Positions 1 to 57,497 of a DNA stretch of 57,497 nt are shown here, one piece after another; position 1 is the first letter of the stretch, and every line of letters begins with the position of its first letter. This DNA is from Erysipelotrichaceae bacterium (GTDB lineage Bacteria; Bacillota_I; Bacilli_A; Erysipelotrichales; Erysipelotrichaceae): positions 1-57,497 of the forward strand of contig WSYG01000011.1 of assembly GCA_009773735.1 (NCBI GenBank), in the 5' to 3' direction. Made by a program: the position numbers and the translations under genes. A model generated the notes under the pieces. It was not told where the DNA came from, did not search any database, and saw nothing but the letters and a program-made list of their open reading frames with translations.

Positions 1-193
1 TGATTTGACACCAATATTTTACACGGAGTGCTTCCTCTATTCATAGAAATTTCGTCCTTTTCTACTTTGTACGTTTACACAAGATATTTTATACTACCGG
101 ATACCAGTCAGCTGGTATTTAAAGTTTGAATTTTGATTCATATTATGATGTGTAATATCTTTTAAACACAACAACGAGTTGGATGATAAGTTA
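1..193. other. Window edge, no gene seen
   Basis: This stretch lies downstream of the minus-strand cyclic-di-GMP enzyme gene. The only structure I see is a 7-bp inverted repeat, ATACCAG/CTGGTAT at 101-118. It has no convincing T-tract on either strand, so I do not call it a terminator. Confidence 0.4.
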
Positions 194-2842
194 CTAAGGA
201 ATCAATGAAAACAGATCTTGCGGAGTATCTTTGGTTTTACTAAGTTTTGGAAGAACTCTTTCAATAAAGACATATACAATTTCAGGATCGAATTGAGTAG
301 AGGCACAGCGAATGAGTTCACTGACGGCTTCATCTTCAGATCTTATCTGCATATAGATACTGTCTGTAGTCATCGCATCATATGCATCTGCGACCGCAAT
401 GATCCGCGATTGAATCGGAATGGTTTTACCTTTGAGTTTCTTAGGATAACCGTTGCCATCCCAATGTTCATGATGAGACAAGACAAATTCGGCGATTTCC
501 GAGAACTCATTGACGGCACTTAAAATACGATAACCAACTTCACTGTGACGTTCAATATCGCGTTGATCTACAATACTTAGAGGTAAAGGTTTATTAAGCA
601 CAGTGTCTGATATCCCAATCTTACCAATATCATGCATTAAACCAGTCGCACGTATCTTATTGATTTCACTCTTATCAAACTTCAAAGCTTTCGCAATCAA
701 CGTACTGAGTTCACTGACACGCTTAGAGTGAAGCATTTCACGAGGGCTTTTTTCATACAACGATTTCATGATGATGTCGATGGTCTTACTCATGATGCTT
801 GAGGAATCGGCTAATTTCTGACGATACATACTGTCTTCTGCTTGTTTAAAAATCTCGTCTGTTTTTTCATCTGCAGAGGTTTTTATACCATATCCTGTCG
901 CAATCGAAAGATTGATCTCACCAATTTTTTCATGAGACAAGATTCGATTGATTCGTTCAATGATTGTGGTTGCGGTTTGTTCTTGAGTCTTAGGTAACAA
1001 GATGACAAATTCATCACCTCCAATACGGGCAATGATCTCATCTTTACGACAGATGTCTTTTATCGTATTTGCCACGGTTTGAATTAGTACATCACCCATC
1101 GCATGACCAAACGCATCATTGATCAGTTTTAAACCATTGATATCACCAATGATGAGGGCCAAAGGATAATTACGTGGATGATCTAAACGGCGTAATTCTT
1201 CTTCATAAAAACGTCGATTATAAAGTCCAGTCAATTGATCATGATAACTTAGATAATGCATTTTTTCTTCAGCGAGTTTTCGTGATGTAATGTCTTCACT
1301 GACCACCACCACATGCGGCACATCAAAAGATGAAGGATCCAGCAAAGAAACTGTGATATGTACCCAAACGATTGATTTATCTTTACGTATGTATCTCTTT
1401 TCAGTACTAAATGTTGTATCTTGATGATTGATGAGCCTTTGAGTTTGAAGATTATCGATATTCAAATCATCAGGATGCGTAATATCTCTAAAAGTCATTT
1501 TTAACAACTCATCTGAACTGTAACCGACAATATCACAGAATTTCTGATTGACTCGAGCATAGTTGCCTGTAAGTGGTCCTATGACAAATCCTACCGCTGC
1601 TTGTTCAAACATGGCATTCAATTGATTGCCTTGTTTAAGAAGCTTTTCTTGCATCTGTACTTCTTGGGTAATGTCTTCGATGTATAAGATGATTCCACCG
1701 ACTTGATTTTCATTTTTAGTCCAAGGCCGAACTTCCCACTTTATGTAAATCTGAGATCCGTCTGGATGCGTAAATAGATCCTTATCATTTCGTTCAACTT
1801 GTCCTGCTAAAGCCCGTTGATGAACTTGTTTATAGTAATGATTTAGATTTGGGAAAACATCATAATGCGATTTACCGATGATGTTTGGATCTTCGATTTT
1901 GAAAAGCGTGAGATAGCGCTGACTGACATAGATATAGCACATGTCTTGATCAAATAACGCAACAGCACCTCGATCATTCTCAATGACAGTACGCATCAGT
2001 TCATGCGACTGTTTTAAATCAGACTCTGTTTGGCGACGTTGGGTGATGTCTTGTTGAGTCCCAAAATGACCTGTGATTCGTCCTTGTTCATCATAAAGAC
2101 AGATGTAATCTCCTTCGATATCGATCTTTGTGCCATCTGCTTTTAACTCTTGGGTGTCGATATGAACCATGCCTTGGTCAAACAATTGTTTCCAGGCCGC
2201 TTTTCCTTGTGCTAGATCATGACTAAACATTACCCGAGGCGTTAAGATCCTATGCTCATTAAAAGTAAGCCCATATTGATCTAAATAGGCTTGATTGGCT
2301 TTGGTCACAAACTGATTGTCAAACACATACTCAAGGACAGCATCTTTATCTACAGAATCATTCCATTCTACAGGATCTTTCAACATCATAAAGAAAGACC
2401 CACATAATGATTGTTTAAAGAAAAGCTCCAATAAACGTTCAGAATTCTTAAGATCTAAACTCTGTTGAACTGAGGAAGTGATGTTGCGTGCAGATGCAAT
2501 AAATCCAATGATACTGCCTTGCTCATCTTTGATTGGAGTCAAGGTTCTTTCTAGATAGATATTGGCTAAGTCTGAATCAGCATATTGTTTGATAAGGGTA
2601 AAGGTTTCACCTTTCAAAGCTCGGTCATAATCAAATTTAATCAAGACACGATCTTGTTCAATTGTGATCGCATCAAGTAAACTCATGCCTACTTCGATGT
2701 CAGTACCCCAAATCTGCTTTACAGCTTCTTTGTGTTTCTGATTGAATGCAATGTATCGATATTGGGTATCACAAAAATACACTTGAAGATCTGGTGTATT
2801 GTTTAGAAGTGCAGTAAATAATGATTCTAAATGATCAGACAT
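194..2842 (-). CDS. PAS-GGDEF-HD-GYP cyclic-di-GMP turnover protein
   Basis: A multi-domain signalling protein of 882 residues. About four N-terminal PAS-type sensor modules (residues 1-530, with repeated 'DITxR' module ends) precede a diguanylate cyclase domain with an intact GGDEF signature near residue 606. It ends in an HD-GYP phosphodiesterase domain, with HDIGK near 735 and HHEHWDGNGYP near 790. The family makes and/or degrades cyclic di-GMP in response to small ligands or redox state. No signal peptide or membrane segment is visible, so it should be cytoplasmic. The canonical RxxD inhibitory site before GGDEF reads RKDE, so product inhibition may be weak (inference). The start has a GAGGGGG ribosome site. 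It appears monocistronic and is unrelated to its neighbours. Confidence 0.93.
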   Translation of the reverse strand: MSDHLESLFTALLNNTPDLQVYFCDTQYRYIAFNQKHKEAVKQIWGTDIEVGMSLLDAITIEQDRVLIKFDYDRALKGETFTLIKQYADSDLANIYLERTLTPIKDEQGSIIGFIASARNITSSVQQSLDLKNSERLLELFFKQSLCGSFFMMLKDPVEWNDSVDKDAVLEYVFDNQFVTKANQAYLDQYGLTFNEHRILTPRVMFSHDLAQGKAAWKQLFDQGMVHIDTQELKADGTKIDIEGDYICLYDEQGRITGHFGTQQDITQRRQTESDLKQSHELMRTVIENDRGAVALFDQDMCYIYVSQRYLTLFKIEDPNIIGKSHYDVFPNLNHYYKQVHQRALAGQVERNDKDLFTHPDGSQIYIKWEVRPWTKNENQVGGIILYIEDITQEVQMQEKLLKQGNQLNAMFEQAAVGFVIGPLTGNYARVNQKFCDIVGYSSDELLKMTFRDITHPDDLNIDNLQTQRLINHQDTTFSTEKRYIRKDKSIVWVHITVSLLDPSSFDVPHVVVVSEDITSRKLAEEKMHYLSYHDQLTGLYNRRFYEEELRRLDHPRNYPLALIIGDINGLKLINDAFGHAMGDVLIQTVANTIKDICRKDEIIARIGGDEFVILLPKTQEQTATTIIERINRILSHEKIGEINLSIATGYGIKTSADEKTDEIFKQAEDSMYRQKLADSSSIMSKTIDIIMKSLYEKSPREMLHSKRVSELSTLIAKALKFDKSEINKIRATGLMHDIGKIGISDTVLNKPLPLSIVDQRDIERHSEVGYRILSAVNEFSEIAEFVLSHHEHWDGNGYPKKLKGKTIPIQSRIIAVADAYDAMTTDSIYMQIRSEDEAVSELIRCASTQFDPEIVYVFIERVLPKLSKTKDTPQDLFSLIP

Positions 2843-2936
2843 ATCCCCCTCTTTTTTAAAAACTCTAGTAAGTCCATTATCAACTCTTTAATGACTGAAT
2901 TCAACATAATTCAAATAATAATGTGTCTTTTTACAC

Positions 2937-2965
2937 AAAAAACCCCGTTTTAAACGGGTTTTTGA
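2937..2965. terminator. Rho-independent terminator, usable on both strands
   Basis: The palindrome CCCGTTT/AAACGGG is flanked by an A-run on the left and a T-run on the right. On the minus strand it ends the alcohol dehydrogenase gene, whose stop is at 2978. Confidence 0.75.
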
Positions 2966-2977
2966 TTGATTTAAGCC

Positions 2978-4138
2978 TTACGCACAAGCATTTAAGATTG
3001 CCAAGACATCGCTGACTTTGAGTGGGACAAATGCTTCATCAAGTTTTCCAAGTTCAACAGATCTTTGAGCCATAATGTCAAACTTTGAAGTGTCGATTCC
3101 TACTTCATGTAAAGTCATCGGAATTCCTAATGATTTAAAGAAGTACTCTGTCGCATTGATTCCATCATTGGCCAGTTTAAATGGATCTACTGAGTTGGGC
3201 AAATGCCAAACATTGATCGCATATTCAGTAAACTTTGATACAGTTTGGTCGTTTAAGATATGACGCATCCAAGATGGAGTTAAGATGGCTAAACCGATCC
3301 CGTGGGTCAAATCATAATAGGCACTTAATTCATGTTCAATTGGATGAACGGACCAAGATCCACCTTTTCCGCTGCCAGTTAATCCATTAAGAGCCAAAGA
3401 GCTTGCCCAAGCCAAATTGGCGCGTGCAGAATAATCATCAGGAGTCTTATAGGCAATCGGCGCATATTTAATGACGGTTTGTAAAATGCCTTCAGCGATG
3501 CGATCTTGAACAAAAGCATCTGGTGTCTTTTTAAAGTAGTTTTCTAAGATGTGTGAGAAAATATCGGCTGAACCTGCAGCCGTTTGTTTTTGCGGTAAAG
3601 TGTACAAATAAGTAGGATCAACGATCGAAGTCTTAGGCATCGTTGGCCAATTGCCTGTGCCTTTTTTCATCTGGTTTTCGGTGTTGGTGATGACAGCCCA
3701 TTGGTTCATCTCTGAACCAGTTCCGGCCATCGTTAAAACAGTTACCAAAGGTAAAGCTTGTGTGATCTTATTGGAATCCATAACCAAATCCCATGCTTTT
3801 CCTGGGTAATGAGCCGCTGCTGCAACGACCTTACTGCAATCGATGACGGACCCGCCACCCACAGCCAGTATCACATCGATCTGATGGTCTCTGCATAATT
3901 GGGCACCACGCTCGACTGAACTTAAATGTGGATTAGGCTCAATATCTGAAAACTCAGTTATGTTGAAACCATTAAGTAACGTTATAACTTCATCATAGAT
4001 TCCAAAAGTTTTGATGCTTCCAGATCCATAAGCTAACAAAACGTTTTTTCCATAACGTGAAAGCACTTCAGGCAATTGATTGATTTGACCTTTGCCAAAT
4101 AAGATTTCTGTACTTGCGTGCAATTTAAAGTTATCCAT
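2978..4138 (-). CDS. Iron-containing alcohol dehydrogenase (YqhD/butanol dehydrogenase type)
   Basis: 386 residues, the usual length for group III alcohol dehydrogenases, which reduce aldehydes with NAD(P)H. The nucleotide motif GGGSVID is at 94-100. Candidate metal ligands are D192, H196, H265 and H279, within ADIFSHILENYF and HPIEHELSAYYDLTHG. The sequence is closest in feel to the NADPH-dependent YqhD/BdhA branch, so the substrate is probably a short aldehyde such as butyraldehyde or a toxic 2-oxoaldehyde. It has its own ribosome site (AAGGAGAA) and terminator, so it is probably monocistronic. The exact substrate cannot be read from the sequence. Confidence 0.92.
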   Translation of the reverse strand: MDNFKLHASTEILFGKGQINQLPEVLSRYGKNVLLAYGSGSIKTFGIYDEVITLLNGFNITEFSDIEPNPHLSSVERGAQLCRDHQIDVILAVGGGSVIDCSKVVAAAAHYPGKAWDLVMDSNKITQALPLVTVLTMAGTGSEMNQWAVITNTENQMKKGTGNWPTMPKTSIVDPTYLYTLPQKQTAAGSADIFSHILENYFKKTPDAFVQDRIAEGILQTVIKYAPIAYKTPDDYSARANLAWASSLALNGLTGSGKGGSWSVHPIEHELSAYYDLTHGIGLAILTPSWMRHILNDQTVSKFTEYAINVWHLPNSVDPFKLANDGINATEYFFKSLGIPMTLHEVGIDTSKFDIMAQRSVELGKLDEAFVPLKVSDVLAILNACA

Positions 4139-4253
4139 GAATTCTCCTTAAAGTGATAGAACTATTTTAAACAATCTGACTGAATAATAATAGGATTTTA
4201 AGTAAACTTAAGATAAGTTCATCTCAACTTCACAAATAGTGCTGTCTGATAAA

Positions 4254-4276
4254 CATAAATCCCTTACGGGATTTAT
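4254..4276 (-). terminator. Terminator of the aldo-keto reductase/SGNH pair
   Basis: An AAATCCC/GGGATTT hairpin followed on the minus strand by a T-rich stretch. It overlaps the stop codon of the SGNH hydrolase gene. Confidence 0.6.
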
Positions 4277-4872
4277 AAAAGCGATGGCAAAATATCGATT
4301 AAAGCTGAGGCAATGAGTTGATGTCCTAGATCACTAGGATGCACCCCATCTGGCAAGAGTTCTTCTGGTTTATGTTTTCTAGAAGCTTGATTAAATAGTT
4401 CTTGAAGTGGAATAAACGCATCGGCTTGAACCAATGCGATCGATCTAAAGATCTTGCGTAAGCGATATAAAGGTTCGATCCAATCAGATGTTACGACCCC
4501 AACTTCAAGTAAGAAGGGTTCCATCATGATTAGTTTTAGATTCGGATTTTGTGCTTTGGCTTCAGCAATGATCAACTTCAAATCTTGTTCATATTGTTCA
4601 TCGGTATACGGTTTATCATAAGAAAGATTATGCCAAACTTCATTGACTCCAACCAGTATGCATAAGATGTCTGGATGAAGGGCTAAGGTATCTTCATCCC
4701 ACCGATTTTTAAGATCGATGACACGATTTCCACTGATGCCTTTATTGATGACAGAAACAGTTGGAAAAGCTTCCGCAACTTTAGAAACATAACCATCACC
4801 TAAAGGCACAAACAGATTGCGATTGCAATCTGTTATGCTGTCACCTTGAAATAGCAGGACTGTCTTCTTCAT
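4273..4872 (-). CDS. SGNH/GDSL-family hydrolase
   Basis: A 199-residue cytoplasmic esterase-type hydrolase with the family blocks in order. Block I is GDSITD near residue 10 (nucleophile Ser), block II is GISGNRV, block III is the variant GVNE in place of GxND, and block V is DGVHPSDLG near 175 (catalytic Asp/His). This branch often deacetylates sugars or acts on acyl esters. No signal peptide is seen. The gene starts 2 bp after the aldo-keto reductase upstream of it in the same transcript, which suggests translational coupling and a joint pathway. The substrate is unknown. Confidence 0.85.
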   Translation of the reverse strand: MKKTVLLFQGDSITDCNRNLFVPLGDGYVSKVAEAFPTVSVINKGISGNRVIDLKNRWDEDTLALHPDILCILVGVNEVWHNLSYDKPYTDEQYEQDLKLIIAEAKAQNPNLKLIMMEPFLLEVGVVTSDWIEPLYRLRKIFRSIALVQADAFIPLQELFNQASRKHKPEELLPDGVHPSDLGHQLIASALIDILPSLL

Positions 4873-4874
4873 GA

Positions 4875-5690
4875 TTATTTTTCTAGAACCAACTCGTCTA
4901 AAATCGTCATGGTTTGATCATCAATGACAAAATCAAGATCGGCATTTTCGATCATGCGTTGTTCATGAGTCGTTTTTGGTAAAGGTACAGTTCCTTTTTG
5001 GACGCAATACCGAATGGCCAATCTCGCAATACTTACACCAAGTTCTTTGGCGATCTGTTCTAATTTTGCATTTTTGAATAAACGACCGGTCGCTAAAGGT
5101 GAATAAGCTTCAATCTGAATCTGTAAAGGTTCGCAGAAAGCCACGGTTTCTTTTTGTGTATGTCCAATCCAATAGGAGATCTGATTCACATGAGGAACCA
5201 CTTCACAGGCATCTAATAATGCTTGAATGTCTTTAGGTGAGAAGTTAGAAACACCAATTGAGCGAATCTTACTGTCTCGATAAAGTTTTTCAAAAGCTTT
5301 CCAAGAATCGATGTTGCCTTGTGTACAATCCTTTCCCATTTCATTCCAAGGCCATGGGGCATGAATCAAATATAGATCCAAATAATCGACCCCTAGGTTG
5401 GTGATGGTCTTATCAAATTCAACCAAGGCTTCTTCATAGCCTTTGATCTGTGCTTTTAGTTTGCTGGTGATGAAGATTTCTGATCTAGGAATCCCAGAAT
5501 CTTTGATGGCTTTCCCAACAGCTTCTTCATTTCCATAAGCAGCAGCTGTGTCAATATGTCGATAACCATTCTTAAGAGCTAAAGTAACGGCTTCGTAAGC
5601 TTCTTCATTCGGAATCTGCCAAGTTCCAAAACCTAAGGTTGGGATCTTGACTCCATTGGCTAGTGTTTTAACGTCGTTTAAAGTTTTCAT
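4875..5690 (-). CDS. Aldo/keto reductase
   Basis: 271 residues, the typical length for the 2,5-diketo-gluconate/glyoxal reductase branch. The family signature HIDTAAAYGNEEAVG carries the active-site Asp and Tyr. The catalytic Lys lies in FITSKLKA, the catalytic His in LIHAPWP, and the NADPH-binding PLPKTTHEQRM is near the C-terminus. It reduces small carbonyls with NADPH in the cytoplasm. It is the first gene of a two-gene unit with the SGNH hydrolase. A perfect TCGCAAAA/TTTTGCGA inverted repeat lies just upstream. Confidence 0.92.
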   Translation of the reverse strand: MKTLNDVKTLANGVKIPTLGFGTWQIPNEEAYEAVTLALKNGYRHIDTAAAYGNEEAVGKAIKDSGIPRSEIFITSKLKAQIKGYEEALVEFDKTITNLGVDYLDLYLIHAPWPWNEMGKDCTQGNIDSWKAFEKLYRDSKIRSIGVSNFSPKDIQALLDACEVVPHVNQISYWIGHTQKETVAFCEPLQIQIEAYSPLATGRLFKNAKLEQIAKELGVSIARLAIRYCVQKGTVPLPKTTHEQRMIENADLDFVIDDQTMTILDELVLEK

Positions 5691-5723
5691 AGTTTCCTCT
5701 TTCTTAAGGTTAAGTCATAATTG

Positions 5724-5758
5724 TCGCAAAACAAAGTGATGTGATTACAATTTTGCGA
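5724..5758. promoter_or_regulatory. Inverted repeat upstream of the aldo-keto reductase
   Basis: Perfect 8-bp arms TCGCAAAA (5724-5731) and TTTTGCGA (5751-5758) are separated by 19 bp. The repeat sits 34 bp upstream of the minus-strand start. With no T-run after it, a repressor or activator site is likelier than a terminator of the preceding kbl gene. The regulator is unknown. Confidence 0.45.
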
Positions 5759-5851
5759 TAAGGATGCGTTGTACAGCGTTTGAAATATCTTCTAAAATAG
5801 GATTCAAATCATTTCAACTCATCTTCTTGAGGTTTATTCTTAAGCCAAAAA

Positions 5852-7039
5852 CTATCCTTCTAAGAATTCTTTTCTTACCTGCTTAAAGGCTTCCACGGCC
5901 TTTAATAGTTGATCTTGAGTATGCGCAGCACTGACCATAACTCTTAAGCGTGCTTTACCTTTAGGAACAGTAGGGAATACGATCGGGGAAACATAAACAC
6001 CCAATTCATATAGACGCTTTGATGTTTTTACAGTCAGAGCTTCATCAAACAACATGACAGGTGTAATCGGAGATTCACTATGCCCAATATCAAATCCAGC
6101 TTGTGTCATATGCGCCTTAAAGAAGGCACTGTTGGCCCATAAAGTCTTGGTATACTCATCGCTTTCAGACATCATCTTTACACCTTCTATGAGTGCTCCA
6201 ATGACGGCAGGAGGAAGATTGGTTGAGAAAAGTAAAGGTCTAGCTCGTAAGGAGAGCCATTCTTTCATGACTTTTTTACCAGCCACATAACCACCCATTG
6301 CCCCAAAAGCTTTGGACAAAGTTCCGATCGTAAAATCGATCCGTCCATGAAGATGAAAATGATCGACTGTGCCTCTTCCGTTTTCACCCAAGACCCCTGA
6401 TCCATGCGCATCATCGACATAAGTCAAACATTGATAGGCTTCAGCCAAGTCAACGATTTCAGGTAACTTCGCTAAATCACCATCCATGGAGAATACCCCA
6501 TCAGTAATGATCAGGACATTTTGATAATGAGACCTTTTTTCAACCAAGATCCGTTTAAGGTCTTCCATATCACTATGTTTAAAAACAGCTCTATCAGCTT
6601 TTGATAATTTGACCCCATCGATGATGGAGGCATGATTGAGTTCATCTGAGATGATCAAATCTCCTGCGTCGGTTATGGCTTGTATGACTCCCGCATTACA
6701 GTTGAATCCCGATTGAAAGACAAGGACCGCTTCTTCTTTCTTAAAGATTGCCAAAGCTTTTTCAAGCTCTTCATGCAAAGACATATTGCCTAAAATGGTC
6801 TTAACAGCACCTGCTCCGATCCCATACTGTTCAACGGCTTGGATGGCTGCTTTTTTTAAACGCGGATGATTCGCAAAACCCAGATAATTATTAGAGGTCA
6901 GGTTGATGACTTCATGGCCATTGACGATGACCAATGCTTCATTGGCACTTTCTAGAATCGGTAAGACTCTAAATACACCATCTGCTTTCAATTGATCGAC
7001 TTTCTTTTTTAAGAAATCAAGTTCATGAATTTGACTCAT
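5852..7039 (-). CDS. kbl: Glycine C-acetyltransferase (2-amino-3-ketobutyrate CoA ligase)
   Basis: 395 residues, a PLP-dependent alpha-oxoamine synthase. It cleaves 2-amino-3-oxobutyrate with CoA to glycine and acetyl-CoA. Visible signatures are [16 protein letters not shown] near the N-terminus, [16 protein letters not shown], and the PLP lysine in [13 protein letters not shown]. The start codon overlaps the upstream tdh stop by 4 bp, so the two enzymes of threonine degradation are translationally coupled. This pairing separates it from the homologous AONS/BioF enzymes. Confidence 0.96.
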
Positions 7040-8094
7040 AATAGCTCCTTTTCACCGACTCTTAAGACAATCTTTCCGCAATTGCCTTCATGCATCAGTT
7101 TAAAAGCGGCTTCATAATCTTCAAAAGGTAAGATATGAGTAACGATCTTATCTAGATCTAATAAGTTGTGATCGATGAGATCTTTGCCTTGCTGCCAAGT
7201 TTGCATGATCCTGCGTCCAGTAATGCCATGGATGGTGATGCCTTTAAAGACGATCTCATTAGCGACATCGATCATCATTGGATTATCAGGTAAACCTAGG
7301 ATAGATAAGCGTCCACCTTTCTTAAGATACGTAAAGGCTTGATGTAAGGCTTTGGCAGAACCGCTCATCTCGCATACGACATCGACTCCATAACCTCCTG
7401 TCGCATCCAATACACTTTTAGTCACATCATCTTTATATGAATTCAAGGCTATTTTTGCCCCTAATGTTTTGGATAGATCTAAACGATAATCATTAATATC
7501 AACAGCGATGATAATTTTTGCGCCTAATGCTTTAGCAACATTCACTGCCATTAAACCAATAGGACCTACACCTACAACTGCGACCGTTTTATCTTTGATC
7601 TCACCACTGGTCACCGTATGGATCGCATTTCCTAAAGGTTCTTGGATACACAACATGGCTGGATCGATCAAAGGATCATTTAACCAAGCATTTTTTGCGG
7701 GTATGGCGATGTATTCTGCGAAAGCCCCATCGCGATCAACCCCTAAGATCTCTGTGTTTTGACAAATATGACCTTGCCCATTTAAACAAAATTCACAGGT
7801 CCCACATACAATATGAGTCTCTGCTGAAACGATATCACCACATTTTAAACCTGATACATCTTTGCCTAACTCAACGATCTGCCCAGCCAACTCATGACCC
7901 ATGACTTGGGGTAACTTGATTCTGGATTGAGCCCATGGATTATAATCATAGATATGGACATCTGTTCCACAGACTGAAGTAGCCAATACTTTAACTAAGA
8001 TTTCATCATCTTTTATGCTAGGGATGGGCTTTTCGATGAAGCTTGCCCCAAGGGTTGGATCAAGCTTACTGATGGTTTTCATTGTGGTTTTCAT
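7036..8094 (-). CDS. tdh: L-threonine 3-dehydrogenase
   Basis: 352 residues, a medium-chain zinc dehydrogenase oxidising threonine to 2-amino-3-oxobutyrate with NAD+. The catalytic zinc region [11 protein letters not shown] and GHE lie near the N-terminus. The structural zinc cluster is [15 protein letters not shown], and the Rossmann motif [10 protein letters not shown] follows. It is coupled to kbl by a 4-bp overlap, completing the threonine-to-glycine plus acetyl-CoA route. A GAGGT ribosome site supports the first ATG, and a second ATG four codons later is possible. Confidence 0.95.
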
Positions 8095-8172
8095 AAGGTA
8101 ACCTCACTATTTTTATTGTATCATAACCCAGTCTTATTAAGACCTCACTCTGTGCTTCAAAGGTGAAATTTT

Positions 8173-8206
8173 ACACACAAATTAAGGTAGGTGTCTACCT
8201 GTGTGG
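8173..8206. promoter_or_regulatory. Hairpin between divergent tdh and LURP-one-like genes
   Basis: AGGTAG (8185-8190) and CTACCT (8195-8200) are perfect inverted arms around GTGT. Outer CACAC and GTGTG extend the symmetry with small bulges. It lies in the divergent spacer, so an operator for one or both units is plausible. No regulator is assigned. Confidence 0.4.
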
Positions 8207-8234
8207 ACAAGTGAAGTTGAAAATACGCATGTGT

Positions 8235-8263
8235 TTATCATCCAACCTAAAAAGGTTTATAAT
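8235..8263 (+). promoter_or_regulatory. Sigma-A-type promoter for the LURP-one-like gene
   Basis: TTATCA at 8235-8240, a 17-bp spacer, then TATAAT at 8258-8263. A small inverted repeat AACCT/AGGTT (8244-8257) fills the spacer. Confidence 0.55.
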
Positions 8264-8281
8264 GGGATTAAGGAGAAGGGT

Positions 8282-8770
8282 ATGAAACTATACATCAAAC
8301 AAAAAGTGTTCTCATGGAAAGATAAGTTTTTTGTTAAGAGTGAAGATAATAGTGATAAGTATACTGTCGAAGGTGAATTCTTCTCAATCGGCAAGAAGCT
8401 ACACATCAAAGATTCAAACGGAAATGAAGTTGCGTTGATTCATCAAAAGGTCATGAGTTTGATGCCTCGGTATTTTGTTTATCAAGGTGATCAAGAAGTT
8501 GCAGAAATCGTCAAGAAGTTTACTTTCATCAAACAAGCTTATGTTGTCAATGGACCCAATTGGAAAGTAGAAGGCAACTTCACTGCACATATGTATCGGG
8601 TCTTTGATGATGATAATCCAATCATCAACATCGAAAAAGCATTCTTCTCTTGGGGTGATTCCTATGTCTTAGACATCGACGCTTCGGTCAATGAAGTATT
8701 GGCCTTGGCAGTTGTTTTGGCAATCGACGCCGCCAATCAACAAGCCAGCAATGCTCGCAAATCTGATTAA
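8282..8770 (+). CDS. LURP-one-related (YxjI-like) protein
   Basis: 162 residues from the ATG at 8282, which follows a strong AAGGAGAAGGG ribosome site. A longer in-frame reading from 8201 would run through the promoter and is rejected. The N-terminus MKLYIKQKVFSWKDKFFVK, then EGEFFSIGKKLHI and a final hydrophobic helix (LALAVVLAIDAA) match the tubby-like beta-barrel of LURP-one/YxjI proteins. Their biochemical role is undefined, with phospholipid or membrane association suggested. No signal peptide is visible. It lies 61 bp upstream of the PTS IIB gene and may share its transcript. Confidence 0.75.
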   Translation: MKLYIKQKVFSWKDKFFVKSEDNSDKYTVEGEFFSIGKKLHIKDSNGNEVALIHQKVMSLMPRYFVYQGDQEVAEIVKKFTFIKQAYVVNGPNWKVEGNFTAHMYRVFDDDNPIINIEKAFFSWGDSYVLDIDASVNEVLALAVVLAIDAANQQASNARKSD

Positions 8771-8831
8771 ATCATGCGATTAAGTTCTGTTGGCCAAACC
8801 ATTAAATCTTGGTCAAATTAAGGAGCGATTC

Positions 8832-9140
8832 ATGAACATCTTGCTTATTTGTGCTGCAGGTATGACTACTAGCATCCTCGTCAATAATATGAGGAAGTTT
8901 GCAGATCCATCAGATAAGATCAGTGCCTATCCACTGGTATTTTTATCGGAACATATTCAAGATTGTGATGTGATTTTAGTGGGTCCACAAACCAGTCACA
9001 TGTTCAAAGTCATTGAAGATGAGGCCAAAGCTTTGGGTAAAGGGGTTGCTATGATGGATCCAACTGCACTTGCTAAGGTTGATGGTGCTGTTATGTATCA
9101 GCAAGCTAAAGACTTGTATGAATCATTACCTAAACTCTAA
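8832..9140 (+). CDS. Orphan PTS IIB subunit, lactose/cellobiose family
   Basis: 102 residues from the ATG at 8832, preceded by AAGGAGCG. The N-terminal beta strand NILLICAAGMTTS carries the phosphocysteine C7 in the P-loop typical of cellobiose/chitobiose IIB. The family passes phosphate from IIA to the incoming sugar. No IIA or IIC is adjacent. The only other PTS-like gene in the window (minus strand, 45.2-46.3 kb) is of a different IIC type. It may serve a transporter elsewhere or have a regulatory role. A terminator follows immediately. Confidence 0.88.
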   Translation: MNILLICAAGMTTSILVNNMRKFADPSDKISAYPLVFLSEHIQDCDVILVGPQTSHMFKVIEDEAKALGKGVAMMDPTALAKVDGAVMYQQAKDLYESLPKL

Positions 9141-9160
9141 AGGTGCGCTGCACCTTTTTA
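9139..9160 (+). terminator. Terminator after PTS IIB
   Basis: The hairpin AAAGGTGC-GCT-GCACCTTTTT ends in a T-run directly after the stop codon. Confidence 0.85.
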
Positions 9161-9171
9161 TATTAGTGGAA

Positions 9172-9185
9172 CGAAAACCTTTTCA
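9172..9185. promoter_or_regulatory. Candidate LacI-family operator upstream of GH30
   Basis: The core CGAAAACCTTTTCA is the most divergent of six related palindromes in the window, with central CC instead of CG. A TAAAAT -10-like box follows at 9190-9195, only 9 bp before the GH30 start. Confidence 0.5.
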
Positions 9186-9204
9186 ATGTTAAAATTAAAC
9201 TACC

Positions 9205-10683
9205 ATGAAAAAAATGATCCCCGCCTTAGTTTTATTAATGACCATCAGTGCATGTGTCAAACCTGAACCAAAGCCTGAACCAGAACCTGAACCGGATGCA
9301 TATAAAATCGTAGGAACAGCCAATGTTTTTATGACGACTGTCGATCAAAAGTATCTCTACACTGAAATTGAAAACGGAGCTCTGATCTACAATAAAGCAG
9401 ATGCCCCAAAAACAGGCTTCGATGTCATCATCGATCCCAACAAGACATATCAAAATATCTTAGGCGTTGGGGCATCCTTCACTGATTCTTCCGCCTATTT
9501 GATCAATCAAGTGTTAAGCAATCAAGAACGAGATGCTTTGATGGAGAAACTTTTCAGCAAAGAAAAAGGCATCGGTATCTCATTTATTCGTAATCCGATG
9601 GGTTCCTCTGATTACTCAAGAACCTTTTACTCCTATGATGATCAAGCCAAAGGCGTTACAGACAACGACCTCAGTGACTTTAGTATTGCCCATGATCTTG
9701 AAGACATTGTTCCTTTGGTTAAACAAGCCTTGCTTTTAAATCCTGATCTAAAAGTCATGATGAGTCCTTGGAGTGCACCTGGTTGGATGAAAACCTCAGA
9801 CAATATGATCGGAGGCAGTTTAAAAAGCAGTAATTATGATGTGTATGCCCAATATTTCGTCAAGACCATCAACGCTTATCAAGCGCAAGGCATCGACTTA
9901 TTCGCAGTTACTGTTCAAAATGAACCTTTATATGTTCCCAATCATTACCCAGGGATGAGTATGTCACCATCGCAACAAGCAGATTTCATTAAATCCGCCC
10001 TAAAACCTGCCTTCAATCAAGCCGCAATCAAAACTTTGATTCTGGCTTATGATCATAACTGGGATCGTAAAGATTATCCTTTGGAAGTCTTAAAGAATGC
10101 TGAAGATGAAGTTGATGGGGTTGCATGGCATGTTTATGGGGGCAGTGTTTTGGCCCAAAGCGAAGTCTATCGTGAATATCCCAAAAAAGATGTGTACTTT
10201 ACCGAAGCTTCAGGAGGAGAATGGATCCCGCCTTTTGAACAAGCATTTTTATCGCAAATCAAAACAGGGATCGATGTGTTTAGAAACTACTCCAAGACCT
10301 ATGTTTTATGGAATATGGCCTTAGATGAAAATAATGGACCAGTCGTCCCAGGTTTTGGAAATTCAACGTGTCGTGGTGTCGTCACTGTCAATCAAAGTAC
10401 CAAGGCATTGACGTATAATCTGGATTATTACACTCTGGCTCATTTTAGTGATCATCTTCAAAAAGATGCGGTAAGAATCGATTCAACCAAAGGCGAGGGG
10501 AATTTTACCTCAGTCGCATTTATGAATCCTGATAAAAGCATTACCGTCGTTCTCTATAATATTAAATCTACGCCAAGAAATGCTTTGGTTCACCTAGGTG
10601 ATCAAGTCATCGTCATCGACATGCCTCAAAAGGCCGTCGCAACGTTAACTTTCAAAACCGAAATCGTTAAAAGCGGATCATAG
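9205..10683 (+). CDS. GH30-family glycoside hydrolase, lipoprotein
   Basis: 492 residues. The signal peptide ends in a lipobox with Cys17 (LMTISAC), followed by a Pro-Glu linker, so the enzyme should be anchored outside the membrane. The TIM barrel begins at GVGASFTDSSAYLI. The acid/base Glu is E240 (VQNEP) and the nucleophile E334 (FTEASGG). A short C-terminal beta domain follows, as in GH30. GH30 includes beta-1,6-glucanases, glucosylceramidases and xylanases. Beside GH16/GH3/GH5 enzymes, attack on beta-1,6 branches of laminarin-like glucan is the likeliest role (inference). No Shine-Dalgarno is visible and the -10 box is close, so the mRNA may be leaderless. First gene of a unit with the next two membrane proteins. 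Confidence 0.88.
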   Translation: MKKMIPALVLLMTISACVKPEPKPEPEPEPDAYKIVGTANVFMTTVDQKYLYTEIENGALIYNKADAPKTGFDVIIDPNKTYQNILGVGASFTDSSAYLINQVLSNQERDALMEKLFSKEKGIGISFIRNPMGSSDYSRTFYSYDDQAKGVTDNDLSDFSIAHDLEDIVPLVKQALLLNPDLKVMMSPWSAPGWMKTSDNMIGGSLKSSNYDVYAQYFVKTINAYQAQGIDLFAVTVQNEPLYVPNHYPGMSMSPSQQADFIKSALKPAFNQAAIKTLILAYDHNWDRKDYPLEVLKNAEDEVDGVAWHVYGGSVLAQSEVYREYPKKDVYFTEASGGEWIPPFEQAFLSQIKTGIDVFRNYSKTYVLWNMALDENNGPVVPGFGNSTCRGVVTVNQSTKALTYNLDYYTLAHFSDHLQKDAVRIDSTKGEGNFTSVAFMNPDKSITVVLYNIKSTPRNALVHLGDQVIVIDMPQKAVATLTFKTEIVKSGS

Positions 10684-10720
10684 ATGATAAGATAGGAAGG
10701 TTATAGGGAGTTTAAGAAAC

Positions 10721-11392
10721 ATGAGGAAAAGGGTCATCGATTTTTGTTGGTTATGTATTGGTGTCACACTCATCTCTTTTGGGATTGCCCTAATGAATAA
10801 ATCTGGTTTAGGACAAACGGCTTATTCTGGTTTAGCCAATGTGGTTGGACAAATCTTCACCATTAAAAACGGAACTGTACTGATCTACTTCAATATTGCC
10901 TTTGTGTGTGGTCAGATCATCTTGCTAAGGAAAGGTTTTAAAGCACTACAACTGCTTCAAGTCGTAGTGTCTTATCTTTCTGGGATTTTGGTTAATTTCT
11001 TTATCTATGACTTTGCGTTGACCTCAGGACTTATCCCTGCTAATTATGCGATGCAATGGTTTTTTTCAATACTGGGTAACTTATTTATTTCGTTTGGGAT
11101 AGCAATCGTAATGGTCACTGCCCTGATTAAGATGCCGGTTGAAGCATTTGTACAAGTTTTATCAGATATGATAAAACAACCTTTCTCAAGATTAAGAACT
11201 TTAGTTGATGTGTTGTGTATTGCTGTAGGGATAAGTTTGATCGTGTTGTATCGATTAAGTTTCTCTTCTTTGCGAGAAGGGACATGGGTTTCGATGGTAC
11301 TTTTAGGAAGTTCTATGGGGCTTACTTTTCCTTTAGCGAAGAAGATGATCCAACGTTTCAACAGCGTACTATTAAAGAAAGAACAGGTATAA
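10721..11392 (+). CDS. YczE/YitT-type membrane protein
   Basis: 223 residues with about five hydrophobic segments. The N-terminal region RVIDFCWLCIGVTLISFGIA and a Gly-rich first loop (KSGLGQTAYSG) match the YczE/YyaS/YitT group of integral membrane proteins, whose function is unknown. The ribosome site is AGGGAG. It starts 37 bp after GH30 and ends 4 bp before the MFS gene, so it probably belongs to the same transcript. Its role in glycan use is unproven. Confidence 0.75.
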   Translation: MRKRVIDFCWLCIGVTLISFGIALMNKSGLGQTAYSGLANVVGQIFTIKNGTVLIYFNIAFVCGQIILLRKGFKALQLLQVVVSYLSGILVNFFIYDFALTSGLIPANYAMQWFFSILGNLFISFGIAIVMVTALIKMPVEAFVQVLSDMIKQPFSRLRTLVDVLCIAVGISLIVLYRLSFSSLREGTWVSMVLLGSSMGLTFPLAKKMIQRFNSVLLKKEQV

Positions 11393-11396
11393 AAAT

Positions 11397-12587
11397 ATGA
11401 CTCAACTTAAAGATCTGTCTAAACGAAAAATACAAGTTCAATTCATGATGATTTTCTTGTTTGCCTATGCAGCTTTTGCGGTCAGTAACACGCAAATTTT
11501 ACCGTTTATGACTCAAATAGGCTATACCCCAAGTCAAAGAGGGTTGATTCTATCGGGTTCAGCTTTGGTGGCAATGATTGGGCAGTTTCTTTTTGGTTAT
11601 CTGTGTGATAAATACAAAACCGTTAAAAAAATGTTTTATCTGTCTACGATATTGTTTATTATCTTGGTTTATTGGGCTTATTCTGTTACTCAAGTCGCTT
11701 TTTTCTTTCACTTGATTTCGATATCTTTAATGTCTGGATTCTTTAGGATCTTATTTGGATTACTGGATTCTTGGACCATCGAAAGAGATCCCATTTTAAG
11801 AAAGAATTTTGGGGTCATTAGAGCTTTTGGCTCCATCGGGTGGATCATTGGGAGTCCGCTTACCGTATGGGCTTTATCCAAAGGTGGATATGGGGCACTG
11901 GGATTGAATGTCGCGATTTTAAGCATCATTACCTTACTGTTAGGATATAAAGTAGGGGATGCGCAAAAAGTGGCTCACCAACAACCCATTAAGCTTGTGG
12001 ATGTTAAACAACTTTTAAAGACAAAACAATATGTGGTGTTGCTTATGATACTGCTCATCGTCAATATTGCGATGGCTGCAGATGCGTATACAGTTGTAGA
12101 TAAGATCATAAAACTCAATGGTTCCGCATCTGATATCTCCAATAAATGGGTCATACAAGCCATCAGTGAATTACCACTGTTCTTTTTAGGCAGTCTTTTG
12201 TATAAACGATTTAGTGCAAAAACTTTACTCATGGTAGGCATCTTTATGTTTGTGCTTCGCTTCTTACTGAGCGCATTTGCGACTTCTGTCAATCAATTGG
12301 TCATGATCGCATCGTTACAATTGTTTACCTTTCCTTTGGTGTTACTGTCATCGAAATTACTGGTCGATATGGAAACACCAGGTCATTTAAAATCAACCGG
12401 ACAACTCTTAGGTATGGCTGTTTATATGAGTTTTTCGGCTTTGGTTTCGCCACTTATTTCTGGCTTCATGGTCGATTGGGTAGGGACAAACAATACTCTT
12501 ATTTTCTTTGGTTTACTGTGTGTGATTCCATTACTGTTGAGTCTATGGTATAAAACCATGCCTGTCGCTTATACCCATCAAAATTAA
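11397..12587 (+). CDS. MFS transporter, LacY-like/MFS_1-like
   Basis: 396 residues with about 12 transmembrane helices. The conserved loop between helices 2 and 3 reads GYLCDKYKTVKK, a variant of the MFS motif GxLaDrxGrkr. The overall pattern resembles MFS_1-like proteins (oligosaccharide, nucleoside or phenylpropionate proton symporters). In this context, uptake of a mono- or disaccharide released by GH30, or export of a product, is plausible. It is last in the GH30-YczE-MFS unit and ends at a terminator shared with the convergent ROK gene. Confidence 0.8.
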   Translation: MTQLKDLSKRKIQVQFMMIFLFAYAAFAVSNTQILPFMTQIGYTPSQRGLILSGSALVAMIGQFLFGYLCDKYKTVKKMFYLSTILFIILVYWAYSVTQVAFFFHLISISLMSGFFRILFGLLDSWTIERDPILRKNFGVIRAFGSIGWIIGSPLTVWALSKGGYGALGLNVAILSIITLLLGYKVGDAQKVAHQQPIKLVDVKQLLKTKQYVVLLMILLIVNIAMAADAYTVVDKIIKLNGSASDISNKWVIQAISELPLFFLGSLLYKRFSAKTLLMVGIFMFVLRFLLSAFATSVNQLVMIASLQLFTFPLVLLSSKLLVDMETPGHLKSTGQLLGMAVYMSFSALVSPLISGFMVDWVGTNNTLIFFGLLCVIPLLLSLWYKTMPVAYTHQN

Positions 12588-12610
12588 AGCGCTCACTGAG
12601 CGCTTTGTTT
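12586..12610. terminator. Bidirectional terminator between MFS and ROK genes
   Basis: The near-perfect hairpin AAAGCGCTCACTGAGCGCTT is flanked by A/T runs between two convergent stop codons. Confidence 0.85.
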
Positions 12611-13505
12611 ATTCATAGAGATGATGGTATAAAGCCCCATATAAATTAGAATCATTGCCGAAAGCACAACGTATGATCTTAGGTTTACTGATGGGCATTT
12701 TTTTATATTGATCATAGAGCACATCTACAGCTTTCTGTAAGCTTTCGATCAAAAGGGGTTGGGCAGATATCCCACCTCCCACAGTGATGACCTGAGTGTC
12801 TAAAACAGCTTGTACGCCCATAACACCCAACGCAAAACTTCGCGCAAATTGAGCTAAAACTTTTAAAGCAGTTTCATCTTTGGCATTGGCTAAATCAAAG
12901 AATTGTCTGCCGTTCATGGATTCATGAGGCAAGTTTTTTTCTTTTTCATAGACTTCAGTCAACCCCATCGTACCGCACATATGTGCCCATAAGAAAGGTT
13001 CTTCAGTTCCAATGTCAACCACCGATAATGGTATCAATGACAACTCTCCGGCTGCATACGTATGGCCTCTTAAAAGCTGTCCGTTGACGATGATCCCACC
13101 ACCAATCCCAGTCCCCAACACAATGGCCAAACCTTGCTGAACCCCTTGAAGCGAACCTTTCCAAGCTTCACCTAAAGCTGCACACTTCCCATCATTTTCC
13201 ATACTGATTTTAACGGAACAATGTTTAGAAAGAATCTCTTTCAACGGAAAGTCTTTGATGTAACTTAGATTGCCTCCAGTATGCATAATGCCTTTGTGAA
13301 TATCGATTCTTCCAGGTACACTTAAAGCAAACCCAGCAATGTTTTCATATTTTTTATAAATTTGAGTCAGGGTATCAATCAAATGTTCACTGTTGTCTAA
13401 AGGGGTAAGTACTTCACCTTTTTCGATGATCAAATCTGGCGTCATCAATGCATATTTGATATAAGTCCCACCAACGTCCAATACCAAGTACTGATCCACA
13501 TACAT
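12609..13505 (-). CDS. ROK-family sugar kinase (glucokinase or beta-glucoside kinase)
   Basis: 298 residues. The ATP-binding DVGGTYIKYAL lies at the N-terminus, the catalytic Asp in MENDGKCAALGEAW, and the glycine loop GTGIGGGIIVNG follows. The HxxxGELS region is present, but the cysteine-rich zinc motif CxCGxxGCxE of classical ROK glucokinases and repressors is absent. That absence is shared by beta-glucoside kinases such as BglK. Phosphorylation of glucose, or of an imported disaccharide such as laminaribiose, is therefore possible. No DNA-binding domain is present. The gene diverges from lacI across a shared palindromic operator. Confidence 0.85.
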   Translation of the reverse strand: MYVDQYLVLDVGGTYIKYALMTPDLIIEKGEVLTPLDNSEHLIDTLTQIYKKYENIAGFALSVPGRIDIHKGIMHTGGNLSYIKDFPLKEILSKHCSVKISMENDGKCAALGEAWKGSLQGVQQGLAIVLGTGIGGGIIVNGQLLRGHTYAAGELSLIPLSVVDIGTEEPFLWAHMCGTMGLTEVYEKEKNLPHESMNGRQFFDLANAKDETALKVLAQFARSFALGVMGVQAVLDTQVITVGGGISAQPLLIESLQKAVDVLYDQYKKMPISKPKIIRCAFGNDSNLYGALYHHLYE

Positions 13506-13556
13506 CTCCTAAGATCTCTCTTATCTGTCATTATTATAACTTATGTGAAAACTTTA

Positions 13557-13570
13557 CGAAAGTGCTTTCG
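13557..13570. promoter_or_regulatory. LacI-family operator between ROK gene and regulator
   Basis: The core CGAAAGTGCTTTCG extends outward as TTTA/TAAA into a near-perfect 22-bp palindrome (13553-13574). It sits in the divergent spacer, where it could control both the kinase and autoregulate lacI. Confidence 0.8.
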
Positions 13571-13628
13571 TAAAATAATTTTTCTGAGAAGTTATATGTT
13601 AAAATAAGAGCATATTAGGGGTAGAAAC

Positions 13629-14624
13629 ATGATCGATATGAAGCAAGTTGCTAAGTTGGCAGGCGTGTCTGTAGCAACTGTATCTAAAACTATTAACAAT
13701 TATCGTGAAGTCAGTGATGAAACCAAAGCGAAGATCATGAAGATCGTTGATGAGCTTGGTTATGTACAAAATTCAAGTGCCCGTGCTTTAAGTACGAAAC
13801 GATCCAACTTAATCGGAATCGTCTATTCTGAGCATTTACATATCGGTCTTGAGCACTATTTTTTCTCTGGTGTTTTAGAAGCTTTTAAAAAAGAAGTTGA
13901 AAACTTAGGTTACGATGTGGTCTTCATCAATGGCCGTGATATTGGCTATCTAAAAAAATGTAGAGTAAGAGGCGTCGATGGGGTTTTTGTGGTTACCGCA
14001 GAAACTTCAGATAAAGGTTTAGTCGATCTGTTTAATGCGGATATCCCGTGTGTCACAACCGATACCCCTTGGAATAAGATTCCTTTGGTTTACTCTGATA
14101 ATGTTCAAAGCTCGATCGATGCGGTCAAATACCTTCATGGTCTTAATCATACTCGGATCGCGCATATTGCAGGTCCACAGACTTCAATTTCAGGTCGTGA
14201 ACGTTTAGAAGGATATCGAACAGGCATGAAGCATGAAAACTTGCCTTATGATCCAAATATGGTCGCTTACGCCAATGAATACGACAGTACTTCTGGCTAT
14301 AATGCGATGAAGTCTTTGCTAGAACATCCTAATCCTCCAAGTGCTGTCTATGTTGTGTGTGACCTATCAGCCGTAGGCGCCATAAAAGCCATTCGTGATG
14401 CCAATATGCGAGCTCCTCGAGATATTTCAATCATGGGTTTTGATGATATACAATTGGCTTCGCATACTGTTCCTTCATTAACTACCCTTAGACAAGATCG
14501 TGACTCTATTGGTCGCACTCTGGCTTGTACACTGATCAAATTGATCAATAAAGAAGAAGTAGACTTGGTCACTAAGATTCCTTGTCAATTGATCGAACGA
14601 GAATCTACAAAAGTAAAAAAATAG
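13629..14624 (+). CDS. LacI-family transcriptional regulator of the glucan locus
   Basis: 331 residues. The N-terminal helix-turn-helix (MKQVAKLAGVSVATVSKTIN) and hinge (NSSARALSTKRSNLIGIVY) are classic for the family. The periplasmic-binding-protein-like effector domain ends in the dimer region IMGFDDIQLASHTVPSLTTL. Such proteins repress sugar-use genes until an oligosaccharide binds. It has its own promoter (TAAAAT at 13600) and a weak AGGGGT ribosome site. Similar palindromes precede six transcription units in the window, which makes it the likely local controller, though a CcpA-like protein could bind similar sites. Confidence 0.93.
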   Translation: MIDMKQVAKLAGVSVATVSKTINNYREVSDETKAKIMKIVDELGYVQNSSARALSTKRSNLIGIVYSEHLHIGLEHYFFSGVLEAFKKEVENLGYDVVFINGRDIGYLKKCRVRGVDGVFVVTAETSDKGLVDLFNADIPCVTTDTPWNKIPLVYSDNVQSSIDAVKYLHGLNHTRIAHIAGPQTSISGRERLEGYRTGMKHENLPYDPNMVAYANEYDSTSGYNAMKSLLEHPNPPSAVYVVCDLSAVGAIKAIRDANMRAPRDISIMGFDDIQLASHTVPSLTTLRQDRDSIGRTLACTLIKLINKEEVDLVTKIPCQLIERESTKVKK

Positions 14625-14643
14625 ACTGAAGAGTCTATTTTTT
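14617..14643 (+). terminator. Terminator after lacI-type regulator
   Basis: AAATAGACT-GAAG-AGTCTATTT followed by a T-run, directly after the stop codon. Confidence 0.8.
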
Positions 14644-14671
14644 AGTGAGTTGAATGGTATAATTAACGTAA

Positions 14672-14685
14672 CGAAAGCGTTTTCA
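14672..14685. promoter_or_regulatory. LacI-family operator upstream of cytoplasmic GH16
   Basis: The core CGAAAGCGTTTTCA lies just downstream of a TATAAT box (14658-14663) and abuts the AGGAGG ribosome site. A bound repressor would block early elongation. Confidence 0.75.
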
Positions 14686-14694
14686 GGAGGAACT

Positions 14695-15411
14695 ATGACA
14701 AAATGGAAACTGGTATTTGAGGATGATTTTTCTAAACAGACTCAATTGGATTTATCACATTGGACGATCGATGTCGGAGATCATGGTGGAGGCAACAAAG
14801 AGTCTCAATACTATACCGAAGGCATGCATAACTTAAGTTTTGAAGACGGAGCCCTTCATTTTGAAGGCCGCAAAGAAAAGTATAAAACACGCGAGTATAC
14901 TTCTGCAAAGATCTGGACCAAAGGCAAACTCGATTGGATGTATGGTCGTTTTGAAATCTGTGCTAAAGTACCGACAGGCACAGGAACCTGGCCTGCCATA
15001 TGGACTTTAGGTACCGCCCTTCCTGGTGAAAAATGGCCAGATATGGGTGAAATCGACATCATGGAACATGTTGGTAGAGACCAAAACGAAGTTCATTTTA
15101 GCCTACACTCTAAGCTTTATAACCATCGTGCTAAGCAATATGCAACCGTGCATACCCAAATTCCAGAAGTTTCAGAAACATATAAAACCTATGTCTTAGA
15201 ATGGGATGCTGAAAAACTAAGTTTCTTGGTGGATGATCAAAGACTAGCAACCTTTATGAAAGCGGATTATCCGGATTCATGGCCTTTTAATCGCCCTCAT
15301 TATTTGATATTGAACCTTGCGTTAGGCGGAGGATGGGGTGGACCAATCGATGATGAGTGTTTACCTCAACGTTTATCGATCAGAAGCGTTCGTGTTTATC
15401 AACAGGACTAA
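14695..15411 (+). CDS. GH16 endo-beta-1,3-glucanase, cytoplasmic
   Basis: 238 residues from the ATG at 14695, chosen because AGGAGG sits 6 bp upstream. An in-frame ATG at 14650 lies before the operator. The GH16 active site GEIDIMEHVG gives E119 (nucleophile), D121 and E124 (acid/base), in the ExDxxE arrangement of laminarinases. It has no signal peptide, unlike the second GH16 in the locus, so it should act on imported oligosaccharides. First gene of a GH16-GH3-GH2 unit with 3-bp spacing and a 4-bp overlap. Confidence 0.93.
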   Translation: MTKWKLVFEDDFSKQTQLDLSHWTIDVGDHGGGNKESQYYTEGMHNLSFEDGALHFEGRKEKYKTREYTSAKIWTKGKLDWMYGRFEICAKVPTGTGTWPAIWTLGTALPGEKWPDMGEIDIMEHVGRDQNEVHFSLHSKLYNHRAKQYATVHTQIPEVSETYKTYVLEWDAEKLSFLVDDQRLATFMKADYPDSWPFNRPHYLILNLALGGGWGGPIDDECLPQRLSIRSVRVYQQD

Positions 15412-15414
15412 CTC

Positions 15415-17610
15415 ATGGACATCAAAAAAATCATAAGTCAGATGACTCTTGAAGAAAAACTATCCATGCTGGGAGGCAGAGATGGCTGGCATTTTTATGG
15501 CGTAGAAAGATTAGGCATACCTGATGTTCGGGTGTGTGATGGACCTCATGGGGTCAGAGTTCATCGTGAAAAAGCAGAAGAATATGATCCAGCGACCAAT
15601 TTTCCAACAGCGTCTGCGTTGGCTTCTACCTTTAATGAAGATTTGTTACGTTTAACTGGTGAAACCATCGGTAAAGAATGCCGCCACTATGGGATCCAAG
15701 TATTATTGGGTCCTGGGGTCAATGGGAAACGTTCACCTTTAGCGGGACGTAATTTTGAATATTATTCAGAAGATCCGTATTTGAGTGGAAAGATGGCTGC
15801 TGCTTTTATCAATGGCGTCCAGAGTCAAAAAGTAGGGACTTCTTTAAAACACTATATCGCCAATGAACAAGAAAACAGTCGTTTATTCATCAGTTCTAAA
15901 GTTGATGAAAGAACACTTCATGAATTATATTTGACTCCTTTTGAGATGGCCATCAAAGAAGCCAATCCGTGGACCATTATGGGTTCATACAATCGAATCA
16001 ATGGGGTTTATGGCTGTGAGAATGAACATACCCTTATGAACATTCTTAAAGGTCAATTGAAATACGATGGCCTTGTGGTTTCAGATTGGGGTGCTGTCAA
16101 CGATAAGATCGAGTCTCATAAACATGGACTTGATATTCAAATGCCAGGACCTGTGGAAATCACTGAACGTTTAAGACAAGCGGTTTTATCTAGTGAAATC
16201 ACCATGGCTAATCTGGATGATCATGTAGAGCGCTGTTTAAGGCTCAATGAGCGTGTTTTTAAACAAGGTCAGACCATAGACATTGATTTAGATAAGAACC
16301 ATAAGATCGCCCAGGAAGTTGCCAGAGAAAGCATAGTGTTGCTTAAGAATGATAAGATCTTGCCTTTGAAGAAGAACTCTAAAGTTGCCCTCATCGGAAG
16401 ATTTGCGGATGATCAAGTGCGCTATAACGGTGGTGGAAGTTCATGGATGAAGGCTTATAAGATCGAAAGACCACTAGAAGCCATTTCATCACGAGCCAAA
16501 GTCATTTATGCGGCAGCTTACGATCAAGAAAAAACCACGCCTAAACTGACTCAAGCAGCACTCAGTGCTGCTGCAAACTCAAAAACAGTTGTATTTTTTA
16601 CGGGTACGACCGCATCTATGGAATCCGAAGGTTTTGATCGCAGTTCGATTAACTTACCTAAACAACACCTCGAATTGCTTAAGAAGATCCACAAAGTCAA
16701 TCCCAACATCGTTGTTGTGTTAAACAACGGGGCTGCCTTAGATTTAAGAGAAGTGTTGCCTTACGCAAAAGCCGTCGTAGAAGCTTGGTTGCTTGGCTCA
16801 GCAGCCGGTGAACCGATCGCTGAGATCTTATTTGGGGAAGTCAACCCATCCGGTAAGTTATCAGAGACATTCCCGTTACAGTTAGAACATACCCCAGCCT
16901 ATGGCAATTTCCCTGGCTTAGGCGATGAGATCGTGTATACCGAAGGATTATTGACAGGCTATCGTCATTATGACTTCAGGAAACTCGAAGTCATGGCACC
17001 TTTTGGATTTGGTTTGAGTTATACAAGCTTTAAACTCTCAAAACCCAGACTCAGTAAAACAGTGATCGAACATGATGAAACTGTAGACATCAGGTTCGAT
17101 GTCACCAATATTGGAAAACGTGAAGGCAGTGAAGTTGTCCAACTGTATGTGAAAGATAAGGTATCTTATTTATTGCGTCCAGAAAAAGAACTTCGTGGAT
17201 TCAAAAAAGTTCATCTTAAAGTCGGCGAAACCAAAACGGTGACGATGACTTTAGGTCAGCGTGATTTTGCGTATTACGTTCCGCATTTGGGACGCTTTGT
17301 GGTAGAGTCGGGTGAATTCGATCTGATCATCGGAACATCATCCAGAGACATCACGTCCATCACACCGATCCAAGTCAATTCACCAGATAAAGTCAGACCT
17401 CATTTGACTTTAGAGTATCCCTATACCCAATGGATCCGTTATCCTCATGAGAAAACCCAAGTAGAAAAACTGATCGAGATGACTCACAAACCGCAATGGT
17501 GGGAAGCTGAACCCCCATTGAGCCGTTGGCTGAATAATCTTAAACATGAATTGAACTGGAGTGAAGAAAAGCTGAGTGAAATCAAAAAGATGCTGATGGA
17601 GGAAGAATGA
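15415..17610 (+). CDS. GH3 beta-glucosidase, cytoplasmic
   Basis: 731 residues with the three-part layout of large GH3 enzymes. These are an N-terminal barrel with VRVCDGPHGVR and the nucleophile D224 in VVSDWGAV, an alpha/beta domain with ESEGFDRSS (acid/base region, residues 403-408), and a C-terminal fibronectin-III-like domain. No signal peptide is present. It should release glucose from the non-reducing ends of beta-glucan oligosaccharides. It begins 3 bp after GH16, and its stop overlaps the GH2 start (ATGA), so the three enzymes are co-translated. Confidence 0.94.
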   Translation: MDIKKIISQMTLEEKLSMLGGRDGWHFYGVERLGIPDVRVCDGPHGVRVHREKAEEYDPATNFPTASALASTFNEDLLRLTGETIGKECRHYGIQVLLGPGVNGKRSPLAGRNFEYYSEDPYLSGKMAAAFINGVQSQKVGTSLKHYIANEQENSRLFISSKVDERTLHELYLTPFEMAIKEANPWTIMGSYNRINGVYGCENEHTLMNILKGQLKYDGLVVSDWGAVNDKIESHKHGLDIQMPGPVEITERLRQAVLSSEITMANLDDHVERCLRLNERVFKQGQTIDIDLDKNHKIAQEVARESIVLLKNDKILPLKKNSKVALIGRFADDQVRYNGGGSSWMKAYKIERPLEAISSRAKVIYAAAYDQEKTTPKLTQAALSAAANSKTVVFFTGTTASMESEGFDRSSINLPKQHLELLKKIHKVNPNIVVVLNNGAALDLREVLPYAKAVVEAWLLGSAAGEPIAEILFGEVNPSGKLSETFPLQLEHTPAYGNFPGLGDEIVYTEGLLTGYRHYDFRKLEVMAPFGFGLSYTSFKLSKPRLSKTVIEHDETVDIRFDVTNIGKREGSEVVQLYVKDKVSYLLRPEKELRGFKKVHLKVGETKTVTMTLGQRDFAYYVPHLGRFVVESGEFDLIIGTSSRDITSITPIQVNSPDKVRPHLTLEYPYTQWIRYPHEKTQVEKLIEMTHKPQWWEAEPPLSRWLNNLKHELNWSEEKLSEIKKMLMEEE

Positions 17611-19886
17611 ATTATAGAACCCTGACCCCAACCTTTTCATTGTCCACAAAAAAATCTTGGAATGAGATCTTTATCCCGATTCAAAATGGAGAAGTCTATC
17701 CATCTTTTGATCAACAAGCCAATCCTCGAATAGAGCTCAAAGGAACATGGAAAAAACAACGGGTCAAAGATCCCAAGCTCAGCATAAGAATACGCGATGA
17801 AGCCACAATCAACAAAATCAGAAATGAAATCAAAGGCATTACATTGCCTAAATTTGATGATTTTGGCCTTTTCGATCATGAATTGCCTGGTGTAGAAAAC
17901 AAGATCTATCATAAGATCTTGCCTCATAATAAAGGCATGGAGACCTATGAAGGGGGAGTATGGTATCGAAAAATCATCCCCGTTCAAAAAGAAATCGACA
18001 AAGTTTATCTGTTTAAAGCTTTGGCGATGAGTTATATTTCTGATCTATTCATCAATGATGTTTATTTGGGCACTCACGAAGGTAGCTTCAATGCGTTCTC
18101 CTACGACATCACAGCTGCTTTGATCGATGGCGACAATGTCTTTGCGATCAGAGTCCATAATATTCCTTGGGGCAGCAGAATCGATGTGATCCCTGCTCAA
18201 GAGGGAACAGATTATTTCAACTATACCGGCATCATCCATGATTTCTGGATCGATATTTTACCTGAGGTATCCGTTCGTAGAGTTGACTTGATCCCTTTAA
18301 GTTTGGATCATACTGAAGTTACGATCATGGTCAGAAACAACTCACACCATCAGGTCGTCTACCCAATGTCTTTTGATTTGTATTCGACAAAGATCAATTC
18401 GAAGAATTTGGGCACAAGTTTTGCGGGCGACTTATGCGATAAAAAAATTAAAGTCTTGGAGGATCGATCATTAACGATCCCTGCAGACAGCTGTGAAGTG
18501 CTGCGCTTTATGTTGGATACTTCTGATCTAAAGCCATGGGCACTTCTTGAACCTTCACTATATGTCCTAAAATCAACCACGCCTTTTGAAGTCTTGCATC
18601 ATGAATTTGGGATCCGTACTTTAGCGACATCGACCCAATCAATCTTATTGAATGGCAAACCTGTCTTTTTAAATGGAATGGCGAGACATGAAGAAAACAT
18701 GCATCGTGGACGCAGCCTGACCCATCAGGAGATCGTTGAGGAATGTCTCAGACTCAAAGAACTGAACATCAATTTCTCCCGTACAGCGCATTATCCCAAC
18801 CATCCGTTGACATATCGTATCTTAGATCGTTTGGGCATCGCTGCGATGATGGAAGTGCCTTTGTGGCAACACGAAGATGTTCACTTCAAAACTCAGATCA
18901 AACGTAAGATCGACATACAGATGTGGCGAAGAAATCGTCCTTCTGTCTTTTTGTGGTCCACTCAAAATGAATGTAACGGAAATCAGTATCGTTTGGCATA
19001 CAATCGCTTATTGGTCAATGATCTCAAGAATAATTTCCCTGATGGACGTTTAACGACTCAATCGGCCGCTGCGGATCGACCAGGTTATGCAGATCCCAGT
19101 ATGCGTGTTTTGGATGTTTTAGGTTACACTTTATATTTCGGTGTATTCCATGGGCAAGAGCATGATACCGACAATCCTTATCTGGACCAAGCTTATTTAG
19201 GTACCCGTGCTTTCTTAGAAAATGCCCATCGCTTTCATAAAAAACCAGTGTTGGTGAGTGAATATGGGATATGGAGTTCTACTGGCGAACAGGCTCAAAT
19301 CGACCTTACGATCAACAATCTAAGGGCTTTTGTCGAACTAAGAAACCTTGATTTCAGCAATCATGAAACCACGTATGGATTTGTCAGCGGGATCAATTAT
19401 TGGACGATCAATGACTGGTTTTGTAATCATAACGTGTGGATTCAGTCAATGGGCTTCAAAACCCTTGATCGTAGCCCGAAACCGATTGAAAATCGCTTAA
19501 AACCGCTCTATAAAAGACTGATTTCGGCATCTTTTGAACCACAGAAGGACCAGAATCTGTTTAAAGGTCATTTGTTTATAAATGGCCCAAAAACAGTGCT
19601 CTATGTCAATAAAAACGGTTTCGATGCCTCTAAAACACCATATTTGGTGATTAGAGGAGATGATCCTATGTTTGAGGATGGATTTGACATCATGATTACG
19701 CACAAGAATTGTGAAAATAGAATCCTAAGTGTTGAGAAATGTGAAGAAATTATGGTTTTTCACCTATGGACCCTTGAACCAGATTTCCTTAAGCAAATGG
19801 TAGCGCTTACCTTGTTGAGCACTTCAGACGAACGTCGTTTACATGTGCGTCAAATCGATTGTTGCACAACTCTTAAAAAAAGATGA
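17607..19886 (+). CDS. GH2-family glycoside hydrolase, cytoplasmic
   Basis: 759 residues. The N-terminal sugar-binding jelly roll (GGVWYRKIIPV ... NDVYLGTHEGSFNAFSYDIT) and an immunoglobulin-like domain precede the TIM barrel. The acid/base Glu is E455 (STQNECNGN) and the nucleophile E552 (VSEYGIWSS). The motif FSRTAHYPNHP is typical of beta-glucuronidase-like GH2 enzymes. Specificity (beta-galactoside, glucuronide, mannoside or glucoside) cannot be read off. Placement suggests removal of a side group from imported oligosaccharides. No signal peptide. It overlaps GH3 by 4 bp. Confidence 0.87.
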   Translation: MNYRTLTPTFSLSTKKSWNEIFIPIQNGEVYPSFDQQANPRIELKGTWKKQRVKDPKLSIRIRDEATINKIRNEIKGITLPKFDDFGLFDHELPGVENKIYHKILPHNKGMETYEGGVWYRKIIPVQKEIDKVYLFKALAMSYISDLFINDVYLGTHEGSFNAFSYDITAALIDGDNVFAIRVHNIPWGSRIDVIPAQEGTDYFNYTGIIHDFWIDILPEVSVRRVDLIPLSLDHTEVTIMVRNNSHHQVVYPMSFDLYSTKINSKNLGTSFAGDLCDKKIKVLEDRSLTIPADSCEVLRFMLDTSDLKPWALLEPSLYVLKSTTPFEVLHHEFGIRTLATSTQSILLNGKPVFLNGMARHEENMHRGRSLTHQEIVEECLRLKELNINFSRTAHYPNHPLTYRILDRLGIAAMMEVPLWQHEDVHFKTQIKRKIDIQMWRRNRPSVFLWSTQNECNGNQYRLAYNRLLVNDLKNNFPDGRLTTQSAAADRPGYADPSMRVLDVLGYTLYFGVFHGQEHDTDNPYLDQAYLGTRAFLENAHRFHKKPVLVSEYGIWSSTGEQAQIDLTINNLRAFVELRNLDFSNHETTYGFVSGINYWTINDWFCNHNVWIQSMGFKTLDRSPKPIENRLKPLYKRLISASFEPQKDQNLFKGHLFINGPKTVLYVNKNGFDASKTPYLVIRGDDPMFEDGFDIMITHKNCENRILSVEKCEEIMVFHLWTLEPDFLKQMVALTLLSTSDERRLHVRQIDCCTTLKKR

Positions 19887-19895
19887 ACAAAAGTA

Positions 19896-19924
19896 TTGAA
19901 AGCGTTTTCGTTTTTTGTTAAGAT
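19896..19924 (+). promoter_or_regulatory. Promoter plus operator of the solute-binding protein gene
   Basis: TTGAAA (19896-19901), a 17-bp spacer and TAAGAT (19919-19924). The operator core TGAAAGCGTTTTCG (19897-19910) overlaps the -35 box, so binding would occlude RNA polymerase. The core also fits a catabolite-response element well. Confidence 0.75.
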
Positions 19925-19955
19925 GGGATTAGAATTAATCCATTAGGAGGAAACA

Positions 19956-21563
19956 ATGAAGAAAATTCTATTAGTATTGGTAGCATTAGCATTCATTGGC
20001 TCTACTTTAACTGGTTGTTCAAGTTATAAGGCACTCGACAAGAAAATTGCCGGCGAGATCTCAATTATGTTGTGGTCTGGCGACGGCGTTTATGCTGAGG
20101 ACATTGGCCATAAGAACTTGACTCCGGCTGATTTAAAGGGTCAAAACAACGCTGCAGTTTATGCTGTTGCGAAAGCTTTCAATGAAGTTTATCCAAATGT
20201 TAAGGTAAATGTTTATGCCAAGGCCGCTGGCCCAAATGACGGCGGCGTATCCTGGACTCAAGAATTAGAAAACTTCAAAGCTGAACACGGAAAATATCCT
20301 GATGTTTATGCTTCCACCGACTTAGCAGGCGATGTGGCCAGAGGCTTCGTTGCTGATTTGTCAGTCTTCAAAGACGATCCGCTATACAAATCATTCAATA
20401 AATCTGTCATGGCGATGATGAACTACTATGGCTTCCAAGCCGGTATCCCACAGTTCCTACAACCTTGGGGCGTTTACATCAATAAAGCTTTGGCTGAAGA
20501 AAACAACTTAGATGTTCCAGATCCTGATTGGACCATCGAAGAATACACCGATTTCGTAAACTCTGCTGATGGTGTTAATTTCTGGGGTTCGATGGATGTC
20601 GAAATGGACTTCATCCGTACCGGCGTTAAAACATTTGAACAACAAATGTTAAACTTCAAAGGCACCGGAGCATATGTTAACGTTGCTTCCGACGAAGTCA
20701 AAGCATTGCTTGACTACGTTCCAGATTGGGCTTCTTCCGCAATTTGGCCACAATTTGACTTAGGAAAAGTTCCTGCAGAAGTCATGGATGCCAACTGGTG
20801 GTGGAGTTTCAAATTCTTCATGGAAAACAAAATCTTGACCAATGCTGGCGATCCTTGGATGATGGGCGACTGTGCCAATCCAACCGTTGGACACTGGGGT
20901 GCTTGTAAATCTACCGACTGGGATATCTATCCACGTCCGTCTACGCCTTATCAAAAGAACACCGTTGGTGTCGTATTAGATCCTATGGCAGTTTATAACC
21001 AATGTACAAAAGATGGAGACGTTGCTTGCTCAACAGATGAGAAAGCTCAGATCAAATTGGCTTATACCTTTGCTTCATTCTTTGCTGGTGATACCGCTGC
21101 TTGGCAGGCTCGCGCCGACCAAACCTTCATGGATGGAGAAGCTGAAAAAACATCCTTGAATGATTCCTTACCTCTCGTTACCGGAAAAGCCTTTGATGAT
21201 CAAATGGCCATCTGGTATTCTTCCCCAACTCATACACGTTTCAAAGACCCAGCTGTAATGCCAGGTTGGCATGAAGTTCTTAAGATTTGGAAAGCTGGTC
21301 AATTCTGGTCTGTTTCCGATAAAGCGGCTGTTTGGACCTATAATTTTGAAGGTGCAAGCCGTCCGATCATTTACGAATGGATGAATTCTTACAAGGCTGA
21401 TATTGCTGGTGCAGTTCGTACAGATGCCAATTGGCCAAATGAAGTGAAGTCAAGATTAGCGGATTGGAATACACAGTTCAATGCCCGTTACACAGAAGCT
21501 TCAAAGAGTTTAGTCAAAGGCTTAAAAGATTTCTACGGCTTTAAAGACGCAGACTTCAAATAA
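19956..21563 (+). CDS. ABC transporter solute-binding lipoprotein (family 1)
   Basis: 535 residues. The signal peptide has a lipobox Cys21 (STLTGC). The mature protein is rich in Trp/Tyr (for example NWWWSFKFF), as expected for a sugar-binding cleft, and fits a large family-1 extracellular solute-binding protein for oligosaccharides. AGGAGG lies 8 bp upstream. It has its own promoter, operator and strong terminator, so it can be made in excess of the permeases. It uses more C-ending codons (GGC, TTC, GCC, AAC) than neighbouring genes, consistent with high expression. Permease partners lie 4.4 kb downstream. The exact ligand is inferred from context only. Confidence 0.9.
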   Translation: MKKILLVLVALAFIGSTLTGCSSYKALDKKIAGEISIMLWSGDGVYAEDIGHKNLTPADLKGQNNAAVYAVAKAFNEVYPNVKVNVYAKAAGPNDGGVSWTQELENFKAEHGKYPDVYASTDLAGDVARGFVADLSVFKDDPLYKSFNKSVMAMMNYYGFQAGIPQFLQPWGVYINKALAEENNLDVPDPDWTIEEYTDFVNSADGVNFWGSMDVEMDFIRTGVKTFEQQMLNFKGTGAYVNVASDEVKALLDYVPDWASSAIWPQFDLGKVPAEVMDANWWWSFKFFMENKILTNAGDPWMMGDCANPTVGHWGACKSTDWDIYPRPSTPYQKNTVGVVLDPMAVYNQCTKDGDVACSTDEKAQIKLAYTFASFFAGDTAAWQARADQTFMDGEAEKTSLNDSLPLVTGKAFDDQMAIWYSSPTHTRFKDPAVMPGWHEVLKIWKAGQFWSVSDKAAVWTYNFEGASRPIIYEWMNSYKADIAGAVRTDANWPNEVKSRLADWNTQFNARYTEASKSLVKGLKDFYGFKDADFK

Positions 21564-21573
21564 TCTTGAGTTT

Positions 21574-21602
21574 AAGGCACCCCAAAAAGGGTGCCTTTTT
21601 TA
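21574..21602 (+). terminator. Strong terminator after solute-binding protein
   Basis: AAGGCACCC-CAAAAA-GGGTGCCTT followed by TTTT. Confidence 0.9.
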
Positions 21603-21618
21603 ATGATTCAAGTGAATA

Positions 21619-21660
21619 CGAAAACGCTTTCTTGATTTGTATGATGAACTTTGATAAAAT
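21619..21660 (+). promoter_or_regulatory. Operator and promoter of the GH4-transporter operon
   Basis: The operator core CGAAAACGCTTTCT (21619-21632) abuts TTGATT (21632-21637). After 17 bp comes TAAAAT (21655-21660), and the GH4 ATG is at 21669. Transcription would begin almost at the start codon. Confidence 0.7.
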
Positions 21661-21668
21661 AGTATAAT

Positions 21669-23069
21669 ATGAAAACAATGGTCAAACAACCAAAAATCGT
21701 CGTCATTGGTGCGGGAAGTGCTTCCTTTGGATTAGTCAATTTAGGAGCTATTATTCGTCATCAAAGACTAAAGGGAATTCATCTAAGTTTGGTGGATATC
21801 AATGAATCAGGATTGATTCAAATAACCAATTTAGCGCAACGTATGAATCGTGAATGGGATGCGCAAATGATCATCACTTCTACAACGGATCGTACAGAAG
21901 CACTGGTTGATGCGGATTATATCATCTTATCCGTTGCGATCGATCGTGAACAATGTTGGAAACAAGATGTTGAGATCGCATTGAAATATGGCATACATCA
22001 CTATGGGGAAAATGGCGGACCTGGTGCATTGATGCATACAGCTCGCAATATTACCTTGATTTTGCCTATACTAAAAGATATAGAACGATTGTGTCCAAAT
22101 GCCATGGTTTTGAATTTTACCAATCCAGTGCCTCGCATCAACATTGCCGCGGCACGGTTTACGAAAGTTAAGATGGTTGGGATATGTCATCAAATTGATT
22201 TTGGATACATGATGAGTGCCAAGATCCTACAAAACGAATTTGGATTTAAGATTCCCAAAGACTATCGCTTTACATGGAATAGTGGCTGGGATCATTTCGG
22301 ATCCATGGTTCAACAGGCCACAGAACGATTTGATATCGTAGCAGCAGGCATCAATCATTTCTCCTGGTATTTATCGATCAAAGATAAAAAGACAGGCAAA
22401 GAACTCTTGCCTTTATTCAAAGAAACATTCTTAAACGAATATCCAGAGTTTGAGCCATATACTCGTAAGATCCTCAGTGTCTTTAAAGAATTACCGATCG
22501 GTGGAGATTGTCATATGTTGGAATACTTACCGTTTACCCACAATAATGTGAAAAAAAGCTGGGAAAGTTTTGACATACAAATGTATCCACTCATGAAAGC
22601 TGAAGCAGATCGTCATAAAATGTGGGAAGAAATCGAAAAAATGGCCAGTGGTCAAAGCAGTATCGAGCATTTATTGCATACCCATACCGAGCGTGCTGAA
22701 CAGATCATCGTTGCGATGATGCATGATGAACCCATTCTTGATCAAGCTGTCAATATTCCAAATCAGGGATATGTCACAAATCTTCCAAATGGTGCGATCG
22801 TAGAAGTGCCTGCTACCATATCAAAAGATGGAATAAAAGGGGTGGTTGTCGGTGATTTACCTGAAATCGCAGCCATATGGTGCCGCAGGCAAATCGAAGT
22901 AGCAGAATTGGCTGTCAAAGCTGCAGTGACGGGGGACAAAGCACTCTTACTACAAGCTTTACTCATCGATCAGATGATCGATGATATAGGACAGGCAGAA
23001 GCATTATTGGATGAATATTTATTGGCCAACGAAAAGTATCTTCCTCAGTTTTTTAAAAAAGGAGAATGA
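21669..23069 (+). CDS. GH4-family NAD-dependent glycosidase
   Basis: 466 residues. The N-terminal dinucleotide motif GAGSASF (14-20), NFTNP (149-153) and the metal-binding pair C173-H174 in GICHQ, plus GINHFSW near 230, are the GH4 signature. GH4 enzymes use NAD+ and a divalent metal in an oxidation-elimination mechanism and act in the cytoplasm. Known activities include alpha-galactosidase, alpha-glucuronidase and 6-phospho-glucosidases. Which applies here is open, though in a beta-glucan locus a 6-phospho-beta-glucosidase is attractive. No Shine-Dalgarno is visible, and the mRNA may be leaderless. It leads the operon running to the GH3 lipoprotein at 36.9 kb. Confidence 0.85.
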   Translation: MKTMVKQPKIVVIGAGSASFGLVNLGAIIRHQRLKGIHLSLVDINESGLIQITNLAQRMNREWDAQMIITSTTDRTEALVDADYIILSVAIDREQCWKQDVEIALKYGIHHYGENGGPGALMHTARNITLILPILKDIERLCPNAMVLNFTNPVPRINIAAARFTKVKMVGICHQIDFGYMMSAKILQNEFGFKIPKDYRFTWNSGWDHFGSMVQQATERFDIVAAGINHFSWYLSIKDKKTGKELLPLFKETFLNEYPEFEPYTRKILSVFKELPIGGDCHMLEYLPFTHNNVKKSWESFDIQMYPLMKAEADRHKMWEEIEKMASGQSSIEHLLHTHTERAEQIIVAMMHDEPILDQAVNIPNQGYVTNLPNGAIVEVPATISKDGIKGVVVGDLPEIAAIWCRRQIEVAELAVKAAVTGDKALLLQALLIDQMIDDIGQAEALLDEYLLANEKYLPQFFKKGE

Positions 23070-23071
23070 AT

Positions 23072-25975
23072 ATGAAAAGGATACCCGCCCTGTTCTTGAC
23101 GTTGTTCTTGATCTTAAGTGGTCTATCGGGATGTCAAAGTAGCTCAACGGTTAAAGCGTATACGGATGCTCAAAAGGATGAAGCTTATGCTTATCTGCTA
23201 CAAGGCTTGAATCAAAGCACGACTTTTTATGCGGATTATCAGAAAAAACTATCAAAACCTGGGATCACACAAGAAACTCAAATCAATACCGAGGCATTGA
23301 CCATAGGAGCCTACGGATCGGTTGAATTTTCGTTTAATCTTGCAAGCGCTTACACCTCTCAACTTAGGTTGGTGTATCAAGTAGCGCCAGGAACATTACT
23401 GTCTCCGATCTTATCCGTCAACATCAATGGGAAGTCACCTTTCGTAGAAGCTTTATCGATCGATGTGGCTTTGAATTGGTTTAGTGATACGTCCCGTTTT
23501 CCTTTGGATTCTTACCAAGATGAATCTTTACCAGCACAGACGGTTGATACTTCAATAAGGACCTTAGATTTCTACGATACTTTACACAGCAGTTCTCAAC
23601 CATTGAAGTTTGAGTTTAAAGCAGGGGATAATACACTTAGTTTTACCAATGTTTCTTCAAGTCCTTTAACGATCTTAAAAGTAAGTTTGATGCCAATCGA
23701 TGAAAGACCTGCTTATGCATCTTATTCGGCAGGTTTAACCAAAACAACAAAACCAAATCGTATAGTCGATGCGGTTCGTTATACATCAAAAAACTCTTCG
23801 TTTGTTCGTTTAAGTTCGTATGGTTCACCTTCAGTTGCCCCATATTCAGTTAAAACCAAACTTTTAAACATCATCGATGGGATGGCTTGGAACAAAGCAG
23901 GGCAATCTGTGACCTATACCGTGGATGTTGCAGAGAGTGGAGCTTATGCTTTAGCCATGCATTATTTAAACGACAAGACAGATTTCCAGGTCTTTAGATC
24001 GATTTTAATCGATGGAGTGATTCCTTTTAAAGAAGTCCAAGCGTATGCTTTTGATTATACGGGTGGTGGTGCTTGGCGTGTAGAAGTTTTACAGGATGAC
24101 AATAAAAATCCGTATCTATTTGAACTCTCAAAAGGAACCCATACGATTACGTTTGTGGCAGAATCAGAACCTTTGATTCCAGCACTGACCACGATGCGTA
24201 ATCTGATCGCCCATATTAATGCTTTTGCTTTAGATATCCGTAAGATCACAGGCAGAGACATCGATCGTAACAGAACGTGGAAATTGACCAATTTCTTACC
24301 AGAGACACAAAAAAATCTTGAATCCTATAAAATTTTGATCAGTCGTTTGGTCAGTGATCTATCGATTTACGCCAATAATGGGACCGCATCTTCCGCATTG
24401 TCTTTTATGATCAAAGCTTTGGTGAAGATCGATAAGATGCTTGAAAATCCAGATGAATTGCCTTTATATCTGGATGATCTGTATAGTGCGACAGGTTCTA
24501 TCACTGAAATGTTAGGCAATACACTGTCATCCCTTCAAAATCAAGCCTTATCTTTAGATAGCTTTGCATTTTATACCGATAAACAACCGATCATTGCGGA
24601 AGCATCCTTCATGGATGTTGCGAGTTCATCGGCACTAAGTTTCATCAATTCCTTTACCTCAAAGAAATACATCGCTAAGAAGGATCCGAATGTTTTAAAT
24701 GTCTGGGTCAATCGTTCGATTACCTATGTCGATACAATGCAGAAATTGGTCGATCAGACCTTTACAGCCAAGACAGGCATCAAAGTAAAGATTTCAGTTA
24801 TGCCAGATGTCAATAAGTTGATCTTAGCCAATGCAACCAATGAAGCACCAGATGTGGCTTTAGGTTTGCCTTCATATATGCCGTATGAATTTGCGATAAG
24901 AGATGCTTCGTATCAGCTGAGTTCGTTCCCTGATTTTTGGGAAACGGTTGCGAATATGCCAGCTGGATCGATGGTTCCTTATGTCTTAAATGAACAAGTT
25001 TATGCGATTCCAGAAACCTTAGATTTTCACGCGATCATCTATCGTAAAGACATCTTTGAAAACATCGATTTAAGTGTCCCTGATACTTGGCAAGATGTCA
25101 TCAATCTTTTGCCTGAACTTCAACGTTATGGGATGAATTTCTATCATCTAACGGCAGGTGGAACTGCCTTGAAGTGGTACTATCAGACCAGTCCTTTCGT
25201 CTATCAGTTTGAAGGTGAACTGTATGCGGATAATGGTTACAGCTCTAATATCGATTCTCCAGAAACAGTGGCTGGTTTAAAATTCATGACCGATCTGTTT
25301 ATTAAATATGCGATCCCTGAACAAGTGGCTTCGTTCTATAACGGTTTTAGATTTGGATCATTGCCTGTAGGGATCGCTGATTTTGCGACTTACCTACAAA
25401 TCAAGAATGCTGCTTCTGAATTAACCGGCCTATGGGCTTTAGCACCTTACCCAGGCATCAAAAACAAAGAAGGCGAGATCCTAAGGTGGGACATCGTCAA
25501 TGGGACTGCAGGCATCATCTTTAAGAGCACGAAATTTGCGGATAACAGTTGGGACTTCATGAAATGGTGGACATCAACTGAAACCCAAACCGCTTTTGCG
25601 TATTCTCTGCAATCGACGTATGGTCCTGAATATGTATGGTTATCCAGTAATCTAGAAGCTGTACAAAATGCCCCAATCGATGCGGCAGATAAACAAGTCA
25701 TGCTTGAACAATTCAAGTGGATCAATGACGTACCACGCTTACCAGGTGGTTATATGTTAGAACGAGGTCTCTCTGATATTTGGAACACGACTGTATTACA
25801 GGGTACACCGATCAGAGTTGCGATCGACCGCCAAAAAATAACAATAGATCGTGAAATCAAACGTAAAATGATTGAATTTGGATACATCAATCCTGATGGA
25901 AGTGCGGCTAAACCGTATGTGATCAGAGGAGTCGATTGGATCCAAGCTCAAATCGATGCGGCTAAGGAGAACTAA
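23072..25975 (+). CDS. Solute-binding lipoprotein fused to N-terminal carbohydrate-binding-like domains
   Basis: 967 residues from the ATG at 23072. The AAGGAG ribosome site is correctly spaced for this ATG and too close for the one at 23066. The lipobox Cys is C21 (SGLSGC). Residues about 60-225 and 250-390 look like beta-sandwich, galactose-binding/CBM-like modules ([19 protein letters not shown] ... [11 protein letters not shown]). A helical linker follows, and from about residue 540 a family-1 solute-binding domain (VLNVWVNRS ... [14 protein letters not shown]). This is nearly twice the normal length. The extra domains may hold long glucan chains at the membrane. It starts 2 bp after the GH4 stop and lies directly before the permeases. 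Confidence 0.85.
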
Positions 25976-25976
25976 T

Positions 25977-26915
25977 ATGAAACTCTCGCAACGAATCAGA
26001 AAGGCTTTTATCGATAAGGCTGGCGAATCTACGTTCATGGATTACTTGACGATCTTTTGGATGTTGCTTCCGTATGCTTTGCTGTTCTCTTTGTTTGTCG
26101 CTATCCCAGTCGCATTGGCGATTGGTTTATCCTTGACTTACTTTAATACGATTCAGTTTCCAGAATTCAAAGGCTTCTTAAACTACATCACCTTGTTGAC
26201 GCAAGATGAAGTCTTCTTAAAATTCGTCTTACCCAATACATTTAAATATGCCTTGATCATTGGACCTGGGGGCTATTTCTTATCCTTTATCCTCGCATGG
26301 ATGTTGGCTCAGATCACGCCTAAGATGCGTACGATCATTGCCTTGGCTTTATATACCCCGTCTATGGTTGGGGGTGTCTTTATATCTGTTGTATGGAGAA
26401 CCTTATTTTCAGGGGATGAGGCAGGTTATATCAATGCCTTACTGATGGAGTGGGGGTGGATCGTACGCCCCATTCAGTTCCTTCAGTCGCCTGAATATCT
26501 GATGAACATTATGATTGTGGTTGGCTTATGGTCAGCGATGGGGATAGGATTCTTGGCGATGTTGGCAGGGATCTTAAACACCAACGAAGAGCTCTATGAA
26601 GCTGCCTATATCGATGGGATCAAGAATAAACTACAGGAAGTCATCTACATCACCATTCCTTCCATGCGTTCACAGATGTTGTTTGGAGCGGTTATGGCGA
26701 TCGTTGGGGCATTTAACAGCGGTTGGATCGGAGTAGCTTTATCAGGTACCAATCCTACCCCGCAATATGCAGGTCAGCTCATCATCAATCATATTGAAGA
26801 TTATGGGTTTATCCGTTATGAGATGGGGTATGCGGCTGCAGTATCTGTTGCACTCTTACTGATCATCTGGGCTTTTTCTAAAGTAGCTTACCGTTTATTC
26901 GGAGAAAGGGACTGA
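25977..26915 (+). CDS. Sugar ABC permease, MalF/UgpA type (pair 1)
   Basis: 312 residues from the ATG at 25977, which follows AAGGAGAA. Six transmembrane helices are seen. The cytoplasmic EAA loop [11 protein letters not shown] docks the ATPase. A start at 25956 would lie inside the preceding gene and lacks a ribosome site. It pairs with the next gene to form the channel. No ATPase gene is in the window, as in systems served by a shared MsmX-type ATPase. Confidence 0.92.
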
Positions 26916-26916
26916 T

Positions 26917-27786
26917 ATGGCTTTCCAAGGTACGAAAATCAATCCTAAGCGGTTTGATAAATCACAGCTCAAGTTCTACATCGTTTTAGTTCCCATGGCT
27001 TTATTCATGGTTTTACCGGTCATCTATATCGTCAACCAAGCCTTTAAACCACTGGATGAACTCTTTATGTTTCCTCCTCGTTTCTTCGTCATCAAACCTA
27101 CCCTTAAGAACTTCACAGATCTGTTTAGAACAGCGTCTACAACAGGGGTTCCTATGTCTCGGTATCTGTTTAATTCCATCGTGGTGACCTTAGTTACCGT
27201 CTTTGCGAACATATTGGTTACTGCATCAAGTGCGTATGTATTAAGTAAGAAGAAGTTTAAAATGAAACACAGACTATTTGCCTTAAATCAGATCGCGTTG
27301 ATGTTTGTTCCTATTGCTGTGGCGATCCCACGTTTCTTGATCATCAAGAATGTTGGTTTAAGTGATAATTTCTTAGCCCATATCGTTCCTTTATTGGCCA
27401 TGCCGATTGGTTTATTCTTAGTCAAGCAGTTTATGGATGATATTCCTGATGCTTTGATAGAAGCTGCTCGATTAGATGGTGCCAATGATTTCCAGATCTT
27501 ACTTAAGATCGTCATGCCTTTGGTTAAACCTGCTTTGGCTACAGTTGGGATCTTAACTTTCCAAGTCGTATGGAATGCAACTGAAAGTTCTAGTTTATAT
27601 ATCTCTGATGAGACCTTAAAAACCTTTGCCTTCTACTTAAGTACCTTGACCGCATCTTCAAATGTGATCGCAGGGGCAGGGATGTCTGCAGCAGCTGGTT
27701 TGATCATGTTCTTGCCTAATCTTATTATCTTTATGATGCTGCAATCTAAGGTCATGAATACCATGACCCATTCAGGCATCAAATAG
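26917..27786 (+). CDS. Sugar ABC permease, MalG/UgpE type (pair 1)
   Basis: 289 residues with six predicted helices and the EAA loop [12 protein letters not shown], typical of the second subunit of carbohydrate uptake ABC transporters. It starts 1 bp after the first permease, so the two should be made in equal amounts. It forms the heterodimeric channel with that permease for the solute-binding proteins encoded upstream. Confidence 0.93.
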
Positions 27787-27794
27787 GCAATCCC

Positions 27795-29819
27795 ATGAAA
27801 AAAACACTAACACTGCTTACATTCATGATCCTATTAATGAGCTTGACGATCAAAGTCAATGCTTCTTCAGCGACTTCTCCTACCCGTACTTTGGATTTTA
27901 AATATAACTTGGTATGGACACAAGATGCTTATTTACCACAATTAACGGTGACTAACCTTGGCTTAAAGAATCCTACCGATGCGATCATGGATCATCAAGA
28001 TCATTTATACATCGCTGATCGCGGAAACAAACGCATCGTTGAATACGATACGACCACCAATCAATTGGTTAGAATCATCACGCATCCTTCTTTAAAAACA
28101 CCGACTGGAATCTTCTTAACCGAAACTGGTGATATTTATGTGGCAGATACTTCTGCAGAAGCTGTCATTCGATTTGATAAAGATGGCAACTACATTGAAC
28201 AATTCAATCGTCCTACCACGGCCTCTTTCGGTGATACGCCGTATAAACCTGCCAAGGTAGCGGTCGATAATCGAGGTAATCTGTATATTGTTTCTGAAGG
28301 AGTATATAACGGAATCATACAGTTATCCTCCAGCGGTGAATTCTTAGGTTACTTTTCTTCCAACAAAGTTTCTTTGAACATTTTGCAAATGTTGCAGGAT
28401 ATCTTCTTCACGGATGCCCAAAAAGAATTGTTGACAGGCAGAGTTCCAACAACGTTCTCCAATGTCTTTATGGATGAAGACGGGATCTTATATTCGACCA
28501 CGATGGGTGGTTTGATGCATGGGGTCAAAAAACACAATACTGCTGGTCAAGATATGTTGAGTGAACGCTTTATTTGGGGTGCTGAAGATTTCTCAGACAT
28601 TACTGTCGATAAAGATGGCATCATCTATGCGACCGCTAAATCTGGACAGATCTTTGTGTATACCAATGATGGTCAATTCATTTTCTTCTTTGGTTCGTTC
28701 TATGGAGAATCAGACATCGCTGGACTTTTTAGTTCACTGGTTTCAATCGCAGTGGATTCTAAAGGACAATTATGGACCTTGGATTCTGAGAAATCATTCA
28801 TTCAGTCATTTAAATCCACAGAGTATGCGCAAAGCATTTATAAGGCCACCAAGTTGTTTTCTGAAGGAAAATATGATGAAGCCACGGTCATCTGGAATGA
28901 TGTCTTAAGGCTCAATCAAATGTCTGTGGTAGCACATAACGGAATTGGTGCAAATCTACTGTATCAACAACGTTATGAAGAAGCTATGCTGCACTTTAGA
29001 GTGGCAGGCAATCGTTTCAATTATTCACAAGCTTACTGGGAAGTTCGTAATACATGGCTACAATCTCAATTGAGTTTGATCTTAGGATCGTTTGTGGTGG
29101 TGTTTGGTTCTTTACGATTAACACGTAAAGTGCGTAAAAAATCAAAATTCATCGCAAAAATTAAAGCAGGCTATAAAAAATTCATCCATTATCGTTTCGT
29201 ATCCGATGTCTTATTGGTGCTTAAAGTCATGCGTCATCCAATCGATAGTTTCTATGACATCAAAGCAAAGAAAGCAGGATCCTTACTAAGCGCAAGCGTC
29301 GTATATATCGGATTCTTCCTGATCTTTATTTGGTATACCTTAGGCAAAGGCTTTATTTATCAATATCTTTTAATCGAAGATATTGATATGACAGCCGTCA
29401 TTATCGGATTCTTCTCGATGACCTTATTGTTTGTCTTGTGTAACTATTTGGTTTCTTCGATCAATGATGGGGAAGGTGGTTTACTCGATCTGTATAAGAT
29501 GATGGCGTATAGTTTTGGACCGATGATGATTGGGTATATCTTAATCATTGGTTTATCGTATGTGTTTACTGAAAATGAAGCGTTCTTCTTACAGACGATT
29601 GAACAGATCGCTGTGATATGGACGGGCATCAATCTATTTATGGGTATTCAAGAAACGCATAATTATGAAACGAAAGCAGCTTTCAAAAGCATCATTATGA
29701 CAGTCTTGTTTATGTTGTTGATTGCGGTCATCTTGATGATCGTGATTCTGATGACTGAACAGGTCTATATGTTCTTTGAAGCTCTGTTCAAGGAGGCGTG
29801 GCGCAATGTACTTTCCTAA
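27795..29819 (+). CDS. Secreted NHL-propeller/TPR protein with Yip1-like membrane domain
   Basis: 674 residues. A signal peptide (MKKTLTLLTFMILLMSLTIK) is followed by NHL beta-propeller repeats at about 50-340 (DHLYIADRGNKRIVEYD, GDIYVADTSAEAVIRFD). TPR-like helices lie at about 350-415, then a transmembrane anchor near 430. A Yip1-like bundle of about five helices (KVMRHPIDSFYDIK start) closes the protein. The propeller should face outside. Such proteins occur beside DUF5696 proteins and sugar ABC genes in some Bacillota (from memory), but no function is established. Between two permease pairs, it may organise transporter and glycan-binding proteins. It overlaps the next gene by 14 bp. Confidence 0.75.
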   Translation: MKKTLTLLTFMILLMSLTIKVNASSATSPTRTLDFKYNLVWTQDAYLPQLTVTNLGLKNPTDAIMDHQDHLYIADRGNKRIVEYDTTTNQLVRIITHPSLKTPTGIFLTETGDIYVADTSAEAVIRFDKDGNYIEQFNRPTTASFGDTPYKPAKVAVDNRGNLYIVSEGVYNGIIQLSSSGEFLGYFSSNKVSLNILQMLQDIFFTDAQKELLTGRVPTTFSNVFMDEDGILYSTTMGGLMHGVKKHNTAGQDMLSERFIWGAEDFSDITVDKDGIIYATAKSGQIFVYTNDGQFIFFFGSFYGESDIAGLFSSLVSIAVDSKGQLWTLDSEKSFIQSFKSTEYAQSIYKATKLFSEGKYDEATVIWNDVLRLNQMSVVAHNGIGANLLYQQRYEEAMLHFRVAGNRFNYSQAYWEVRNTWLQSQLSLILGSFVVVFGSLRLTRKVRKKSKFIAKIKAGYKKFIHYRFVSDVLLVLKVMRHPIDSFYDIKAKKAGSLLSASVVYIGFFLIFIWYTLGKGFIYQYLLIEDIDMTAVIIGFFSMTLLFVLCNYLVSSINDGEGGLLDLYKMMAYSFGPMMIGYILIIGLSYVFTENEAFFLQTIEQIAVIWTGINLFMGIQETHNYETKAAFKSIIMTVLFMLLIAVILMIVILMTEQVYMFFEALFKEAWRNVLS

Positions 29820-32169
29820 GTTGAAATTAAAACAGGTTTTACCTGTTGTGTTGGGATTGGCGATGACGGTTCAAGCCATATATGCGACCTATATTCCTAA
29901 CTCTCATGATACAAAATTGCCTCCTGAGTCGATTACCTATGAGATCACTGATCCCAGTGATTTTGTGTTGCTTTATGAAACGGTTAACTTTAAGTATTAC
30001 TTCAAAGATGAACGTGATGTGATGGCAGTCGTGGATAAACGTAATGGATATACATGGAAGACAGGCTTAGACATTGCTTACAACAAGACTTTAGAAGATG
30101 CGTGTGATTTGGTTCCTGATGATCAAAAGATCAACTGTGAACCTTTAGAAGACCGTTTGAATACGACCTATACTGGTATCGCAAACTCTTTGATTACCGT
30201 AGAATATTATGATGTCTCTAAATCGATTAAACGTGTTTCAAGTGCTGCGATCAATAACGTGAAAAGCACTTTAGGTAAAGTTAATAATTCAGCTGATCAT
30301 TATCGTTTGGATGTCAGTTTTTCGGAGATCCAATTGAATGTGAAAGTTCATCTGTTGTTTGATGAGGATGGTTTTACCTTAGAGATTCGTGATGATGAGA
30401 TCACAGGCGATGGTCAATCTGTTTTGGCTGCCATTCAATTGATGCCTTTCTTAGGGGCATCTGGTGGACAGAAACTGTATTGGGATAATGTGGAAAAAGA
30501 CTTTGAGAAAAAAGTCCCCAATAAGATGATCGAAGGTTATGTCTTGGTTCCAGATGGTCCAGGCGCTTTGATTCGCTTTGAAAATCGTAATGTTGGATTG
30601 ACGGCCTATACCGGAGATATTTATGGTAGAGATCCTGGTGAAGGTCAATATTTTTACACCAATGAACAAGGTTTCTTCCCCTTTAAGAATCCTACGATGC
30701 CGATCTATGGGATCGCGCATGGGAATCGTCAAGCTGCCTTTATTGCTTTTTCAACCAAAGGGGCTCCTTATATGACTCTTAATGTCTCTCCAGAAGAAGA
30801 CATTACGTACTATACCTATGCGTATCCTCGTTTTGAATTCAACCTCTTATTTCATCAAGTCTACAATAAACGAGGTGATGGTTACTTCACTTTGATGGAT
30901 GAAAGACGTCATTATGACATTGGAATGCGTTATGAATTCTTAGCCAATGATACGGATCGTCCTGCAGATTATGTGGGGATGGCGTTGACTTATCGTGATT
31001 ATTTACTTAAAAACAAGTTATTACCAGATCAAACTCAAAATAAAGATAACATCGGCATTCGCTTAGACTTCGTTATGGCTGATGTGAAAAAGAGTATCTT
31101 AGGGGTCGAAGATGTGGTAGTGACCAAAGCCTCCGATGTTAAAAACATTTTGAATCAGCTTCATGAAGATGGCATATTCAACATCAACAGTGGTCTACTG
31201 GGTTGGCAATCTGGCGGCATCACTTCAGGTCATCCTGGTAAAACAGAATGGTCTAATGCGATTGGCTCAAAAGGATCCTTTATGGATCTCATTGAAGCTG
31301 CCACGGCCTTAGGTTACGATGTCTCATTAAGCCAAGACTACATCAAGATCCATCGTGATCAAGTGAATTATGAAGCTTCAGCAGCCCGCCACATCAACAG
31401 TTGGTATCTACAAACTCGGATGTGGGGAGAATATCCTGTAACGGAGTTTGGTTTTGCGAAACCTGCGAAATCTGCAGCATGGATCAAAGCTCAAAGCACA
31501 GCTTTGGCTAAACTAAAAGTGACTTCGTTTACGATCGATGGAATCTCAAGCACTTTGACCAGTGATTATGATGGTGGTTTTACATCGCTTGAAGAATCTA
31601 TTGATTTATATCGAAAAGTCCTCTCTGAACTTGACCCAGCAATCAAGATATCGATGAATGGTCCTAATGATTACTTATGGAACTATGTCGATCGTTACTT
31701 AAGTTCACCTGTCTTTTCAACTCAATTCTTGATTGAAACAGATACCGTGCCTTTCTTACAGATCGTCCTTAACGATACGATGGAAATGTATGCGCCATAT
31801 TCTAATTTCTCGTTTTATACTCAAAAGGATATCTTAAGGATGATCGATTATAATCTTTATCCTTCCTTTGCCTTATCTCAAGATCCTGCTTATGTCTTAG
31901 CATTGACCAATGCGAATAAGTTCTATTCGACTGAGTTTACTGAATATCGGCTCTTGATCAAATCGATCTATGATGAAGTCAATGGATCACTTAAAGAAGT
32001 CATCGGGGATCAATGGATCGATCGTGAAGTCTTAGCCAATGGGCTCATTTTAAACACCTACGCGTCAGGACAACAAATCTTGATCAACTATACCCAAGAC
32101 CCCTATACCTACCAAGGAACCAGTGTCCAAGCCCTCTCAGCGAAGGTAATTAAGGAGCTTGCCCAATGA
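29806..32169 (+). CDS. DUF5696-like surface protein, possible glycan-active enzyme
   Basis: 787 residues from the ATG at 29806, after AAGGAGG. A longer in-frame start lacks a ribosome site. A single N-terminal hydrophobic segment (VLPVVLGLAMTVQAIYATY) acts as signal or anchor. An N-terminal beta-rich domain (MAVVDKRNGYTWKTG; VPDGPGALIRFENRN) is followed by a C-terminal part with TIM-barrel-like features (TSFTIDGISSTL, KISMNGPNDYLWNYVDR). I recognise it as similar to DUF5696, but no catalytic residues can be assigned. Embedded among transporter genes, it should bind or process glucan at the membrane. Its stop overlaps the next permease start by 4 bp. Confidence 0.65.
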   Translation: MYFPKLKLKQVLPVVLGLAMTVQAIYATYIPNSHDTKLPPESITYEITDPSDFVLLYETVNFKYYFKDERDVMAVVDKRNGYTWKTGLDIAYNKTLEDACDLVPDDQKINCEPLEDRLNTTYTGIANSLITVEYYDVSKSIKRVSSAAINNVKSTLGKVNNSADHYRLDVSFSEIQLNVKVHLLFDEDGFTLEIRDDEITGDGQSVLAAIQLMPFLGASGGQKLYWDNVEKDFEKKVPNKMIEGYVLVPDGPGALIRFENRNVGLTAYTGDIYGRDPGEGQYFYTNEQGFFPFKNPTMPIYGIAHGNRQAAFIAFSTKGAPYMTLNVSPEEDITYYTYAYPRFEFNLLFHQVYNKRGDGYFTLMDERRHYDIGMRYEFLANDTDRPADYVGMALTYRDYLLKNKLLPDQTQNKDNIGIRLDFVMADVKKSILGVEDVVVTKASDVKNILNQLHEDGIFNINSGLLGWQSGGITSGHPGKTEWSNAIGSKGSFMDLIEAATALGYDVSLSQDYIKIHRDQVNYEASAARHINSWYLQTRMWGEYPVTEFGFAKPAKSAAWIKAQSTALAKLKVTSFTIDGISSTLTSDYDGGFTSLEESIDLYRKVLSELDPAIKISMNGPNDYLWNYVDRYLSSPVFSTQFLIETDTVPFLQIVLNDTMEMYAPYSNFSFYTQKDILRMIDYNLYPSFALSQDPAYVLALTNANKFYSTEFTEYRLLIKSIYDEVNGSLKEVIGDQWIDREVLANGLILNTYASGQQILINYTQDPYTYQGTSVQALSAKVIKELAQ

Positions 32170-33203
32170 AACTCTTCAAGAAAAAAGATGCATCTATCAT
32201 TACTAAGCCAAAAAAGATGAAGAAAAAGAAAAAAGGCAGTTTTAAAGAAATCAGCAATCGTTCAGGGTATAAGTTCTTCTTACCTTGGATGATCGGATTC
32301 TTGATCTTTACCGCTTTTCCGTTTATTTATACGATTTATTTAAGTTTCAATCAAGTTCAGTTGACGGTATTTGGTTGGCAATCAACCTTCAATGGGATTG
32401 CGAACTATGTATCAGCACTTTTAAGAAATCCAGATTATACCCCAGCCTTGATTCAGTTCATTTTGGTTGAAGTGGTCTATGTCCCAGTCATCGTGACCGT
32501 GGCCTTGATTCTTGCGATCTTGATGAATGGCGATTTTAAATTCAGGACAGTTTTTAGAGTCATCTATTTCTTGCCGGTCATTGTTATTTCAGGGACTGTC
32601 ATGACGCAACTCATGAGCAGTGGAAATGTTCAGTTGGGCAATGTACGACAGGTCTTTATCTTTCAGATCTTGTCTTCTTATTCTCCAGCTTTAGCCGACA
32701 TCGTTGTATTCTTATTCAATAACTTTGCGATCGTCTTGTGGTTCTCAGGTATCCCAATCGTACTCTTTCTCAATGGCCTACAAAAAATCAACACCTCGCT
32801 GTTTGAAGCAGCCCAGATCGATGGGGCAACGCCTTGGCAGATCTTATGGAAGATCACCTTACCGATCATACGACCGATCATTTTGGTTTCGACCATCTTT
32901 ACGATCGTTCAGTTGGGGATGTTTCCCATCAATCCCGTCTATGGGATGATCCAAACCGCTATTTTCGATACGGTTGCGGGACTGGGCGTCGCATCAGCAT
33001 ATGCTTGGATTTATTCATTGACAGTCATCGTCATACTGGGCATTGCTTTCTTCTTACTCAAAGATCATTCTAAAGATTATCAATATGTGGATGTGGTCAG
33101 ACTACAAGATATTAAACTTCAAAAGATGAGAAAACGAGTTAAACGTCAGCAAGAATGGAATGAATACTTCAGAAAGAAAGGCGTCAAACATGGAAAAAAC
33201 TAA
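32166..33203 (+). CDS. Sugar ABC permease, MalF type (pair 2)
   Basis: 345 residues. A lysine-rich cytoplasmic N-terminus (KPKKMKKKKKGSFKE) precedes six helices, and the EAA loop is EAAQIDGATPWQ. Its start overlaps the DUF5696-like gene by 4 bp (ATGA). With the next gene it forms a second permease pair. The presence of two pairs suggests two substrate size classes or linkages, perhaps one pair per solute-binding protein. Confidence 0.92.
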   Translation: MKLFKKKDASIITKPKKMKKKKKGSFKEISNRSGYKFFLPWMIGFLIFTAFPFIYTIYLSFNQVQLTVFGWQSTFNGIANYVSALLRNPDYTPALIQFILVEVVYVPVIVTVALILAILMNGDFKFRTVFRVIYFLPVIVISGTVMTQLMSSGNVQLGNVRQVFIFQILSSYSPALADIVVFLFNNFAIVLWFSGIPIVLFLNGLQKINTSLFEAAQIDGATPWQILWKITLPIIRPIILVSTIFTIVQLGMFPINPVYGMIQTAIFDTVAGLGVASAYAWIYSLTVIVILGIAFFLLKDHSKDYQYVDVVRLQDIKLQKMRKRVKRQQEWNEYFRKKGVKHGKN

Positions 33204-34149
33204 ACGAATCTGGGCTTTAGTCAAACGAAAACTGATGGGTTATAACCTGAGTGACGGTTATCTCTATAAGACGGCTGTCTATATCTTGTTGATTGCGATC
33301 GCCTATGTTTTCTTGTATCCATTATTACGCATGATTTCATATTCCTTCATGTCGACCAAAGACATCATCAATCCTGAAATAGACTGGATACCAATCAGTC
33401 CAACCTTGACCAATTTAAAAGTCGCTTGGACGGTCATGAGTATGCCTTGGACCTTACTAAATTCATTATGGTTTGCTGGAACCTTAGCACTGGCTCAAAC
33501 CTTGATTTCAGCGCTAACCGGTTATGCCTTTGCGCGCTATGAGTTTAAATTCAAAGGATTCTGGTTTGGGATGGTTTTGATGAGTTTCGTTATTCCGATT
33601 CCGGTGGTTTTGATTCCACGGTGGATGATGTTTGTGACCACGCAGAATATCTTAGATTTTAAATTGATTGGGACTGTTATTCCACAATTAATGTTGGCGA
33701 TCGCTGGTCAAGGGGTTTATTCAGCCATCTTGATTTTGATCTTCTATAACTTCTTTAAGATGATTCCTATTGTGTTAGATGAAGCCGCTAAAATCGATGG
33801 GGCAAGTAATCTACAAGTCTTTTATCACATCATCTTAAAGATGTCGGTTCCTACCATCATCACTGTCTTTCTGTTTGCCTTTGTCTGGAATTACAATGAA
33901 ACCTATGTGACTGGAACCTTCTTACGTTCAGCACTAAAGGTCATGCCGATGCAACTGGGACTCTTTGACTCCATCTTTGAGCGGATGTCTGCCCCGATCC
34001 CAAATGCGCCTGGAGGTCAATTCAGGCTGAATGAATCGTATAAAATGGCCGCAACTTTGATCACGATGGCACCTATGATGATCATGTATTTCTTCGTTCA
34101 AAAACAATTTGTCGAAGGGATTGAAAAAACAGGTATTACAGGAGAGTAA
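33190..34149 (+). CDS. Sugar ABC permease, MalG type (pair 2)
   Basis: 320 residues from the ATG at 33190, overlapping the previous gene by 14 bp. Six helices are predicted, with the EAA loop DEAAKIDGASNLQ. It pairs with the preceding permease. An earlier in-frame start at 33160 is less likely because AAAGG lies 6 bp before 33190. No ATPase gene follows. Instead the operon continues with glucanases. Confidence 0.92.
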   Translation: MEKTKRIWALVKRKLMGYNLSDGYLYKTAVYILLIAIAYVFLYPLLRMISYSFMSTKDIINPEIDWIPISPTLTNLKVAWTVMSMPWTLLNSLWFAGTLALAQTLISALTGYAFARYEFKFKGFWFGMVLMSFVIPIPVVLIPRWMMFVTTQNILDFKLIGTVIPQLMLAIAGQGVYSAILILIFYNFFKMIPIVLDEAAKIDGASNLQVFYHIILKMSVPTIITVFLFAFVWNYNETYVTGTFLRSALKVMPMQLGLFDSIFERMSAPIPNAPGGQFRLNESYKMAATLITMAPMMIMYFFVQKQFVEGIEKTGITGE

Positions 34150-34150
34150 A

Positions 34151-35155
34151 GTGGATAAAGTCAGAGCCGTTAATTTAGGGGGTTGGTTGGTTTTAGAATA
34201 CTGGATGAGACCCACATTATTTGAAGGCATAGAAGGCTTTGATGAGACCCAATTCAGTCTACAAGCCAAAGATCTTAAAAAACAACTTGATGATCATCGA
34301 GAAAGTTTCATCGTTGAAGAAGACTTTAAATGGATCAAGGATCATGGGCTCAACGTCATTAGAGTTCCTTATCCATATTGGTTGTTTGGCGATATTGAAC
34401 CTTATTATGGTTGTGTTGATAAGCTTGATCAAATCATGGATTGGGCACATAAATATGATTTAAAAGTGCTTTTAGATCTACATACGGCACCAGGCTGTCA
34501 AAATGGTTTCGACAATGGGGGTCAGCTTGGTGTTTTAACGTGGCATACTAAACCTGAAAATCTCGCGTTAACGATCGATATTTTAGATAAAGTAGCCTTA
34601 AGATATAAAAATCATCCTGCTTTATGGGCCATGCAGGTGCTTAATGAACCCCATTGGACTCATGAGATCTCGTTTATGGAAGCCTTCTATGAAGATGCTT
34701 ATCGTCATCTTAGAGCCATCCTTAAACCTGAAACTGAGATCGTTTTTCATGATGCCTTTAGACATACTGTATGGAAATCTTTCTTAGAAAACAAAACCAA
34801 TGTCATCTTAGATCTTCATCTTTACCAAGGTTTCGATGAGAAATTTAGTAAAGCTGGCATCGATAAGAATGTGGTGTATCCTTTGGAACATTATCCTTCG
34901 ATCCTCAGTGAAATCTCAACGTATGTACGCTGTATCGTAGGAGAATGGTCACTGGGTCTTAATCCCAAAAACTTTGAAGGTTTAGATGATTTTAATAAGA
35001 CTTGTGGTTTAAGAGCCTTTGGGGTAACTCAACTCTTGGCTTTTGAGAAGTGTTATGGTTGGGTATTTTGGAACTACAAGATTGAAGACATGAACAGTGG
35101 CTGGAACTTTAAGAGTCTGGTTGAGAAAGGAATTTTACCCCATGATTATCGCTAA
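34151..35155 (+). CDS. GH5-family exo-beta-1,3-glucanase-like enzyme, cytoplasmic
   Basis: 334 residues from a GTG start at 34151 with AGGAG 6 bp upstream. An ATG start at 34109 would lie deep in the permease gene. The N-terminal NLGGWLVLEYWMRP recalls fungal exo-1,3-glucanases of GH5. The acid/base Glu is E166 (LNEPHW) and the nucleophile E265 (VGEWSLGL). There is no signal peptide, so the enzyme should trim glucose from imported beta-1,3-oligosaccharides. It starts 1 bp after the permease stop and overlaps the next GH3 gene by 14 bp. Confidence 0.9.
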   Translation: MDKVRAVNLGGWLVLEYWMRPTLFEGIEGFDETQFSLQAKDLKKQLDDHRESFIVEEDFKWIKDHGLNVIRVPYPYWLFGDIEPYYGCVDKLDQIMDWAHKYDLKVLLDLHTAPGCQNGFDNGGQLGVLTWHTKPENLALTIDILDKVALRYKNHPALWAMQVLNEPHWTHEISFMEAFYEDAYRHLRAILKPETEIVFHDAFRHTVWKSFLENKTNVILDLHLYQGFDEKFSKAGIDKNVVYPLEHYPSILSEISTYVRCIVGEWSLGLNPKNFEGLDDFNKTCGLRAFGVTQLLAFEKCYGWVFWNYKIEDMNSGWNFKSLVEKGILPHDYR

Positions 35156-36932
35156 GAAATGGTTGATTGTAGGTTTGTTGTCGCTGAGTTTAATGTCATG
35201 TAAGAAAACACCAGAAATCATCTTAACGCCTTTAGAAGAAAAACTCGCATCCATGTCTTTGGATGAAAAACTAGGTCAAATGATCCAAGCAGAACGCTAT
35301 GCGGTCACAACGGCCACCATAAATGAGCTCAATTTGGGCTCTATTTTAAGTGGAGGAGGATCTCATCCTACACCCAATACGGTAGAAGCTTGGCTGGCTT
35401 TAACCACCAAGATGAACAATGCGGCAAAAAATGGTTCAGCAGGCTTACCATTGATTTATGGCGTTGATGCGGTCCATGGCCATAATAATGTGGAAGGCTT
35501 GGTTTTGTTTCCCCATAACAGTGCTTTAGGGGCAACCCATGATGAAGAACTGCTTGAAAGAATAGGTAAAGCAGTAGGAGTTCAATTAAGAGCGACTGGT
35601 ATTTCATGGAATTTTGCGCCATGTTTGGCAGTTGTTCAAGACATTCGTTGGGGAAGAGCCTATGAAGGCTTCTCAGAAGAACCTAATTTAGTCGCGTCGC
35701 TTGGCTCTGCATATATAAAAGGTCTACAATCAGAAGGCATCATGGCGACTGCGAAACATTATCTTGCGGATGGCGGAACAGATTTTGACAGTTCTAAAAA
35801 CAGTTACCCGATCGATCAAGGCAATGTATCTTTAACAGAAGCAGAAATCAGAGCACTACACTTAGTGCCTTATATAAAAGCAATCCAAGATGCCAAAGTT
35901 AAAAGTATCATGGTTTCCTTTAGTTCCATCAACAATCAAAAGATGCATGGTTCTACCTATTGGATCACAACGATCCTAAAAGAAGAACTAAAGTTTGATG
36001 GGATCGTGATTTCAGATTGGGAAGCCATTCATCAGTTACCAGGGTCTTTGATTTATCAAGTCTCGTCCGCCATCAATGCAGGAGTCGATATGCTGATGGA
36101 ACCCAACAAATACAAAGATGTACTTGCGGTTATGAAAAGAGCCGTTGAGAACGGAACCATCAAGATGGAAAGAATCGATGATGCGGTCATGCGTATTCTA
36201 AAAGTCAAAGATGATCTTAAATTATCCACAGGTTTAGCTAGTGCAACGATCGATATGGAAAATGACAAAGCATTAGCTCGAGAAGCCGTTGCGAAATCTC
36301 AGGTCTTACTCAAAAATGAAGGCGTATTGCCTTTAGCGAAAAACACAGACATATTACTCATTGGTCCTGGCATCGACAATGTGGGTTATCAAGCAGGAGG
36401 TTGGTCCTTCTCTTGGCAAGGTGAAAAAGGAAATGAACATTTCCCCAACGCAACGACCCTTTTAGAAGCCTTCACAGCGATTGCACAAGCTAATGGTGCT
36501 CACATCTATACCCAACTCAAAGATGCTTCTAAAGCGGATGTGGTGGTTATGGTACTGACTGAAAATCCCTATGCGGAAGGTATAGGCGATACAAAGACAC
36601 TGAGTTTGACTTCAGGTTTAGCACATCCTGATAATGCAGAAACGATTAGACAAGCAAAGCTCATCAAGAAACCCATTGTTACATTACTGATGAGTGGACG
36701 ACCTTTGATCGTAGAAGATGAGATTGAATATTGGGATGCGTTTGTGATGAGTTGGTTGTTTGGAACTGAAGCACAAGGTGTAACCGATGTATTGTATGGG
36801 GATGTGAACTTCAGTGGAACCTTAAGTTTTACTTGGCCAAAGATTTCAGAAGCTAATACCACATCTTCAATGAATCCAGATCGTAATGCTGATGATATCC
36901 AATTTGAAATCGGATCAGGATTGACATACTAA
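35142..36932 (+). CDS. GH3-family beta-glucosidase/exoglucanase, lipoprotein
   Basis: 596 residues from the ATG at 35142, which follows AAAGGAA. The signal peptide ends at lipobox Cys20 (LSLMSC), so this GH3 works on the cell surface, unlike the first one. The nucleophile is D292 in VISDWEAI. The barrel (KHYLADGGTDFDSS) and second alpha/beta domain are present, but the fibronectin-III-like tail is missing, as in ExoP/NagZ-like or barley-type exoglucanases. It should release glucose or short products outside the cell. Last gene of the long operon, followed by a terminator. Confidence 0.92.
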   Translation: MIIAKKWLIVGLLSLSLMSCKKTPEIILTPLEEKLASMSLDEKLGQMIQAERYAVTTATINELNLGSILSGGGSHPTPNTVEAWLALTTKMNNAAKNGSAGLPLIYGVDAVHGHNNVEGLVLFPHNSALGATHDEELLERIGKAVGVQLRATGISWNFAPCLAVVQDIRWGRAYEGFSEEPNLVASLGSAYIKGLQSEGIMATAKHYLADGGTDFDSSKNSYPIDQGNVSLTEAEIRALHLVPYIKAIQDAKVKSIMVSFSSINNQKMHGSTYWITTILKEELKFDGIVISDWEAIHQLPGSLIYQVSSAINAGVDMLMEPNKYKDVLAVMKRAVENGTIKMERIDDAVMRILKVKDDLKLSTGLASATIDMENDKALAREAVAKSQVLLKNEGVLPLAKNTDILLIGPGIDNVGYQAGGWSFSWQGEKGNEHFPNATTLLEAFTAIAQANGAHIYTQLKDASKADVVVMVLTENPYAEGIGDTKTLSLTSGLAHPDNAETIRQAKLIKKPIVTLLMSGRPLIVEDEIEYWDAFVMSWLFGTEAQGVTDVLYGDVNFSGTLSFTWPKISEANTTSSMNPDRNADDIQFEIGSGLTY

Positions 36933-36957
36933 AAAAGATCATTTAGTTAAAAAGTTG

Positions 36958-36987
36958 AAACAGACATTTTCGAATGTCTGTTTTTGT
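36958..36987 (+). terminator. Terminator of the GH4-to-GH3 operon
   Basis: AAACAGACATT-TTCG-AATGTCTGTTT plus a T-run: an 11-bp stem with a UUCG tetraloop. Confidence 0.92.
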
Positions 36988-37029
36988 TTGTGCTATTATA
37001 TGCTCAAGAGAGAGAGTGAAGGGAACCAT

Positions 37030-37575
37030 ATGAGAGCTCTGAATATTTCGATTAATAAGAACGAAATCGTATTGATCTACAGTAATTTCTTGAAACTTAA
37101 TAAATTCTCTGCAGGGAAAATAGCCCATGTTTTTAGTAATGAAATTCTATTAAAACATCTTTTACCAAACGGAAAGTATGATGGGTATCAAGTCATAAGT
37201 ATTGAAGATATTATAAAAATTGAACACAAGACACAATATGCTCAAAAGATTGCCAAACTGGCCAAGTATTATGACAGTGTACACGAAGAAGTTGAAGTTC
37301 TAGAAGAGAATGGATTTGTAACGATCCTAGAGTTTGCGAAAGAGAAAAATAAGGTCGTTTCTATTGAGTTTTTGGAGAGTGGACGAAATGATGTTATTGG
37401 TTATATCGGTGAAGTAAACAACGACAGATGCGTTGTTTATCAACTTGATGAGTTTGGGAATGAAGATGGTCAAGTTCTGTTTGAACTTTCAAACATTACC
37501 TTTGTTTCATGCGACAATGATGAAGAAAGCGTTCTCGATGTGTTAAGTCGTTTAAAAAGAGCTGTAAATAATTAA
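37030..37575 (+). CDS. Unrecognised protein with two repeated domains
   Basis: 181 residues from the ATG at 37030, preceded by GTGAAGGGA. An earlier in-frame ATG would lie inside the terminator hairpin. No signal peptide or membrane segment. Two similar halves are visible: about residues 25-80 (SAGKIAHVF ... GKYDGYQVISIEDIIKIEH) and about 120-175 (VIGYIGEVN ... NEDGQVLFELSNITFVSCD). Each is a short beta-rich unit of the form G-I-x-V, D-G-x-x-x-x-x-L/I-x-x-I. This suggests a duplicated small beta-barrel, but I know no named family. It stands alone between the glucan operon and the GH16 lipoprotein. Confidence 0.7.
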   Translation: MRALNISINKNEIVLIYSNFLKLNKFSAGKIAHVFSNEILLKHLLPNGKYDGYQVISIEDIIKIEHKTQYAQKIAKLAKYYDSVHEEVEVLEENGFVTILEFAKEKNKVVSIEFLESGRNDVIGYIGEVNNDRCVVYQLDEFGNEDGQVLFELSNITFVSCDNDEESVLDVLSRLKRAVNN

Positions 37576-37699
37576 GCACAGAAATTTATACACCAAGCTG
37601 GATTCATTGGAAAAAATAACAATCCCTTTATCATAAAAGAGACTTACGTTTGATTCGGTTCATATTGAACTTTTCTTATAAAAAATCCCACAATAGACA

Positions 37700-37730
37700 A
37701 AAGACTTAATAATTAAGCCTTTTTTTATTC
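37700..37730. terminator. Terminator-like hairpin between convergent genes
   Basis: AGACTTAA/TTAAGCCT with one mismatch, followed by seven Ts on the plus strand and by TTTT on the minus strand. It probably serves the minus-strand GH16 gene and perhaps also the convergent gene. Confidence 0.55.
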
Positions 37731-37744
37731 TATGTAGATTTGAT

Positions 37745-38635
37745 TTATTTCTTAGTGGCTAAGATGGCTGGCATTTGAGGACTTTGATAAACACGGATAT
37801 AATCGACCTGCATGTTTTGTGGCCAACCGGTTTCCGCGATCCCTTGAGCTCCGCCCCAATCTCCACCAACGGCTGTATTGACGATCAAGAAGAATTTGCG
37901 ATCAAAAGGCCATGCTTTGGATGTTGGACAGTTCAAAAAGAGTCCTGGTGCGAAGCGATACATGAACTTACCGTCGATGTAGAATCTGATCTGATCAGGT
38001 AACCATTCAACGGTGTAAAGATGAAAAGTATCCGCATCTTTGATCGTAGTATCAAAGCCTCTCTGAGTGCCTTTTTTATGATTGTAGGAAGCGGTATGAA
38101 CTGTCCCGTAAACTCGATCAGGGGCATAACCAACATATTCCACGATGTCGATTTCACCTGAATTTGGCCAGGGTCCATAGGCTGAAGAACTTGTCGGCAT
38201 CATCCAAACAGCTGCCCACGAACCTTTGTTTTCAGGCATTTTCGCATAGACATCGATCTTACCATATAAGAAATCTGCCTTATTGCGTGAGATCATCCGC
38301 GATGAAGTATAGTTCTTGCCTTCAAAGCTTTCTTTACGGATCTCAATGTTTAATAAACCATCTTTAACGGTTGAATTAAGGCCATTGGTGTAGTATTGAA
38401 GTTCATTGTTGCCCCAACCAGAACCACCAGTTTCATAGGTCCAATTGTCTAAGTTGACTGCAGTCCCATCAAACTCTTCTGCCCAAACCAAATCATATGT
38501 CAAAGTACTTTGATCATAGGTATATCCCATGGCTTTACAGGCGGTGGTTGAAGGCTCTGGGTCTTCTTTTTTAATACAACTGCTGAGTGAGGTGATCACA
38601 AGAATGATAACCAGTAGGGTCTTTAGTGTTTTCAT
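37745..38635 (-). CDS. GH16 endo-beta-1,3-glucanase (laminarinase), lipoprotein
   Basis: 296 residues. Signal peptide with lipobox Cys20 (TSLSSC). The active site GEIDIVEYVG gives E161, D163 and E166. Trp-rich loops (GSWAAVWMMP; NTAVGGDWGG) are typical of bacterial laminarinases. It should cut beta-1,3-glucan at the surface, feeding the ABC systems. It diverges from the GH1 gene across a shared operator (38666-38679), so both should be induced together. It is a paralogue of the cytoplasmic GH16 at 14.7 kb. Confidence 0.95.
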   Translation of the reverse strand: MKTLKTLLVIILVITSLSSCIKKEDPEPSTTACKAMGYTYDQSTLTYDLVWAEEFDGTAVNLDNWTYETGGSGWGNNELQYYTNGLNSTVKDGLLNIEIRKESFEGKNYTSSRMISRNKADFLYGKIDVYAKMPENKGSWAAVWMMPTSSSAYGPWPNSGEIDIVEYVGYAPDRVYGTVHTASYNHKKGTQRGFDTTIKDADTFHLYTVEWLPDQIRFYIDGKFMYRFAPGLFLNCPTSKAWPFDRKFFLIVNTAVGGDWGGAQGIAETGWPQNMQVDYIRVYQSPQMPAILATKK

Positions 38636-38665
38636 TGCTTAAATTATATCATTTTTACAGATTTA

Positions 38666-38686
38666 CGAAAGCGTTTTTGGTAAAAT
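38666..38686. promoter_or_regulatory. Shared operator of divergent GH16 lipoprotein and GH1 genes
   Basis: The core CGAAAGCGTTTTTG sits in the divergent spacer. On the plus strand the extended -10 box TGGTAAAAT (38678-38686) overlaps its right edge. Confidence 0.75.
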
Positions 38687-38694
38687 GAACTTAA

Positions 38695-40133
<1,439 letters not shown>

Positions 40134-40134
<1 letters not shown>

Positions 40135-40649
40135 TGCGTAAGATCATCTTCAGTTCAGCCATGAGTTTGGATGGATTTATCGCAGATACACAAGATGGAT
40201 ATGCATGGATCCAAGGGGATGGCTATACAAAACTGGATACGGTAAAGAAGTGGGATTATGCGGCTTTCTTATTTACTGTGGATACCGTACTTATGGGAAG
40301 ACGCTGTTATGAACTGAATCAACACAAAGATTTCGTTGATCAAAAAGTCCTCGTGGCGACTCATCAGAACATGGTTGATCCGTCAGTCACCTTTATTAAA
40401 GATCCTGTTGAAGTGTTGACATCGCTTAAAGAAGCATCAGGTAAAAATATCTTTGTTTATGGTGGAGCCCAACTCTTTCAAAGCATCCTACAAGCAAATC
40501 TGATCGATGAAATGATCATAGGCATCGTTCCTGTCTTGTTGAAAGACGGGATTCGCTTGTTTGAGCATAGTGCTGATCTACAATGGGCTTTAAAAGAAGT
40601 CATTGTTGAAGAAGGTATTGTGATCTTGACTTATCATAGGAGAACCTGA
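40134..40649 (+). CDS. Dihydrofolate reductase/RibD C-terminal-family protein
   Basis: 171 residues. The N-terminus RKIIFSSAMSLDGFIAD and NADPH-binding MGRRCYE and VYGGAQLFQSIL match the RibD C-terminal/YwjB-YyaP-type reductases. They share the DHFR fold but are usually not true dihydrofolate reductases. The gene overlaps the GH1 stop by 1 bp, so it is co-translated. A metabolic link with glucoside hydrolysis is not obvious. A terminator follows at once. Confidence 0.88.
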
Positions 40650-40675
40650 CCGTAAGCAACTGCTTACGGTTTTCT
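40650..40675 (+). terminator. Terminator after the reductase gene (first repeat copy)
   Basis: CCGTAAGCA-AC-TGCTTACGG followed by TTTTCTT. A near-identical segment recurs at 40886-40915. Confidence 0.85.
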
Positions 40676-40951
40676 TACATACAAGAAAGTGATTACTACC
40701 AATGGGAAGATTTAGATGTTGGTTCGTTCTTCTATGTTTATAGGGAACTTTTCTATATAAATAATACAAAAAAGTTCCCTATAAAATATTTAATCAAACC
40801 AAAATGTTGAGATGCTTGATTAAGTCAAAGCATTGTAGCTTCAGGACATCTTGTTTGAATGATCTTGACCGATCAGCGCAGAGTTTGACCTAAAGCAACT
40901 GCTTACGGTTTTCTTTTATCTTAATTATGATGAATAGCGTATAATGTTCAC
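40676..40951. repeat. Gene-free spacer with 14-bp inverted repeat and duplicated terminator
   Basis: No gene is seen here. A perfect inverted repeat TATAGGGAACTTTT (40739-40752) and AAAAGTTCCCTATA (40770-40783) forms a long hairpin with a 17-nt loop. The roughly 30-bp terminator segment at 40647-40676 is repeated at 40886-40915, with the left stem arm altered (CCTAAAGCA). The 3' part carries the promoter of the methyltransferase gene, with TATAAT at 40940-40945. Confidence 0.7.
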
Positions 40952-42151
40952 ATGAACAAAACCATTACCTTAAAAAAGGGAGAAGGCAGAGTCCTGGCCG
41001 CCAAAGGCGCCTGGGTCTTTGATAACGAAATCGAAACACAGGAAGAAGGAATCCAAAATGGTGACATCGTCACGATTTTGGCTCACAACGGCTTTCCATT
41101 AGGCCAAGGTTTCATCAATGCCAACTCCAAGATTAGAATCCGTTTATTGACTCGAGATGTCACCAAAGAAGTAGATGAGACTTTTATTCGTTCTCAAGTC
41201 CAAAGAGCTTATGCTTATCGTAAAGATCTGATGGATCTTTCAAGTTGCAGATTAATTTTTGGAGAAGCTGATTTCTTACCTGGATTTATCGTTGATAAGT
41301 TCGCAGGTGTCTTGGTTGTCCAATCTTTAGCACTTGGCATAGACCCTTTTAAACTCATCATCGTCGATGAATTGACCCAGTTGCTTAAAAAAGATGGGAT
41401 CATCGTGACCGGTGTATTTGAAAGATCTGATGCGAAAGTCAGAGAACACGAAGGTTTACAGAAATTCAAAGGCTTCATCTCTGAACCATTTGAACCCCAA
41501 GTTGAAATCATCGAAAATGGCGTTAAATTGTTGGTCGATGTAAAAGATGGCCAAAAGACAGGTTTCTTTCTGGATCAAAAATTCAATCGTGCTGCGATTC
41601 ATAAATTAGTTAAAGGCAAAGAAGTCTTGGATTGTTTTACACATACTGGATCATTTGGACTCAACGCAGCCGTCCATGGGGCAACACATGTCACTGCGAT
41701 CGACATTTCTCAATCGGCCATCGATCAGGCAATCCTCAATGCGAAGTTAAATGGGGTTGAAGACAAAATGACGTTCTTAGTGGATGATGTGTTTGAAGCA
41801 TTACCTGTGATGGTTCAAAAACAAGTCAAATATGATGTGGTCATCTTAGATCCACCATCCTTTGCGAAAAGTAGAGATGCCTTAAAGAATGCCTTAAAAG
41901 GTTACCGAGACATCAATACCCAAGCCATCAAACTTGTCAAAGATCAAGGTTACTTGGTGACTGCATCGTGTACAAGTTTTGTTACACCAGACTTATTTAA
42001 AGAGACCATCGAAAAGGCATCCAAAGATGCTCATCGTCGAATTCGTCTTGTGGAATCTCGCTTTCAAAGTTTTGATCATCCTGTTTTATGGGGTGATGAA
42101 AATACACCATATCTTAAATTCTATATCTTCCAAGTCATCGATGAACAATAA
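40952..42151 (+). CDS. rlmI: Class I SAM-dependent rRNA methyltransferase, RlmI-like
   Basis: 399 residues. An N-terminal PUA-like RNA-binding domain (LKKGEGRVLAAKGAWVFDNEI) is followed by a Rossmann methyltransferase with LDCFTHTGSFGLNAA (SAM motif), LDPPSFAKSR and TASCTSFV, as in RlmI, which makes m5C1962 in 23S rRNA. It is of full length. No Shine-Dalgarno is visible and the TATAAT box ends 6 bp before the ATG, so the transcript should be leaderless. It is monocistronic with a terminator at 42155-42180. Confidence 0.92.
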   Translation: MNKTITLKKGEGRVLAAKGAWVFDNEIETQEEGIQNGDIVTILAHNGFPLGQGFINANSKIRIRLLTRDVTKEVDETFIRSQVQRAYAYRKDLMDLSSCRLIFGEADFLPGFIVDKFAGVLVVQSLALGIDPFKLIIVDELTQLLKKDGIIVTGVFERSDAKVREHEGLQKFKGFISEPFEPQVEIIENGVKLLVDVKDGQKTGFFLDQKFNRAAIHKLVKGKEVLDCFTHTGSFGLNAAVHGATHVTAIDISQSAIDQAILNAKLNGVEDKMTFLVDDVFEALPVMVQKQVKYDVVILDPPSFAKSRDALKNALKGYRDINTQAIKLVKDQGYLVTASCTSFVTPDLFKETIEKASKDAHRRIRLVESRFQSFDHPVLWGDENTPYLKFYIFQVIDEQ

Positions 42152-42154
42152 AGT

Positions 42155-42180
42155 AAGCGTGTCATAGTCACGCTTTTTTA
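42155..42180 (+). terminator. Terminator after rlmI-like gene
   Basis: AAGCGTG/CACGCTT stem followed by TTTTTT. Confidence 0.85.
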
Positions 42181-42207
42181 TTGTATAATAGGTTTAGCGA
42201 GGGCAAT

Positions 42208-43362
42208 ATGAACTTTAAATCTAAAGAGGTCAAAACCGCACTTATTTATATTGGGCTTAGTTTCATAGCCATTATGCTCATCATGAATCAATCGGCGATC
42301 TTAAATATAATTAAACTGATGTTTTCGGTTTTTACACCCTTTATATTTGGTTTAGCTATTGCCTTTATATTCAATGCGCCGATGCGCAACATCGAAAAAA
42401 GGGTTTTTGGTTTAATACCATTGACCAAAAAACTACCTGCATCACTTCGTAGAATCCTGTCTTATTTGGTTACGTTGATCTTGATCACAACTGTTTTAGG
42501 AGCCTTTATCATCTCAGTGGTACCAGCCTTAACCGCAACCATCATCGACTTCATCAATGCGGTTCCAGAAGCCATAGCAGATTTTGAGACATGGATTTCA
42601 AATCAAGTTTCTTTAGAAACTGAAGTAGGATTATGGTTAACATCGATCAACTTTGACTTTGAAGTCGTTAAGCAAAACATCATTGTATTTGCGCAAAGCA
42701 GTGTTCAAAGTTGGTTGGATTCTTCCTTCAATATCGTTTCTGGTGTCTTCAGTGCATTCATTACCTTATCGATTGCCTTTGTCTTTTCAATCTATGTCTT
42801 GATGAGTAAAGAACGCTTAGGAGCTCAAATAAAGCTGATCTTAAATGCTTATTTTTCAAAAGATCAAGTGGCTGACGTTATGAAAGTTGCTCATCAGGCA
42901 GATGAGATCTATTCATCGTTTGTGTTGGGTCAAGTCGTTGAAGCTGGAATTATTGGGGTTATCTTCTTTGTGGTATTGAGCTTATTTAATTTTCCATATA
43001 CGATATTGATCTCAACCATCATTGCCTTTACAGCTCTAATTCCAATTGTTGGTTCATTGTTGGCCATGGTCATTGGGATCATATTGATCGCTACTGTGAA
43101 TCCAATTCAATCGTTTTGGTTCTTTGTGATTTTCCAGACCATTCAAAATTTAGAAAACAATTTTATCTATCCTCATGTTGTCGGTAAGAATGTTGGATTA
43201 CCTGCCATATGGGTTTTGGTTGCCATAACGATCGGTGGTAGTTTATATGGAGTCTTAGGGATCATCTTATCCATCCCAACCTTCTCATTGTTTTATGTTT
43301 TGTTTCGTGAACAAGTCAATGCTCGTATCCAACGTATTGAAAACTCACCCAATTCTAAATAG
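42208..43362 (+). CDS. AI-2E family (PerM-type) membrane transporter
   Basis: 384 residues from the ATG at 42208 (GAGGGC upstream). About eight transmembrane helices lie in the N-terminal and C-terminal blocks of this family, with the conserved C-terminal region IVGSLLAMVIGIILIA ... NNFIYPHVVGKNVGLP. Members include YdiK/PerM permeases and Na+/H+ antiporter-like proteins, so the name AI-2 exporter should not be taken literally. Its own promoter (TATAAT near 42184) and terminator make it monocistronic. Confidence 0.88.
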   Translation: MNFKSKEVKTALIYIGLSFIAIMLIMNQSAILNIIKLMFSVFTPFIFGLAIAFIFNAPMRNIEKRVFGLIPLTKKLPASLRRILSYLVTLILITTVLGAFIISVVPALTATIIDFINAVPEAIADFETWISNQVSLETEVGLWLTSINFDFEVVKQNIIVFAQSSVQSWLDSSFNIVSGVFSAFITLSIAFVFSIYVLMSKERLGAQIKLILNAYFSKDQVADVMKVAHQADEIYSSFVLGQVVEAGIIGVIFFVVLSLFNFPYTILISTIIAFTALIPIVGSLLAMVIGIILIATVNPIQSFWFFVIFQTIQNLENNFIYPHVVGKNVGLPAIWVLVAITIGGSLYGVLGIILSIPTFSLFYVLFREQVNARIQRIENSPNSK

Positions 43363-43384
43363 CAGGCTTTGCCTGTTTTTTGTT
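43361..43384 (+). terminator. Terminator after AI-2E family gene
   Basis: CAGGC-TTT-GCCTG followed by a T-run. Confidence 0.8.
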
Positions 43385-43464
43385 TGTACAGGATTAACTT
43401 GGTCATCATCCGCTCAATTTAGAGTGGATTTGATACAATACCTTATGAATTTAAAGGAGACCCA

Positions 43465-43833
43465 ATGAAAAATCTTTTATTAGGCACATTATTATTAAGC
43501 ATGAGTTTAGCAGCCTGTAGTTCATCTGCTTATCATAAAATTTCAGCGTCCAAGGCAAAAGATATGATGGCTGAAGGTAGTGTCATCATCGTCGATGTTC
43601 GTACGCAAGAAGAATATGATGAAGGTCATATCCAGGGATCCATCTTGATTCCCAATGAAACCATTTCAAATCAACCTCCTGTATTATTACCAAACAAAGA
43701 TGCGGTGATCTTAGTGTATTGTAGAAGCGGTAATCGTTCTAAACAAGCGGCTGATAAATTGGTTGCGATGGGCTATACTAAAGTCTATGACTTCGGTGGT
43801 GTTACAGATTGGAAGTATGGGTTGGTCAAATAA
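43465..43833 (+). CDS. Rhodanese-domain lipoprotein
   Basis: 122 residues. Signal peptide with lipobox Cys18 (MSLAAC), then one rhodanese domain: IIVDVRTQEEYDEGHIQGS and the active-site loop YCRSGNRS with catalytic Cys86. Single-domain surface rhodaneses move sulfane sulfur or act as thiol relays. The start follows AAAGGAGA. It is monocistronic, with a terminator at 43846-43867. Confidence 0.92.
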   Translation: MKNLLLGTLLLSMSLAACSSSAYHKISASKAKDMMAEGSVIIVDVRTQEEYDEGHIQGSILIPNETISNQPPVLLPNKDAVILVYCRSGNRSKQAADKLVAMGYTKVYDFGGVTDWKYGLVK

Positions 43834-43845
43834 TTTGTCTCGCTT

Positions 43846-43867
43846 AAACCCTTAAATGGGTTTTTTA
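43846..43867 (+). terminator. Terminator after rhodanese gene
   Basis: AAACCC-TTAAAT-GGGTTT followed by Ts. Confidence 0.8.
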
Positions 43868-43895
43868 TTTGGTTTAAAGCGTGTACACTTAAAGT

Positions 43896-44792
43896 ATGGA
43901 AAAAATACAACTCTCAAAAGATGTAAGTTTATCGCGTATCATTCAAGGACTGTGGCATATTACTGATTGGAATCGGACAACTGCTGAGCATTATGAATTC
44001 ATAAAGGCTTGTATTGAACTAGGTGTGACCAGCTTTGATACCGCTGAGATCTATGGCGGATATGAAGGAGAAGCTTGTTTTGGGGAAGTGTTGAAACTGG
44101 ACCCATCTTTACGTTCACAGATTCAGATCATCACAAAAACTGGGATCAATATGAAACATCCTAATCGTCCTTATACGATCAGTCATTATGATACCTCTTA
44201 TGATAAGATCATTTGGTCTTGTCACGAAAGTCTAAGAAAATTGAATACGGATGTGATCGATCTCTATCTTGTTCATCGTGAAGATCCGATGATCGATCAT
44301 GAAGAAGTAGCCCGTGCATTAAACGATTTGAAGGCTCAAGGACTCATAAAAGCCTATGGTGTCAGTAACTTCGATCCCTTTAAGTTTGAAGCCCTACAAG
44401 CAGCCACAGGCAACCAATTGGTCACCAATCAGATCGAATGGAATCCTTTGGTTCATGAACACATAGAATCAGGGATGTTGGATGTCTTACAGATGCATCA
44501 TGTTCATCCGATGATATGGTCACCATTAGCCCAAGGACGATTGTTTAATCCAGACAATCCAAAAGCAGTTAAAGTTGCGGCCGTTTTAAATGAATTGGCT
44601 GCTAAATATAAAGTTGCGCCTGAAACCATTGCCTTTGCCTATATCTTGATGCATCCAGTTAAAGCGATGCCTATTAGTGGCAGTTCTCAGATATCACGAT
44701 TAAAAAATGCCATTGCAGCACTCGATTTAAAACTAGATCGCGAAGATTGGTATAAGATTTATATCTCCAGCGGCGATAAACGCTTGCGTTAA
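43896..44792 (+). CDS. Aldo/keto reductase, YdhF-like
   Basis: 298 residues. FDTAEIYGGYEGEACFG carries the catalytic Asp and Tyr, and IITKTGI the Lys. The catalytic His is in LYLVHREDP, and PISGSSQISRLKNAI binds NADPH near the C-terminus. It resembles oxidoreductases of the YdhF group, NADPH-dependent reductases of unknown carbonyl. It has no ribosome site, and a TACACT box ends 6 bp before the ATG, so the mRNA may be leaderless. The VOC gene follows after 2 bp. Confidence 0.9.
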   Translation: MEKIQLSKDVSLSRIIQGLWHITDWNRTTAEHYEFIKACIELGVTSFDTAEIYGGYEGEACFGEVLKLDPSLRSQIQIITKTGINMKHPNRPYTISHYDTSYDKIIWSCHESLRKLNTDVIDLYLVHREDPMIDHEEVARALNDLKAQGLIKAYGVSNFDPFKFEALQAATGNQLVTNQIEWNPLVHEHIESGMLDVLQMHHVHPMIWSPLAQGRLFNPDNPKAVKVAAVLNELAAKYKVAPETIAFAYILMHPVKAMPISGSSQISRLKNAIAALDLKLDREDWYKIYISSGDKRLR

Positions 44793-44794
44793 AC

Positions 44795-45190
44795 ATGTCT
44801 AAAAACGGAAATCTTCATCATGTCGAAATCAATGTTTCTGATCTTAAAAAATCAAGGATTTTTTATGACTGGTTTTTAGATGAACTGGGATATGAGTTAC
44901 ATCAAGAGTGGAACCAAGGTTTTAGTTATCGTAAAGAGGCTTGTTACTTGGTGTTTGTACAAACTGAACCAAAACAGTTGAATCATAACTATCATCGTTC
45001 ACAAACAGGACTCAATCATTTGGCGTTTCATGCGGATAAAGCTCTGATCGATAAGATCACCAAACAATTGCCTGAAAAAGGCATTACCCTCTTGTATCCT
45101 GATCAGCATCCGTATGCGGCAGGTCCTGAAGCTTATGCCTTATTTATGGAAGATCCTGATCGTATTAAAATTGAATGTGCTGCTTACTAA
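44795..45190 (+). CDS. VOC/glyoxalase-family protein
   Basis: 131 residues forming two beta-alpha-beta-beta-beta units. LHHVEINVSDLKKSRIFYDWF opens the first with its metal-site His, and LNHLAFHADK opens the second. A C-terminal FMEDPDRIKIECA carries the metal-ligand Glu. This metalloprotein fold includes glyoxalases, dioxygenases and antibiotic-binding proteins. The exact role is unknown. It starts 2 bp after the aldo/keto reductase and is likely co-translated, so both may handle reactive carbonyls (inference). Confidence 0.87.
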   Translation: MSKNGNLHHVEINVSDLKKSRIFYDWFLDELGYELHQEWNQGFSYRKEACYLVFVQTEPKQLNHNYHRSQTGLNHLAFHADKALIDKITKQLPEKGITLLYPDQHPYAAGPEAYALFMEDPDRIKIECAAY

Positions 45191-45220
45191 AAACGCCTTG
45201 CGACGTTTTTGTTTGAGAGT

Positions 45221-46252
45221 TTAAACGTCGAGTTTTAAATCGCCGTCTTTGATTTTTCCTGCTTTCAATAAAAAGTAATAAGGGATTAAACTTAAAACTG
45301 AAGGAAGGATAAAATGCATAATCAAGATTGATATTAGTACTGGAGTTGTATAACCCATTTCATTGAGGGTCGTGATTTGTCCAACCAAACCAGAGGTACC
45401 CATTCCGGCACCAACGGCGATGTTCGACATTTTGAAGATCGTGGTGGATATCGGACCTGCAATGAGAGCAGCAAAAGTCGGTGGGATCAAGATCCATCCG
45501 TTTTTTATGACGTTGGCCATTTGAAGTTTCGCTGTGCCTAATCCAACTCCAACAAAACTAGAGATTTTATTGTCTTTATACCCAATGGTTGCAAAGCCCA
45601 TCATGGCGCAAGCACAACCAACAGTAGCAGCACCAGCAGCTAATCCTGTCAAATTGAGCATGATCGCTAAACCAGCTGAAGTTAAAGGAGAAACCAAAAC
45701 AAAACTCATGACGACAGCAATGATGGCACCCATCAGAATTGGCTGATAGGTGGTTGCGGTGACAATGATGGTTCCAAAAATGCCCATGACTTTAGCGATG
45801 GCAGGAGAAACTGTTGCTGCAATCAGAGCCCCAACTAAAATAACAGTCATCGGGGTGATTAAAATATCGAGCGGTGTTTCTTTTGAAACAATTTTACCTG
45901 CTTCTACCGCGATGACCGCAGCAACGTAAGCTCCAGCTGGACCTCCTGAGGTATAGCCTAAGATTCCTGCGACGACTGAAGAAAACAAAACAAGATTGGG
46001 TGCCTGTAATCGAAAGGCAATGGCTGCGCCAATGGCAGCACCTGTCATGCTCATGGCGGTTGTACCAATAACGATAAACTGTTGAGAAAGCGAATTATCT
46101 CCCCATAAGATAATGGATTGTTGACCCCATGTCTTAATGATCAACCCTACGACCAAAGAAGCCATCAAACCAAAAGCCATGGCACTCATCGCATCGATCC
46201 CGTATTTTTGTAAAGATATGATGATGTTCTTCTTCTTCAAGAAAGTTTTCAT
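45221..46252 (-). CDS. PTS IIC-like membrane protein (PTS_EIIC_2 type), orphan
   Basis: 343 residues with about ten hydrophobic segments rich in Gly/Ala (IGTTAMSMTGAAIGAAIAF, LTGLAAGAATVGCACAMMG). The pattern matches the PTS_EIIC_2 family of putative sugar-transport IIC proteins, which usually stand alone without IIA/IIB. Whether they catalyse phosphotransfer is unclear. The start follows AGAGGAA. Its upstream region contains ACTGTATCAC (46281-46290), a half of the palindrome that controls the divergent small membrane proteins, so co-regulation is likely. Confidence 0.8.
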   Translation of the reverse strand: MKTFLKKKNIIISLQKYGIDAMSAMAFGLMASLVVGLIIKTWGQQSIILWGDNSLSQQFIVIGTTAMSMTGAAIGAAIAFRLQAPNLVLFSSVVAGILGYTSGGPAGAYVAAVIAVEAGKIVSKETPLDILITPMTVILVGALIAATVSPAIAKVMGIFGTIIVTATTYQPILMGAIIAVVMSFVLVSPLTSAGLAIMLNLTGLAAGAATVGCACAMMGFATIGYKDNKISSFVGVGLGTAKLQMANVIKNGWILIPPTFAALIAGPISTTIFKMSNIAVGAGMGTSGLVGQITTLNEMGYTTPVLISILIMHFILPSVLSLIPYYFLLKAGKIKDGDLKLDV

Positions 46253-46319
46253 GGAAGTTCCTCTTATATGTGATAACTTTACTGTATCACTTCTTAAAAG
46301 TAAATCATAATCATTAAAA

Positions 46320-46348
46320 TTGACAAGTTGAATAAACTGTATTATATT
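46320..46348 (+). promoter_or_regulatory. Promoter of small membrane protein 1
   Basis: TTGACA (46320-46325), a 17-bp spacer and TATATT (46343-46348). The -10 box lies inside the 26-bp palindrome at 46335-46360, a good arrangement for repression. Confidence 0.8.
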
Positions 46349-46360
46349 AGTGATACAGTT
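46335..46360. promoter_or_regulatory. 26-bp operator, copy 1
   Basis: Arms AACTGTAT and ATACAGTT with a 10-bp spacer. It overlaps the -10 box, and further half-sites TGTATCAC lie nearby at 46283-46290 and 46373-46380. The same palindrome recurs at 46784-46809. The cognate regulator is not in the window. Confidence 0.8.
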
Positions 46361-46408
46361 GGAAACGTCACCTGTATCACCATGTCACTTAGACACAAAG
46401 GAGCTTTT

Positions 46409-46705
46409 ATGGAATTAAGAACATATCTTGTCTTTGCAGGCTTTGCTTCGATCGGTGTCCTTTACTTTATTTTATATCGGTTTCTCTTTTATAAACAACT
46501 CAAATGGAAGATGATCCATTCCATTTGGATCCCGCTTTTGATTTCATTATTCAGCGTTTATCTTTTCTTTTCTTATAAAGATCTGGATGGATTTGGATCA
46601 TTGGCTGCTGTCATATCGGTGATCATCCTAAACGCCCCAGTTGTGATCTACTTGATTTTGCTTGTCATTTTCTCTTTGAAAGATGCAAGAGCATCTAGAA
46701 CTTAA
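46409..46705 (+). CDS. Small three-helix membrane protein, paralogue 1
   Basis: 98 residues from the ATG at 46409, which follows AAAGGAG. An in-frame ATG at 46328 would start inside the promoter. Three predicted transmembrane helices. The first loop carries YKQLKWKMIHSIWIP, shared with the next two genes (consensus KWKMxHSIWLP). I do not recognise the family. Expression is presumably controlled by the 26-bp operator. A terminator at 46716-46740 separates it from paralogue 2. Confidence 0.8.
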   Translation: MELRTYLVFAGFASIGVLYFILYRFLFYKQLKWKMIHSIWIPLLISLFSVYLFFSYKDLDGFGSLAAVISVIILNAPVVIYLILLVIFSLKDARASRT

Positions 46706-46715
46706 ATCGTTTGTT

Positions 46716-46740
46716 AATCCCGCTTAATGCGGGATTTTCT
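46716..46740 (+). terminator. Terminator after small membrane protein 1
   Basis: AATCCCGC-TTAAT-GCGGGATT followed by TTCTTT. Confidence 0.9.
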
Positions 46741-46768
46741 TTATTTATGGGCATAAAGTGTGTTTTCG

Positions 46769-46809
46769 TTGACAGAGACCTTTAACTGTATTACACTAAT
46801 GATACAGTT
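46769..46809 (+). promoter_or_regulatory. Promoter and 26-bp operator, copy 2
   Basis: TTGACA (46769-46774), a 17-bp spacer and TACACT (46792-46797). The palindrome AACTGTAT-N10-ATACAGTT covers 46784-46809. It has the same geometry as copy 1, though the surrounding DNA differs, which argues for selection on the site. Confidence 0.8.
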
Positions 46810-46857
46810 AGATTCAACTGAAGATTATTCTGTGTCTAAAAGACACCAAGGAGCTTT

Positions 46858-47154
46858 ATGGATTATACCCAATTTGTTTATCTATTTATCGCATTAATCG
46901 GAGTGGCTTATGCCTTAGTATATCGTTATGTGTTTGTTTCTCGTTTGAAATGGAAAATGAAGCATTCGATTTGGCTTCCACTGATTTGGGGAGTGTTGGT
47001 TTCTGTTTATGGAATCTATCTGTTAATGAATGCGGATGCTCCAGGCAGTTGGAATGATATCATTGGAGCCGTTGTTCTGATTGTCTTTAATTTACCTGTT
47101 GTTACTTTCTTTATCACTTTTGGAATCATTGCTTTCTTTGATAAAAAATCTTAG
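46858..47154 (+). CDS. Small three-helix membrane protein, paralogue 2
   Basis: 98 residues with an AAGGAGC ribosome site 5 bp before the ATG. Same plan as its neighbours: a short N-terminal helix ending RYVFVSR, the motif LKWKMKHSIWLPLIWG, then two more helices. A second copy of the 26-bp operator precedes it. Paralogue 3 follows after 31 bp and probably shares the transcript. Function unknown. Confidence 0.8.
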   Translation: MDYTQFVYLFIALIGVAYALVYRYVFVSRLKWKMKHSIWLPLIWGVLVSVYGIYLLMNADAPGSWNDIIGAVVLIVFNLPVVTFFITFGIIAFFDKKS

Positions 47155-47185
47155 ACAACGTGCCTAGCACAAGAAAGGAATAACC

Positions 47186-47485
47186 ATGGATCTCACAGCT
47201 CTATTAATATCGGCTTTGATTGCGATCGTTTATTTCCTTGTTTATCGTTTGTTTGTTTATAAGAAATTTAATTGGAAAATGATCCATTCGATTTGGCTTC
47301 CAATCCTATATGCGATTGGATTTACAGGTTTTGGCTTGAGTTTATTATCGACCCCTTGGTTTGGAGCCAATCGGACAACCTTATCTGTCATACAAGTTCT
47401 GGTAGAACTTAATCTGCCTGTCATCATCTTCTTTGTCTTGTATTTTACAACCACATTTCTGGATCAAAAGAAAGTTAAAGCTTAA
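47186..47485 (+). CDS. Small three-helix membrane protein, paralogue 3
   Basis: 99 residues with AAAGGAATAA before the ATG. The motif FNWKMIHSIWLPILYA places it with the two preceding genes. Three helices. The second loop (TPWFGANRTTL) differs from the acidic loops of paralogues 1 and 2. No separate promoter is seen, so it is probably co-transcribed with paralogue 2 and ends at the terminator at 47494-47524. Function unknown. Confidence 0.8.
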   Translation: MDLTALLISALIAIVYFLVYRLFVYKKFNWKMIHSIWLPILYAIGFTGFGLSLLSTPWFGANRTTLSVIQVLVELNLPVIIFFVLYFTTTFLDQKKVKA

Positions 47486-47493
47486 GTCATGAT

Positions 47494-47524
47494 AATCCCG
47501 TTTGAAATCAAACGGGATTTTTTA
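47494..47524 (+). terminator. Terminator after small membrane protein 3
   Basis: AATCCCGTTTGA-AA-TCAAACGGGATT followed by Ts, a 12-bp stem. Confidence 0.92.
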
Positions 47525-47565
47525 TATACTAGATGTGCACTCGTGTGCTTAGGAAGTAGGTTGTC

Positions 47566-47793
47566 ATGACCTTAAAAGATTTAAAGCCAGGACAAACAGG
47601 CATTATTGAAAGTTTGGGTAAACCAAGTACCCTTAGAAAACGCATCATCGATATGGGATTAACCATTGGGACAGAAATCAAAGTGATCAAACTGGCACCC
47701 TTAGGTGATCCGATAGAAATCAAAGTTAGAGGGTATCAGTTGAGCCTAAGACTCAATGAAGCCTCTGAGATTTACGTTAGGTTGATCTCATGA
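47566..47793 (+). CDS. feoA: FeoA-like ferrous iron transport protein
   Basis: 75 residues forming one SH3-like domain (LKPGQTGIIESL ... IDMGLTIGTEIKVIKLAPLGDPIEIKVRGYQLSLR). FeoA is a small cytoplasmic partner of the ferrous iron channel FeoB. The stop overlaps the feoB start (ATGA). A GGAAG ribosome site precedes the ATG. I looked for a Fur-type palindrome upstream and saw none that convinces. Confidence 0.95.
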   Translation: MTLKDLKPGQTGIIESLGKPSTLRKRIIDMGLTIGTEIKVIKLAPLGDPIEIKVRGYQLSLRLNEASEIYVRLIS

Positions 47794-49796
47794 AGAAAAC
47801 CATAGCCTTGGTTGGTAATCCCAATTGCGGAAAATCAACCGTATTTAATATTCTTACCGGTTCCAATCAATATGTTGGAAACTGGCCAGGCGTTACTGTA
47901 GAGAAAAAATCAGGACATATTCGTAAAAGTAAACTGGATCTGTCGGTTGTAGATTTACCGGGGATTTATTCTTTAGCGACTTCGACTTTAGAAGAAGTCA
48001 TTACCCGAGAATTTATTGAAAGCGATGAGGTCGATCTCATCGTCAACATCTTGGATGCGTCGAATTTAGAGCGCAACCTGTTTTTGACATTACAATTGAT
48101 GGAAATTGGAAAGCCGATGATTGTGGCTTTAAACATGATGGATGTGCTCAGAGCTCATAAAGATGAGCTCAACATCGAACATTTAAGCCAACACTTAGGC
48201 ATCGACATGATCGAAATCGTTGCGTCCAAAGAACAGGGCATTTCAACTTTAATTGAAGCGATGGAAAAAGATCATGTTCCTGTTCAGATTTTACCCATTT
48301 ATCGTCCCAAAATTCAAAAACTGATCAACAAAGTCAAAGAAGGACTACATATCAAAGTCAGTCCAACGCTACATGCGATCCGTTTTATCGAAGAAGGCAT
48401 CTCGGCAGCTTTAGGCCATGAGAAAAAACCTTTAGATCTATCGCCTTTAAATGCGATGGTTGAAGAAAGCTTAAGAGATGAGACCCTTGATCGCGATATG
48501 ATCATATCAGATGAGAAGTATCGCTTTATCACAGAATTATCATCGCATGTCTTAAAACGCAATATGTCGCAAGAAAAGACATTGACCCATCGCATTGATG
48601 CCGTGGTAACTCACCGCATCTTGGCTTTTCCTATTTTCTTAGGGGTCATGTGGATCGTATTCATGTTGGCTTTTGGTCCTTTTGGTGCCACATTAAAAGG
48701 TTATTTTGAACTGTTGATCCAATTTGTGATCGATCAAGTGGCTTCTTTGTTGACGATGATCGATGTTTCACCATGGGTCTATGGCTTAGTGATCGATGGA
48801 TTATTAGGTGGTGTTGGTTCAGTCTTAGGTTTCTTGCCTGAAATCACGATTTTATTCATTGTCTTATCGATTTTAGAAGATACGGGTTATATGGCTCGAG
48901 CAGCCTTCATCATGGATCGTATCTTGCGCCGCTTTGGTTTATCGGGTAAATCATTTATTCCGATGATCATTGGTTTTGGATGTACGGTGCCTGCTTTGAT
49001 GGCGACACGAACTTTAGAGAATGAAAAAGATCGTCGTTTAACGATGATGATCATTCCGTTTATGTCGTGTAGTGCACGTTTTCCCATCTATGCGGTATTT
49101 GCGGCAGCCTTATTTACAAACAATCAAGCTTTGGTTGTTTATACGATGTACATCATGGGCATCTTGGTGGCCATCTTATCAGGCATCTTCTTAAAGCGTT
49201 TTGTAACACAAGGTTCTGTGAGTAGTTTCATCATGGAACTACCAGAGTATCATCGTCCTACCTTACGTAATCTCATTTTACATACTTGGGATAAAGTAAA
49301 AGGCTTCATCATCAAAGCAGGGACTGTTTTACTTTTAGCATCTTTAATCATTTACATGATGAGTACTTATACCTTTGACTTACAACCTGCCCTTGAGCAA
49401 GTCGATTCGATGATTGGCTCGATTGGGACATTTATCGCACCGATCTTTAAGCCTTTGGGTTTTGGAGATTGGAAATCATCGATTGCACTTTTGGTTGGCT
49501 TTATCGCCAAAGAAGCGGTTGTTTCGACGTTAGGTGTTCTTCATGGGGTTGGTGATTCGGCCGTCAACGGTACAGCCGCTTTGGTTGAACCCATACGGGC
49601 TGCCTATACGCCTTTGGCTGGCTTTGCGTTTATGACCTTTACTTTATTGTATTTACCTTGTATCGCAGCCTTTGCGACCTTAAAGCGTGAAATGAACTCA
49701 TGGAAGTGGACCTTTATTACCGTGGGTTATCAAACTGGGGTAGCTTATCTGTTAGCCTTGTTGATTTATCAAGGTGGAAAGATGATGGGGTTCTAA
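47790..49796 (+). CDS. feoB: FeoB ferrous iron transporter
   Basis: 668 residues. The N-terminal G-protein domain has G1 GNPNCGKST (8-16), G3 DLPGIYSL and G4 NMMD, followed by a helical spacer. A membrane domain with two Gate regions follows (LGFLPEITILFIVLSILEDTGYMAR; GFGCTVPALMATRTLENEKDRR). It takes up Fe(II) across the membrane and is a complete family member. It is translationally coupled to feoA and to the cysteine-rich protein that starts 1 bp after its stop. Confidence 0.97.
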   Translation: MKKTIALVGNPNCGKSTVFNILTGSNQYVGNWPGVTVEKKSGHIRKSKLDLSVVDLPGIYSLATSTLEEVITREFIESDEVDLIVNILDASNLERNLFLTLQLMEIGKPMIVALNMMDVLRAHKDELNIEHLSQHLGIDMIEIVASKEQGISTLIEAMEKDHVPVQILPIYRPKIQKLINKVKEGLHIKVSPTLHAIRFIEEGISAALGHEKKPLDLSPLNAMVEESLRDETLDRDMIISDEKYRFITELSSHVLKRNMSQEKTLTHRIDAVVTHRILAFPIFLGVMWIVFMLAFGPFGATLKGYFELLIQFVIDQVASLLTMIDVSPWVYGLVIDGLLGGVGSVLGFLPEITILFIVLSILEDTGYMARAAFIMDRILRRFGLSGKSFIPMIIGFGCTVPALMATRTLENEKDRRLTMMIIPFMSCSARFPIYAVFAAALFTNNQALVVYTMYIMGILVAILSGIFLKRFVTQGSVSSFIMELPEYHRPTLRNLILHTWDKVKGFIIKAGTVLLLASLIIYMMSTYTFDLQPALEQVDSMIGSIGTFIAPIFKPLGFGDWKSSIALLVGFIAKEAVVSTLGVLHGVGDSAVNGTAALVEPIRAAYTPLAGFAFMTFTLLYLPCIAAFATLKREMNSWKWTFITVGYQTGVAYLLALLIYQGGKMMGF

Positions 49797-49797
49797 T

Positions 49798-49983
49798 ATG
49801 GCAGATTTTATCGTATTGGGAATTATTGCGGCTGTGATCATTATGATCATTGTCTATCTGGTTAAACAAAAACAAGCTTGTCATACTGATGCCTGTGGTG
49901 GGTGTTCAGAATATAAAAAAAGCTGTGACCATTGCGATGTGGAAACCTTAAAGAAAGAACTAAAAGCTGAGCTTCATAAGTAA
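49798..49983 (+). CDS. FeoB-associated Cys-rich membrane protein
   Basis: 61 residues. One N-terminal transmembrane helix (FIVLGIIAAVIIMIIVYLV), then a cysteine cluster (CHTDACGGCSEYKKSCDHC) and a charged C-terminus. This small protein often follows feoB in Bacillota and may replace FeoC as an accessory subunit, perhaps binding iron or an Fe-S cluster. The position 1 bp after feoB supports the call. Confidence 0.9.
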   Translation: MADFIVLGIIAAVIIMIIVYLVKQKQACHTDACGGCSEYKKSCDHCDVETLKKELKAELHK

Positions 49984-50073
49984 CTTTGTCTTGTAGTTTT
50001 TTAGTTTTGTTTTAATATGAAGTTAGGGTCATTTCCCAAACAAGGACAGATCATGAGATCTGCTTAATAAAAT

Positions 50074-50982
50074 ATGTTCACACAAAATCAAGCGCTTAAA
50101 GATTTATGGATCCAGATTGCCAAATATGATCAGGATTACTATGACAGTGCCATCATGCCTGAAGGGGTTGTGGTCAGTGAAGATATTTATTATGCCAACT
50201 CGAGTGATCCAATGCAGTCTCTAGAAATCATCAGACCGATTGGTTTAAACAAACTTTCTCCTGTGATCGTTCATATTCATGGGGGTGGTTGGGTCTATGG
50301 ACACAAGGATACGTATTATAAATATTACTGTATGGAGCTCTCTAAGCGCGGTTATACCGTTTTGAATATCAATTACAGGTTAGCGTTTGATCATCCTTTT
50401 CCAGCTTGTATTCATGACATATTTGCTGTCTTTACGTGGATGACACTAAATGCTGAAAAAGAAAAACTAGACTTGAATCATGTCTATTTGGTAGGGGATT
50501 CTGCCGGTGCTCATCTATCCGCTCTATGCACCCAAATACACCTCTCACAACAACTTCAGAAGCTCTATCGAGTCAAAGCATCACCCATCAAGATCATCGC
50601 TCTAGGATTAAGCTGTGGGCTCTATGACATACAAAGACATATGAAACATGTGAGTGATCCTATGGATCTGATGTTGTTTAGAACGGTATTTAATCGTAGA
50701 GACATAGAAAAACATCCTTTTTTTGAGCTTAGTTCAGTATCCAAAAACTTAAACAAAGATTTTCCTCCTGCCTATGTTTTAAGCAGTGTTTATGACTTAG
50801 ATCTCAATCCTGAAACACTGGCTTTGGTTCATGAATTAAAGTCATTGAATCTCTGTTATAAATCAAGGATCATGCCAGAGAAACTTAAACTGAGCCATGT
50901 TTTTAACATAAAGCTGATGGTTAAAGAAAGCATTGAAGTCATGGATGAGATGCATGCCTTTTTTCAGTCGTTTACGGCTTGA
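50074..50982 (+). CDS. Alpha/beta hydrolase, HSL/esterase type
   Basis: 302 residues. The oxyanion-hole motif HIHGGGWVYG and the nucleophile Ser in GDSAGAHLS are typical of hormone-sensitive-lipase-like carboxylesterases. The remaining triad is likely Asp in SVYDLDLNPE and His in LSHVFN. No signal peptide, so cytoplasmic. The substrate is unknown. No clear ribosome site is seen, and AT-rich TTAATAAAAT directly precedes the ATG. A CAGATC/GATCTG palindrome lies at 50046-50061. Confidence 0.87.
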   Translation: MFTQNQALKDLWIQIAKYDQDYYDSAIMPEGVVVSEDIYYANSSDPMQSLEIIRPIGLNKLSPVIVHIHGGGWVYGHKDTYYKYYCMELSKRGYTVLNINYRLAFDHPFPACIHDIFAVFTWMTLNAEKEKLDLNHVYLVGDSAGAHLSALCTQIHLSQQLQKLYRVKASPIKIIALGLSCGLYDIQRHMKHVSDPMDLMLFRTVFNRRDIEKHPFFELSSVSKNLNKDFPPAYVLSSVYDLDLNPETLALVHELKSLNLCYKSRIMPEKLKLSHVFNIKLMVKESIEVMDEMHAFFQSFTA

Positions 50983-51037
50983 ATTTTAACTAGGCTCATG
51001 ATAAACTGATAACGCACGCTTCAATTACGCACGACGT

Positions 51038-51113
51038 GGACGCTTAGCTCAGCTGGGAGAGCACTTGCTTGACGTGCAAGGGGTCGGGGGTTCGAGCCCC
51101 TCAGCGTCCACCA
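51038..51113 (+). tRNA. tRNA-Val(GAC)
   Basis: 76 nt with encoded CCA. The acceptor GGACGCT pairs AGCGTCC. Anticodon stem CTTGC/GCAAG, loop TTGACGT, anticodon GAC at 51071-51073. The T-arm is GGGGTTCGAGCCCC. First of four clustered tRNAs. Confidence 0.96.
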
Positions 51114-51126
51114 TTTTGTATTAAAA

Positions 51127-51202
51127 GCGCCCGTGGCGCAATGGATAGCGTATTTGATTCCGATTCAAAGGGTTGCAGGTTCGAGTCCTGTCGGGCGCGC
51201 CA
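51127..51202 (+). tRNA. tRNA-Arg(CCG)
   Basis: 76 nt with encoded CCA. The acceptor GCGCCCG pairs CGGGCGC. Anticodon stem TTTGA/TCAAA, anticodon CCG at 51160-51162. It decodes only CGG, a rare codon in AT-rich genomes. Confidence 0.95.
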
Positions 51203-51206
51203 TATT

Positions 51207-51283
51207 CGGGACGTAGCACAGCTTGGTAGTGCACTTGCTTCGGGAGCAAGGGGTCGCGTGTTCAAATCACGTCGTCCCGACCA
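51207..51283 (+). tRNA. tRNA-Pro(CGG)
   Basis: 77 nt with encoded CCA. The acceptor CGGGACG pairs CGTCCCG. Anticodon stem CTTGC/GCAAG, anticodon CGG at 51241-51243. It decodes CCG. Confidence 0.95.
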
Positions 51284-51299
51284 TTTTTTCTAACACCTT

Positions 51300-51375
51300 G
51301 GGGATTTAGCTCAGATGGAAGAGCACAACGCTGGCAGCGTTGGGGTCGTGGGTTCGAGTCCCATAATCTCCACCA
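51300..51375 (+). tRNA. tRNA-Ala(GGC)
   Basis: 76 nt with encoded CCA. The acceptor GGGGATT pairs AATCTCC with one G-U. Anticodon stem CAACG/CGTTG, anticodon GGC at 51333-51335. Last of the four-gene cluster. Confidence 0.95.
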
Positions 51376-51385
51376 AACGAGAAAC

Positions 51386-51410
51386 AACACCGCTTAGGGC
51401 GGTTTTTGTT
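51386..51410 (+). terminator. Terminator of the tRNA cluster
   Basis: ACCGC-TTAGG-GCGGT followed by TTTTGTTT, 14 bp after tRNA-Ala. Confidence 0.8.
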
Positions 51411-51617
51411 TGGTGGAGATAGAAGTGTTATTTCTTAATGAAAATACTTTCACCAAATTTACACTTTACTTTCTGAAAATTTACATTTATAATTAACGCA
51501 TAACAAGCTAGCAACATTTCATTAGTTCCCCCTAAAATGGTCTTGTTAACAAACCGCACTTAGTCAGGTGCGGTTTTATTATTAATGATATAATTTTGAA
51601 AAGAGTGGGGGATTTTA

Positions 51618-52115
51618 TGAAAGTTCTAAAGTTTATTTTTAATCATTGTACCCAATTTGTTTGGTTGTTTTAGTTTGTGTGGACATTGGCGTCTATGGTT
51701 ATATACAAAATCAAAAGCTAAAGATAGATCAATTGACTCTGGTAAGAACAGAATTTGATTAGAGTTCATTAAGTGAGGCATGGGAATTGATGAATGATGG
51801 GACTTTCCTTTATACTGGGTAATGTTTAGATGATCAAGCCAGTATCTCTGAAGGTCAACTTAAAATCAAGCTGAGTCGTGAAATTTCGATCAAAAGCGAT
51901 CAAGTATACAGGTCGACCATCCAAGAGCGATGACGAATACGAGTGGTTACTTTAATGGCTATGGGCTGTAGAAAAGCGCTAAGTCAAATGTTTCTTGTGG
52001 ACTGATGTATCTTACCTTAGGTTTTGATTCCCCGTTCTATACGACTCAGGAAGTCACTGAGCTTAATGAAATACTTAGCGTAGAATATGTTAAAATCTAT
52101 TCGATAAATCCATAA
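51618..52115 (+). pseudogene. Decayed gene for a small membrane-anchored protein
   Basis: The region between the tRNA cluster and the SPFH gene holds no intact gene but clear coding remnants. An ATG at 51618 with GTGGGGG upstream opens a hydrophobic N-terminus that ends at TAG after 18 codons. In a shifted frame follow VDIGVYGYIQNQKLK, then, after in-frame stops, SSLSEAWELMNDGTFLYTG and SISEGQLKIKLSREISIKSD. After another shift, a 44-codon C-terminus (SNVSCGLMYLTLGFDSPFY onward) closes at 52113-52115. At least three stops and two frameshifts separate them. Original function unknown. Outside the remnants (51411-51617, 52116-52207) I see only the SPFH ribosome site. Confidence 0.7.
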
Positions 52116-52207
52116 AACGTTTCATCGTAAACATCCTAGATAACCTTATATATTCAGGCGTGATGAACATCACGAAACCTTGAAATAGATCCATAAGGAG
52201 GAACAAT

Positions 52208-53107
52208 ATGTATCTAGTCGGTTTAGCAGTATTTATTTTTATCATCGCATTTATAGTGTTGGGTTTTGTGTTTGATCCTAAGACAAGATCAGCTCGTTTT
52301 AAGTTGAATGGAAGACAAATATTGGCTTTTGGAGCTTTGTTGGTGTTGCCTTTTGCGATGGTCGCAACGGTTCCGGTCAACTCAGTAGGGATTGTCTTTA
52401 ATCCGTTTAATGGGGTCAGTGATGAGGTCCTGCAAGAAGGTATTCATGTCAAATCGCCTTTTGATGAAGTGTATATCATTTCGACCGAAGTTCAAACCAA
52501 GACAGTCGCCAATGTATCTGGTCAAACCAAAGATGCCCAATGGATCAACATCACCATGGACATTAAATATCGTGTCTCAGAAACCAATGCCTTTGAAGTA
52601 TTCAAACGTTTCAAGACATTGAGTAATGTCGACTCCAATCTTTTATCCCCATTGGTTCAAAGAGCCATTGAAAGTGTCACGACCAAATACAACGTCATCG
52701 ACATCTTGGGTGAAAAACGTAATCAAGTGTACATCGAAATCGAAAATGAAGTAGAAGGCAGACTTGCGGAAAGTGGGATCGAATTCTTTAGTTTGGTCTT
52801 GATGGATACCGATGCTGGCGCAGCCATTGAAAGTGCCATCGAACGCGAAGCAGTTGCGAAGAAAGAAGTTGAAACAGCCAGACAAGCTCAGGAAAAAGCA
52901 CGTATCGAAGCAGAAACAAGAGTCATTGAATCCGAAGGAGCAGCCAGAATCAAATTGATTGAAGCTCAAGCAGCTGCAGATGCCAATGCCTTGCTTTCTA
53001 AATCGATCACACCAGAAATCTTAAAGAAGATGGAAATGGAAGCCCGTATCAAATGGGGTTGGATCGAAGTCAGTGGCGCAAATGTCATTGTTGATACCAC
53101 ACCTTAA
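52208..53107 (+). CDS. SPFH/prohibitin-family membrane protein
   Basis: 299 residues after an AAGGAGG site. Two N-terminal hydrophobic segments (residues 2-22 and 39-57) precede the SPFH domain (NSVGIVFNPFNGV ... EGIHVKSPFDEVYIIST ... AQWINITMDIKYRV). A long Glu/Ala-rich coiled coil (AVAKKEVETARQAQEKARIEAETR) and a short C-terminus follow. Such proteins form ring-shaped membrane scaffolds that organise proteases or lipids. The closest type is prohibitin rather than flotillin (inference). It lies 50 bp upstream of tRNA-Thr. Confidence 0.93.
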   Translation: MYLVGLAVFIFIIAFIVLGFVFDPKTRSARFKLNGRQILAFGALLVLPFAMVATVPVNSVGIVFNPFNGVSDEVLQEGIHVKSPFDEVYIISTEVQTKTVANVSGQTKDAQWINITMDIKYRVSETNAFEVFKRFKTLSNVDSNLLSPLVQRAIESVTTKYNVIDILGEKRNQVYIEIENEVEGRLAESGIEFFSLVLMDTDAGAAIESAIEREAVAKKEVETARQAQEKARIEAETRVIESEGAARIKLIEAQAAADANALLSKSITPEILKKMEMEARIKWGWIEVSGANVIVDTTP

Positions 53108-53133
53108 TTAATCTTTGATATAATAGAATTCGC

Positions 53134-53153
53134 AACGGGGAGAAATCCCCGTT
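53134..53153. other. Hairpin between SPFH gene and tRNA-Thr
   Basis: AACGGGG/CCCCGTT, a 7-bp stem with a 6-nt loop, 4 bp before the tRNA. No T-run follows. It could be an mRNA 3' end structure or a processing signal. Confidence 0.5.
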
Positions 53154-53157
53154 ATCT

Positions 53158-53233
53158 GCCGACATAGCTCAACTGGTAGAGCAACTGAATCGTAATCAGT
53201 AGGTTGCGGGTTCAAGTCCTGTTGTCGGCACCA
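53158..53233 (+). tRNA. tRNA-Thr(CGT)
   Basis: 76 nt with encoded CCA. The acceptor GCCGACA pairs TGTCGGC. Anticodon stem ACTGA/TCAGT, anticodon CGT at 53191-53193. It decodes ACG. Its last 17 nt are the left copy of the duplicated sequence that flanks the accessory element. Confidence 0.96.
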
Positions 53234-53309
53234 TTTCACTCTAGGCCCTTATTCTATAAGGGTTTTTTGCAGGTCAGAAGTGCCAGGTGTAACAAAAGTG
53301 TAACGTTTT
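53217..53309 (+). repeat. Direct repeat DR1: tRNA-Thr 3' end plus flank (attachment-site-like)
   Basis: 93 bp covering the final 17 nt of tRNA-Thr, its terminator (CCCTTAT-TCT-ATAAGGG-TTTTTT, 53246-53268) and a pair of GTGTAAC motifs (53287-53293, 53298-53304). It is repeated at 56245-56337 with one mismatch (G versus A). Weaker similarity continues for about 130 bp more in both places. Confidence 0.9.
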
Positions 53310-53329
53310 TATAAAAAACGATTAAAAAG

Positions 53330-53385
53330 AGAACGAAAAACACGCATAGTAGGTAGACTATTTGATGAAGAAAAGGGATAATGAG
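53330..53385 (+). pseudogene. Remnant of a gene 3' end (copy 1)
   Basis: Reads in frame as ...RIVGRLFDEEKG-stop (TAA at 53380-53382) and closely matches the C-terminus of the intact gene ending at 54116 (RRVGRLSDEEKG). No upstream coding part remains. The stop overlaps an ATG (TAATG) that opens a 13-codon reading frame. Confidence 0.6.
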
Positions 53386-53438
53386 GTTAACAAGATTAAA
53401 GAGTAATACTGGTTTGGAATAAAGTAGGGGGGCAGGCC

Positions 53439-54116
53439 ATGAGCATGTTTAGAAACATATACAAATCAGTAGGCAATCAGATTTATGTTGAGTCATTGAA
53501 TCCTATGCCAGGGTATAAATGGAGAGCCAGAATCACCAATGCTTTTCTATGGGATATTAACACCTTTTTCAAACAGAGAGGTGAACTACTAGAATACTAT
53601 TGCCTCACGTTCCATAGTATTGATGACCAGCCATATCATAAGATCCCATGTCGAACACTCATGGTGCCCAGAACGATGTATTTTAGTTTTGTCGATAAAA
53701 TGTTCACCGATCGCGTCGAATTCAGTGATGAGCAGCTCGAGCACGAGTATGCTTGTTGGGTTGACTATGATGGCGAGACTCCATTTGAACTCTACCTTGA
53801 AGTTTCTGCGGTCGAAACGATAACGAATCTAAACTACATAGTCATTGATTATGCTGTTTCAGCCAAAGATGCCATCGATAAAAGTTTAGGAAAGTGCCGT
53901 TCAACAAAGCAACTGAAGAAACTTTTGCAGAAAGGTTTTTGTGCAAATGTTCAAATTCACGATTCTGAATATATGTTAATCACTATCAATAATGAGTCTT
54001 GGATTGACGAAGTTATGGAGATTGTAAAGAAGCACTGTGAATTAGACTGCAATGGTTATATTAGAGTACCCAAAAAACGCAGAGTAGGTAGACTATCGGA
54101 TGAAGAGAAGGGATAA
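53439..54116 (+). CDS. Unrecognised accessory protein, first cargo gene
   Basis: 225 residues, with TAGGGGGGC 6-14 bp upstream. Probably soluble: no signal peptide or membrane helix. Acidic/aromatic N-terminal two thirds (YYCLTFHSIDDQPYHKIPC), then DYAVSAKDAIDKSLGKCRSTKQLKKLLQKG and a basic C-terminus KKRRVGRLSDEEKG. I know no family. Its last codons match two non-coding remnants elsewhere in the region (53330-53385 and 56365-56412). The TAATG end offers coupling to the membrane-protein gene downstream. Confidence 0.7.
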   Translation: MSMFRNIYKSVGNQIYVESLNPMPGYKWRARITNAFLWDINTFFKQRGELLEYYCLTFHSIDDQPYHKIPCRTLMVPRTMYFSFVDKMFTDRVEFSDEQLEHEYACWVDYDGETPFELYLEVSAVETITNLNYIVIDYAVSAKDAIDKSLGKCRSTKQLKKLLQKGFCANVQIHDSEYMLITINNESWIDEVMEIVKKHCELDCNGYIRVPKKRRVGRLSDEEKG

Positions 54117-54142
54117 TGAGAATAGTAAATTGGGGAAAAACA

Positions 54143-54475
54143 ATGAAAACGACACCGAAGTTTAGTAGGTCATTCAAAGATATAGCCATTGCGTTACCTA
54201 TTTGTGAGTTACTACTTCTATGTGCGCTAGCTATGATTAAAATGAGTATTGTTAAGAATGAATTTGCATATGGGCACTCATTAAGCCAAGCATATTTTCT
54301 ATATATGTTAATCATGTCTGGAATAATAATGACAACAATTCTGCCTTATCTTGATTATAGAAACCTTATAAAGAAAGAATTGACTACACCAACAATATGG
54401 AAAAGAAACTATATCTTAAGTCTAGTCATCCTGACTCTAGTAGTTTCTTTATTTATTACCCTATATGTCCAATAA
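54143..54475 (+). CDS. Unrecognised small membrane protein
   Basis: 110 residues from the ATG at 54143, spaced 7 bp from TTGGGG. An alternative start at 54116, overlapping the previous stop, would add nine residues. Three hydrophobic segments are seen (IAIALPICELLLLCALAMI; YFLYMLIMSGIIMTTIL; YILSLVILTLVVSLFITLYV). Function unknown. The coupling to the preceding gene suggests a two-gene unit. A terminator-like hairpin follows at 54511-54538. Confidence 0.65.
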   Translation: MKTTPKFSRSFKDIAIALPICELLLLCALAMIKMSIVKNEFAYGHSLSQAYFLYMLIMSGIIMTTILPYLDYRNLIKKELTTPTIWKRNYILSLVILTLVVSLFITLYVQ

Positions 54476-54510
54476 ATCAATTGAGTTCGTTTGGAATGCC
54501 AGAAGTTTTT

Positions 54511-54538
54511 ACATAAGTGGAATGCACTTATGTTTATT
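54511..54538 (+). terminator. Terminator-like hairpin after the first cargo pair
   Basis: ACATAAGTG-GAATG-CACTTATGT, a perfect 9-bp stem, followed by TTATT. Confidence 0.65.
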
Positions 54539-54593
54539 ATGATTAGTTTAAGGCAGCCATCATAGGGTTAGTTGTTACTTGGAACTCTGACTA

Positions 54594-54689
54594 AGACCAC
54601 GGTCTTGGCAACCACACCGTGGCACACGATTGGGTGTGCCTAAGCGTTCATACTAGAATGTGGTGAATGCTCCACCTGGAGCGAATACG
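54594..54689 (+). repeat. Hairpin-rich 95-nt repeat element, copy A
   Basis: Begins AGACCACGGTCTTGG and ends CTGGAGCGAATACG. It contains local stems CCACGGT (54597-54603) with CACCGTGG, CACAC with GTGTG, and GCTCCA-CC-TGGAGC. Copies B and C lie at 55388 and 57403. Only copy A is followed by AGACCGTGGT (54690-54699), the reverse complement of its own start, giving two competing pairings. It sits 39 bp before the next gene. Confidence 0.8.
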
Positions 54690-54728
54690 AAGACCGTGGT
54701 GCGTTCTAACTAATGGAAAGGGGATAAA

Positions 54729-55358
54729 ATGAAAAAGCCAATAAAAATTCTGTTGATCGTACTTGCCTCAGCTATTGGATTAACGATAGTTCTAGGTCTC
54801 AGTTTAAATGTTTTTTCAAGACAAATTGGAGACTTTTATTTATCTAGGAGTAATTATAACGAAGCGGTTATATGGTATGAACGAGAATATGATTTTTACC
54901 ATTCTGATAACAGTTTGGTAACCCTCATAAAATCTCTGCTTAAGGTTGAAGGTCAATATAAAGAAAAAGCAAAATACTATTCTTTAGCAATAGAAAACAA
55001 ACCAACCAACATGACAGAACAAGACTATGAGATTTTCTATATTGAATACCTTTTTGCACTTTATCAATTAGATCAAATTTCCGAATTTAAAGAAGCATTT
55101 GAGATGCGATATAAATTACTCATAGCCTCTTCAGATTACTTAAGTATACTAGCTCCTTTTACTTTGATCCAACAAGATAGCGAAGCAACCACTGAAGTTT
55201 TGACCTGGAGTATAGAGATGATTGAGAAAATCATCACAGAATATGATTATGATGATATTAAACGATTTGGCTACAAATTCGAATCCTTGTTTTATAAACG
55301 TTTAGGGGATCTGGTTAAAGCAACGGAATATGAGGAAAAATCGAATCAGTACAAGTAA
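54729..55358 (+). CDS. Membrane-anchored TPR-like protein, unrecognised
   Basis: 209 residues after a GGAAAGGGG site. An N-terminal transmembrane anchor (ILLIVLASAIGLTIVLGLSL) is followed by helical repeats resembling TPRs (RSNYNEAVIWYEREYDFY; YKEKAKYYSLAIENKPTN; RLGDLVKATEYEEKSNQY). The repeats should lie outside the membrane. The protein could be a protein-protein adaptor, but no family is recognised. It is flanked on both sides by copies of the 95-nt repeat, like a cassette. Confidence 0.7.
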   Translation: MKKPIKILLIVLASAIGLTIVLGLSLNVFSRQIGDFYLSRSNYNEAVIWYEREYDFYHSDNSLVTLIKSLLKVEGQYKEKAKYYSLAIENKPTNMTEQDYEIFYIEYLFALYQLDQISEFKEAFEMRYKLLIASSDYLSILAPFTLIQQDSEATTEVLTWSIEMIEKIITEYDYDDIKRFGYKFESLFYKRLGDLVKATEYEEKSNQYK

Positions 55359-55387
55359 ACAGAAATACTGATTTTAGATAGCGATGC

Positions 55388-55473
55388 AGACCACGGTCTT
55401 GGTAAACTCACCGTGGGACACGATTGGGTGTTTATACTTGAATGTGGTGAATGCTCCACCTGGAGCGAATACG
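55388..55473 (+). repeat. Hairpin-rich repeat element, copy B
   Basis: Same start and end as copy A, with a deletion of about 10 nt after GATTGGGTGT. The terminal GCTCCA-CC-TGGAGC hairpin and the CCACGGT/ACCGTGG hairpin are intact. It lies between the TPR-like gene and the next cargo gene. Confidence 0.8.
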
Positions 55474-55573
55474 CAGACAATATTAAACAAGAACTTTTAG
55501 GCACTGAAATCAATATGATACAATAAAGAAATCTATTATTAAAATGAAGAATGATCCAACGAGGTGGGGAACA

Positions 55574-56017
55574 ATGATTAAGAAAATAATTATTTGTGGA
55601 GTACTTCTCATTATGTTTTGTTTCATTGGATATAATAGTGTATCAACAGGGTTTGTTAATCTTGATTATTTAGGTCAAGGAAAGCTTCAATCGGTTACCG
55701 TAGACGGTCGAGGGTGTATTACTTCGTTTTGTGAAGGTACATCTCCTTGGGTTATTACTGTGAACAATCCAAAACAACTAAAAGGGTTAGAGTCTGCATT
55801 TTTTAATAAAATTCAAGATATTTTTCATCACACAAAAGAAGATGGTTCACTCAGTTTCATTTTTCATTATGAACATAAAGACATAGAATTTCACGCTAGT
55901 TTATCTTGTGATCTATCAGGTGGCCGTATATATTATACCGATCGTCAAATCTCCTATCTTTTCAACAAGAGCGAGATGAATATATTCAGTGAGATATTTA
56001 CATTAGTGTGTCCTTAA
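55574..56017 (+). CDS. Unrecognised protein with N-terminal membrane anchor
   Basis: 147 residues from the ATG at 55574, preceded by GAGGTGGGG. An in-frame ATG at 55544 lacks a ribosome site. A hydrophobic N-terminus (IIICGVLLIMFCFIGY) acts as anchor or signal. The rest is beta-rich with four Cys (GRGCITSFCEGTSPW; SLSCDLSGGRIYYTD), suggesting an extracytoplasmic domain. No family recognised. It is a single-gene cassette between repeat copy B and the right end of the 3-kb element. Confidence 0.65.
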   Translation: MIKKIIICGVLLIMFCFIGYNSVSTGFVNLDYLGQGKLQSVTVDGRGCITSFCEGTSPWVITVNNPKQLKGLESAFFNKIQDIFHHTKEDGSLSFIFHYEHKDIEFHASLSCDLSGGRIYYTDRQISYLFNKSEMNIFSEIFTLVCP

Positions 56018-56244
56018 TCATCTGTAGATATTTTGGAATTGATCGACTTTTGTAGAATCAAAATGTCATTGTTTATGAGTTCAAATTTGAATTCTATTCC
56101 AAGATCCTAGGTGTAACATAAGTGTAACGTTTTCCGAGAAAACATCTATTTTTTATCGATCTTTATTTAAACGATTTATCAAAATAGCCTTATTTTATAT
56201 ACGTTTTATCATTTTCGATAACGAAAAATACGCATAGTTTAGAA
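56018..56244. other. Right end of the 3-kb element, no gene
   Basis: No gene. Contains a second pair of GTGTAAC motifs (56111-56117, 56122-56128) in the setting AGGTGTAACATAAGTGTAAC. Further on, ACGAAAAATACGCATAG (56221-56237) matches the segment after the same motif at the left end. These look like subterminal sites repeated at both ends. Confidence 0.6.
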
Positions 56245-56337
56245 TCCTGTTGTCGGCACCATTTCACTCTAGGCCCTTATTCTATAAGGGTTTTTTGCAG
56301 GTCAAAAGTGCCAGGTGTAACAAAAGTGTAACGTTTT
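56245..56337 (+). repeat. Direct repeat DR2: second copy of tRNA-Thr 3' end and flank
   Basis: Matches DR1 at 92 of 93 positions, offset 3,028 bp. It includes the 17-nt tRNA tail, the terminator and both GTGTAAC motifs, but no tRNA 5' part. Similarity with DR1's downstream flank continues, at a lower level, to about 56475. Confidence 0.9.
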
Positions 56338-56364
56338 AAAAGAAAACGATAAAAAAGAAGACAA

Positions 56365-56412
56365 AATAAACGCAGAGTTGATAGATTTTTAAGAGAAGAA
56401 AAGGGATAATGG
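56365..56412 (+). pseudogene. Remnant of a gene 3' end (copy 2)
   Basis: Reads as RRVDRFLREEKG-stop, parallel to the C-terminus of the 53439-54116 gene and to the remnant at 53330. Downstream, the position matching that gene's start codon reads GCAGACCATA, so the ATG is lost and an unrelated gene now follows. Confidence 0.55.
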
Positions 56413-56496
56413 GAGTAATATGATTAAAGAGATAATACTGATTTGGAACAATGTAGGGAGCAGACCATAACCCTGGATAAAGGAGAATAACAATTA

Positions 56497-57327
56497 ATGA
56501 GAACTTTTATTCGTAGAGTAATTGAACCACCTGGACCGAGAAAATTGTTGCCGGAAAAAGTACTCGCTGATGCCAAAGAAATCTATGCCAAAATGGGGAA
56601 ATATGCGGTAGAAGAATCGATGTTGCTCGTTCGAGTACCTATCGATTCTGCGGAATATCAAATGATACTCGATTATGAGGCGAAGTACCAGGAATATTTC
56701 CCTAAAAAGAAACGCCATTATATTCTAGAAAAGGAATTCACTCTACAGGAACTTAATGAAGCCGAATACTTAATCTTGTTTGTAGGGAACCTTACATACC
56801 CTGTTTATGATGGAAGATTTGAGTTTTGTTGTGACAAGAAGTGCTATTCCCACAGTTTTAGATACAGAGTACCTTATAGAATCGAAAGCAAAAGTCTTGG
56901 AAATAAACATTTAGGAAATATGACAGATGACGGTTATGTTGTTTCTATAGCGTTGAAGAATGAACTTGAGAAACATAACTTAACAAACCTAGTTTTTATT
57001 CCGGCGCTTAAAGGAAGAGGTGATGAGATCGTAGGATATCGTTTAGAGACCAAACATCTTCTTCCACCACTTGAGTATTTCGATCAGTCAAAGATACTAA
57101 TGAGGTGTCAAACGACGGGGATACCTGTCTATACTAATGAGATTGAAGATTTGCTTGAAATCAAACGTTCCGTCGCACTTGCCATGGATGACTTCAACGC
57201 AACCTATGAACTGATGACGAGCACTGGGATAAGATTTTACATAATAAGTCAGCGAATGTACCGAATCATAAAACAGTTCACGATCAGAAGTTTCGAGTGT
57301 GAACCTATCAAGATAATCCCTGATTAA
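56497..57327 (+). CDS. Unrecognised accessory protein, cargo of the second unit
   Basis: 276 residues. AAAGGAG lies 11 bp before the ATG, slightly far. Probably soluble: no signal or membrane helix. Basic N-terminus (MRTFIRRVIEPPGPRK), a Tyr/Glu-rich region, then a beta-rich middle with paired cysteines (FEFCCDKKCYSHSFRYRVPY) and a helical C-terminal part. No family is recognised and it does not resemble the first cargo protein, although both sit at the same distance from a DR copy. Confidence 0.7.
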   Translation: MRTFIRRVIEPPGPRKLLPEKVLADAKEIYAKMGKYAVEESMLLVRVPIDSAEYQMILDYEAKYQEYFPKKKRHYILEKEFTLQELNEAEYLILFVGNLTYPVYDGRFEFCCDKKCYSHSFRYRVPYRIESKSLGNKHLGNMTDDGYVVSIALKNELEKHNLTNLVFIPALKGRGDEIVGYRLETKHLLPPLEYFDQSKILMRCQTTGIPVYTNEIEDLLEIKRSVALAMDDFNATYELMTSTGIRFYIISQRMYRIIKQFTIRSFECEPIKIIPD

Positions 57328-57402
57328 CTGATGCATAACAATATGTAATAGGTCGGCCTTTGGTGAGTAACAATGCTATATATGTCTGATGAAAGATAAC
57401 TC

Positions 57403-57497
57403 AGACCACGGTCTTGGCAAACTCACCGTGGGACACGATTGGGTGTGCCTAAGCGTTCATACTAGAATGTGGGGAATGCTCCACCTGGAGCGAATAC
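57403..57497 (+). repeat. Hairpin-rich repeat element, copy C (runs to the window end)
   Basis: Nearly identical to copy A across its length, with CAAACTC in the first loop as in copy B (with one T/C difference). It follows the 56497-57327 gene after 75 bp. The window ends inside or at the edge of the element. Confidence 0.8.

Follow-up and report, generated by a model that had tools for sequence, protein, structure and literature searches.

The element in the window

Is the hairpin-rich repeat between small genes at one end of an Erysipelotrichaceae contig a joint of gene cassettes, a mobile repeat or a structured RNA? The window that we analysed is the whole stretch of 57,497 nt, which is the entire contig C72 of a 1.94-Mb draft genome. 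As originally predicted, it holds three copies of the element, all on the plus strand and at the predicted positions. Genome search and folding delimit copy 1 as complete (54586–54711, core 54596–54700); copy 2 (55380–55480) is decayed, with an 11-nt internal deletion and its right end gone; and copy 3 (57395–57497) breaks off where the contig ends. The three short inverted repeats described for them (CCACGGT/ACCGTGG, ACAC/GTGT and GCTCCA/TGGAGC) were confirmed. The length of 95 nt given for the element was, however, too short, because copy 3 is cut off at 57497: the full element is ~107–125 nt long, and the shorter version misses the right arm AAGACCGTGGT (54690–54700, plus strand). This arm pairs with the left arm ACCACGGTCTT (54596–54606, plus strand) in an outer stem that closes the whole of copy 1, which folds with −50.1 kcal/mol (z −5.5), and it lies within the best-conserved part of the element, the 19-nt right end GAATACGAAGACCGTGGTG (54683–54701, plus strand). 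The copies had also been called almost identical, which is true of copies 1 and 3 (95–96% identity; in the whole-genome search copy 1 finds copy 3 with E 9e-39, far above chance) but not of copy 2, which is 83% identical to copy 1 and lacks 11 nt from its middle.

Three is the count for the window only; the whole-genome search found 9 clear copies on five contigs of the source genome. Beyond the source genome, copies were present in two sister species (five full copies and two fragments in G001; two full copies and one fragment in G002) and in another genus of the same family (G289; two diverged copies). In a model search of the family (273 genomes) and of the order (316), G289 was the only genome beyond the genus to carry the element, and the element was absent from plasmid and phage collections. 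Copies are about as divergent within a genome (83.5% identity) as between species (83.2%), as would be expected of an old shared cassette pool.

Some weaker candidates were rejected. The 19-nt right end turned up in eight viral contigs as chance matches in coding sequence, two of the sequences recurring in overlapping contigs; matches to a 26-nt pattern in Planktomarina, Acidobacteria, Fontibacillus and Gordonia had no full-length model match; and a weak third copy in G289, on C263 (E 0.02), was unconvincing by eye.

Position and direction relative to genes

All 18 full or near-full copies (16 from the genus and 2 from G289) lie 3′ of a gene and in the same direction as that gene, as do all four fragments, the genes being mechanical ORF calls. 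The copies and fragments are spread over ten separate loci, so we gave each locus one vote; the pattern then has a probability of ~0.001 by chance, with random orientation assumed. The element begins ~20–220 nt after the stop codon and is followed by the next start at ~24–276 nt. The genes ahead of the elements are mostly small orphans, and a few array genes have weak immunity-, HEAT-, DUF2691- or kinase-like matches.

The window illustrates this layout, with all ORFs named here on the plus strand. The first gene after the tRNA-Thr gene at the start of the array encodes 225 aa with no family match (53439–54116) and is followed by an ORF of 119 aa with no family match at cut-off (54116–54475) and then by copy 1. 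A single ORF of 209 aa, with no family match (54729–55358), stands between copies 1 and 2, giving one gene plus element, as in a cassette. Farther along are an ORF of 157 aa with no family match at cut-off (55544–56017) and one of 276 aa with sub-threshold likeness to Imm11 (56497–57327), behind which lies copy 3.

We tentatively propose, at slightly less than an even chance, that the repeat is the 3′-terminal recombination site of small gene cassettes, laid out like integron attC. The unit would be one gene, sometimes two, with the element behind it, and the units would be joined head to tail. What we observed in favour of this reading is the position of the element, its direction, its recurrence behind unrelated genes and the three homology comparisons given below.

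The main rival, which we judge rather unlikely, is a mobile repeat of the MITE or ERIC kind, non-autonomous, which would insert 3′ of genes in one fixed orientation without carrying the gene with it. As far as the available accounts of MITEs and of ERIC and RU repeats go, the element resembles them in its length (~100–130 nt), intergenic site, terminal-like inverted repeats, non-coding nature and multiple copies; decayed copies, and copies in unrelated accessory regions (C14, C27 and C54), would also fit. However, a strict sense direction behind genes is unusual for MITEs, no target-site duplication was seen at the edges when the flanks were inspected by eye (the left edge is fuzzy), and at locus L147 of G289 a gene has been duplicated along with the element. 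A search for empty sites with the flanks of the C14, C54 and C27 copies found none, as the genes on either side belong to the accessory set or have diverged too far. Truncation is obvious in several copies.

Homology comparisons

The proposed cassette unit is based on only three homologous comparisons, in all of which the element accompanies the gene that precedes it. At L147 (contig C217), a unit of ~470 nt, made up of a small ORF, a terminator and the element, occurs twice, 3.7 kb apart (2477–2947 and 6163–6630). The two units are 83–86% identical over most of their length, and their similarity stops where the element has its right end, at GTGGTGTG; on its left side, the unit is not directly adjoined by a further element. 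In both units the terminator lies between gene and element, which favours a role of the element at the DNA level.

The second comparison concerns a 342-aa gene common to G001 and G002 (98.5% protein identity). The elements that precede it are just 80% identical between the two species and the genes before those differ; identity becomes high from the right end of the preceding element onward. Here, as at L147, the break in homology coincides with the element's right end. The third comparison is the 276-aa ORF of the window, which recurs with the element behind it at another tRNA-Thr gene in G001 (84% aa identity). Gene and element are each ~89% identical in DNA and their neighbourhoods differ. 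This comparison is weaker than the other two: the element runs into the end of the window contig, and copy 3 has even closer relatives among the copies of its own genome. With the element always sense and 3′ of a gene, and with homology stopping at its right edge, the earlier description of the copies as joints of a cassette array is the best supported of the original ideas.

Among the genes beside the diverged elements of L147 are those of a UvrD-type helicase, with scores in the GajB/DRT helicase models, and of a protein with metallo-beta-lactamase fold.

Conservation and folding

The original prediction also suggested a structured RNA, which could act at the 3′ ends or between the genes of a transcript in a regulatory, stabilising or processing role. 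The element is indeed always sense relative to the gene, several copies fold strongly, and the outer stem is 91% paired, with one compensatory change when G289 is added (T-A to C-G, GGTCTT/AAGACC becoming GGTCTC/GAGACC). Among the 16 genus copies, however, compensatory changes were found in 0 of 21 pairs, where shuffles give 1.1, and the single pair found against the other genus is likewise no more than shuffles give. Folding energy is uneven between copies (z −0.2 to −5.3; mean z about −2.6 as RNA and −2.3/−1.8 as DNA), and both strands fold about equally as RNA. The element matched none of the curated covariance models of Rfam even at E 5, and the earlier statement that it belongs to no known class holds in that respect. 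Given also that the terminators of L147 precede the element, we regard a structured RNA as improbable.

Conservation is instead concentrated at one end. The last 19–21 nt are 90% identical between genera, compared with ~37–65% for most of the remaining element, and the 19-nt right end is the sole part well conserved between genera. Together with the near absence of covariation, this points to a right end that may be recognised by its sequence, rather than to a whole element kept as an RNA fold.

Comparison with integron attC sites

Integrons are well known in Proteobacteria. In Firmicutes, integrons and CALIN, the cassette arrays that have no integrase, are rare, one complete integron and a few CALIN having been reported (PMC9024848). 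Their attC sites are defined by a GTTRRRY core and a RYYYAAC inverse core and are 57–141 bp long (PMC3053210), a range that includes the length of our element. An attC site also forms a conserved hairpin with extrahelical bases on one side; in our element the outer stem is largely paired, but folding varies from copy to copy. Like attC, the element is an imperfect inverted repeat behind a gene and in the same direction, with one or two genes per unit as in integron cassettes, and its right end is both the best-conserved part and the boundary of homology. Unlike attC, no copy has the pair of core boxes: RYYYAAC was found in 0 of 16 copies and GTTRRRY in only 2 of 16, anywhere in the element, the right end of which reads GTTCTAA-like; nor does covariation support its fold. 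No integron integrase was present among the PF00589 matches of G000, G001 and G002, which their sequences sort into XerC/XerD types and phage-type recombinases; the G001 integrase at tRNA-Thr scored 32 bits with TIGR02249, the cut-off being 265. The layout fits attC, whereas the core boxes and recombinases do not, and the element may therefore function in an attC-like way but, by its core boxes, is not an attC.

If the element does work as a cassette site, then, by analogy with integrons, one of its strands would fold and a putative recombinase would recognise the folded strand. Strand exchange would then take place at the right end, probably near the junction of GTGGTGnG and TT. Several observations stand against the cassette reading: no integron-type recombinase, no attC core boxes, uneven folding, near-absent covariation, the left edge of the L147 unit, no empty site found and truncated copies. 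The many decayed copies suggest that the arrays may be largely inactive today.

A broader possibility, which we think unlikely, though less so than a structured RNA, is a gene-capture system in Bacillota that parallels integrons, with cassettes of one gene plus a hairpin site of a new sequence class and a recombinase other than IntI. In Firmicutes, a cassette-type array with a different joint sequence would imply either repeated origins of gene capture by folded sites or a greater variety of integron-like sites than present models allow for. Such an array would also mark a place where uncharacterised small accessory genes, perhaps of immunity or defence, are collected.

The tRNA-Thr surroundings

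The array of the window starts at tRNA-Thr(CGT) (53158–53233, plus strand). Of the two G001 arrays, one has tRNA-Thr(GGT) at its start and the other lies beyond an island at tRNA-Thr(CGT); these two tRNA-Thr isoacceptors appear to serve as island sites. Within the window, a 187-nt segment (56245–56431, plus strand) is a duplicate, at 87% identity, of 53217–53403 and contains the tRNA-Thr 3′ end, a terminator, GTGTAACaaaaGTGTAACG direct repeats and a gene leader. The arrays in this way resemble islands targeted to tRNA genes by a tyrosine integrase: two of them begin at tRNA-Thr, tRNA 3′ ends are repeated, and in one sister species tRNA-Thr(CGT) has a phage-type integrase as its neighbour. Unlike the att sites of such islands, the element is not a tRNA end, and it is also found away from tRNA-Thr loci.

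These surroundings could suggest that the element is a passive relic, functionless in itself and spread by homologous recombination and duplication within tRNA-Thr islands. Two arrays begin at tRNA-Thr and contain both recurring tRNA 3′ ends and a second family of repeats, which would be consistent with this, as would the common occurrence of decayed copies. We nevertheless consider it very unlikely: the flanks cannot be aligned between most copies, yet the element is ~83% identical; the right end has been kept between genera; and copies also occur outside the tRNA arrays.

The G001 island adjoining tRNA-Thr(CGT) (L118:642–4008, on C14) encodes a phage-type integrase and ThsB-type TIR, SLATT and Bro-N proteins. 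In G002, an Rhs-repeat protein (C112, L026:13–1950) lies a few kb ahead of an array of small orphans. Fragments of tRNA-Thr 3′ ends were seen inside the arrays at 56245 in the window and at L025:10276, L024:8539, L026:3059 and 6707, and L010:4810, most of them with a terminator.

The second family of intergenic repeats precedes the array genes, in the window at 53247–53440, 54063–54128 and 56275–56463, and occurs also in L010, L024, L025, L026 and L027. It ends in AAGGGATAATG, which resembles a ribosome-binding site, and most of its copies contain the direct repeats GTGTAACaaaaGTGTAACG at 11-bp spacing, similar to an operator of the OmpR/PhoP type. The source genome has further families of intergenic repeats, at L011:2331–2480 and 5209–5375 (C54) and also on C8, which are 86–92% identical between contigs.
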